Assembly: GCA_902826065.1 (NCBI GenBank)
Contig: CADEDM010000016.1
Coordinates: forward strand, 1-44,317
Length of the DNA: 44,317 nucleotides
From: an uncultured Acidobacteriota bacterium
GTDB lineage: Bacteria; Acidobacteriota; Vicinamibacteria; Vicinamibacterales; UBA2999
Direction: 5' to 3'
In this document: positions 1 through 44,317 of the stretch, one piece after another
Numbering within the stretch: the stretch's first letter is position 1
Layout: the number at the start of each line of letters is the position of its first letter
Notes under the pieces: generated by a model
Told to the model about the DNA's origin: nothing
Databases searched by the model: none
Seen by the model: only the letters and a program-made list of their open reading frames with translations
Translations under genes and position numbers: made by a program

Positions 1-678
1 CTGGTCACGTTCCCGCTCATCGCGCAGCCGGGCACCCGCTGGTCGTACAGCATCGCGGTCGACGTGCAGGGTTACCTGATCGAGAAGCTGTCCGGCCTGT
101 CGTTCGCCGACTTCGTCGAGACGCGCCTGTTCAAGCCGCTGGGCATGAAGGACACGGGCTTCTACGTGCCGAAGGAGAAGCTGTCGCGGCTGGCGCTGAT
201 GCACGGCGAGGACGAGGGCGGGCGCCTCGTCAACACCGCCGACCGTCAGAGCGATCCCACGGTCGTGCCGAAGGCGGCCTTCGGCGGCCACGGCCTGTTC
301 TCGACGGCCACCGACTACGCGCGCTTCGCGCAGATGTTGATCGACGGCGGCGAGCTGGGCGGCGTGCGCGTGCTGGCGCCGCGCACGGTCGAGATGATCC
401 GCACCAACCACGTGCTCGCCGACCCGCTGAAGACGATGCGGCAGGGCCAGGGCTGGGGCTTGGGCGGGCAGGTGATCCTGGACGCGGCGGCCCTGGGCGA
501 ACCCTACTCCGACGGCTCGTTCCACTGGTGGGGCATCGGCGGAACCTGGTTCTGGATCGATCCGGCGAAGGACCTCCTCTTCGTCGGCATGATCCAGCAA
601 CAAGGCCGGTCGCTCCTCGGGGCGACGCAGATCCACGGGCTGTCGCGGAATCTGGCCTACCAGGCCGTGATCGAGTAG
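1..678 (+). CDS. Serine hydrolase of the beta-lactamase/penicillin-binding family, C-terminal part (5' end outside window)
   Basis: The frame is open from base 1 to a TAG at 676-678, so the N-terminus, including the SxxK nucleophile motif, lies upstream of the window. The visible part begins with a WSYSIAVDVQGYLIEK stretch. This matches the region around the Tyr-containing second motif of class C-like serine hydrolases, which usually reads YSN or YSxxxD. It is followed by the family's typical LFKPLGMKDTGF segment. Near the end, the WWGIGGTWFWIDP stretch sits where the KTG/HGG third motif normally lies. Such proteins are usually exported esterases or peptidases, and the substrate cannot be read from sequence. 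The next gene starts only 4 bases after the stop, so the two are probably co-transcribed. Confidence 0.85.
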   Translation: MVTFPLIAQPGTRWSYSIAVDVQGYLIEKLSGLSFADFVETRLFKPLGMKDTGFYVPKEKLSRLALMHGEDEGGRLVNTADRQSDPTVVPKAAFGGHGLFSTATDYARFAQMLIDGGELGGVRVLAPRTVEMIRTNHVLADPLKTMRQGQGWGLGGQVILDAAALGEPYSDGSFHWWGIGGTWFWIDPAKDLLFVGMIQQQGRSLLGATQIHGLSRNLAYQAVIE

Positions 679-682
679 TCCG

Positions 683-2644
683 GTGCGCCCACTGCGACTC
701 GTCGTGTTCGCCGCGCCGATCGTCGGCGCCGCGGTGATCGGCGGCCAGGCCGGTTCGTCAGCAGCCGCGCAGGCGCCATCAGCCGCCGCCGTCGAATGGC
801 GTTACTACGGCGGGGATGCCGGCAGCCGCAAGTACTCGCCAGCCGCACAGATCGACGGCGGCAACGTCGCGCAGCTGGCGGTGGCCTGGCAGTGGGCGTC
901 GATCGACAACGCCGTGGTCGAGGCGAGCCCGCTGTCGCGGCCCGGCGCGTATCAGGACACGCCGCTGATGGCCAACGGGGTCCTCTACACCGTCACGTCG
1001 CTGGGCCAGATCGCCGCGCTCGACCCGGCCACCGGCGTCGCCCGCTGGACGTTCGATCCGGCCTCGTGGAAGGCGGGCCGTCCAGGCAATCTCGGCTTCG
1101 TGCATCGCGGCCTCGCCTACTGGACCGATGGCCGGCGCGAACGGCTGCTGCTCGGCACCGGTGACGCCTACCTGATCGCGGTCGACGCGAAGACCGGCGC
1201 GCTCGACCCGGACTTCGGCGACGGCGGCAAGGTCGACCTGATGGCCGGCGTGGCCCGGGCCACGCGCGCGACGACGTTCACCAACAGCTCGGCGCCCATC
1301 GTCAGCCGCGATGTCGTGGTCGTGGGCGCCAGCGTGCACGACGGCCCGACGACCAAGGAGTGGCCGCGCGGCGACGTCGCCGGTTACGACGTCCGATCCG
1401 GCAAGAGGCTGTGGACGTTCCGCTCGATTCCCGAGAAGGGCGCGCTCGGCTACGACACGTGGACCGGCGATGCCGCCGAGTACACCGGCAGCACCAACGT
1501 CTGGACCACGATGTCGGCCGACGACACGCTGGGCCTCGTCTACCTGCCGTTCGGCACGCCGACCAACGACTTCTATGGCGGACATCGGCCGGGCGCGAAC
1601 CTGTTCGCCGAGTCGATCGTCGCCGTCGACGTGAGGACGGGCGCGCGCCGCTGGCATTTCCAGACCGTGCACCACGGCATCTGGGACTACGACCTGCCGG
1701 CCGCGCCGACGCTCGTCGATCTCACGGTCAACGGCCGCGCCATTCCAGCGCTGGCGCAAGTGACGAAGCAGGGCTTCACGTTCGTGCTCGATCGCCGCAC
1801 CGGCGCGCCGGTGTGGCCGATCGAGGAGCGAGCGGTGCCGCAGTCGACGGCGCCGGGCGAGCGATCGCACGCCACGCAGCCGTTTCCAAGCCGGCCCCCG
1901 GCGTTCGATCAGCAGGGACTCACCGACGACGACCTCATCGACTTCACGCCCGAGCTGCGGCGGCAGGCGATTGACGCGCTGGCGCCCTACGACCGCGGGC
2001 CGCTCTTCACGCCACCGTCCGAGAAGGGCACCGTGGTGCTCCCCGGGTGGGTGGGGGGCGCCAACTGGGGCGGTGCCGCCTTCGATCCGGAATCGCGCCG
2101 GCTCTTCGTCCCATCGATGACGGCACCGATCGTGGTGCAGCTCGTGCGGCCGGCAAACGAGAAGAGCAACTTCCAGCTCGTGCGCGGCGGGCAGATGAAC
2201 GCGCCGATGATCGAGGGCCTGCCGCTGACCAAGCCGCCGTACGGCCGCGTCACCGCGTTCGACCTCGACGCCGGCACGCGCGCCTGGATGGTGCCGATGG
2301 GTGAGGGCCCGCGCCGGCATCCGCGCCTGACCGCGCTGAACCTGCCACCGCTGGGGATGCAGACGCGCGGCAACCCTCTGGCCACGAAGACGCTGCTGTT
2401 CGTGTCGCAGAGCGGCGGCCCGCTCGGCGCTGCGGCCGGGTCCGGCCTGCCGCCCGAGACGCGCAAGCTGCGCGCCTTCGACAAGGCCACCGGCCGCGAG
2501 CTGTGGGCGTCGGAGGCGCCGATTCCCGGCGTGATGGCGACGCCGATGACGTACGTGCACGCCGGCCGGCAGTACGTGGTCGTCGCTGCCGGCGGCGGCG
2601 CCAACGCGGGTCTCGTGGCCTACGCCCTGCCGCGTCAGCCGTGA
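683..2644 (+). CDS. PQQ-dependent (quinoprotein) dehydrogenase, glucose dehydrogenase-like beta-propeller
   Basis: The protein has 653 residues and a GTG start, 4 bases after the preceding stop. An N-terminal hydrophobic stretch ending near Ala-Ala-Gln looks like a Sec signal peptide, so the enzyme should be periplasmic. The body has the repeated W-type propeller pattern of quinoproteins, with blade-closing segments such as IAALDPATGVARWTF, IVAVDVRTGARRWHF and LRAFDKATGRELWASE. The HHGIWDYDLPAAPTLVDL segment is typical of the membrane/soluble glucose dehydrogenase branch. Known members oxidise sugars or alcohols using PQQ and a metal ion. No c-type heme motif (CxxCH) is present, so electrons must go to a separate acceptor. 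Substrate is unknown. Confidence 0.9.
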   Translation: MRPLRLVVFAAPIVGAAVIGGQAGSSAAAQAPSAAAVEWRYYGGDAGSRKYSPAAQIDGGNVAQLAVAWQWASIDNAVVEASPLSRPGAYQDTPLMANGVLYTVTSLGQIAALDPATGVARWTFDPASWKAGRPGNLGFVHRGLAYWTDGRRERLLLGTGDAYLIAVDAKTGALDPDFGDGGKVDLMAGVARATRATTFTNSSAPIVSRDVVVVGASVHDGPTTKEWPRGDVAGYDVRSGKRLWTFRSIPEKGALGYDTWTGDAAEYTGSTNVWTTMSADDTLGLVYLPFGTPTNDFYGGHRPGANLFAESIVAVDVRTGARRWHFQTVHHGIWDYDLPAAPTLVDLTVNGRAIPALAQVTKQGFTFVLDRRTGAPVWPIEERAVPQSTAPGERSHATQPFPSRPPAFDQQGLTDDDLIDFTPELRRQAIDALAPYDRGPLFTPPSEKGTVVLPGWVGGANWGGAAFDPESRRLFVPSMTAPIVVQLVRPANEKSNFQLVRGGQMNAPMIEGLPLTKPPYGRVTAFDLDAGTRAWMVPMGEGPRRHPRLTALNLPPLGMQTRGNPLATKTLLFVSQSGGPLGAAAGSGLPPETRKLRAFDKATGRELWASEAPIPGVMATPMTYVHAGRQYVVVAAGGGANAGLVAYALPRQP

Positions 2645-2666
2645 CGCCGCAGACACGCAGGTGAGG

Positions 2667-2672
2667 TATTCT
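2667..2672 (+). promoter_or_regulatory. Candidate -10 element TATTCT
   Basis: TATTCT lies in the short gap before the gene at 2708 and would give a leader of roughly 29 bases containing the GGGAGG ribosome site at about 2697-2702. No good -35 hexamer is visible at 17 bases, so this is a weak call. Confidence 0.35.
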
Positions 2673-2707
2673 CGCGCCCTTCGACGCTTCCCCCCAGGGA
2701 GGTCCGA

Positions 2708-3181
2708 ATGGCCACACGACCGCGTCCCGCATCTGGTGCGAGGACCCGCCGCCGCAGCGACACCCGCGGCTCCGATCGCTTCGAGCGGGCGGGCACGGCT
2801 GCGTCCGACATCGTGCGCGAGGCCGCCTCGCTGCTCGATGCCGAGCTCGCCGCCGGCATCGTCACGGCCAGGCGCATGCAGGAGCGGTTCTCGAAGGAGC
2901 GCCGCATCGACCCTGCCGACTTCAAGGAATCGCTGACGCGGCTGCAGACCGACGCGCACGACATCGTCGCCGCGCTCGACACGCAGCTCACGCGCATGCG
3001 CTCCGACGAGAACGCCGAGCTCGCGTCGCGCCTGACCCGCCACGCCCACGATCTCGTCGACGTGCTCGTGAACGTCGTCAACATGGGCGCGGAGCTGGCC
3101 GGCGAGGTGGTCGAGAAGAACGTGGGCCGGAGGCCGGCGCGCCGCCCCGCACGCCGCGCGGCCAAGGGGCGTCGCCGCTGA
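2708..3181 (+). CDS. Small helical protein of unknown function with Arg/Lys-rich C-terminal tail
   Basis: The protein has 157 residues and a well-placed GGGAGG ribosome site about 6 bases before the ATG. I do not recognise the family. The first 27 residues are rich in Arg, Ser and Thr. Residues about 30-135 look like continuous amphipathic helices with no Gly or Pro breaks of note, including a hydrophobic segment DVLVNVVNMGAELAGEVVE. The last 17 residues are almost entirely Arg, Ala, Pro and Lys. No signal peptide is seen, so it is probably cytoplasmic, and the tail suggests binding to nucleic acid or another polyanion. It is followed after 12 bases by the polyprenyl synthase gene, possibly in one transcript. 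Similar tails occur on the proteins at 9019 and 18196. Confidence 0.7.
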   Translation: MATRPRPASGARTRRRSDTRGSDRFERAGTAASDIVREAASLLDAELAAGIVTARRMQERFSKERRIDPADFKESLTRLQTDAHDIVAALDTQLTRMRSDENAELASRLTRHAHDLVDVLVNVVNMGAELAGEVVEKNVGRRPARRPARRAAKGRRR

Positions 3182-3193
3182 CGGCGGCACGCC

Positions 3194-4222
3194 ATGTCTG
3201 ATGCGCCCGCGACGTTCACGCGGGATCTCGCGCGCTACCGCGATCTCACCACCTCGGCGCTGCTCGACGGCATCCCGGCGGGTGGACCGCCGTACCTCTA
3301 CGACCTCGTCGCCAGCTATCCGTCGCGCCACGGCAAGGGGCTGCGGGCGGCGCTGTGCCTGGCGACATGCGAGGCGTTCGGCGGCACGCGCGCCCGGGCC
3401 CTCAACTCCGCCGTGGCCATCGAGCTGCTGCACAACGGCTTCCTGGTGCACGACGACGTGCAGGACGCCAGCGAGGCGCGTCGCGGCGGCCCGACGCTGC
3501 ATCGCAGCCACTCGGTGGGCATCGCGGTGAATGTCGGCAACGCCACGAACCTGCTGGCGCTGCGCCGGCTGGTCGACAACCGAGCGACGCTTGGCCCCGA
3601 ACGTGCCGCCGCCATCGTGGACGAGACCGACCGCATGATGCGTCACACCCTCGAGGGCCAGGCGCTCGAACTGGCGTGGATCGCCGACAACGCGTGCGAC
3701 CTCGACGACGGCGACTACCTGCGGATGTGCCTGAAGAAGACCAGCTGGTACTCGTTCGTCTACCCGATGCGCGTCGGCGCCACCATCGCGATGGGACCGC
3801 GTCCGGCCGACGCCTTCACGCGCTTCGGCTGGTACCTGGGCGCGGCGTTCCAGATCCAGGACGACGTGCTGAACCTCACCGGTCACTACGATCGCTACCG
3901 GAAGGAGATCGGCGGTGATCTCTTCGAGGGCAAGCGCACGCTGATGCTGATCCGGGTGCTCCGTGCCTGCTCGGGGCCGGAACGACGACGGCTGAAGGCC
4001 TACCTGGCGGCGCCGCGGACAGCGCGCACCGAGACGGACGCCCGCTGGCTGCTGGCGCTGATGGAGCGCCACGGCGCGATCGCCCACGCGAAGGCGGCGG
4101 CCCGCCAGCTCGCCGGTGCGGCGATGTTCGAAGCGGCGCGGACGCTGGGGCCGGTGCCCGACGGTCCGGCGCGCCGGTTCATCCACGATCTCGTGCGCTA
4201 CGTGGTCACGCGCGACGCCTGA
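3194..4222 (+). CDS. Polyprenyl (geranylgeranyl-type) diphosphate synthase
   Basis: This 342-residue trans-isoprenyl diphosphate synthase condenses isopentenyl diphosphate with an allylic diphosphate in the cytoplasm. The GKGLRAAL segment (about 48-55) corresponds to the conserved GKxxRP diphosphate-binding motif. The first Asp-rich motif reads HDDVQD (86-91) and is followed by RRGGPTLHR. The second reads QIQDDVLN (220-227), with Asn in place of the usual last Asp, and the downstream GDLFEGKRTL segment is typical. The residue usually written GD after the first motif (NVGDA) is Asn here (NVGNA). These differences suggest a divergent member, but the main Mg-binding aspartates are intact. Chain length of the product cannot be judged safely. 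Confidence 0.9.
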   Translation: MSDAPATFTRDLARYRDLTTSALLDGIPAGGPPYLYDLVASYPSRHGKGLRAALCLATCEAFGGTRARALNSAVAIELLHNGFLVHDDVQDASEARRGGPTLHRSHSVGIAVNVGNATNLLALRRLVDNRATLGPERAAAIVDETDRMMRHTLEGQALELAWIADNACDLDDGDYLRMCLKKTSWYSFVYPMRVGATIAMGPRPADAFTRFGWYLGAAFQIQDDVLNLTGHYDRYRKEIGGDLFEGKRTLMLIRVLRACSGPERRRLKAYLAAPRTARTETDARWLLALMERHGAIAHAKAAARQLAGAAMFEAARTLGPVPDGPARRFIHDLVRYVVTRDA

Positions 4223-4248
4223 CGCCGGGTTGGCCCATCATAGAGGGC

Positions 4249-5856
4249 ATGTCCGGATGCGCGGCCCGGGTGGCCGCCGCTCTCGCGGCCGTTGCGGGGC
4301 TGCTGGCGTTCGCATGGACCGCCCGGATCGGCGCCGCGCAGGCCCCGGCACCAGGCACGCTGCGCGTCACGGTGTCCCTCGTGACCAGCGACGGCGCCAC
4401 CGTGCCCATCTCACGGCACGCACTGCTCGTCAGCGACAACCCGGCGACCACGGCCCCGAGGCGCGTCGTGACCGGCACCGACGGCGTTGCCGTGCTCCGG
4501 CTGCCACCGGGCAACTACACCGTCGAGTCTGATGCGCCGGTGGCCTTCCAGGGCCGCGAGTATCTCTGGGTCCAGACGCTGGATGTCCCGGCCGGCGCCG
4601 AAGCCGCCCTGACGTTCACCGCCGCGAACGCCCAGGCCGGCGCGGTAACGGCCGCCTCGGCGACGCCGGGCGCGCGTCCCGTCGACAACGCCGACGTGCG
4701 GACGCTGTGGCAGCAGAGCGTCGTGTCGCTCTGGCTGCCGACGGCGCAGGCGTCCGGGTTCCTCGTGGACCCGCGCGGGCTGGTGGCAACGAGCCAGCAG
4801 GCCGTGGGCACGCAGACGACCGTGGAGGTGCAGCTCACGCCGGCGCTCAAGTTCGCCGGGCGGGTGCTGCTCGCCGACGCGGCGAACGACGTCGCGGTGC
4901 TGCGCGTCGACGCCGCGGCGGTCGCGACGATTCGCCCGGTCCCGCTCGGCTGCGGTGCGTCGCTGCCGGCGCTGAAGAACGGCCAGGAGATCGTGTCGCT
5001 CGACGCCGCCACCGTCGGCCGTGTGCGCGAGACGGACGGCACGGTGAGCCGCGTGAACGCGCGCGCGATGATCGCCGACCTGCCGCTGCCGCGTGGCGCC
5101 ATGGGCGGCCCGGTGTTCACGGCCACGGGCACGGCGATCGGCCTGGCGTCGCTCATCGGCGAGAAGGAAGGCGACGCCCGTGACGAGTCGCGCGTGGTGC
5201 GCGTCGACGCGGTGTGCGACGTCGTGGCGAAGGCCATCGCGGCTCTCGAGAAGTCTCCTGCGGCGACGGCGACGCCGCTGCCGGTCGAGCCGTCAACCGC
5301 CATCCCGGAGGGCGCGCTCGAGGCGATGACCAGGGGCCGCGCCGGCAGTCTGGGCGCGTATCGCGCCGCGTCCACCGGCTTCGACGTCTCGCTGCTGACG
5401 CCGTTGCAGATCTACGCGGGCCGTGAGTCGATGGACTTCGCCAACTGGGCGCTGTACATGGCCGAGCCACCGGCGGCGCTCTTCGTGCGCGTGACGCCGA
5501 AGCTCGAAGAAGGCCTGTGGGCCACGGTGGCGCGCGGTCTCGCCATGACGCAGGGGATCGCCCTGCCGCCCATCCGCCGCTTCCTGCCAGGGTTCGGCCG
5601 CATGCGCGCGCTGTGCGGCACGACCGAGGTCGTGCCGATCCATCCGTTCCTGCTCGAACGCCGCATCCGCGAGACCGACGCGATTCACGAAGGCCTCTAC
5701 GTGTTTCCCGCCAACGCGCTGGGCCCGCACTGCGGCACCGTGACGCTGCAGCTCTACTCCGATCGGGCTGACGCGAAGGTGGATCCGGTGACCATCGATC
5801 CGAAAGTCCTTCAGGACCTCTGGAACGACCTGGCGCCGGCGCGTGCCGCGCGCTGA
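4249..5856 (+). CDS. Secreted HtrA-fold pseudo-protease with N-terminal beta-sandwich domain
   Basis: The protein has 535 residues, with an N-terminal signal-like segment to about residue 31 (GAAQA). Residues about 35-130 look like a carboxypeptidase-regulatory or PEGA-like beta-sandwich (PPGNYTVESDAP). Residues about 150-305 follow the trypsin-like fold of HtrA/S1C proteases: ASGFLVDPRGLVATSQQAVG, then NDVAVLRV, then PRGAMGGPVF. In active HtrA these are the His, Asp and Ser segments. Here the His is replaced by Gln184 (codon 4798-4800) and the Ser by Met285 (codon 5101-5103), while Asp214 remains. It should therefore be proteolytically inactive and may act as a binding or sensing module. The last 200 residues are unassigned. 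The start is supported by AGAGGG just before the ATG. Confidence 0.75.
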   Translation: MSGCAARVAAALAAVAGLLAFAWTARIGAAQAPAPGTLRVTVSLVTSDGATVPISRHALLVSDNPATTAPRRVVTGTDGVAVLRLPPGNYTVESDAPVAFQGREYLWVQTLDVPAGAEAALTFTAANAQAGAVTAASATPGARPVDNADVRTLWQQSVVSLWLPTAQASGFLVDPRGLVATSQQAVGTQTTVEVQLTPALKFAGRVLLADAANDVAVLRVDAAAVATIRPVPLGCGASLPALKNGQEIVSLDAATVGRVRETDGTVSRVNARAMIADLPLPRGAMGGPVFTATGTAIGLASLIGEKEGDARDESRVVRVDAVCDVVAKAIAALEKSPAATATPLPVEPSTAIPEGALEAMTRGRAGSLGAYRAASTGFDVSLLTPLQIYAGRESMDFANWALYMAEPPAALFVRVTPKLEEGLWATVARGLAMTQGIALPPIRRFLPGFGRMRALCGTTEVVPIHPFLLERRIRETDAIHEGLYVFPANALGPHCGTVTLQLYSDRADAKVDPVTIDPKVLQDLWNDLAPARAAR

Positions 5857-5885
5857 CGGCGCCGCCAGCACTCGATGCCACGCGG

Positions 5886-5914
5886 TTGACACCGTGCACG
5901 GCTCTGGATACGGT
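5886..5914 (+). promoter_or_regulatory. Sigma70-type promoter TTGACA-N17-TACGGT, predicted leaderless
   Basis: A perfect -35 TTGACA (5886-5891) and a TACGGT -10 (5909-5914) are separated by exactly 17 bases. The expected start of transcription is near 5921, only about 2 bases before the ATG at 5923. No Shine-Dalgarno sequence precedes that ATG, which fits a leaderless mRNA. Confidence 0.6.
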
Positions 5915-5922
5915 GGCGCGCC

Positions 5923-7956
5923 ATGCCTCGATTCCCGTCCCTGCTGCTGCTGTCGGCCGTGTCGCTGGCCGCGCTCTCGACCGCGCGCCCGCTGGCCGCG
6001 CCCACGGATCTGACCGTGACGCCCGGCGAGCTCGTGATCGAGCGTCCGACACTGGCCAATCTCGGGTTCGAATGGCACATCGACGGCGACGCCAACCGCA
6101 ACGCGACGGTGGAGGTCTCGTTCCGCCGCCAGGGTGACAGCGCCTGGCGTCAGGGCCTGCCGCTGCTGCGCCTGCACGGCGAGCAGGTGTTCCAGCGCAA
6201 CGTCTTCAACCTCGTCGTGCCGAACATGTTCGCCGGCAGCGTGCTCGACCTCGAGCCCGACACCGCCTACGAGGCGCGATTCGTGCTGAGCGATCCCGAC
6301 GGCGTCACCGGCCCGGCGGCGAACGCGACGAAAGTGGTGACCGTGCGCACCCGGCCCGAGCCGAAGGCGGCCGAGGGCGGCAAGGTGTATCACGTGTATC
6401 CCACGAAGTGGCAGGGCCCGAAGATCGAGCCGGCCTTCGAAGGGATCATGTGCGCCTACAACTACTACTGCGGCGCCGGCGATACGGCGCCGGGCGGACG
6501 TCCGCGCGTGAAGCCGGGCGACACGATTCTCGTGCACGCCGGTCTCTACGCGTATCACTACGAGTTCTACGCCAACAACACGCAGATCAACGCCACGACG
6601 ACGTTCGAGGGCACCTACTACCTGACCGCGGACGGCACGGCAGAGCGCCCCATCGTGATCAAGGCCGCCGGCGACGGCGAGGTGATCCTGGACGGCCGCG
6701 GCAACTTCAACCTGTTCAACGTGAAGGCGGCCGACTACACCTACTTCGAGGGCCTCACGTTCCGGAACACGCAGATCGCGATCTGGGCCGGCACGCAGTT
6801 CATCGCCGGCTCGAAGGGGCTGACGGTGAAGCGCTGCCGGTTCGAGGACGTGGGCATGGGCGTGTTCTCGAACTCGTCGGCGTCGCAGGACTTCTACATT
6901 GCCGACAGCACCTTCCTCGGCCGCAACGACCCGCGGCACCTCACCGGCTGGAACGGCGCGTTCTGGGCGCAGTTCGCCAACGTCGAAGGGCAGGAGTTCC
7001 CGCCGGTGATGAAGTCGTACACGGCGGTGCGGCTCTACGGCGCCGGCCACGTCGTGTCGCACAACTACGTCGCCGACTTCCACGACGGCATCGACACCGA
7101 GATGTACGGCATGCCCGACGGCTCGCACGCCATCGACGGCCCGAGCTATCCGCCGCGCGAGGCCTGGGATCGGCGGCCGGTGGCCATCGACATCGTCGAC
7201 AACTACATCACCAACGCCCACGACAACTCGATCGAGATGGACGGCAGCATGCACAACATCCGCGTGATGCGGAACATGCTGATCAACTCCGCGTCGCACC
7301 CGATGAGCACGCAGCCGTCCACGGGCGGGCCGATCTACTTCATCCGCAACATCGTGTACCACGCGCCGGGCGGGTCCACGCGCGCCACGGCCGGCTCGCC
7401 CGGAGTGCTGTTCTACAACAACACGGTGACGACGGAGACGACCGCGGCCGCGTCGTCGAACGTCCACTGGCGCAACAACCTGATGCTGGGCCAGAACTCG
7501 TCGGCGTCGGTGTTCAACGTCACGACCAACACGGCCTACAGCTCGTCCGACTACAACGGCTTCCGTCTCAACCCCGGAGACGAGTCGTTCCGGTGGGCCT
7601 CGCCGCCTGCCGGCACGGCCCGCGTGCCCGCCGATGGCGGCGGCGCCAAGCTCGTGGAGGTGAAGGCCGCCACCCTCGACGCCTTCCAGCGCGCGACCGG
7701 CCAGGACCAGCACAGCGTGCTCGTCGACTACGACTTGTTCGTGAAAGTGCCGAAGCTCGACGCGAAGGATCTCGCGACCGTGCAGCGGCTCTACAAGGCG
7801 CAGGACGTCGATTTCACGCTGCGCCCGGGCAGCGCCGCGATCGATCGCGGCGTCGCGCTGCCAAACGTGACCGACGGCTTCAGCGGCCAGGCGCCGGATC
7901 TCGGCGCACTCGAGGCCGGAAAGCCGTTGCCGGTCTACGGGCCACGACCGCAGTAG
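5923..7956 (+). CDS. Secreted right-handed parallel beta-helix protein
   Basis: The protein has 677 residues with a clear Sec signal peptide (hydrophobic core about 6-20, ending near ALAAP). Residues about 30-150 look like a fibronectin-like beta-sandwich. From about residue 200 the chain contains short beta-helix coils with Asn ladders and repeated GLTFRNTQ, VDNYITNAHDN and RNMLINSA patterns, the Pfam beta-helix type found in polysaccharide lyases and pectinases. The NPGDTILVHAGLYAY-like start of the helix (here KPGDTILVHAGLY) is common to exported beta-helix proteins. A glycan-active role is possible, but no lyase active-site motif can be fixed from sequence alone. The promoter immediately upstream suggests its own, leaderless transcript. 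Confidence 0.8.
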   Translation: MPRFPSLLLLSAVSLAALSTARPLAAPTDLTVTPGELVIERPTLANLGFEWHIDGDANRNATVEVSFRRQGDSAWRQGLPLLRLHGEQVFQRNVFNLVVPNMFAGSVLDLEPDTAYEARFVLSDPDGVTGPAANATKVVTVRTRPEPKAAEGGKVYHVYPTKWQGPKIEPAFEGIMCAYNYYCGAGDTAPGGRPRVKPGDTILVHAGLYAYHYEFYANNTQINATTTFEGTYYLTADGTAERPIVIKAAGDGEVILDGRGNFNLFNVKAADYTYFEGLTFRNTQIAIWAGTQFIAGSKGLTVKRCRFEDVGMGVFSNSSASQDFYIADSTFLGRNDPRHLTGWNGAFWAQFANVEGQEFPPVMKSYTAVRLYGAGHVVSHNYVADFHDGIDTEMYGMPDGSHAIDGPSYPPREAWDRRPVAIDIVDNYITNAHDNSIEMDGSMHNIRVMRNMLINSASHPMSTQPSTGGPIYFIRNIVYHAPGGSTRATAGSPGVLFYNNTVTTETTAAASSNVHWRNNLMLGQNSSASVFNVTTNTAYSSSDYNGFRLNPGDESFRWASPPAGTARVPADGGGAKLVEVKAATLDAFQRATGQDQHSVLVDYDLFVKVPKLDAKDLATVQRLYKAQDVDFTLRPGSAAIDRGVALPNVTDGFSGQAPDLGALEAGKPLPVYGPRPQ

Positions 7957-7968
7957 CGGGCGACGCCG

Positions 7969-8883
7969 CTACGCGATCGTGGCGGGCGAGGCGGTGACGC
8001 GCACGCGCGTGCCCCACGGGTCCGTGAGACTGGAGTCGGCGCCGTCAGTGTCCGCGATCGCCCCAGACGCCGACACGCGCGCACTCATGGCTTCGGCGTC
8101 GGCTGCGGTGGGCACGACCAGCGTCCACTCGACGAGCTGCGCCTGATCGGGCGCCGGCGCCGGCCCCGGCGCCCACGTGTTGGTGCCCAGGTGGTGGTGA
8201 TAGCCGCCGGCCGAGAAGAACAGCGCGCCAGGATAGCTCCACGTCGTCAGGTCGAATCCGATCCCGCGCCGGTAGAACGCGTCGGCCTGGTCGAGATCGC
8301 CGACATGCAGGTGCACGTGGCCCATGACGGTCCCCGCGGGCGCGCCCTGCCAGCGCTCGTCGTTGGATGCGCCCATCACCGCGCCAATGTGCAGCGGCTC
8401 GGTCGCCATCACGATCTGATCGTCGGCGTATCGCCACGTGTCGCGCGGGCGGTCGGCGTAGACCTCGATGCCGAGCCCATCGGGATCGGTGAGGTAGAGC
8501 GCCTCGCTCACGAGGTGGTCCGACATGCCCACACGCTCGCCGCGGTTGTTGATGTGGATCAGGAACTGGCCGAGGGCCGCGCGATCGGGCAGCAGGATCG
8601 CGAAGTGGAAGAGGCCGAAGGCGCCGCGACGCCGCACCGGCTTCGTGCCGGGCACGGCGTGTAGCGTGACCAGGGGCACCTCGGAGCCAGGGACGCCGAG
8701 GGCGGCGGTGTGCACCGCCGGCCGGCTCAGCACGCGCAGGCCCAGCACGTCGAGGTAGTAGGCGAGCGACTGCGTGAGGTCCGAGACCTGCAGGCGCACG
8801 CCGCCGACGTGCGTGGCATCCGGCAGGCGAACGTCGGCCGGCGCGGCGCCGCGTCCTGTGTGGGTCGGGCGTGTCGTGGACAT
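7969..8883 (-). CDS. Two-domain VOC (glyoxalase/extradiol dioxygenase-like) protein
   Basis: The protein has 304 residues from the ATG at 8883. An upstream in-frame ATG at 8913 exists, but GGGAG at 8889-8893 favours the shorter form. Two vicinal-oxygen-chelate modules are visible. The first (about 25-145) opens with THVGGVRLQVSDL and has LFHFAILLPDR and GLGIEVYADRP. The second (about 180-300) opens with VMGHVHLHVGDLDQADAFYRRGIGF and has GYHHHLGTNTW. The His and Glu positions expected for metal binding are present (His in the first strand, Glu in IEVY). The arrangement matches the CatE/YfiE-type catechol-2,3-dioxygenase-like family, so ring cleavage of a catechol is a reasonable but unproven role. 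It converges with the beta-helix gene, leaving a 12-base gap. Confidence 0.85.
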   Translation of the reverse strand: MSTTRPTHTGRGAAPADVRLPDATHVGGVRLQVSDLTQSLAYYLDVLGLRVLSRPAVHTAALGVPGSEVPLVTLHAVPGTKPVRRRGAFGLFHFAILLPDRAALGQFLIHINNRGERVGMSDHLVSEALYLTDPDGLGIEVYADRPRDTWRYADDQIVMATEPLHIGAVMGASNDERWQGAPAGTVMGHVHLHVGDLDQADAFYRRGIGFDLTTWSYPGALFFSAGGYHHHLGTNTWAPGPAPAPDQAQLVEWTLVVPTAADAEAMSARVSASGAIADTDGADSSLTDPWGTRVRVTASPATIA

Positions 8884-8888
8884 CAGAG

Positions 8889-8893
8889 CTCCC
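8889..8893 (-). promoter_or_regulatory. Ribosome binding site GGGAG deciding the VOC protein start
   Basis: On the minus strand GGGAG lies 5 bases before the ATG at 8883 and not before the longer alternative start at 8913, so the shorter form is preferred. Confidence 0.55.
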
Positions 8894-8972
8894 TGCGGCC
8901 GTGCCATCCCCATTGTGACGGCTGGATGGTGGCGGAGGTGTCGCCCGGCGGCTCCGCGCGTGCCCGCGGCGC

Positions 8973-8978
8973 TACACT
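8973..8978 (+). promoter_or_regulatory. Candidate -10 element TACACT
   Basis: TACACT followed by AG lies 40 bases before the histone-like gene at 9019. The same TACACTAG octamer precedes the kinase gene at 40470. No matching -35 is visible. Confidence 0.35.
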
Positions 8979-9018
8979 AGCCCAACCCTCCAGCGCCCGA
9001 ACCCGACGGGAGACTGCC

Positions 9019-9276
9019 ATGAAGCGACCCAGAGGACGCAAACGCCGCTCACCCGACGCGGACCGGACGCCGCCCGGCGGTCGGGCGCTCGAACGCGTGC
9101 AGCAGGATCGCCGCGCCCGCGGCCTGCAGCCGGCGCGCGTGCCCGGCACGCTCTCGGTCGATGCCGGCTCGCCGGCGAAGAGCGCGCGGAAATCCGCGAA
9201 GAAGGCCGCGACGTCCGCGAAGACGTCCGGCCGGAAGACGGCGCGGACGTCCGCGAAGACGGCGAAGAAGAAGTAG
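9019..9276 (+). CDS. Histone H1-like Lys/Ala/Ser-rich small basic protein
   Basis: The protein has 85 residues; the ATG follows a GACGGGAG ribosome site. The first 40 residues are Arg/Lys-rich, with a short conserved-looking segment GGRALERVQQDRR. The last 35 residues are a low-complexity tail of Lys-Ser-Ala/Thr-Ser-Ala-Lys units, encoded by an imperfect direct repeat (core GCGGACGTCCGCGAAGA-like) at about 9190-9265. Composition resembles the C-terminal domain of eukaryotic histone H1 and of bacterial HctB/AlgP-like proteins, which bind DNA or RNA non-specifically. That role is inferred from composition alone. The downstream gene at 9334 also begins with a basic stretch and lies 57 bases away. 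Confidence 0.65.
   Translation: MKRPRGRKRRSPDADRTPPGGRALERVQQDRRARGLQPARVPGTLSVDAGSPAKSARKSAKKAATSAKTSGRKTARTSAKTAKKK
9190..9270 (+). repeat. Imperfect tandem repeats within the histone-like gene tail
   Basis: Units related to GACGTCCGCGAAGACG recur in frame and encode the Ser-Ala-Lys-rich tail. Repeat-length change by slippage would lengthen or shorten the tail without a frameshift. Confidence 0.55.
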
Positions 9277-9319
9277 CCGCACGGGGCGGTCCTGGCCCCC
9301 GACGTTCGACGTGTGCTTC

Positions 9320-9327
9320 GAGAGGAG
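9320..9327 (+). promoter_or_regulatory. Ribosome binding site GAGAGGAG deciding the start of the Asp-box protein
   Basis: GAGAGGAG lies 6 bases before the ATG at 9334 but inside the alternative longer reading that starts at GTG 9313, so 9334 is the likely start. Confidence 0.7.
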
Positions 9328-9333
9328 TCGCGC

Positions 9334-11583
9334 ATGAAGGGACCGAAGGAACGGCCGCGCAAGACCCGCTCGGGCTCGGTGAAACGCCGCGCCGCGCAAC
9401 GCGCACGCGAAGAGTATCCGGCCGGCAAGGCGCTCGGCCGCATCCGCTACTTCGAGATCCAGCGCAGCCTGCCGCCGACGCGCACCAGCGACGGCGCCGT
9501 GATGCCGGCCGACGCCACTCGCGCGCGGATCGCCCGGCGCCCGGCGCCGCGCAAGAAGAGCCGTCAACGCAGCGAGTACGCGGCGGCCTACTCCACGAAG
9601 GCGCGACTGGCGCCGACGTTCGCGGCGGCCGCCACGCTGCCGGTGTGGAAGGCCCTCGGCCCCAGCTCGATCCCGAACGGCCAGACCTACGGCTCGGCGC
9701 GGCCGCCGGTGTCGGGCCGCTGCGGAGGCCTCGTCATCTCGCCCACCGATCCCCAGCGCCTCGTGTTGTGCTCGGGCGGCGGCGGACTGTGGGGATCCTT
9801 CGACCAGGGCGCCACGTGGCAGCCGCTGACCGACGATCAGCCCACGACCTCGATGGGGGCGATCGCGGCGGCGCCCGGCGCCCCGAACGTGATCTACGCG
9901 GGCACCGGTGAGGGCGACAACCAGAGTCAGCTCGGCGTCGGCCTGCTGCGCTCGTCCGACGGTGGACAGACCTGGCAGCTGATGCCGGCGGCGGAGCTCT
10001 CTGGCACCGGCGTTTACGACATCGAGGTCGACCCCGCCGACCCGATGCACGTGTGGGTGGGCACGGTGAGGTCGCTGCTCGAGTCGACCAACGGCGGCGC
10101 CACCTGGCGGGTCGTCCAGAACGTCACCTCCTGGGACATCTCGATCAACCCGGACGATCCGCTGGAGGTCTTCGTCGCGACGGTCCGAGGGCTGATCCGA
10201 TCGACCAACGGCGGCTCGACGTGGTCGCTGGTGGCGTTGCCGGGCAGCACCGCCGCCTCGAAGTTCGAGCGCCTCGAGGTGTGCCACGCGCCGTCGCGGC
10301 CGGCGGTGGTCTACGCGGCCGGCGTGCTCGACGGCGCCGGCGTGCTGTGGCGGCGGGCCACGTCGGGCGGCGCGTTCTCCACCGAGACGGCGCCGCCACT
10401 CAAGAAGAACTCCGACGTCGCGCAGGCGTGGTACGACTGGTGCGTCGCCGTCTCGCCGGCCGACCACGATCTGCTCTACGTCGGCGCGGTGGAGCTGTAT
10501 CGCGGCCGCCGCTCGAGCAGCGGCTGGGTGTGGGGCAACATCTCGTCGCGCTCGAGCGGCGACTCGGTGCATCCCGACCAGCACCATCTGGTGTTCGACC
10601 CCTCCGACGCCACCGTGCTCTACGTGTGCAACGACGGCGGCCTGTTCCGCTCGCCCAACGGCGGCAGCAACTGGACCGCGCTGAACCACGGCCTGAACAT
10701 CACGGAGTTCGAGTTCCTCGCGCAGATGGAGGGCCACGACTCCTGGCTCATCGGCGGCACGCAGGACAACGGCACGCTCAGCAACGAGACGCTGGGCACG
10801 TGGAAGCAGATCGCGCTGGGTGACGGCGGCGACTGCGGCGCCGACGAGGCGCAGAACCTCTGCTACCACTCGTACTACGGCATGTGGATCGAGCGGGCGA
10901 AGGCGTCGGGCACCAACGCATTCCGCTGGAGCGACGTCTCGCCGCCGTTCGACGACGCCAGCTACGAGGCGCTGTTCTATCCGCCGATGGACGTGCGCGG
11001 CAGCATCGTGACCAAGGCCGGCACCACGGTGTTCGTCTCGGAAGACAACGGCGACCACTGGGACGAGGTGGACGTCGGCTTCGGCAGCCCGGCCTCGGCG
11101 CTGATGATCTACGACACGACGACGATCTTCGCCGCCAGCGCCGACGGCGACCTGGTGCGGATCCGCCGCGGCAGCAGCGGCTGGGGCGCGGCGACCGCGA
11201 CGCCGCTGACCTCGCCGCGCGGCGAGTTCCTCAGCGACATCGTCGTGCCGGGCGCGCCCGACAACACCATCTGGGTCAGCTCGTCGGCGTTCGGTGGCGG
11301 CCACGTCTTCCGCTCGCTGAACGGCGGCGCCACGTGGACCGACCGCTCGGGCAACCTGCCCGACATTCCCGTCAACGCCATCGTCGTCGACCCGAAGAAC
11401 ACGTCGCGCGTGTTCGCCGCCACCGACCACGGCGTCTACCGGACCAACAACGCCGGCACGAAGTGGCACGACTACAGCAACGGGTTGCCGAACGTGGTCG
11501 TCGGCGACCTGCTGCTGCACGAGCGGCTGCGGGTGCTGCGTGCGGGCACGCGGAACCGCGGCGCGTGGGAAGTGCAGATCTAG
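9334..11583 (+). CDS. Asp-box (BNR/sortilin-type) beta-propeller protein with basic N-terminus and no visible signal peptide
   Basis: The protein has 749 residues. At least seven Asp-box motifs of the S-x-D/N-x-G-x-x-W type can be read: FDQGATW, SSDGGQTW, STNGGATW, STNGGSTW, SPNGGSNW, SEDNGDHW and SLNGGATW, plus a TNNAGTKW variant. These are spaced as in a multi-bladed sialidase/VPS10-like propeller. Acidobacterial proteins of this kind are often annotated as glycosyl hydrolase BNR or exo-alpha-sialidase, but no catalytic Arg triad can be assigned here. The first 75 residues are rich in Lys and Arg (RKTRSGSVKRRAAQRAREE) and lack a hydrophobic core, which is odd for a family usually exported. 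A cupin gene follows after 32 bases. Confidence 0.8.
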   Translation: MKGPKERPRKTRSGSVKRRAAQRAREEYPAGKALGRIRYFEIQRSLPPTRTSDGAVMPADATRARIARRPAPRKKSRQRSEYAAAYSTKARLAPTFAAAATLPVWKALGPSSIPNGQTYGSARPPVSGRCGGLVISPTDPQRLVLCSGGGGLWGSFDQGATWQPLTDDQPTTSMGAIAAAPGAPNVIYAGTGEGDNQSQLGVGLLRSSDGGQTWQLMPAAELSGTGVYDIEVDPADPMHVWVGTVRSLLESTNGGATWRVVQNVTSWDISINPDDPLEVFVATVRGLIRSTNGGSTWSLVALPGSTAASKFERLEVCHAPSRPAVVYAAGVLDGAGVLWRRATSGGAFSTETAPPLKKNSDVAQAWYDWCVAVSPADHDLLYVGAVELYRGRRSSSGWVWGNISSRSSGDSVHPDQHHLVFDPSDATVLYVCNDGGLFRSPNGGSNWTALNHGLNITEFEFLAQMEGHDSWLIGGTQDNGTLSNETLGTWKQIALGDGGDCGADEAQNLCYHSYYGMWIERAKASGTNAFRWSDVSPPFDDASYEALFYPPMDVRGSIVTKAGTTVFVSEDNGDHWDEVDVGFGSPASALMIYDTTTIFAASADGDLVRIRRGSSGWGAATATPLTSPRGEFLSDIVVPGAPDNTIWVSSSAFGGGHVFRSLNGGATWTDRSGNLPDIPVNAIVVDPKNTSRVFAATDHGVYRTNNAGTKWHDYSNGLPNVVVGDLLLHERLRVLRAGTRNRGAWEVQI

Positions 11584-11615
11584 GCGGCGGCGCCGTGCCG
11601 CCCGGGAGGCCGACC

Positions 11616-12245
11616 GTGAAGTCCCAGCCGTTGAACGCGCTGTTCCTGTCGTTGGGGGCCGTCGCCTGCATCGCCGCCGGCATGCTGGCGCAGGCGAAGA
11701 TCAATCCCACGGATCCACAGCCCACCTGCGAGATGTGTCCCGGCACCTACGTCCCGCTCGCCGAGCTCGACGCCTACACGAAGAAGGCGATCGCCGAGAA
11801 GCTCACCGACCAGCAGGTGCGCGACGTCTCGATCGGCAAGGCGCACGTGGGCATCGGCATGGTGTATCGCGGACGGCTCGATGCACCGCAACCCGACTCC
11901 GTCGCCGAGCACGATCTGGTCAGCGAGGTCTATCACGTGATCTCGGGATCGGCGACGCTGGTGCTCGGGCCCGACATCGTGAACCGCAGGCGCCGGCCGG
12001 CCACGCTGCGCACGGTGATCGAGTTCAACGGCCCCGGCAACAACGGGGCGGAGGTGCGCAACGGCGTCGCCCACCAGCTGAAGGCGGGCGACGTGGTGGT
12101 GATCCCGGCCGGCACCGGCCACTGGTTCACGAAGATCGACGACCACATCAACTACCTGATGGTGCGCATCGATCCCGACAAGGCCACGCCGCTCAAGAGC
12201 GAAGCGCAGTCGAAGGCGTACCTGGCGAAGCCGGCCAACCCGTAG
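11616..12245 (+). CDS. Exported cupin-domain protein
   Basis: The protein has 209 residues. The GTG start at 11616 is chosen because GGGAGG lies 7 bases upstream and a hydrophobic signal segment (about 8-25) follows immediately. A CEMCPG motif comes soon after the signal and could hold a disulfide or metal. The cupin core runs from about 95 to 185. Its first strand set contains EHDLVSEVYHVISGSATLV, and the second contains NGVAHQLKAGDVVVIPAGTGHWF, with conserved Gly, Pro and His positions. The classic HxH of motif 1 is not clear, so metal binding may be altered. It lies in the same direction as the Asp-box gene and is followed by a strong stem-loop. Confidence 0.75.
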   Translation: MKSQPLNALFLSLGAVACIAAGMLAQAKINPTDPQPTCEMCPGTYVPLAELDAYTKKAIAEKLTDQQVRDVSIGKAHVGIGMVYRGRLDAPQPDSVAEHDLVSEVYHVISGSATLVLGPDIVNRRRRPATLRTVIEFNGPGNNGAEVRNGVAHQLKAGDVVVIPAGTGHWFTKIDDHINYLMVRIDPDKATPLKSEAQSKAYLAKPANP

Positions 12246-12276
12246 CTGCGGCAGCCGGCGGCACCGGCCGCCGCAG
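12246..12276. terminator. Stem-loop between convergent genes, likely bidirectional terminator
   Basis: A 13-bp stem with one mismatch (CTGCGGCAGCCGG against CCGGCCGCCGCAG) and a 5-base loop starts directly after the cupin stop codon. It ends 20 bases before the stop of the convergent gene. There is no T-run on either side, so an intrinsic terminator is likely but not certain. Confidence 0.55.
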
Positions 12277-12295
12277 CACGTCGCGTGACGCCCGA

Positions 12296-14398
12296 TCAGA
12301 ATCTGAAGGTCACGCCGAAGAGCACCTGGCCGCTCGTCTGCCAGCCGGGGGCGAGCACGTCGTGCATCCAGAGCACGCGGCCGTCGAGCCGCAGGCCCAC
12401 CCGCGGCGTCCAGTCGAAGTCGGCGCCGGCGCCCAGCGTCACGAGCGGACCGGTGTCGGACGTGGTCAGCCCGTTGTGGTGCGCGATGCCGAGACCGCCG
12501 AGCAGGAACGGCTGCACGCTCGAAGCCGGCGGGATCGGATGGAACACCGCCTGCACCTGGCCGCGCACCAGGATGCCGTCCTCCACGGCGTTGCCCGCCG
12601 ACGTGACGCCGGTCTCGAACTCGAAGCTCCACGCCGGGAGCAGCCGGTGGCGGCGATACCGGAACCCGATGTCGAGCCCGGACTCGAGCGGCTGCGTGCC
12701 TTCGGCGAACAGGCCGCCGGTGAAGAGGGCCGTGTGATGGGTGATGACGGGCGGCGCGGGGGGCGGGAGTGGCGGTGCCGCACACGAGGGCAGGGTGAAC
12801 GACGAGATCCGCGTCCGCCACCCGTTCGGGGATGACGCCGTGTAGTACTCGCTGGTGAACCAGAACGTGCAGTCGTCCAGGGGGTCGACGTCCATCGTGC
12901 TGTAGTTGCCCCAGCGAATCGACCCGGTCTGCGAGCCGGCGCCGGCCACGAGCGTCGTCTCGGGCGCCGGCAGTTGTCCCGCGACGTCGGCGGAGTCGCG
13001 GGTGGCGTAGCGCAGGCCCGGACTCACCGTGGCGCTCGAGGCGCTGTAGCCGAGCGCGACGCTGCCTTTCCCGTTCATCGCGATGCTGCCCATCCACCGA
13101 TGCGGGTCGTCGGCCATTCCGGGCGCGCCGGCATCAGGGGCGTAGGTGCCTTCCTGGAAGAGTGTCCAGGCTCCGGCGCCGACTCGACGCAGTTCGTACC
13201 AGCGGATGCCGGCGTGGTCGGCGTTGTCCGCATTCACCGTGTGGTTCGTGACCAGCGTCTCGTGCGTGCCGAAGTTGCGGTACTGCAGCCGCCACATGAG
13301 CCACGCCGGCAAGGTCTCCAGGCGCTGCACCGTGCCCGGCTGCGGCACGCACGTGCCGAAGAAGTTGCTGCCGCACAGGATCGCGTTGAACGGGGCCACG
13401 GGCAGCGAGGCGACGGCCGTGAACGTCGACAGCGCCGGTGTGAACCAGTTGGCGCGGAAGGCGAACAGCTCGAGACGATCGGCCCCACCGAACTGGTTGC
13501 CATCGACGTGGCGCACGAAGACGTTCGGCGTGCCGGCCGGCGGCGACGGCCCGTCGAGGTCACTCGGTTGCAGGAACAGCGAGGGCGCACCGACGGTGAA
13601 GTGGATCGATCCGGCGGGCAGGCCGGCGAGCATCTTCACGCGATCGAACGCGTAGACGTCGAGGCCGCCGCCGGGGAAGCCGCGCTGCGTGCCCATGTAG
13701 TAGCCGTCGGGCCACACCCCGATCTTCGGGTAGTCGGGGAACCCCGGCGTGGGGAACTCGTACAGGAACCATCCGCCGGCCACCGGATCGGAGGTCTGCG
13801 AGATGGCGATGCACTCGGCGCCGACGCTCAGCGAGAACTGCGACAGCATCCAGCGGTCGGCCAGTGCGTCGTAGCGCACGATCGGGTCGCCGTTGTTGTC
13901 GGCCTCGCAGGCGCCTCCCGACCCGGCCCACAGCGCGTTGATCGGCGACGGCCCGGCCAGCAGCGAGCCGGACTTGTCGTAGATCGCGAACGAGATGTTG
14001 ACCATCTGGACGTAGTGATTCGGGCCGACGTCGCCCACGGTGTCGGGTGGAGTCCAGCCGGTGGCGGGGATGCCGTCGAACGAGACCGGGCTTGCGGTGG
14101 CCGCCACCGCCGCTCCCGCGAATGGCGGAATGCCGTTGCCGCGACCGGACGGCGCCGCCTCCGGGGCGGCGCCGCGCTGGCGCATGTCGGCGACGTCCCG
14201 CACCGGGGCGTCCGCGGCCATCGCCCGCACGAGCGGCAGCGTCCGCAGGTTGGCGGAATAGCGGATCGGCCTCACCTCCTGGGAGACGATCGGCGCACTG
14301 ATCTCCGAACGCGCCGGCTGTGCCGGCTGCGCGGACACCGGGACGACCGGGACGATCGCGCCGGCCATGAGACAGACGACCAGACACTCCGCACGCAT
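12296..14398 (-). CDS. Large secreted protein with C-terminal outer-membrane beta-barrel
   Basis: The protein has 700 residues from ATG 14398, which AAGGAG supports; a longer open frame to 14506 lacks this. A Sec signal peptide ends near residue 23 (VSAQP). Residues about 100-540 form a passenger-like region of unknown fold, opening with TGWTPPDTVGDVGPNHYVQ. It has Trp- and Tyr-rich strands and paired Cys (GGACEAD, GAECIAIS, LCGSNFFGTCVP). A Pro-rich linker sits at 542-550. Residues 551-700 alternate polar and hydrophobic residues, as in small OmpA/OmpW-like eight-strand barrels, and end in GVTFRF with the C-terminal Phe used by the BAM complex. It is probably anchored in the outer membrane. 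Residues about 113-268 resemble the upstream neighbour at 14430. Confidence 0.75.
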   Translation of the reverse strand: MRAECLVVCLMAGAIVPVVPVSAQPAQPARSEISAPIVSQEVRPIRYSANLRTLPLVRAMAADAPVRDVADMRQRGAAPEAAPSGRGNGIPPFAGAAVAATASPVSFDGIPATGWTPPDTVGDVGPNHYVQMVNISFAIYDKSGSLLAGPSPINALWAGSGGACEADNNGDPIVRYDALADRWMLSQFSLSVGAECIAISQTSDPVAGGWFLYEFPTPGFPDYPKIGVWPDGYYMGTQRGFPGGGLDVYAFDRVKMLAGLPAGSIHFTVGAPSLFLQPSDLDGPSPPAGTPNVFVRHVDGNQFGGADRLELFAFRANWFTPALSTFTAVASLPVAPFNAILCGSNFFGTCVPQPGTVQRLETLPAWLMWRLQYRNFGTHETLVTNHTVNADNADHAGIRWYELRRVGAGAWTLFQEGTYAPDAGAPGMADDPHRWMGSIAMNGKGSVALGYSASSATVSPGLRYATRDSADVAGQLPAPETTLVAGAGSQTGSIRWGNYSTMDVDPLDDCTFWFTSEYYTASSPNGWRTRISSFTLPSCAAPPLPPPAPPVITHHTALFTGGLFAEGTQPLESGLDIGFRYRRHRLLPAWSFEFETGVTSAGNAVEDGILVRGQVQAVFHPIPPASSVQPFLLGGLGIAHHNGLTTSDTGPLVTLGAGADFDWTPRVGLRLDGRVLWMHDVLAPGWQTSGQVLFGVTFRF

Positions 14399-14403
14399 GG
14401 GTG

Positions 14404-14409
14404 CTCCTT
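14404..14409 (-). promoter_or_regulatory. Ribosome binding site AAGGAG deciding the barrel protein start
   Basis: AAGGAG on the minus strand lies 5 bases before ATG 14398 and directly before the signal peptide, fixing this start over upstream in-frame codons. Confidence 0.75.
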
Positions 14410-14429
14410 GGAGGGGGCCCGTGGTGCCG

Positions 14430-15089
14430 CTACCGAGGGGAGAGCGTGAGTCGCGCCGGTTGCCCGGCGAGCATCGCGGCCGTGTCCAGCGTGGCCCGGC
14501 CGCCATCGGCGGCGATGACCCACGCGGCGCCGTCGACCACGAGGTCGGCCTGGCGCCACGGATCCGGCAGCGTGAATTCGTAGAGCCACCAGCCGCCGGT
14601 GTCGGCGTCCGCCGACCGCGACACGGCGACGCAGGCCGCCAGGCCGCCGCCGCGATCCGCCGGAGGGAACTGCGCGACCAGCCATCGCCTGGCCGATGCG
14701 TCGACGCGCACGACCGGCGCCGACTCCGTCGCGACCCCGCAGGGCTCAGCGCCAGCCGGCCAGAGCGATCCGACGCGCAGCGGCCCGGCGACGACCGCTC
14801 CGGCGCGCCTGATCACGACGCCCGCACGGGTCGACTCGATCGTCAGCTCGCCCATGGCCGCCGGCGGCCGGCCGGGGTCGCTCGATCGGAGATCGCCGAC
14901 GTCACCGGGTCTGGCGGGCGGCCTGTCGCTCGTGCGCGGCAACCGTCGAAGGTCGCCGGGGCCGGCCCGTGGTGTGACTGGGGCGCCGACGACCGGCGAC
15001 TGGGTCGTCGGAATCGCCGCCGCTGCGAGGATGGCCGGGACGACCAGCCAGGCAGCGGCGAGGCGATGGAACGATGTTCCTCGTGACAT
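14430..15089 (-). CDS. Shortened paralog of the neighbouring secreted protein, lacking the barrel
   Basis: The protein has 219 residues with a signal peptide (hydrophobic to about residue 25). Its residues about 60-215 align by eye with residues about 113-268 of the 12296-14398 protein: PGDVGDLR with PDTVGDVG, AGPLRVGSLWPAG with AGPSPINALWAGS, DASARRWLVAQF with DALADRWMLSQF, ADTGGWWLYEF with PVAGGWFLYEF, and MLAGQPARLTLS with MLAGLPAGSIHF. It stops exactly where that match ends, so the rest of the passenger and the barrel are missing. The stop lies 31 bases before the larger gene's start, so they are likely one operon. It could be a duplicated, truncated and diverging copy or a functional periplasmic partner. 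The function is unknown. Confidence 0.7.
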   Translation of the reverse strand: MSRGTSFHRLAAAWLVVPAILAAAAIPTTQSPVVGAPVTPRAGPGDLRRLPRTSDRPPARPGDVGDLRSSDPGRPPAAMGELTIESTRAGVVIRRAGAVVAGPLRVGSLWPAGAEPCGVATESAPVVRVDASARRWLVAQFPPADRGGGLAACVAVSRSADADTGGWWLYEFTLPDPWRQADLVVDGAAWVIAADGGRATLDTAAMLAGQPARLTLSPR

Positions 15090-15177
15090 CTACGGCGCTC
15101 TACGTAGTAGGACGGTCGAGCGTCGTGCTTTTTCTTCGCGGCCGCTGTACGGCCGAGCTGGCCTGGGTGCGCGCGGC

Positions 15178-15819
15178 CTAGCGGTAGAAGACGTAGTCGG
15201 TCGAGTAGGGCACGAACACGCGCTTGCCGATGTCGCTGGTGCTCGCGCACTCCGCGGTCGCCGGCATGCCGCCGACGGTGTTGACGCGCTGGATGTACTT
15301 CGCGACGGCGAGCTTGCGGCCGCCGTCGGGACCGAGCTGCGCGCCGACGACCTGGAGCTTGAGCCACGGGATCGCCCCGGGCGTCACCCATGGCGCATCC
15401 GTCGACGTGGCCACGCTCTTCGCCCACACCGTGCTGGTGTCCGTCGAATGCCGCCAGGCGGCACGGGCGACGCCCGGCTCCTGCGGATTCAGGCTGAGGT
15501 AGTGAGTCGTCACCTGATCGTCGCGCTCGTCGAACAACGTCGCCTGTGGACCGAGGAACGTCCACGCCACCCCGCTCGGCGTGGCGGCGGCGAGACAGAT
15601 GTGGTTCTGCGTGCCGTCGGCGTGCAGCGACAGATACGGCTTGAACGCCGCGTCGACCTCCAGTGTGTCCGGGACGTCGGGGCGCTCGACGCGATCGCGA
15701 TCGCGACCCCGGTTCCAATCACGGTCCCCGTGTCGATCGGTCTGGGCAAACGATGGCGTCGCGGCGGCAATCGCCAGCGACGCGGCCAGCGCGCCGCGCA
15801 GTGCAACGGTCTTCAACAT
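15178..15819 (-). CDS. DUF3455 family secreted protein
   Basis: The protein has 213 residues; AAGGAG precedes the ATG, and a signal peptide ends near SFAQT. Residues about 27-45 are rich in Arg and Asp (RHGDRDWNRGRDRDRVE). The rest carries the features of the DUF3455 family: VAWTFLGPQATLFDE, THYLSL, a long segment ending in IPWLKLQV, then YIQRVNTVGGMPAT and the closing VPYSTDYVFY. Members of this family are secreted proteins of unknown function, common in Acidobacteria, proteobacteria and fungi. The family usually has two Cys in the central region, and two are present here (HICLAAA and TAECAST). It is in the same direction as its neighbours on both sides but separated by 78-88 bases. Confidence 0.85.
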   Translation of the reverse strand: MLKTVALRGALAASLAIAAATPSFAQTDRHGDRDWNRGRDRDRVERPDVPDTLEVDAAFKPYLSLHADGTQNHICLAAATPSGVAWTFLGPQATLFDERDDQVTTHYLSLNPQEPGVARAAWRHSTDTSTVWAKSVATSTDAPWVTPGAIPWLKLQVVGAQLGPDGGRKLAVAKYIQRVNTVGGMPATAECASTSDIGKRVFVPYSTDYVFYR

Positions 15820-15897
15820 TCACGCATCTCCTTGAGGGCTCTGTCTGAGCGTCTGCAGGGAGAATCGGGATTGCCCGGGCGAAGCCGCCACCGTGCG

Positions 15898-16488
15898 CTA
15901 GGGCCGCGCGGATCCTGCGGCCGGATCCGCCAGCTCCTCCAACCGCGCCGTCAGCCGGCGCAGATCCGTGCGCTCGATGAGGTCGTGGAGCTGCTCGGGC
16001 GTCAGCGTCGTCTCGACGCCCTGATGGTGCGCCAGATCGCGTAGCAGGCCGAGCACGGCGGTCATCTCCCGTTCGGCCAGCAGGTCGATCTGCAAGTCGA
16101 GATGGCTGCGCTTGTCGGCCTGGTGCGACAGCCGGTTCTGGCTGGCGAGCACGAACAGCGTCAGGAAGATCGCCTCGAGGGAGACGGTCATCGTGAGGAA
16201 CGGAAACGGGAACGGATCGAACGGGCGCACGCCGCGGACGACGCCGGCGTTCAGGGTCAGCCACACCGCGAACCAGACGGCGTGCAGCACGATCGCCGCC
16301 CCGCCGCCGGCCCGGGCCGCGATCCAGTCGCTGAACCGCTCGACCGGTGAACGCGCATCGAGGATCGCGCGCTCCCAGCGCATGATCGCGGCGACGTTCT
16401 CTTCCACGGCCGAGTGCCCCGACTGGTGAGGACCGCGGGCGCCGGACTCGATGCCAGCGCCCACGGGCGTGCGTGATCCGCTACCCAT
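15898..16488 (-). CDS. DUF1003 integral membrane protein
   Basis: The protein has 196 residues; GGGAG precedes the ATG at 16488. Two hydrophobic helices (about 64-82 and 96-115) flank the family signature DPFPFPFLTMTVSLEA, followed by LASQNRLSHQADKRS and HLDLQIDLLAEREM. This is the DUF1003 pattern, a two-helix inner-membrane protein with a cytoplasmic C-terminal helical domain. Its physiological role is not established. The C-terminus (about 140-196) is helical and charged. The gene is divergent from the FAD/Rieske gene, sharing a 157-base intergenic region in which I see no convincing promoter. Confidence 0.85.
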   Translation of the reverse strand: MGSGSRTPVGAGIESGARGPHQSGHSAVEENVAAIMRWERAILDARSPVERFSDWIAARAGGGAAIVLHAVWFAVWLTLNAGVVRGVRPFDPFPFPFLTMTVSLEAIFLTLFVLASQNRLSHQADKRSHLDLQIDLLAEREMTAVLGLLRDLAHHQGVETTLTPEQLHDLIERTDLRRLTARLEELADPAAGSARP

Positions 16489-16645
16489 CGTGTGGCTCCC
16501 GCCTGCTCACGTTGAGGCACCGGCGACCGTGGGCGCCGCGTGCGGATGGCTCGAGCTGGCACGCGTCATCCACTGGCCGCAGAAGCAGATTCGATGCCGC
16601 TCAGCGGCGGTGGTACGCAACGTGCTCCGCGAATGCAGAGGCCCT

Positions 16646-18178
16646 ATGGCAACGCCCCTGCAGCAGATCGACACCACCCCGTACTGGACGGCGACCGCCG
16701 CGTTCACGCGGTATCCGAAGCTCGCCGCCGACACCTCGGCCGACGTCGTCGTGGTGGGTGCCGGCATCGCGGGATTGACCGCGGCGTATCTGTTGGCCAG
16801 GGCGGGGAAGCAGGTGGTGGTGCTCGAACGCGACCGCTGCGCCGCCATCGACACCGGGCACACGAGCGCGCACCTGACCATGGTGACCGACACGCGCTTG
16901 AGCGACCTGGTGCGGCGCGTCGGGCGCGACCACGCCCAGGCGGTGTGGGACGCCGGCCTCGCGGCCACGAACACGATTGACGAGATCGTCCGCGAGCACG
17001 CGATCGACGCCGGCTTCGAGTGGGTCGACGGCTACCTGCACGCCGCGCTGACCGGTGACCCCGAGCACGAGGCCGATCGTCTCAAAGAGGACGCCGTGCT
17101 GGCCTGGGACCTCGGCTTCGACGCGGAGTTCCTGGACAACGTGCCGTTCATGGACCGGCCCGGGATGCGCGTCGCCGGTCAGGCGCGCGTGCAGCCGCGC
17201 GCCTATCTCGCGGGTGTCGCGAAAGCGGTCGTGGATCTGGGCGGCCGCATCTACGAGCATTCCGCCGCCGACGAGTTCACGCACACCCCGCGTGCGGTCA
17301 AGGCGAACGGGCACACCGTGCGCTGTGACGACGTCGTCATCGCGACGCACTCTCCGCTCGTCGGCCTGGCCGACCCGAAAGCCGCCGGCCGCTTCCAGGC
17401 TCGCCTGGCGCTGTACACCAGCTACGTCGTGGCCGGACGCGTGCCCCGTGGCGTTGTACCCGGGCATCTGTGGTGGGACACGAGCCGGCCCTACTACTAC
17501 CTGCGGACCGAGCCGCATCGTGACCACGACGTCGTCATCTTCGGCGGCGAGGACCACAAGACCGGGCAGCAGGCCGACACGACGCTGTGCTTCGAGCGCC
17601 TCGAGTCGCGTCTTGCCGCCATCGTGCCCGCGGTCGAGATCACGCATCGCTGGTCGGGCCAGGTCATCGAGACCGTCGACGGGCTGCCCTACATCGGCCC
17701 GAGCGCCGAGCATCAGTACACCGCGACCGGTTTCGGCGGCAACGGCCTGACCTTCGGCACACTGGCGGGGACGATGATCGCCGACGCGATCGCCGGCCGG
17801 GCGAATCCCTGGGCCGATCTCTTCGACCCGGATCGGACGGCGGTGACGCGCGGCCTGTGGGACTACCTGAAGGAGAACGTCGACTATCCCTACTACCGCA
17901 TCCGCGATCGCTTCGCCGGCGCCGGCGCGCGGTCGCTGCGCGCCGTCAAGCGTGGGCACGGTGCGTTGATCGAACGGGACGGCCAGATGGTCGCCGCCTA
18001 TCGCGACCCTGCCGGTGCGCTCACGTTGCGCTCCGCGAGCTGCACGCACATGGGCTGCAATGTCGCCTGGAACACCGCCGAACGCACGTGGGATTGCCCG
18101 TGCCACGGCTCGCGCTTCACGCCCACCGGCGCCGTCATCGCCGGACCGGCCGAGACGCCGTTGGATCCCGTGGACTGA
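16646..18178 (+). CDS. FAD-dependent oxidoreductase with C-terminal Rieske [2Fe-2S] domain (YhfW-like)
   Basis: The protein has 510 residues from ATG 16646; upstream sequence in the same frame lacks conserved features. Residues 34-50 form the FAD-binding VVVVGAGIAGLTAAYLL dinucleotide fold, and the DAO-type core ends with a second FAD contact at GFGGNGLTFGTLAG. Residues about 425-510 are a Rieske domain with ligands Cys466, His468, Cys484 and His487 in CTHMGC and CPCHGS. Cys471 and Cys486 form the usual disulfide pair. This fused layout matches the Bacillus YhfW family, an oxidase of amine-like substrates by relation to glycine/gamma-glutamylputrescine oxidases. The substrate is unknown. A small basic protein gene follows after 17 bases. 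Confidence 0.9.
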   Translation: MATPLQQIDTTPYWTATAAFTRYPKLAADTSADVVVVGAGIAGLTAAYLLARAGKQVVVLERDRCAAIDTGHTSAHLTMVTDTRLSDLVRRVGRDHAQAVWDAGLAATNTIDEIVREHAIDAGFEWVDGYLHAALTGDPEHEADRLKEDAVLAWDLGFDAEFLDNVPFMDRPGMRVAGQARVQPRAYLAGVAKAVVDLGGRIYEHSAADEFTHTPRAVKANGHTVRCDDVVIATHSPLVGLADPKAAGRFQARLALYTSYVVAGRVPRGVVPGHLWWDTSRPYYYLRTEPHRDHDVVIFGGEDHKTGQQADTTLCFERLESRLAAIVPAVEITHRWSGQVIETVDGLPYIGPSAEHQYTATGFGGNGLTFGTLAGTMIADAIAGRANPWADLFDPDRTAVTRGLWDYLKENVDYPYYRIRDRFAGAGARSLRAVKRGHGALIERDGQMVAAYRDPAGALTLRSASCTHMGCNVAWNTAERTWDCPCHGSRFTPTGAVIAGPAETPLDPVD

Positions 18179-18195
18179 CGGCGGAGAGTCGAGAC

Positions 18196-18438
18196 ATGCC
18201 CTTCAAGAGCAAGGCACAGCGACGCAAGTTCGCCCAGCTCCTCGTCGACGGCAAGATCTCCGACGAGACCTACGAGGAGTGGAACCGCTCGACCGGCCGC
18301 AAGGCACTGCCCGAGCGCCTGCACCCGGCAGCGCCGGGTGAGCGCCGCACGACGACGGCGCGGACGCGAACCACGAAGACAGCACGGACGCGCACGGCGA
18401 AGAGCGCACGGACAAGGCGCGCCGCCGCGAAGACGTAG
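18196..18438 (+). CDS. Small protein with conserved head and Thr/Arg/Lys tail
   Basis: The protein has 80 residues. The first 45 (MPFKSKAQRRKFAQLL then GKISDETYEEWNRSTG) form a compact motif that is widespread in small bacterial and phage-like proteins with no agreed function. The last 30 residues are a low-complexity tail of Thr, Arg, Lys and Ala with TARTRT and TAKSART units. The protein is highly basic and has no signal peptide. Its position 17 bases after the oxidoreductase suggests one transcript. Together with the basic proteins at 2708 and 9019 it is the third short, tail-bearing basic protein in the window. DNA or RNA binding is a guess from composition. Confidence 0.75.
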   Translation: MPFKSKAQRRKFAQLLVDGKISDETYEEWNRSTGRKALPERLHPAAPGERRTTTARTRTTKTARTRTAKSARTRRAAAKT

Positions 18439-18558
18439 CCGATCGTCGGGCCACTGACAGGCGTCGTCACGCCGACGCGCTGCAAGTCGACGCGGATCGC
18501 GAGCCGGGCGAGGAATGCGCGGGGCGCTCCGTGGCGTTCCTCTTGCAGCCCGGGCGCC

Positions 18559-21015
18559 ATGCCCTTCGGCACGCTCCGCGTCGCCTTGGTGACGGTCTGC
18601 ACGGCCTGGCTCGTGCCCGCACCGCTCGCCGCTCAACACAGTCTCGCCGACCTCGCCGCCGGCACGCGGCCGCTCGAACGGCCCGGCACGGAGCAGGAGT
18701 GGATCGTCCGCAGCGTCGTCGAGCGCATGATCGAGCTCGCGGCGCTGGGGAAGAGCCGCCCACCGGCGCCGGCCTTCGTCTCCGTGGCCACCGTGGCCGC
18801 GTCGCCGGCGGTCTTCAGCGTGACGCTGTCGGGCGCGGCGCCGGTGACCCTGAAGGTTGTCGGCCACATCTGGGATCCGCGGACGTATGCGCCGATCGCC
18901 GCCGCCCTGGGTGTGCCTGCTACTCCGTCGTCGACGTCCTCCGGTACCGACACCCGGCTCATCGACGCGCTGACCGACCCGTCGCGCGAGGTGCTGCTCG
19001 CGGAGGACGATCGCGTGTCGGCGGCGCTGCGCGCACAGCCACGCGATCCGTCGCATCACGACGGAGCCGCGGTGCTGCTCGGTGCGATGGCCCTGCGCGA
19101 GGGCGCCGGGATGTACACCGACACGCGACCAGCGCTGTCACGCATGACGGCCCATCTGGCGATCGCCCGGGCCGTCGCGCCGGCGCGTCCACCGTCGCCC
19201 GCCGGACGTCTCGCCGATGCGCTGTTGCTGGTCGAGGTCGGCCGCGAGGTCGATGCGCTGGTCGCCCTTGTGCCGCTCGAGGCGGCGAGTCAGCCGGCCT
19301 CCATGCGTGCCTGGGCGCGCGCGCTGCGGGTTCGCGCCACCGGTGACTGGCGGCGGGTGACCTCGCCGATGAAGAGCACGCCGCTCGAACGCGCCGCCTA
19401 CGCCAAGGCCTACGCCTGGCGTGTCGGCCTCGGGCCGCTGCTCCGGTGGATGGACGACGTCTCGCAGCCGCCGGACCTGACGATGACGCGGGTGCTTCTG
19501 TCGCAGGCGTTCCCCGTGGAAGTCGGCAACGCGATCGCGCCACTCGGTGTGAATCTCGAATTCGAAGAAGCGGCCGCACTGGCCGCGGCGTATGGCGCGA
19601 CGACGGGAGACGACGCGCCGGCGCTGTTCCGCGCGCTCGGTGCGCCCGCGCCCGCGACGCGGTTCCGGGTGCTCGACTGGCCGCTCATGGCGTCCACCGC
19701 CGAGCGGCACATCGTCGCGCGGATCAAGGCGATCTACGACGCCGAGTGGAAGCTGGGCCGGCGCCAGGTGCTGGCCGAGATGCCGGCGAAGCTGGAGAAG
19801 GCGTTCGCGGGGCTGCCGCTCCTGCCGACGGCCCTGGCACTCACGGCCAGCGACGACACGGCGCGCCACCTCAGTGCGGCGGCGTCGATCGTCCGCGCCC
19901 GCAAGGACGCCATTCCACCGGCGCTGTGGACGGCGCTGGTCAGGTACGGACGCGAGCGTGCGAAGCAGGTGAGCTGGCCGGTGGCGGAGACGTGGTTCAA
20001 CCCGTGGGAACCCGACGGCACCGTGCTGGATCCCGACTACCGGATCGTGCGCCAGGGCGGCGAGAAGGCGCCGGTGCCCCAGCTCGAGGCGATGCATGCG
20101 GCGGCGCCGTCGGCGTCGTACCTGTCGTGGCGGCTGGCGTGGTGGCGCGTCGACGGCCGTCCGCCGACGATGGCGGAAGTACGAACGCTGTCCGCGCCAG
20201 TGCTCGCCTACGACGGCGGCGCCGCCTACCGGATGTTCAAGGGCCTCGAGGGGTCGCACGACGACTACGTGCAGCTCGCGACGTCGATGTGCGAGCTGAA
20301 CCCCGATCGCTGCATCGACCTCGGCGAGGAGCTGCTGAAGGAGGGTCGCGATCGTGAGGCGGCCGACGAACTGCGGCGGTATCAGGCGCGGGCGCGCGAC
20401 CGTGTGGCCGCGTCGCTCAAGGTGCTGTGGCTCACGCGCTACCTGACCGACCAGGGCCAGGTGGCCGACGCGCGGCGCATCGCCGAAGCCGCGGACGACG
20501 TCGGCAGCGCCAGCGGCATCGGCGCGCTGGCCGAGTTCCTGGAGCGCCAGGGCGACGCGGCGGGGGCGGAAGCCCGCTACAAGCAGATCCAGGATCGCTA
20601 CGGTCCGTCCACGGGCTGGCACCTGGGCGCGTTCTACCTGCGACGCTGGAACGCCACGAAGGATCCGGCGCTGCGCGATCGCGGCCTGGCGCTCGTGGCC
20701 GAGAGCTTCCCCTCAGGCCTCGAGGTGCCGCCCGCTGCCGCCGCCGCGCCATATGACGGCGTCGCCTTCAGCAACTTCGGTGCGCGCGCCGGGCGCGCCG
20801 GTCTGCGCCGCAGCGACATCATCGTCGGCATCGACGGCGTGCGCGTCCGTTCCGAAGGCCAGGCGGAGGTCCTGTTGCGCGCCAGCCACGACGCCTCGAT
20901 CCGTTTCACCGTGTGGCGCGACGGCGCCTACACGACGATCGCCGGCACGCTGCCGCAGCGGTGGCTGGGCTGCGGGATCAAGACGTATCGCCCGGTGGCG
21001 GCCGCGACGCCGTAA
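18559..21015 (+). CDS. Secreted helical-repeat protein with C-terminal PDZ domain
   Basis: The protein has 818 residues. A signal peptide of about 25 residues ends at PLAAQ. The middle (about 150-720) is Ala-rich and alpha-helical with degenerate repeat pairs, for example SWRLAWWRVDG, GALAEFLERQGDAAGAEARY and LGAFYLRRWNAT, consistent with TPR/Sel1-like repeats. The last 90 residues look like a PDZ domain: GVAFSNFGARAGRAGLRRSDIIVGIDGVRV and FTVWRDGAYTTIAG. No protease domain is present, so the PDZ probably binds a peptide tail of a partner. It should be periplasmic. It has no recognised homologue that I can name. The metallo-hydrolase gene follows after 55 bases but has its own -10-like element. 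Confidence 0.7.
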   Translation: MPFGTLRVALVTVCTAWLVPAPLAAQHSLADLAAGTRPLERPGTEQEWIVRSVVERMIELAALGKSRPPAPAFVSVATVAASPAVFSVTLSGAAPVTLKVVGHIWDPRTYAPIAAALGVPATPSSTSSGTDTRLIDALTDPSREVLLAEDDRVSAALRAQPRDPSHHDGAAVLLGAMALREGAGMYTDTRPALSRMTAHLAIARAVAPARPPSPAGRLADALLLVEVGREVDALVALVPLEAASQPASMRAWARALRVRATGDWRRVTSPMKSTPLERAAYAKAYAWRVGLGPLLRWMDDVSQPPDLTMTRVLLSQAFPVEVGNAIAPLGVNLEFEEAAALAAAYGATTGDDAPALFRALGAPAPATRFRVLDWPLMASTAERHIVARIKAIYDAEWKLGRRQVLAEMPAKLEKAFAGLPLLPTALALTASDDTARHLSAAASIVRARKDAIPPALWTALVRYGRERAKQVSWPVAETWFNPWEPDGTVLDPDYRIVRQGGEKAPVPQLEAMHAAAPSASYLSWRLAWWRVDGRPPTMAEVRTLSAPVLAYDGGAAYRMFKGLEGSHDDYVQLATSMCELNPDRCIDLGEELLKEGRDREAADELRRYQARARDRVAASLKVLWLTRYLTDQGQVADARRIAEAADDVGSASGIGALAEFLERQGDAAGAEARYKQIQDRYGPSTGWHLGAFYLRRWNATKDPALRDRGLALVAESFPSGLEVPPAAAAAPYDGVAFSNFGARAGRAGLRRSDIIVGIDGVRVRSEGQAEVLLRASHDASIRFTVWRDGAYTTIAGTLPQRWLGCGIKTYRPVAAATP

Positions 21016-21047
21016 CCTGCCGCACGGCACGGGCGGCGCCGCCCGAC

Positions 21048-21053
21048 TACAAT
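21048..21053 (+). promoter_or_regulatory. Candidate -10 element TACAAT
   Basis: TACAAT lies 18 bases before ATG 21071, giving a short leader of about 11 bases that still holds the GGAGG ribosome site at 21061-21065. No consensus -35 is found at 17 bases. Confidence 0.45.
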
Positions 21054-21070
21054 CCCGCCCGGAGGCGCTC

Positions 21071-22693
21071 ATGACGCGGCGAGTCTTCTTGGCGGCGGTG
21101 GCCGTGGTCACGGCGGCGGTGGTGCGGACCCCGGCGCAGCGATTTCCGCCCGGCTACGTCGACCCGGCACCGGTGCTCGCCGCCGCGGCCGCGGAGATCG
21201 GCGAGTCGACGCTGCGGTGCGTGACCTTCTCGGGCACGGGCTACGGCGGCGCCGTCGGCCAGACCGTCGAGAACGCGGTGAACATCGACTGGCCGCGCAT
21301 CGATCGCCTCGCCAACTACACGCGCGCGATCGACTGGGGCACCGAGACCAGCGTCGAGACGTTCGATCGCGAGCCCGGCCTCAACCCCGCCGCGTGGAAG
21401 TACGGCACCGGCTGGACGGGTGGCACGCCGATCCAGAAAGTGCGGCGCCAGACGCACATCGTGCGCGGCGACAAGGCGTGGCACATGGACGGCGATGGGC
21501 CGCCGGTGGCGGTACCGCCCGACCTCGCCGAGCTCTATCGCCTCGACCTGTGGCTCAACCCGCACGGCTTCCTGAAGGCGGCGCGGCTGCCGGGCGCCAA
21601 CCCGATCGCCTTCTGGCGCTGGGAGCAGATCGAGAAGGGCCGCGACGGCAACGTGGTCGCGCCCGAGCGCGTGCACGTGGTCGCCATCACCGTGTTCGGC
21701 AAGTACCGCGTCGACGCCACCATCAACTCGCGCCATCAGATCCAGCGGCTCAAGACCACGATCAGCCAGCCGGCACTGGGCGACTTCAACATCGAGCACG
21801 AGTCGACGAACCAGATCGACATCGGCGGCGCGAAGTGGCCCACCGACTGGCATTCGCATCACGGCTGGGACGACAACTGGCAGTTCTATCGCCAGAGCAC
21901 GGGCCACAACGGCTATGGCGGGCAGTTCCGCGACGTGACGGCGAATGCCTGTCCGGCGGCGCCGACCGTGCCGCCGGCCGTGGCGAACGCCACGTTCCCC
22001 GCGACGTCACCGGTCACGGTGGACCGCTTGGCCGAGGGCGTGTATCGGCTGGGCGGCGGTCCTGCGAACAGCTACCTGGTGGAGTTCGACCGCTTCGTCG
22101 CCGTGTTCGAAGCCCCCGGCGACGAGGCCCGCAGCCTGGCCGTGATCGAGGAAGTGGCGCGGCTGGCGCCCGGCAAGCCGATTCGCTGGCTGATCAGCTC
22201 GCACCCGCACTTCGACCACATCGGCGGGCTGCGGACCTACCTGCACATCGGCGCCACCATCGTCGCGCACTCGAGCAACATTCCGTTCCTCAACAAGGAC
22301 GTGTTGAACTACGAGCCACGCACGATGGCGCCCGACATCATGTCGCGATGGCCGCCCACCGAGGTGGCCGAGGGCTACAACTACGAGGCCGTGCAGGAGA
22401 ACTACGTCATCACCGACAACCGCCGCATCCTGCGCGTCTACTACGTGCAGCCGCTGCAGCATGTCGCCGGCATGCTCATGGCATATCTGCCGGCGGAGCG
22501 CATCGCGTTCGAGGCCGATCTCTTCGACACCCACGAGCCGCCGCGGCCGGCGCAACTGCCGGCGATGCGGAGCCTGCGCACGCAGGTGGAGCGGATGGGC
22601 CTGCCGGTGGACACGCTGGCGCCGGTGCACGGTGCACCGGTGCCGTGGTCGGCGTTCCTCGCGGCGACGAAGGCACTCGACGCGCGTAAGTGA
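21071..22693 (+). CDS. Exported metallo-beta-lactamase-fold hydrolase with large N-terminal domain
   Basis: The protein has 540 residues; GGAGG supports ATG 21071, and a short signal segment (about 4-19) is followed by AQRFPPGYVDP. Residues about 30-295 form an uncharacterised domain containing two conserved-looking blocks, SGTGYGGAVGQ and HSHHGWDDNWQFYRQSTGHNGYGGQF. Residues about 317-530 are an MBL domain with the HPHFDHIGG metal motif (His378, His380, Asp382, His383) and later His-containing strands (QPLQHVAG, APVHGAP). The MBL family hydrolyses many substrates, including lactams, esters and thioesters. The long N-terminal domain carries several His residues and may add a substrate site. 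Function cannot be specified further. Confidence 0.85.
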   Translation: MTRRVFLAAVAVVTAAVVRTPAQRFPPGYVDPAPVLAAAAAEIGESTLRCVTFSGTGYGGAVGQTVENAVNIDWPRIDRLANYTRAIDWGTETSVETFDREPGLNPAAWKYGTGWTGGTPIQKVRRQTHIVRGDKAWHMDGDGPPVAVPPDLAELYRLDLWLNPHGFLKAARLPGANPIAFWRWEQIEKGRDGNVVAPERVHVVAITVFGKYRVDATINSRHQIQRLKTTISQPALGDFNIEHESTNQIDIGGAKWPTDWHSHHGWDDNWQFYRQSTGHNGYGGQFRDVTANACPAAPTVPPAVANATFPATSPVTVDRLAEGVYRLGGGPANSYLVEFDRFVAVFEAPGDEARSLAVIEEVARLAPGKPIRWLISSHPHFDHIGGLRTYLHIGATIVAHSSNIPFLNKDVLNYEPRTMAPDIMSRWPPTEVAEGYNYEAVQENYVITDNRRILRVYYVQPLQHVAGMLMAYLPAERIAFEADLFDTHEPPRPAQLPAMRSLRTQVERMGLPVDTLAPVHGAPVPWSAFLAATKALDARK

Positions 22694-22771
22694 GAGCGGG
22701 ACGAAGGCCGGGACCAGAGAATCGCTGCGCCAACGTCACGGTCCGTCGGTGGTGTGAGAACATCGCGGCCA

Positions 22772-23428
22772 ATGCGCGCTCACATCTCTGCCGTGCTCCT
22801 GTGCTCGTTGGCCATCACTGCCGCGGCGTCGAGTCAGACGCCCGCTTCATCTCAGGCCTCACCGGCCGCGCCGGCGCCGCGTCCCAACAAGGTCTACCTG
22901 TCGGGTGAGAACCCGGTCATCTTCCTCTACGACCGTCCTGGCGGCGAGGCCGAGACGTTCGTGAGTTTCTGGCGCATCCACTGGAGCCCAGTCGGCCCCG
23001 GGCACGTCTGCTACGTCACGAGCGGGAAGGACGGCGCGCCCGGCGCGATCCGCGTCGCGCTGCACGACAACGCGAAGCTGCTCGACTACCTCACGAATGA
23101 GGTGCTCGGCACGTTCAATCGCACGTATCTGGATCGGCCGTTCACGCCGATCGGCGGCGCCACCTTCGGGCGCGCCGGCGACGCGGGACGCGATCATCGC
23201 GAGATCTGCCGGGCGGATCGATACGCCGTCGAGCTGTCGTGGCAGGAGCTCAGGCCAGCCGGGCTCATGGACATCCTGCCGGGCAGCCGCCCCACCAACC
23301 CGTTCGGCATCACCTACCTGCGCATCCCCGCCGGCCGGGCCGCGGTGACGATCAATGGCGCCGCGGCTCCCGGCGTGTCGGTGCCCGAGGCCTCGTTCCT
23401 GGCCTTCGGCGAGACCTGGATCAAGTAG
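22772..23428 (+). CDS. Secreted protein of unknown function
   Basis: The protein has 218 residues from ATG 22772. An in-frame GTG at 22754 would add six residues, but the signal peptide (hydrophobic about 6-18, ending near SSQT) begins directly with MRAHISAVLL. I do not recognise the family. After an Ala/Pro/Ser-rich linker the mature part reads VYLSGENPVIFLYDRPGG, SFWRIHWSPVGPGHVCYV, FTPIGGATFGRAGDAGR and ITYLRIPAGRAAVTING. This suggests a compact beta-sheet domain with two Cys. It sits between the MBL gene (79 bases upstream) and the histidine kinase gene (48 bases downstream) in the same direction, and may be transcribed alone. Confidence 0.65.
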   Translation: MRAHISAVLLCSLAITAAASSQTPASSQASPAAPAPRPNKVYLSGENPVIFLYDRPGGEAETFVSFWRIHWSPVGPGHVCYVTSGKDGAPGAIRVALHDNAKLLDYLTNEVLGTFNRTYLDRPFTPIGGATFGRAGDAGRDHREICRADRYAVELSWQELRPAGLMDILPGSRPTNPFGITYLRIPAGRAAVTINGAAAPGVSVPEASFLAFGETWIK

Positions 23429-23463
23429 GTCGAGGTGGCCGGCACGTAACGCTGCCGGCACGT

Positions 23464-23469
23464 CATAAT
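23464..23469 (+). promoter_or_regulatory. Candidate -10 element CATAAT, leaderless
   Basis: CATAAT places the transcription start near 23476, one base before the GTG at 23477. No Shine-Dalgarno is visible and no -35 consensus is found, so the call rests on the -10 alone. Confidence 0.35.
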
Positions 23470-23476
23470 CAGGGCA

Positions 23477-26314
<2,838 letters not shown>

Positions 26315-26338
26315 CAACGGTCCTGCCTGCCTCCGAGC

Positions 26339-27046
26339 TCAGCCGCGGTCGATTCGCGCGAAGACGGCTGCCACGACGCGATCGCAGCGCGGCGCGGGGA
26401 ACTGGAACGCCCCGGCAGTAGCCGAACCGATGCGCGCCGTCACAGCGCGGCGAATCATGGCTCGTGCCCGATGGAGACGCGTCTTCACCGCCTCGTCGCC
26501 GAGACCGAGCCCTTCACCCGTTTCGGCCGTGCTCAGGCCCTCGATGTCGCGCAGCATGAACACCGTGCGGTAGCTCTCGGGCAGGGCCTCGACGGCGGCT
26601 TCGAGCACGCGCCGCAGTTCCTCGGCGTAGGCCTGGCGTTCGGGATCGGGCTGCAGCGACGTCGCGCTCTCCATCGACCCTCCGAGCCTGCGGTCGCTGT
26701 CCTGCGGCAGGCGCTGCAGTGACACCGTCTGCTGCGCCTGCTTACGCAGTGCGAAGGCCTCGTTCAACGCGATCCGCGTGAGCCAGGTGGAGAACAGCGA
26801 CCGCGACTCGAACTGGTGGAGGTGCGTGAAGGCGTTGATGTAGGCCTGCTGCATCACGTCCTCGACGTCGCGCTCGTTGCCGATCACCGCACGAGCCGCG
26901 CGGTAGAGCTGCTGGTTGTGGCGGCGCATCAGGATCTCGAACAGGGTCACTTGCCCGTCCTGAACCCGGCGCACGATCTCGGCATCCGACAGGGCCGCCG
27001 CCGGCGTCGCGAGTGCGTTGTCCGACGAGACTGAGTCCATCTGCAT
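26339..27046 (-). CDS. ECF sigma factor, RpoE-like
   Basis: The protein has 235 residues from ATG 27046. A GAGG ribosome site lies 6 bases upstream, while in-frame codons at 27076 and 27040 are less well placed. Sigma region 2 includes FEILMRRHNQQLYRAARAVIGNERDVEDVMQQAYINAF, read in short blocks such as DVEDVMQQAY and FSTWLTRIALNEA. Region 4 includes LPESYRTVFMLRDIEGLSTAE and VKTRLHRAR. This is a group IV sigma-70 factor directing RNA polymerase to a small regulon, usually envelope or oxidative stress. No anti-sigma gene is adjacent. It is divergent from a di-heme cytochrome gene and convergent with the hybrid kinase gene, 24 bases away. Confidence 0.9.
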   Translation of the reverse strand: MQMDSVSSDNALATPAAALSDAEIVRRVQDGQVTLFEILMRRHNQQLYRAARAVIGNERDVEDVMQQAYINAFTHLHQFESRSLFSTWLTRIALNEAFALRKQAQQTVSLQRLPQDSDRRLGGSMESATSLQPDPERQAYAEELRRVLEAAVEALPESYRTVFMLRDIEGLSTAETGEGLGLGDEAVKTRLHRARAMIRRAVTARIGSATAGAFQFPAPRCDRVVAAVFARIDRG

Positions 27047-27270
27047 CAGAGTCCTCGACCGCGGAATCCGTTGCACGCCATGCCGCTGTCACCTTTTCGC
27101 GTCTACCGCGCTCTCATGCGCAGGAGGCAGTGTCCGGCACCGGTAGAGCTGCATCAGGGCGCGCGCGGCGCCCACCTCGCAGCCTACCCCCGCCTCGCCG
27201 GCGTGTCCGTCACGCGTCCAGGAGGGCCCCCGCACACGACCCATTCGAGTGAGACAGAGCGGAGGACGGT

Positions 27271-28689
27271 ATGAGATTCCCGACGATTCTCGCGGCCATT
27301 GTGGCCACCGGCGCGTGGCTGGCCACGCCAGGCCGCACCCCCGACCTCGCCACTGCGCCGTTGTTCGCCACTGCGCACGACATCTATCAGGGCCAGGCTG
27401 CCGGCACGGCCGCGGCCCAAGCCGTCGATCAGCCGCCCCAGCCCGACCCATTCGGTCGCACGTTCGACGACGTGATTCGCACCAATGCGGTGCGGATGTT
27501 CGTCGACGGCCAGCGGATCTTCCGCTTCGACACGTTCGGCGACGAGGCCTTCTGGGGTGACACGCTCGGGTTGCATCGGGCCATCGCCGGATCGCGCTTC
27601 GGCGGCGTCGGCACGGGCCTGAGCCCGGCGACGGCGCTCGGCCTGGGTCTGAAGGTCGACGCCGAGGCGCTGCCCCCGTGGGCGGTGAGTGCCATCGCGA
27701 ACGGCCGCGTCGACGTGAACGACCCGGCAGTGACGCTGGCGCTGCTGAGCATCGATGCCGTCGTTGGCGTCAAGGGTATCCGCGGCCCGAGAGGCGCACT
27801 CACCTCGGTCGGGATCCAATGTGCGTTCTGCCACTCGACCGTCGACGACGCGGTGCTTCCGGGCATCGGCCGCCGGTTGGACGGCTGGCCGAATCGCGAC
27901 TTGAACGTCGGTGCGATCATCGCGCTCGCACCGGATCTGAGTGCGCTGGCCGACCTGCTGCAGACGGATCAGGCGACGGTGCGGACGGTGCTGAACAGCT
28001 GGGGACCGGGCAAGTTCGACGCCGAGCTCATTCTCGACGGCAAGGCCTTCCGCCCGGATGGCAAGACGTCCGCGACGCTGCTGCCGGCGGCATTCGGCCT
28101 GGCCGGCGTCAACCTGCACACCTACACCGGCTGGGGCGGGGTGTCGCACTGGAACGCCTTCGTCGCGAATCTCGAGATGCACGGCAAGGGCACCTTCATC
28201 GATCCTCGCCTCGACGACCCGACGCGTTTCCCGGTGGCCGCTCGCGCGGGATTCGGCCACGTGCGCAATACGCCCGACCTGATTACCTCGAAGCTACCGG
28301 CGCTGCAGTACTACCAGCTCTCGATTCCGGCGCCGAAGCCGCCGCGCGGAAGTTTCGACGCCGGTGCCGCCGCCGCGGGGAAGACCGTGTTCAACGGCGC
28401 TGGACGCTGTGCCACTTGTCACGTGCCGCCCCTCTTCACGGAGCCGGGGTGGAACATGCATGCCGCCGACGAGATCGGAATCGACGACTTCCAGGCCAAT
28501 CGTTCGCCGAACCAACGCTACCGGACCACGCCGCTGGGCGGTCTCTTCACGCGGCAGAAGGGCGGCTTCTACCACGACGGCCGGTTCGCCAATCTCCGCG
28601 CGGTCGTCGATCACTACGATCGATTCCTGAACCTCAACCTCACCGAGCCGATGAAGGCCAGCCTCATCGAGTACCTGAAGTCGCTCTGA
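27271..28689 (+). CDS. Exported di-heme cytochrome c, peroxidase-like
   Basis: The protein has 472 residues; a GGAGG site precedes the ATG. The N-terminus (RFPTILAAIVATGAWLAT) looks like a signal segment. Two c-type heme motifs are visible: CAFCH (184-188) and CATCH (380-384). The C-terminal half (GKTVFNGAGRCATCHVPPLF, then TTPLGGLFTRQKGGFYHDGRF) follows the pattern of MauG/cytochrome c peroxidase-like proteins. There the second heme domain includes a distal loop with GGFYHDGRF-like sequence. The function may be peroxide reduction or electron transfer. The 224-base region upstream separates it from the divergent ECF sigma factor, which may control it; this is inference from position only. Confidence 0.85.
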   Translation: MRFPTILAAIVATGAWLATPGRTPDLATAPLFATAHDIYQGQAAGTAAAQAVDQPPQPDPFGRTFDDVIRTNAVRMFVDGQRIFRFDTFGDEAFWGDTLGLHRAIAGSRFGGVGTGLSPATALGLGLKVDAEALPPWAVSAIANGRVDVNDPAVTLALLSIDAVVGVKGIRGPRGALTSVGIQCAFCHSTVDDAVLPGIGRRLDGWPNRDLNVGAIIALAPDLSALADLLQTDQATVRTVLNSWGPGKFDAELILDGKAFRPDGKTSATLLPAAFGLAGVNLHTYTGWGGVSHWNAFVANLEMHGKGTFIDPRLDDPTRFPVAARAGFGHVRNTPDLITSKLPALQYYQLSIPAPKPPRGSFDAGAAAAGKTVFNGAGRCATCHVPPLFTEPGWNMHAADEIGIDDFQANRSPNQRYRTTPLGGLFTRQKGGFYHDGRFANLRAVVDHYDRFLNLNLTEPMKASLIEYLKSL

Positions 28690-28864
28690 GGCGTCGCCGC
28701 GCGGCTGGCAGCGTGTGAGGCGGTCGGCGCCCTCGGGCAGCTCTCGCTCTCGCCCTGGCCCAGGCAATGCCCATTGTGTGCGGCCGCCATGCCCATCTTT
28801 GGGGATGACGGTCTTCACCTTCTGGTACGCGACGTGCTGCATGGTGTGATGGACCCGGAGCGTC

Positions 28865-29818
28865 GTGACATCTCGAGCTCATGCATCATCGCCGTCAGCG
28901 CCGTCCGAGGCACGCATCGCGGGTGTTCGCATCTCGCACCCCGATCGCCTCGTCTATGCGGACCTGGGGATCTCGAAGATCGACCTCGCCCGCTACTACG
29001 AGCGCATCGCGGCGTGGATCGTGCCGCACGCGGCTGGACGTCCGCTGACGCTGGTGCACTGCCCGTCAGGCCTGGCCAAGCCCTGTCACTACCTGAAGCA
29101 TGCGAAGGCGTGGGGGCCGAGCGCGCTGCGCCGCGTCCACCTGCAGGAGAAGACGAATGTCGGCGAGTACCTCGTCGCGGATTCGCTCGCGGGCGTGGTG
29201 TCTCTGGTGCAGATGGGCATCGTTGAGATCCACACGTGGAACTCGATGGCGGAAGACATCGAGCGTCCGAACCGGATCGTCTGGGACCTCGACCCCGGCC
29301 CCGGCGTGTCGTGGGCGCAGATCGTGGCCGCGGCGATCTTGGTGCGCGACGTCCTCGCCACGCTGAAGCTCACGTCGTGGGTGAAGACCACCGGAGGACG
29401 TGGCCTGCACGTCGTCGTGCCGCTGAGACCCAGGCGCTCGATCGCCGACTGCCTGACGTTCTCGCGCGCGGTCAGCGAGGTGATCGCCGCCACCGATCCG
29501 CGAACGTACACGACGGAGTTCGCCAAGACCAAGCGCGGCGGCCGCATCCTCATCGACTACCTGCGGAACAACCGCACGAACACGTCGGTCTGCGCGTATT
29601 CGCCGCGCGCGCGCGCCGGGGCCACGGTGTCGATGCCCTTGCGATGGAACGATCTGAAGGACCCTCCCGATCGCTGGACCCTGCTGACCTTGCCGCAGCG
29701 GCTGGCACGACAGAAGACCGACCCCTGGAAAGACTACTGGCACGCCGCGCAGGTGATCTCGGCGGCCGCGTTCCGGGCGGTGACGCGTGCATCACAACAC
29801 CGAGGAGAAGCCCCATGA
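28865..29818 (+). CDS. ligD: Stand-alone LigD polymerase/primase domain
   Basis: The protein has 317 residues with a GTG start. It matches the polymerase domain (PolDom, archaeo-eukaryotic primase type) of bacterial LigD, used in end-joining and excision repair. The catalytic metal-binding pair is in DLDPGPG (Asp141, Asp143). The third acidic residue is in ILIDYLRNNR (Asp231), and the conserved His is in GGRGLHVVVP (His182). EIHTW at 121-125 and QKTDPWKDY near the end are also family features. No ligase or 3'-phosphoesterase domain is attached, so this is a separate polymerase subunit. Ku and ligase genes are not in the window. Its stop overlaps the start of the next gene (ATGA at 29815-29818), so the two are translationally coupled. 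Confidence 0.9.
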   Translation: MTSRAHASSPSAPSEARIAGVRISHPDRLVYADLGISKIDLARYYERIAAWIVPHAAGRPLTLVHCPSGLAKPCHYLKHAKAWGPSALRRVHLQEKTNVGEYLVADSLAGVVSLVQMGIVEIHTWNSMAEDIERPNRIVWDLDPGPGVSWAQIVAAAILVRDVLATLKLTSWVKTTGGRGLHVVVPLRPRRSIADCLTFSRAVSEVIAATDPRTYTTEFAKTKRGGRILIDYLRNNRTNTSVCAYSPRARAGATVSMPLRWNDLKDPPDRWTLLTLPQRLARQKTDPWKDYWHAAQVISAAAFRAVTRASQHRGEAP

Positions 29819-30864
29819 GGAGAGTCGTGATCGGCGCATTCGTCTCGATGGACGGCGTCATGCAGGCCCCGGGCGGGCCGGACGAAGATGCCACCGGCGG
29901 GTTCCCGTTCGGCGGTTGGGTCGCGCCGCTCGCCGACACCGATCCCGTGTTCGCTGAAGAGATTGGCGCGCTGTTCGGCCAGCCGTACGACCTGCTGATC
30001 GGCAGGCGCACGTACGACATCTTCGCGGCGCATTGGCCGTTCGCCGAAGGCGGCCCCGACGACGCGATTGCGAAGCAGTTCAACCGGATCACGAAGTACG
30101 TCGCCACGCGGTCGCACGACCCGCTGACGTGGAGGGGGTCGGTCGCCATTCACGACGCCGCGACGGATGTCGCCAGGCTGAAGCAGGAGGATGGCCCGAC
30201 GCTCGTCACGCAGGGCTCGAGCGATCTGATCTCGACGTTGCTGGCGCACGATCTGGTCGACGAGATGCGCGTGTTCACGTTCCCGGTGCTGCTCGGCCGA
30301 GGCAAGAAGTTGTTCAACGACGGTGCGCACCCGCACGCGTACAGGCTCACCCACTCGCGCGTCAGCCCTAACGGTCTGATCTGCGCGTCGTACGTCCGCG
30401 ACGGTGGCGTGAAGATCGGCTCCCTGGCGCAGAACCCGCCGCATCCGGTCGAGATCGCCCGCCGCGAGAAGGTCCAGCGTGAGGGCGCCTCGTTCCGTCA
30501 CACGAACGCGGTGGCGACACTCGGGGTCAGGGACGTGGGCGTCGCCGCCAGGTTCTACGAGGACACCCTCGGGCTCAGCCGGACCGACGCCGAAGGGGAC
30601 GAGGTCGTCGTGCTCAGCAGCGGCGATACCGCCGTCAACGTCTATCGCTCGAGCTATGCCGGCACGAACAAGGCCACGGCGCTGACCTGGACCGTCGACG
30701 ATGTCGAGGACGTCGTGCAGACGCTCAAGGCCAAGGGCGTCACGTTCGAGCACTACGACCTGCCGCAGACGAAGCGCGAGGGCGACGTCCACGTCTCCGG
30801 CGGCATCAAGGTGGCGTGGTTCAAGGATCCGGATGGCAACATCCTCAGCGTCGTGAATCGCTGA
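29815..30864 (+). CDS. Fusion of a DHFR/RibD-C-like reductase domain with a VOC domain
   Basis: The protein has 349 residues and its ATG overlaps the ligD stop; GAGGAG lies upstream inside the ligD end. Residues 1 to about 205 are a RibD C-terminal/dihydrofolate-reductase-like domain. Its features are VVIGAFVSMDGVMQAPGG, DLLIGRRTYDIFAAHWP, VTQGSSDLISTLLAHDLVDE and VLLGRGKKLF. Residues about 230-349 are a VOC domain: NAVATLGVRDVGVAARFYEDTLGL, ALTWTVDDVEDVVQ and AWFKDPDGNILSVVNR. The two are joined by a linker of about 25 residues with no stop, so one polypeptide is made. Both families usually occur as separate genes. The reductase domain would use NADPH, but no substrate can be named. Confidence 0.85.
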   Translation: MRRVVIGAFVSMDGVMQAPGGPDEDATGGFPFGGWVAPLADTDPVFAEEIGALFGQPYDLLIGRRTYDIFAAHWPFAEGGPDDAIAKQFNRITKYVATRSHDPLTWRGSVAIHDAATDVARLKQEDGPTLVTQGSSDLISTLLAHDLVDEMRVFTFPVLLGRGKKLFNDGAHPHAYRLTHSRVSPNGLICASYVRDGGVKIGSLAQNPPHPVEIARREKVQREGASFRHTNAVATLGVRDVGVAARFYEDTLGLSRTDAEGDEVVVLSSGDTAVNVYRSSYAGTNKATALTWTVDDVEDVVQTLKAKGVTFEHYDLPQTKREGDVHVSGGIKVAWFKDPDGNILSVVNR

Positions 30865-30873
30865 TCCGGACGT

Positions 30874-32370
30874 TCAACGCAGCGCCCCGGCCAACCTCCG
30901 AATGCCCTCCCGGATATCCGCCGGCATGAGCGGCGCGAAGCCGAGCAGGATGCCGGTCCGTTCAGGAGGCGTGGCGTAGAAGGGGTCGACCGTGAAGAGC
31001 CCGACCCCGGCGCGCTCGGCGATGTGGTGGACGTCGTGAATCACGCCACCACGACGTCCCCGCAGCCACACCAGCAGATGCAGACCGGCACTGGCGCCGC
31101 AGACCGTGGCGCGATCGCCGAACTGCCCATCGACCGCGGCCACGAGCGCCTGTCGCCGGGCCGCATTCGACACCGTCGTTCGACGCAGGTGACGATCGAA
31201 GTGCCCTTCGGCGATGAAGTCGGCGAGGGCGAGTTGCATCAACGCCGGTGTGCCGGTGTCGGCGATGGCCTTGGTCGCGACGATCGGCTCCACGAGCGGC
31301 GCCGGCAGGACGAGATAGCCCAGCCTCAAGGCCGGGAACAGGATCTTCGAGAACGTGCCGACGTAGATCGTGCAGCCCGCGCCATCCATGCCGGTCATCG
31401 CCTGCAGCGGTGGGCCGTCGTAGCGATATTCACCGTCGTAGTCGTCTTCGACGATGAAGGCGCCCTCGCGTGCGGCCCAGGCAATGAGCCGGCGACGGCG
31501 TTCCATGGACAGCACCGCGCCGGTCGGGAACTGATGCGAAGGCGTGACGTACGCCAGCCGGAACGGGCGTCGCCCGCCTCCGGTGGTCGGCACGCGGATG
31601 CCGTGCTCGTCGACCGGCGAGAACACCAGCTCGGCCCCGGCCGCCATGAAGGCGCAGCGGGCGCCGGTGTAGTGCGGCTCTTCCATCAGCACGCGGTCGC
31701 CGGGATTCACGAGCACGCGGGTGACCAGATCCAGCGCCTGCTGCGTGCCGTTCACGATCACGATGTGGTCGGGATTCGCGTCGAGCCCGCGCAAACGGCG
31801 CAGGCGTGTGGCGATGGCCTCGCGCAGTTCGCGGCGTCCGGCGGGCGGCCCGTAGTCGAGGTCTGCGATCCTGGCGTCGCGGGCCCGCGCATTCAACAGC
31901 CGGCGCCAGAGCGCGTACGGCAGATCGCCGAACGCGGCACGTCCGGGACGAAAGTCGTAGCGGATGGCCGGCGGCGCCAGTTCCCACGAGAGCGTGGCCG
32001 TGCCGAGGGTCGCGGCGCACGCCCTGGCCGACTGCACGTATCGCTCGCCGACCGCCGCCAGCGTCGGTGCGGCCGCGAGGCGTCCGGGTCGCGGGGCGTC
32101 GAGCCGGCGCGTCGGCCGGGCGACGTAGCCGTCAGGTGGAAGTACCGGCGCGACGACCGTGCCGGCCGCGCCTGCGCGTGGGGTGACGAAGCCTTCGGCC
32201 AGTAACTGCTCGTAGGCCAGCAACGCGGTGTTGCGCGACACCTTCAGCTCCCTGGCCACGTCGCGTGTCGACGGCACACGCTCACCCGACGTCAGTCGCC
32301 CGCTGAGGATCTCGCCGAGCAGCGCACGGTAGACCTGCTGATGCAGTCGTCCGACCCCGTCGAGCTTCAC
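30874..32370 (-). CDS. MocR-type GntR regulator with aminotransferase-like effector domain
   Basis: The protein has 498 residues with a GTG start at 32370. Residues about 8-75 form the GntR winged helix: YRALLGEILSGRLTSGERVP, then STRDVARELKVSRNTALLAYEQL. Residues about 115-498 have the fold-type I aminotransferase core, with DYDGEY (310-315), the PLP-binding Lys342 in YVGTFSKILFPALRLGY, and substrate-phosphate features. MocR proteins sense PLP or an amino compound and usually control adjacent genes in the other direction. The divergent gene here is the NTF2-like protein at 32575. Two TCACAACG direct repeats 20 bases apart overlap the start codon, consistent with autoregulation. It converges with the fusion gene, 9 bases away. 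Confidence 0.9.
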   Translation of the reverse strand: MKLDGVGRLHQQVYRALLGEILSGRLTSGERVPSTRDVARELKVSRNTALLAYEQLLAEGFVTPRAGAAGTVVAPVLPPDGYVARPTRRLDAPRPGRLAAAPTLAAVGERYVQSARACAATLGTATLSWELAPPAIRYDFRPGRAAFGDLPYALWRRLLNARARDARIADLDYGPPAGRRELREAIATRLRRLRGLDANPDHIVIVNGTQQALDLVTRVLVNPGDRVLMEEPHYTGARCAFMAAGAELVFSPVDEHGIRVPTTGGGRRPFRLAYVTPSHQFPTGAVLSMERRRRLIAWAAREGAFIVEDDYDGEYRYDGPPLQAMTGMDGAGCTIYVGTFSKILFPALRLGYLVLPAPLVEPIVATKAIADTGTPALMQLALADFIAEGHFDRHLRRTTVSNAARRQALVAAVDGQFGDRATVCGASAGLHLLVWLRGRRGGVIHDVHHIAERAGVGLFTVDPFYATPPERTGILLGFAPLMPADIREGIRRLAGALR

Positions 32371-32394
32371 AACGATCGGGATTCTGTCACAACG
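32367..32394 (+). promoter_or_regulatory. Direct repeat TCACAACG x2, probable MocR operator
   Basis: TCACAACG occurs at 32367-32374 and 32387-32394, with start-to-start distance of 20 bases, i.e. two helical turns. The first copy contains the regulator's own GTG start codon on the minus strand. MocR proteins typically bind paired direct repeats, so this is a strong candidate operator. Confidence 0.6.
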
Positions 32395-32574
32395 GAATCG
32401 CGGGCCATGGCGCCGCGCATCGCGCCCTGGCGAATGGCCCCGGGCAAAAGCGTCCGAATGGATCTAGCGGCCGCCGGGCGGTCGTGACACGTTCGCGGAG
32501 ACCCGAAGAGCGTACGGCCGCGCGCTCTGCGCGCCGGGTCGCAATCCGTCGACAACGATTCGGAGGCAGCCCAG

Positions 32575-33030
32575 ATGAACAGACTCATCGCCTGGACACT
32601 CGCCGCGGCGACCGGCATCGGCGCGGCGTCGCCCCTTGCCGCGCAGACGCCGTGGAACGATCCGGCCGTGGTCGAGACCCTCAAGCAGATCGAACGCGAC
32701 ATGGGGCAGGCGATGGTGGCCGTGCAGCTCGAGACGCTCGATCGCATCTTCGCCGACGACTGGACCAGCATCGGCGCGTCGGGAGCCGTCGTCTCCAAGG
32801 CGAAGATGCTGGCCAGCTTCAAGTCCGGCGTCGACCGGCTCGAGGCATTCGAACTGGGGCCGATGGACGTCCAGGTCAAGGGCAACGTCGCCGTGGTGCA
32901 TGGCAGTGTCACCGAACAGCGCACCCGGGCAGGGAAGGACGTGGGCGGCGAGTACGTCTGGATGGATCTGATGGAGAAGCGCAACGGCACGTGGGTCGTC
33001 GTCCGCAGCGCGGGCGCCAAGGTGCGATGA
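32575..33030 (+). CDS. Secreted NTF2-like (DUF4440) protein
   Basis: The protein has 151 residues; CGGAGG lies about 9 bases before ATG 32575. A signal peptide ends near PLAAQT. The mature part has the SnoaL/NTF2-like arrangement of the DUF4440 family: IERDMGQAMVAVQLETLDRIFADDWTSIGASG and FKSGVDRLEAFEL, with a final strand pair VWMDLMEKRNGTWVVVRS. This cone-shaped fold binds small ligands. It may be enzymatic or a carrier. The stop overlaps the next gene's start (ATGA at 33027-33030), so it is coupled to the cytochrome b and molybdoenzyme genes, suggesting a common substrate or redox pathway. Confidence 0.8.
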   Translation: MNRLIAWTLAAATGIGAASPLAAQTPWNDPAVVETLKQIERDMGQAMVAVQLETLDRIFADDWTSIGASGAVVSKAKMLASFKSGVDRLEAFELGPMDVQVKGNVAVVHGSVTEQRTRAGKDVGGEYVWMDLMEKRNGTWVVVRSAGAKVR

Positions 33031-33776
33031 CGATCGCGCCCGATCGGGCCCACGCTCGCTGGGTGCGGCTCACGCACTGGGTCGCCGCCGCCTGCGTGGC
33101 AGCGCTGGCCTTCAGCGGTGTCGAGATCCTGATGGTGCACCCGCGCCTCTACTGGGGCGAGGCCGGCAACGACCTGATGCCGCCGATCCTGGAGCTGCCG
33201 ATCAGCCGCAACCATCGTCACGGCGGCTGGACCGCCCTGACGCCGATCGTCGATGGCCCGGGCGCCGCAGTCTCCGCCGGGCGCACCTTCGAGATTTTCA
33301 ACCAGAACGGCTGGGGCCGCAGCCTGCACTTCCTGGCGGCGTGGGTGCTGGTGGCCGCGGGCGTGACCTACGTGCTGGCGGGCGTCGCGGCGGGACACTT
33401 CCGTCGCCATTTCGCCGGCGGCCGCGAGCCGCTGTCGATCGCGGCGCTCTGGCGAGACCTGCGCGAGCACCTGCGCGGCGCCGTGCCGGTGCCGACGGGC
33501 GGTCCGGACTACGGGCCGCTGCAACGGGCCAGCTACGCCGGGGTGGTGTTCCTGGTGGCGCCACTCCTGGTGCTGACGGGCCTGACGATGTCGCCGGCCG
33601 TGGCCGCCGCCGCTCCGGCGCTGCTCGATGTGTTCGGCGGCCATCAATCGGCGCGCACGCTGCATTTCGCCGCGTTCGCCGGGTTGATGCTCTTCGTCGC
33701 CGCGCATCTCGTGATGGTGATCCGATCGGGCCTGGGTCGGCAGGTCCGCGCCATGACGGTAGGAGACCGGACATGA
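33027..33776 (+). CDS. Cytochrome b561-like membrane subunit
   Basis: The protein has 249 residues. Its ATG overlaps the stop of the NTF2-like gene, and its stop overlaps the start of the molybdoenzyme gene. Four hydrophobic helices carry His at the expected heme positions: His17 (RLTHWV), His101 (SLHFLA), His213 (TLHFAA) and His227 (AAHLVM). The pattern is that of di-heme cytochrome b561 / thiosulfate-reductase-type cytochrome b subunits. It would move electrons across or within the inner membrane between the quinone pool and the periplasmic molybdoprotein encoded next. The first periplasmic loop (about 37-95) is longer than usual, which may shape docking of the partner. Confidence 0.85.
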   Translation: MTIAPDRAHARWVRLTHWVAAACVAALAFSGVEILMVHPRLYWGEAGNDLMPPILELPISRNHRHGGWTALTPIVDGPGAAVSAGRTFEIFNQNGWGRSLHFLAAWVLVAAGVTYVLAGVAAGHFRRHFAGGREPLSIAALWRDLREHLRGAVPVPTGGPDYGPLQRASYAGVVFLVAPLLVLTGLTMSPAVAAAAPALLDVFGGHQSARTLHFAAFAGLMLFVAAHLVMVIRSGLGRQVRAMTVGDRT

Positions 33777-34534
33777 GTGCTCTTGCCCGCCTGGTGACTC
33801 GACGCGAGGCGCTCGCCGCGGGAATCGCGGCCGGCAGTGGCGTGCTGCTCGGCGGGTGCGCCCGCCAGCTGCCCCCGACCTACGGCAGCCTGCTGCGCCT
33901 GGGTGACAACCTCACCTACGTGGCCCACCGCATGCTGCTGCCCGGGGAGTCGCTGGTCCGCGAGTACAGCCGCGCCGATCTCTCGTCGTTCCCGGCGGTC
34001 GGCACGATCGACTCGGCATCGGCGAGACGGGCGGCGGTCGCCGAGACCTATCGGCGCTGGCAGGACAGTGGCTTCGGCGAGTGGCGGCTCCAGGTGAGCG
34101 GCGCCGTGGCGCGCCCCGGGGGGTGGTCGCTCGCGGACCTGAGAGGGTTGCCGTCGCGCACGCAGATCACGAAGCACACCTGCGAGGAAGGCTGGACGGC
34201 CATCGGCGAATGGACCGGTGTGCCGCTGAGCCGCGTGCTGGACGCCGCGGGCCTGCAGCCATCGGCGCGATTCGTCACCTTCAAGTCGATCGACGGCTGG
34301 TACGACAGCATCGACCTGCTCGACGCCCTGCACCCGCAGACGCTCCTGGCCTACGGCATGAACGGCCGTGACCTGCCGATCGCGCACGGCGCGCCCTTGC
34401 GGCTCCGCGTGGAACGCCAGATTGGCTACAAGAGCATGAAGTTCCTGACCGAGCTCGTGGTGACCGAACACCTCGACGACGGCGGCGCCCGCGGCAACCC
34501 GAAGAACGGCTGGGCCTGGTATACGGGCATCTGA
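33773..34534 (+). CDS. Molybdopterin-dependent oxidoreductase, sulfite oxidase/MsrP-like, Tat lipoprotein
   Basis: The protein has 253 residues and ATGA overlaps the upstream gene. The N-terminus has TRREALAAG, a twin-arginine-like signal, and LLGGC (25-29), a plausible lipobox, so the protein may be Tat-exported and lipid-anchored. The oxidoreductase domain contains KHTCEEGWTAIGEWTGVPL, in which Cys137 is the expected molybdenum ligand, and PLRLRVERQIGYKSMKFL near the end. This family includes sulfite oxidase and the methionine sulfoxide reductase MsrP. The partner cytochrome b suggests a reductase or dehydrogenase linked to quinones. The module is analogous to MsrP/MsrQ but with a different membrane partner; the substrate is unknown. 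Confidence 0.85.
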   Translation: MSALARLVTRREALAAGIAAGSGVLLGGCARQLPPTYGSLLRLGDNLTYVAHRMLLPGESLVREYSRADLSSFPAVGTIDSASARRAAVAETYRRWQDSGFGEWRLQVSGAVARPGGWSLADLRGLPSRTQITKHTCEEGWTAIGEWTGVPLSRVLDAAGLQPSARFVTFKSIDGWYDSIDLLDALHPQTLLAYGMNGRDLPIAHGAPLRLRVERQIGYKSMKFLTELVVTEHLDDGGARGNPKNGWAWYTGI

Positions 34535-34599
34535 GCGCGCCGGATCGAGCGTGCAGGCACGAAATTGCGCGCCCCGAGGTCCGGAGCGCCGCCGACCGC

Positions 34600-34605
34600 T
34601 ATAAT
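34600..34605 (+). promoter_or_regulatory. Perfect -10 element TATAAT before tRNA-Ser
   Basis: TATAAT lies 75 bases before the tRNA gene. No -35 consensus is found at 16-18 bases, so the promoter may be an extended or weak type. Confidence 0.5.
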
Positions 34606-34680
34606 GTCGGGAGCGACGGAGATCGAACGGGATGGTGCGCGACGATGAAACGTCGCGACATCCCCGGGAAATCCACGCCC

Positions 34681-34775
34681 GGTGAGGTGGCCGAGAGGCT
34701 GAAGGCGGCGGTTTGCTAAACCGTTGTAGGAACTTAAAATTCCTACCGAGGGTTCGAATCCCTCCCTCACCGCCA
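34681..34775 (+). tRNA. tRNA-Ser (anticodon GCU)
   Basis: The full cloverleaf can be read. The acceptor stem is GGTGAGG with CCTCACC (34765-34771), and the anticodon loop TTGCTAA has GCT at 34715-34717. A long class II variable arm has a GTAGGAA/TTCCTAC stem, the T loop is TTCGAAT, and the 3' CCA is encoded (34773-34775). It reads AGC/AGU serine codons. The long variable arm is expected for Ser. It is flanked by a -10 element upstream and a strong hairpin downstream. The 404-base stretch 34535-34938 holds no other gene that I can support. Confidence 0.98.
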
Positions 34776-34795
34776 GTTCAGCGACGCTGAACTGG
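34773..34795 (+). terminator. Hairpin directly after tRNA-Ser
   Basis: A perfect 10-bp stem (CCAGTTCAGC with GCTGAACTGG) with a GAC loop begins within the encoded CCA. It is a likely terminator or processing signal, though no T-run follows immediately. Confidence 0.55.
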
Positions 34796-34810
34796 GCGGC
34801 TCGGTCGGGT

Positions 34811-34840
34811 CCCAGGGTCGCCGAATCGCCTGGGTATTTC
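34811..34840 (+). terminator. Second weak stem-loop downstream of tRNA-Ser
   Basis: CCCAGG (34811-34816) pairs with CCTGGG (34829-34834) around a 12-base loop and is followed by TATTTC. This looks like a back-up terminator. Confidence 0.35.
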
Positions 34841-34910
34841 CTCCGCCCGCATCGCGCGCCGCGTTCTCGCGGCCCTCGTCCCACGGATTCAACCGAGCAC
34901 CAGTGCCCGC

Positions 34911-34916
34911 TAGAAT
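34911..34916 (+). promoter_or_regulatory. Candidate -10 element TAGAAT
   Basis: TAGAAT lies 22 bases before ATG 34939, with TTCAAC at 34888-34893 as a possible weak -35 at 17 bases. The leader would be about 16 bases and includes CGGAGA. Confidence 0.45.
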
Positions 34917-34938
34917 CGCATCTCACATCGGAGATGCC

Positions 34939-35934
34939 ATGCGTTCAGACCGCCGCACGTTCCTGAAGTCCACAGCCGCCACGCTGGCCGCCACGACGCC
35001 CATGGCCGTCCAGGCGCAGAGCATGAAGGCCGGTGCGTTCGAGATGCCGCGCAACATGACGCTGCTCAACATGCGCACCGCGGCCGGGCCGCGGCTGGGT
35101 GTGAAGCTGCCCAAGGGCATCCTCGACGTAGCCGCCGCGGCGGCGATGTTCAAGCTGCCGGCGCCGCTCGACACCGACGACCTGCTGCAGAACGGCAAGG
35201 GCGGGATGCTCGCGGCGCTTGTGGCCAGGGCCGCCGATGGCTCGGCCAGCCTGTTCCGGCAGGAAAGCGCCGTGCAGCATGCGCCGCTGGTCACGCGGCC
35301 CGAGAAGATCATCATGATGGGGTTCAACTACCGCAGGCACGCGGCCGAGACGAACACCCCCATCCCGAAGAATCCGATCCTCTTCAACAAGTTCAACAAC
35401 GCGCTCAACCATCACGGCGGCACGATCGCGCTGCCGACGGCCACGGCGACGAACTTCGACTACGAGATCGAGCTGGTGATCGTCTTCGGGCGCGAGTGCC
35501 GCAACGTGTCCGAGGCCGACGCGCTGAACTACGTGGCCGGCTACTGCACGGGCAACGACTTCTCCGCGCGCGACATGCAGTACCTGACGACGCAGTTCAT
35601 GATCGGCAAGACCTTCGACGGCTTCGCGCCGCTCGGGCCGTACCTGGTGACCAGCGATCTCGTGGGCGATCCCAACAAGCTGCGTCTCGAGTGCCGCGTC
35701 AACGGCGAGCAGCGGCAGGACTGGAACACCGACGACATGATCTTCAACTGCCGGCAGATGATCAGCTTCGCGTCGAAGATGATGACCATCAAGCCGGGCG
35801 ACATCCTGTTCACGGGCACGCCACATGGCGTGGTCTTCGGCAGGCCGAAGAACGAGCAGGTGTGGCTCAAGCCCGGCGACCGCGTGGCCTGCAGCGTCGA
35901 GAAGCTCGGCGAGCTGACCTTCAGCCTCACCTGA
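34939..35934 (+). CDS. Tat-exported fumarylacetoacetate hydrolase (FAH) family protein
   Basis: The protein has 331 residues from ATG 34939, chosen because it starts directly with the twin-arginine signal RRTFLKSTAATLAATTPMAVQAQ, read in short blocks, and is preceded by CGGAGA; an upstream in-frame start at 34903 lacks this. The FAH domain includes MGFNYRRHAAETN, a metal-ligand segment FDYEIELVIVFG, NDFSARDMQ, GKTFDGFAPLGPYL and PGDILFTGTPHGV. The family hydrolyses C-C bonds or isomerises/decarboxylates oxo-acids such as homoprotocatechuate intermediates, normally in the cytoplasm. A Tat signal is therefore unusual and suggests a periplasmic enzyme. Metal-binding Glu and Asp positions appear intact. 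Confidence 0.85.
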   Translation: MRSDRRTFLKSTAATLAATTPMAVQAQSMKAGAFEMPRNMTLLNMRTAAGPRLGVKLPKGILDVAAAAAMFKLPAPLDTDDLLQNGKGGMLAALVARAADGSASLFRQESAVQHAPLVTRPEKIIMMGFNYRRHAAETNTPIPKNPILFNKFNNALNHHGGTIALPTATATNFDYEIELVIVFGRECRNVSEADALNYVAGYCTGNDFSARDMQYLTTQFMIGKTFDGFAPLGPYLVTSDLVGDPNKLRLECRVNGEQRQDWNTDDMIFNCRQMISFASKMMTIKPGDILFTGTPHGVVFGRPKNEQVWLKPGDRVACSVEKLGELTFSLT

Positions 35935-35947
35935 CGGGCCGGCCCTG

Positions 35948-36253
35948 GTGGCGATCGCGCTGGGCGCCGTCACCGGATGCGTCGGCGGGATCATCAGAGA
36001 CACGCTGGGCCAGGTGCCGTCGGTGCTGCTCGGCCACGAGGTCTACGTCACCGCGTCGGTGTTGGGCGGCTGCACCTATGTCGGGCTGGACGCACTCGGC
36101 GTCGGCCGTCTGGCCGCCATGATCGCGGGCTTCGCGGTGACGTTCGTGGTGCGCGGCCTGGCCATCCGTTACGGCTGGTCGCTGCCGGTCTTCCGCGGAT
36201 CGACGAAGCGCGAGCAGTGGACGACCACGTCCTCGGACACGACCAGGCCGTAG
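35948..36253 (+). pseudogene. Fragment of a TRIC/UPF0126 membrane channel protein (second half only)
   Basis: The 101 readable residues match the C-terminal repeat of the TRIC/UPF0126 (YadS-like) family: GAVTGCVGGIIRDTLGQVPSV, HEVYVTASVLGGCTYVGLDALG and RGLAIRYGWSLP, read in blocks. Full members have two such repeats of about 80 residues, each with three membrane helices. Here the first repeat and the first helix of the second (the DxxGL..F..G..kA block) are missing. The match begins 13 bases after the FAH stop codon. A GTG at 35948 can start it, but no ribosome site is evident. It is most likely the remains of a gene cut by a deletion that joined it to the FAH gene. Confidence 0.65.
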
Positions 36254-36269
36254 CGACCGTCTCACGCGG

Positions 36270-37721
36270 TCAACGGTGCCGAATCAGGCCTTCGGCCTCC
36301 ACGACGGCCCGCTCGGCGTCGAGATCCAGGTCGCGACAGACGACGACGTAGACGGCGCCGGCCACCACCAGGCCCACGAAGATCGTCGCATCCACGCCGC
36401 CCAGCGCCCGTGCGGCCGGACCGGTGAACGGCGCGGTCACCATGAACGGCGTCATCGCGATCAGCGCCAGCGCGTACGCCGACTGTCCACGCCAGCCCCA
36501 GCGCCCGTACATCCCGTCGGGCCGGAAGATCTCGCGGATCGAGTAGAGGCCCTTGCGGACGAAGAAGTAGTCCACCAGGTTGATGGCCGTCCACGGCGTG
36601 AACAGGTAGCCGATGAAGATGAGGACGTTGCCGTAGAACGCGGTGAATCGCTCCACGCCGACGCCACGCGCGATCGCCCACACCAGCACGAACATCGTGA
36701 GGATGCCGGCGGCGCGCAGCGTACGCGTCGGCCGCACCGGTCTCAACGAGTCGGCGATCGAGATGAGCGACATCATGCCGCCGTACTGGTTGATGGCCAT
36801 CACCGAGAGCAACGCGATGAACTGCGCGACGACCGCGACGGTCCCGAAGCCGGGCCACAGCCCGTCGCCGACGGCGCGAAACGCCTCGACCGGCGTGCGG
36901 CCGTCGCCGCCGGCGGCCGACAGCATGGCGCCGAGGCCGAACACCCAGATGGCCGAGATCGCGCTCGGCAGGTAGGTCCACCAGAAGGTGGTGCGCACGC
37001 CGACGTCCGCAGGCAGGTAGCGGGAGTAGTCGGACACGTACGGCGCCCATCCGAGTTGGAAGCCGCCGACGATCGCGAACACGGTCATGAACGGCGCCGG
37101 CCGGAATGGGCCCGGCGTCCACGCGGATGCCGGCAGCGACGGCGACAGCAGCGCCGCGGCCGTCAGTCCGAGCATCACCAGAATCAGGGGCCAGGTGAGC
37201 CAGCGGTTGATGCGGTGAATCCAGTGATAGCCGAACAGCGCCACGACGGCGGCCACCGACGCCGACAGGAAGTAGCCGATGTCGGGTGCGAGGCCGGCCA
37301 GGGCCTGCAGCGCGTCGCCTGACAGGATCGCGTCCGAGGTGTTGAACGCCACGTAGTTGACGAACGCGAACACCCACACCGTGACGGCGGCGCCGAGGTA
37401 GCCGAACTGCGGCCGCGACTGCACGAGCTGCGGCAGTCCGAGCTGCGGCCCCTGCGCCGAGTGGAACGCCATGAAGAAGGTGCCGAAGAGCGCGCCGCAC
37501 ACGGTGGCCACGAGCGTCCAGACCAGGCCGGCGCCGGCGGCCGCTGTCGTCACGCCGGTGGCGAGGCCGGTGAGATTCACGCCGCTCACGAACCACAGCG
37601 CGCCGAGGTGTCGCACCGTGCCGTGACGCTCGGACGCCGGCACGTAGTCGATCGAGTGCAGCTCGATGCCGGGCGGCTGCACCGGCTCCACGGCGGGCTG
37701 GTCAGCGGCAGCAGGGGCCAC
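36270..37721 (-). CDS. NCS1-family nucleobase/vitamin permease
   Basis: The protein has 483 residues with a GTG start 7 bases after the AmpG-like stop. About twelve hydrophobic helices follow the nucleobase:cation symporter-1 pattern: GALWFVSGVNLTGLATGV, YLGAAVTVWVFAFVNYVAFN, GWAPYVSDYSRYLPAD (the family's cytosine/allantoin-type signature), MAINQYGGMMSLISIADS and TPWTAINLVDYFFVRKG. The family imports cytosine, hydantoin, thiamine or related compounds with H+ or Na+. The substrate cannot be determined here. It is in an operon with the AmpG-like gene. The C-terminus is short and charged. Confidence 0.9.
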   Translation of the reverse strand: MAPAAADQPAVEPVQPPGIELHSIDYVPASERHGTVRHLGALWFVSGVNLTGLATGVTTAAAGAGLVWTLVATVCGALFGTFFMAFHSAQGPQLGLPQLVQSRPQFGYLGAAVTVWVFAFVNYVAFNTSDAILSGDALQALAGLAPDIGYFLSASVAAVVALFGYHWIHRINRWLTWPLILVMLGLTAAALLSPSLPASAWTPGPFRPAPFMTVFAIVGGFQLGWAPYVSDYSRYLPADVGVRTTFWWTYLPSAISAIWVFGLGAMLSAAGGDGRTPVEAFRAVGDGLWPGFGTVAVVAQFIALLSVMAINQYGGMMSLISIADSLRPVRPTRTLRAAGILTMFVLVWAIARGVGVERFTAFYGNVLIFIGYLFTPWTAINLVDYFFVRKGLYSIREIFRPDGMYGRWGWRGQSAYALALIAMTPFMVTAPFTGPAARALGGVDATIFVGLVVAGAVYVVVCRDLDLDAERAVVEAEGLIRHR

Positions 37722-37728
37722 GCGTCGG

Positions 37729-39054
37729 CTAGCCGTGATCGGTTCCTGCGGTGCCCATCGACACGTCGGCCAGGCCCGAGCGCACCATGTAGCCGTACAG
37801 CGCCACGCCGGGCAAGGCGATGATGGTGGTCAGCAGGTAGAAGTTCACGAAGCCCATCGCCTCGATCAGTGAGCCGGCGGTCGTGCCCGTGAGAAACCGG
37901 CCCGCGATGCTCGCCAGGGCCGACAGCAGCGCGTATTGCGTGGCCGTGAAGCGCAGGTTGCACAGCGCCGAGAGGTACGCCACCACCGTCACGCCGCCGA
38001 TGCCGCTGGCGAAGTTCTCGAAGCCGATGGCGCCGGCCATGCCCAGGTTGCTGTGTCCGGCGGCGGCGAGCGCCGCGAAGCCGAAGTTCGAGATCGCCAT
38101 CAGCACCAGGCTCACGAACACCGATCGCTTCATGCCCATCGACGCGTACATCGCGCCGCCCACGAACACGCCGGCGAGCAGCGCCACGAACCCGACGCCG
38201 ACGTCGTAGAACGCGATCTCGTCGTTGCTGAACTTCAGCTCTTCGAACAGCAGGCGCAGCGTCAGGTTGGCGAGGGTGTCGCCGATCTTGTGGATGAGCA
38301 CGAAGGCCAGCACCACGAGCGCGCCGCGACGCTGGAGGAACTCGACCAGCGGGCTGAAATAGGCCACGACGGCCTGGCCTACGCTCTTCGGCGGCGGCGC
38401 CGGACGGCGGCGCGACGGCTCGCCCATCACCACGGCCACCACCATCGCCGGCACGGCGAACAACGCACACGCGGTGTAGGCCGCCCCCCAGCCATAGCGG
38501 GCGGCGATCACCAGCGCCAGGGCGCCCGAGCCGGCCGACCCGAGCCGCCAGCCGTACTGGTGCATCCCCGAGCCGACGCCGAGCTGATGCGGTTCCAGGA
38601 TCTCGATGCGGTAGGCGTCGATGACGATGTCGTAGGTGGCGCCGATGACGCCGAGGAGGATGGCCGCGTACGCCACCTGCGTCACCGACGTCGACGGGTC
38701 GAGACTGCCGAGATAGACGATGGCGCCCATCACCAGCACGCCCACGAACCACAGCCACGAGCGACGCTGGCCGAAACGCGCCAGCCCCGGCAGGCGTACC
38801 GTGTCGACCAGCGGCGCCCACAGGAACTTGAAGTTGAAGGCGAGGAAGGTGAGGGCGAAGGCGGTGACCGCGCTCTTGCGGATGCCGTACTGCGCCAGCC
38901 GCGTCGTCAGGGTGGCCGCAATCATCGCGAACCCGACGCTCGACGACATGCCCAGGAACGTGGCCGCCAGCGGCGCGCTCTCGACGTAGGGGCGCACGGC
39001 GGCCGGCAGTGCGGCCCTCCAGCCCTGGACCCCGGGCACGGCGGGTGCGCTCAT
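37729..39054 (-). CDS. MFS transporter of the AmpG (muropeptide permease) type
   Basis: The protein has 441 residues and about twelve membrane helices. Family features include FNFKFLWAPLVDTVRLP (AmpG has a similar DKFWAPLVDR block), FGQRRSWLW, YDIVIDAYRIEIL, a cytoplasmic loop about 215-240 and FENFASGIGGVTVVAYLSALCN. AmpG imports anhydro-muropeptides released during peptidoglycan turnover; a related branch carries acetyl-CoA. It is upstream of the NCS1 gene in one operon, and AGAGGG before the ATG supports its start. TACAGT on the minus strand at 39063-39068 could be its -10, leaving almost no leader. Confidence 0.85.
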   Translation of the reverse strand: MSAPAVPGVQGWRAALPAAVRPYVESAPLAATFLGMSSSVGFAMIAATLTTRLAQYGIRKSAVTAFALTFLAFNFKFLWAPLVDTVRLPGLARFGQRRSWLWFVGVLVMGAIVYLGSLDPSTSVTQVAYAAILLGVIGATYDIVIDAYRIEILEPHQLGVGSGMHQYGWRLGSAGSGALALVIAARYGWGAAYTACALFAVPAMVVAVVMGEPSRRRPAPPPKSVGQAVVAYFSPLVEFLQRRGALVVLAFVLIHKIGDTLANLTLRLLFEELKFSNDEIAFYDVGVGFVALLAGVFVGGAMYASMGMKRSVFVSLVLMAISNFGFAALAAAGHSNLGMAGAIGFENFASGIGGVTVVAYLSALCNLRFTATQYALLSALASIAGRFLTGTTAGSLIEAMGFVNFYLLTTIIALPGVALYGYMVRSGLADVSMGTAGTDHG

Positions 39055-39062
39055 CGCCCTCT

Positions 39063-39068
39063 ACTGTA
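39063..39068 (-). promoter_or_regulatory. Candidate -10 element TACAGT, nearly leaderless
   Basis: TACAGT would start transcription near 39056, two bases before the ATG at 39054. No -35 consensus is found. Its overlap with a ribosome site-like AGAGGG makes the call tentative. Confidence 0.3.
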
Positions 39069-39093
39069 ACCGCGCGCCCGGCGCGGTCCGGCG

Positions 39094-39654
39094 CTATTGA
39101 TAGCCGGGCAGGTAGTCTTCGATGGCGCCGACGATCAGCACCTCGGCGCCGTCGATCGTGGTGATCTCGCCGTGGTCCGAGTCGGCGTCGGCGTGGTGGA
39201 AGTCGCCGGCATGCAGCGTGCGGCCGTCGATCACGACCGACCCGCGCACCACGTAGCACTCCTCGGCGCCGTGATGGTGGTGCGACGGATACACCGCGCC
39301 GGGCTCGGCGCGCAGCAGCAGGGTCGCCGTCTGCGCCGCCTTGTCCACTGCGAGCACGCGAGCGCGGATACCGGTGAACGGCGTGTCGAACCAGTCGGCG
39401 GTGTTGGCGCCCGAGAGCGTGTAGCGGCCGGGTGTTCGCGCGGCGGCCAGGACCCGCTCGCGCACGTACGAGGGCGGCGTCACGGGCTCGACGCTGGCCG
39501 TCACCGCCGTCACCGTGTCGTAGAGCCGTGCCACGACGGCCCGCGCCTCGGGCGAAAGGGCCGCGACCCGCTCCGCCAGGTCGCGACGCTCGTCCGGATC
39601 CAGGGCGCCGACGGCGTCGGCCAGGGCGAGGGCTTCGAGATCGTCGGGAATCAT
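39094..39654 (-). CDS. ChrR-type cupin anti-sigma factor lacking a zinc-binding N-terminal motif
   Basis: The protein has 186 residues. Its ATG overlaps the sigma factor stop (ATGA at 39651-39654). Residues about 1-75 are helical and resemble an anti-sigma domain (ALALADAVGALDPDERRDLA). They contain no Cys or His, so the H-x3-C-x2-C zinc motif of ChrR/RsrA is absent. Residues about 90-186 are a cupin with a metal-like site: PSHHHHGAEECYVVRG, then LHAGDFHHADADSDHGEI. ChrR cupins sense singlet oxygen or organic hydroperoxide and release the sigma factor. The same function is plausible here, but the helical N-domain looks more like the RskA type. Confidence 0.8.
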   Translation of the reverse strand: MIPDDLEALALADAVGALDPDERRDLAERVAALSPEARAVVARLYDTVTAVTASVEPVTPPSYVRERVLAAARTPGRYTLSGANTADWFDTPFTGIRARVLAVDKAAQTATLLLRAEPGAVYPSHHHHGAEECYVVRGSVVIDGRTLHAGDFHHADADSDHGEITTIDGAEVLIVGAIEDYLPGYQ

Positions 39655-40361
39655 GCGTGCTGCTCCAGGCGCCCACGCATGGCGGCGAGTCCCGTGCGAA
39701 TCCGTGTCTTCACGGTGCCCAGCGGCACGTTGAATCGCGTCGACAACTCGTGGTGAGTGTAGCCCTCGAAGAACGCGGCCTCGATCAGCTCACGCTGCGC
39801 CGCGGGCAGCAGCGACATGGCCGCGCGCAGGGCTCGCGAGGTCGTGGCGTCCTGCACCACGACGTCCGGCGTCTCGTGATGCTCCGGCTCGGGCAGCTGC
39901 ATCTCGCCCCCGGGCGTGACGGTGGGTTCGACCGAGATGTCGCGGCGCACCCGCTTCGCGCGCAGCCGGTCGATGGCGCGATTGCGGGCGATGCGCGCCA
40001 GCCAGGCGGGCGGCGACCCCAGCCCGGAGTCGTAGGTGTCGGCCCGCTTCCACACCCGCACGAACGTCTCCTGCAGCACCTCGTCGGCGTCGGCGGGATT
40101 GCGCAGGATGCGCAGGATGACGCCGTAGGCCAGCGGCGAGTGGCGGTCGTACAGGTCGGCGAGCGCCGAGTCGTCGCGGGCGGCGATGCGCTGCAGCAGA
40201 TCGAGATCCGACACGGCAGGTGCTGACACGACGGACAACGGCGCGATGGTGGCACAGCCCGCGAACGCGCCACAAGCCGCGCCCGCCAGGCGTCGCCACG
40301 ACTCGACGGCGCTCGACGGGGACACGGTCCGCAGGGGAGGGGCGGAGGCCGCGATGGACAT
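39651..40361 (-). CDS. ECF sigma factor, SigK-like
   Basis: The protein has 236 residues from ATG 40361. Sequence before about residue 50 is not conserved, and GTG codons at 40229 or 40214 are alternative starts; no strong ribosome site decides. Region 2 has LADLYDRHSPLAYGVILRILRN and DADEVLQETFVRVWKRADTYD, read in blocks, and region 4 has ELSTRFNVPLGTVKTRIRTGLAAMRGRL. The helix RNRAIDRLRAKRVRR is typical of the SigK group. Translational coupling to the cupin anti-sigma factor indicates a regulated pair. A possible self-controlled promoter lies at 40373-40399. It is divergent from the Ser/Thr kinase gene, sharing a 203-base region. Confidence 0.9.
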   Translation of the reverse strand: MSIAASAPPLRTVSPSSAVESWRRLAGAACGAFAGCATIAPLSVVSAPAVSDLDLLQRIAARDDSALADLYDRHSPLAYGVILRILRNPADADEVLQETFVRVWKRADTYDSGLGSPPAWLARIARNRAIDRLRAKRVRRDISVEPTVTPGGEMQLPEPEHHETPDVVVQDATTSRALRAAMSLLPAAQRELIEAAFFEGYTHHELSTRFNVPLGTVKTRIRTGLAAMRGRLEQHA

Positions 40362-40372
40362 CGCTCAGGGGC

Positions 40373-40399
40373 ATACGGCTGGCCCCGCCTTCTGGATGT
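40373..40399 (-). promoter_or_regulatory. Possible SigK-like promoter ACATCC-N16-CGTAT
   Basis: On the minus strand ACATCC (40394-40399) and CGTAT (40373-40377) are 16 bases apart. They resemble the CCATCC/CGAAT elements of SigK-type promoters and point to the sigma factor gene at 40361, so autoregulation is possible. Confidence 0.35.
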
Positions 40400-40440
40400 C
40401 CGGTGGTGCCGGCCCGGCCCACCGGATCAAGGCGGCGTGC

Positions 40441-40452
40441 CCCGGATCCGGG
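40441..40452. promoter_or_regulatory. Perfect 12-bp palindrome CCCGGATCCGGG
   Basis: The palindrome ends 17 bases before the TACACT -10-like element of the kinase gene, i.e. over its -35 position. It may be an operator for a dimeric regulator. A GC-rich background makes chance possible. Confidence 0.35.
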
Positions 40453-40469
40453 TGGCTGGGCCGAGCGGG

Positions 40470-40475
40470 TACACT
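40470..40475 (+). promoter_or_regulatory. Candidate -10 element TACACT for the kinase gene
   Basis: TACACTAG is identical to the octamer before the histone-like gene at 8973. It would give a leader of about 83 bases. No -35 consensus is found. Confidence 0.4.
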
Positions 40476-40564
40476 AGTCGCCGAACGCCGCGGCCTCGCC
40501 CCTCGTCAATGGTGCTATCGGGGTCGCGCGCCGTTCAGCGCCCGGCCCCACGAGTCCCGACCGC

Positions 40565-43363
<2,799 letters not shown>

Positions 43364-43399
43364 CCGCGCCTCAGCGCCGCGCCGCCCCTTCGCGTCGGC

Positions 43400-44317
43400 C
43401 TACTCGCGTAGTCCGAACGTGAACAGCGAGTTGCCGGCGATCACTGTCAGGTACTGTTTGCCCTCCACCATGTAGGTGACCGGACCCATCACGATCTGTC
43501 CGCCCAGGCTCGCCTTCCACAGCAGCGCGCCGGTGCGGGCATCGAGCGCCATCGCGTGGCCTTCACGTCCGCCGGTGAAGAGCAGGTCCGACGCCGTCGT
43601 CAGCATGCCGGCATCGCTGACGTCGAACTGGCGGAACTTCCACTTCGGCTGCCCGGTCTCGGGGTCCATCGCCATCACCGAGCCGTTGCCCACTTCGTCG
43701 GTCCAGTTGTTGATGGGACCGCGACGGCCGATGCCGATCGTCGGCGCGCCCGGCGCCGGCGCCACGACGCTGAAGCCGCCGCCCATGAACAGCTGCCCGG
43801 GCGTGTAGGTGGCCTCTTCGGGACGGTAGATCGTGCCGTAGTTCTCCCACGCGGAGAAGTAGAAGAGGCCGGTGCGCGGGCTGTACGACGGCACGTACCA
43901 GTTGGTGCCGCCCTGGTTGCCGGGATACGTCGGCGAGCCGAGCGGTTGCGGCGTCTGCATCGGCCGGCCCTTGGCGTCGAGGCCGCTGGCCCAGTTCACC
44001 TTCACGAACGGCGTGCCCTGCAGGAACTCGCCGGTCACGCGATCGAGCACGTAGAAGTAGCCGTTGCGGTTGGCCCACAGGATCAGCTTGCGCGGCTGGC
44101 CCTTCCACGGCCGATCGACCAGCACCGGCACCTGCACGCTGTCGTAGTCGTACGGGTCATTGGGCGTGAACTGGAAGTACCACTTCATCTGCCCGGTGTC
44201 GGCGTCGAGGGCGATGGCGCAGTCGGCGTAGAGGTTGTCGCCGGGCCGCTGCTTCGGGTTCCAGTCGGGCCCGGGATTCCCGATGCCCCAGTAGACGAGG
44301 TTCAGCGCCGGGTCGTA
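43400..44317 (-). CDS. PQQ-dependent alcohol dehydrogenase, C-terminal part (5' end outside window)
   Basis: The frame stays open from the last base of the window to a stop at 43400-43402, giving 305 residues of a quinoprotein; the N-terminus lies beyond the right edge. The visible part includes LVYWGIGNPGPDWNP, which matches the conserved GNP(G/A)PW-type segment of quinoprotein alcohol dehydrogenases. It also includes LYADCAIALDADTGQMKW, WANRNGYFYVLDRVTGEF, GGTNWYVPSYSP and AMDPETGQPKWKF propeller motifs. No cytochrome c domain follows. It is a different branch from the quinoprotein at 683-2644, and the two are unlikely to be redundant. It converges with the kinase gene, 36 bases away. Confidence 0.9.
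   Translation of the reverse strand, partial: YDPALNLVYWGIGNPGPDWNPKQRPGDNLYADCAIALDADTGQMKWYFQFTPNDPYDYDSVQVPVLVDRPWKGQPRKLILWANRNGYFYVLDRVTGEFLQGTPFVKVNWASGLDAKGRPMQTPQPLGSPTYPGNQGGTNWYVPSYSPRTGLFYFSAWENYGTIYRPEEATYTPGQLFMGGGFSVVAPAPGAPTIGIGRRGPINNWTDEVGNGSVMAMDPETGQPKWKFRQFDVSDAGMLTTASDLLFTGGREGHAMALDARTGALLWKASLGGQIVMGPVTYMVEGKQYLTVIAGNSLFTFGLRE

Follow-up and report, generated by a model that had tools for sequence, protein, structure and literature searches.

The window, that is the whole 44,317-nucleotide stretch of Acidobacteriota DNA analysed here, carries a complete gene for a pseudo-protease of HtrA fold, the features of which are collected in Table 1. The gene starts 26 bases downstream of a polyprenyl synthetase gene, and among its relatives no neighbour family was found to recur beyond close relatives; the neighbours are therefore not conserved and the context gives no function. 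A 157-aa ORF adjoining the polyprenyl synthetase gene (window positions 2708-3181) gave a HrpJ match of 20.8 bits, below the Pfam cut-off of 25, and a secreted-looking ORF downstream (5923-7956) gave weak matches to chondroitinase B and to a right-handed beta helix, also below the Pfam cut-offs.

Table 1. Features of the pseudo-protease gene, with positions in the window.
Feature	Position	Strand	Basis or remark
Complete pseudo-protease gene	4249..5856	+	ATG start, 535 aa
Probable Sec signal sequence, residues 1-31, AQA at end	4249..4341	+	read from sequence
N-terminal beta-sandwich, residues 36-132	4354..4644	+	all-beta in model, pLDDT 75-89
HtrA-fold (Trypsin_2) domain, residues 148-334	4690..5250	+	Pfam 50 bits; VIA Z 23.8
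Gln184 codon, catalytic His position	4798..4800	+	HMMER alignment, clade alignment
Asp214 codon, catalytic Asp position, kept	4888..4890	+	Asp in 22/37 of clade
Cys235 codon, member of gained cysteine pair	4951..4953	+	36/37 of triad-less clade, 0 intact relatives
Met285 codon, catalytic Ser position	5101..5103	+	HMMER alignment, clade alignment
Cys323 codon, Cys235 partner by co-occurrence	5215..5217	+	36/37 of triad-less clade, 0 intact relatives
C-terminal Ig-like domain, residues 366-533, PxHP motif and Cys456/Cys495	5344..5847	+	model pLDDT 80

The only Pfam family above its cut-off in the 535-aa protein was Trypsin_2, which matched at residues 168-299 (50 bits; cut-off 27.6). The AlphaFold2 model (mean pLDDT 80) consisted of a helical start, an all-beta domain, an HtrA double barrel and a C-terminal domain, with the helix of the signal region placed at residues 4-25 at low confidence; the hydrophobic N-termini are similar among the relatives. 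The barrel was best superposed on HhoA (VIA Z 23.8, rmsd 2.5 Å over 174 residues). The preliminary description had placed a beta-sandwich before the HtrA fold and about 200 unassigned residues after it, and the model bears this arrangement out, with the approximately 200 residues resolved into a linker and an Ig-like domain that has no Pfam match. The beta-sandwich is also found in relatives with an intact triad; the CarboxypepD_reg-like family PF13620 gave no match at E 0.1 in the window protein and 14 bits, against a cut-off of 32.3, in one such relative (L126). Foldseek returned no match under E 0.001 for the C-terminal domain, and other structural matches of this domain were to generic beta-sandwiches only (best VIA Z 8.5, to the DUF4426 protein 3uc2), so that no function was drawn from them. 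Among 396 Acidobacteriota genomes, matches to the C-terminal domain were confined to this architecture wherever the frame was complete.

The same description had claimed that both the His and the Ser of the catalytic triad are replaced in an HtrA fold and that the Asp is retained, and Pfam, the HMMER alignment and the AlphaFold2 model agree on this point. Specifically, alignment to plant Deg1 (3qo6) and MucD paired Gln184 with the catalytic His, Asp214 with the Asp and Met285 with the Ser. The whole HtrA-fold domain (residues 148-334) contains no His, which makes a substitute triad impossible and rules out another active-site His within the predicted double barrel. As the other seven strongly matching HtrA domains of the same genome all keep H-D-S, the loss of the triad is specific to the gene at 4249-5856.

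Homology over the full length was found with ORFs of other Vicinamibacterales genomes. In 59 related genomes, some 20 long relatives were found, with 34-48% identity over the matched portion, and about 40 were found in the whole order, with a patchy presence; that only about 40 of the 162 Vicinamibacterales genomes, in a comparison made up mostly of metagenome assemblies, carry the gene shows that it is dispensable. In the profile search of contigs, the closer alignment (A2) gave matches and a single-sequence query gave none; a search of plasmids gave no match to the pseudo-protease. In a tree from which the catalytic columns had been excluded, 37 aligned Vicinamibacterales members formed one clade with support of 100/100, and a complete triad was present in none of them. 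The His column of this clade contained R in 20 members, Q in 10, H, S and L in two each and A in one, the Asp column D in 22, G in eight, N in five and E and A in one each, and the Ser column A in 17, S in six, T in five, L in three, V in two and M and P in one each, with a deletion in the remaining two. The loss of the triad is thus common to the clade and the replacing residues are not: conservation of Gln and Met across orthologues, which the preliminary description expected of a real pseudo-enzyme, was not observed, since each catalytic column drifts and what stays is the absence of a complete triad, together with a newly gained cysteine pair. In two members (G072 and G120), in-frame deletions have removed about a quarter and about two fifths of the protease domain, including the Ser site. 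The window protein itself grouped in the tree with family f3 (G037, G049, G157 and G159) and not with the proteins of its own genus (L072, L077, L078 and L079), possibly by transfer or hidden paralogy; a single-genus clade of the five same-genus proteins was not rejected (p-AU 0.14).

Relatives with an intact active site were present within and outside the order. The sister of the 37-member clade, G045 (L028), has the same three domains and keeps H-D-S, both splits being supported at 100/100, and outside the order H-D-S is kept in the same architecture in G470 (L126), G163 (L128), G179 (L129) and G344 (L131), the frame of the last stopping before the C-terminal domain. G052 and a second gene of G033 have no beta-sandwich but retain the triad and the C-terminal domain. 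HtrA proteins are in general active proteases, and, the clade being nested among such relatives, the change is taken as a loss of the triad and not a gain. A further protein from outside the order, G197 (L127), keeps His and Asp and has Ala in place of Ser; forcing it into one clade with the 37 was disfavoured (p-AU 0.026), so that it likely represents a second, independent loss of catalysis.

Cys235 and Cys323 co-occur in 36 of the 37 clade members, are absent from all of the intact proteins and are both retained in G072 and G120 despite their deletions. From this co-occurrence, the two residues probably form a disulfide that holds the protease-fold domain; Cys456 and Cys495 of the C-terminal domain likewise co-occur. 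G058, which branches off first within the clade, lacks the triad and has a cysteine at neither position, and for this reason the loss of the triad seems to have preceded the cysteine pair.

The relative rates of the three domains were compared by fitting one topology to each domain separately. The branch-length ratio of the protease domain to the C-terminal domain was 0.59 for branches outside the clade, 1.16 for its stem and 1.47 for branches inside it, and that of the beta-sandwich to the C-terminal domain was 0.84, 0.73 and 1.09, respectively. The same pattern was seen in pairwise distances, with values of 1.32 within the clade and 0.68 between the intact proteins; the protease domain, the slowest of the three where the triad is intact, has thus become the fastest in the clade. 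In seven close pairs its dN/dS was 0.18-0.33, a range that comes from simple Nei-Gojobori counts on few pairs, and across the three folded domains most values lay at 0.1-0.35. On these ratios, the triad-less protease domain is still under purifying selection, which could reflect fold stability alone.

The domain at residues 148-334 (Trypsin_2) shares its fold with the HtrA/Deg proteases (HhoA, Deg1, MucD and DegP; MEROPS S1C), from which the window protein differs in the loss of His and Ser and in the additional N-terminal beta-sandwich and C-terminal Ig-like domain. One or more C-terminal PDZ domains are usual, although not universal, in HtrA/Deg proteins; no Pfam match to a PDZ domain was found in the window protein, in which the C-terminal model is Ig-like, and the Do-family model TIGR02037 of NCBIfam scored 37.9 bits against a cut-off of 416. 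The intact Acidobacteriota relatives (G045/L028, L126, L128, L129 and L131) belong to the same family and have the same domain order, but they keep H-D-S and their protease domain evolves slowly. A literature search on Acidobacteria HtrA and inactivity found no paper bearing on the pseudo-protease.

Two described proteins serve as precedents, by analogy, for a non-catalytic role of this fold. MamO of magnetotactic bacteria is an HtrA-fold pseudo-protease with a degenerate triad and a non-catalytic role, which binds metal through a di-histidine site and promotes MamE-dependent proteolysis, its regulatory action using its C-terminal transporter domain (PMC4794232). The degenerate triad in an HtrA fold is common to both proteins; however, MamO has the transporter domain and the di-histidine site and works beside MamE, whereas in the window protein the domain is free of His and a transporter is absent, and the searches made showed no active member of the family in its genome; its score on the MamO family model NF040961 was 12.3 bits (cut-off 800). 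Metal binding of the MamO type was considered for the window protein and is unlikely, the protease-fold domain being without His. In RsgI9 of Clostridium thermocellum (7sjy), the S1C domain is reported to bind cellulose (PMC12203970). Here, too, an S1C-like domain lies within a multi-domain extracytoplasmic protein, but RsgI9 carries an NTF2-like domain and is an anti-sigma factor of the membrane, whereas in the window protein Pfam matched no RsgI-type anti-sigma domain and all that lies ahead of the beta-sandwich is a short hydrophobic segment at the N-terminus; the similarity between the two (E 0.0028) covers the protease fold only. Conversions of a protease into a non-enzyme are thus known from MamO and RsgI9, but not in the family of the window protein.

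The sequences show triad loss in a single clade, a shift in constraint, gain of cysteines and continuing purifying selection. The window protein is best read, with a probability of roughly 0.6, as an exported binding scaffold that works outside the cytoplasm without catalysis and descends from an active HtrA-type protease that lost its triad once in the Vicinamibacterales. The ancestor would have been an active HtrA-type serine protease domain between a beta-sandwich and an Ig-like domain; after a single loss of the triad in the Vicinamibacterales lineage, a cysteine pair, probably a disulfide, would have arisen in the protease fold while the old active site drifted. The present protein may then act without catalysis as a scaffold or receptor outside the cytoplasm, and so as a binding or regulatory module, its degenerate barrel joining the domains or binding a ligand such as a peptide, a misfolded protein or a glycan, and its main contacts being made by the beta-sandwich and the Ig-like domain. 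More tentatively, and with the odds somewhat against it, the clade could be a new family, of single origin in the Vicinamibacterales, whose members are secreted receptors built on the HtrA fold; catalysis would have been lost first and a disulfide gained afterwards, the barrel would have been reduced to a connecting frame that tolerates partial deletion, and the function would have passed to the beta domains on either side of it.

A regulatory partnership, in which the pseudo-protease would join or compete with an active HtrA and tune proteolysis as MamO does with MamE, is suggested by the promotion of MamE-dependent proteolysis by MamO (PMC4794232) and by the seven intact HtrA domains of the same genome. 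It is nevertheless an unlikely reading, because no neighbour gene is conserved, G033 was the only carrier genome in which the searches made showed an active copy of this family, and the acting part of MamO, its C-terminal transporter domain, is absent from the window protein. The drift of the catalytic columns, the internal deletions in two members and the patchy presence could also be read as stages in the pseudogene decay of a protease, but full-length open frames persist in nearly all members across a large divergence and the rate ratio of the N-terminal to the C-terminal domain is about as in the active relatives; in view of these points and of the purifying selection indicated by the dN/dS values, decay is improbable.

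Even harder to credit is that the protein is still a hydrolase and relies on some unusual catalytic centre other than the classical triad. Asp214 and the GxxGGP loop remain, and six clade members have Ser and two have His in place; yet the domain is devoid of His in several other members as well as in the window protein, none of the replacing residues is conserved, the oxyanion-hole position equivalent to 193 is not Gly in several members and two members have lost the Ser segment. The intact relatives might finally have suggested that the window protein is an isolated mutant in a family of active proteases, a reading that the lack of a complete triad in all 37 clade members refutes. Neither of the two refutations named in the preliminary description, other residues completing the active site and a lone mutant among intact orthologues, therefore holds.

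To our knowledge, most known conversions from protease to non-enzyme are isolated cases. In the present family, the same three domains occur with intact and with broken active sites within one phylum, and the order of events can be read on the tree, from an intact triad through its loss (basal G058, without the cysteine pair) to the gain of the cysteine pair, drift and partial deletion, so that what replaces catalysis is directly testable with pairs of proteins. For the genes of the clade, an annotation as “trypsin-like peptidase” would be wrong.

A second degenerate HtrA-like ORF, unrelated to the present family, was observed at L160 (G000:C78; minus strand, 2945-3916; 324 aa). Its motifs VVTSGRGL, TSLAVVRV and GALTGGAL indicate that His, Asp and Ser are all apparently replaced, and it lies in tandem with an intact HtrA-PDZ-like gene (minus strand, 1536-2669; 378 aa), an arrangement that looks like an active/inactive pair.
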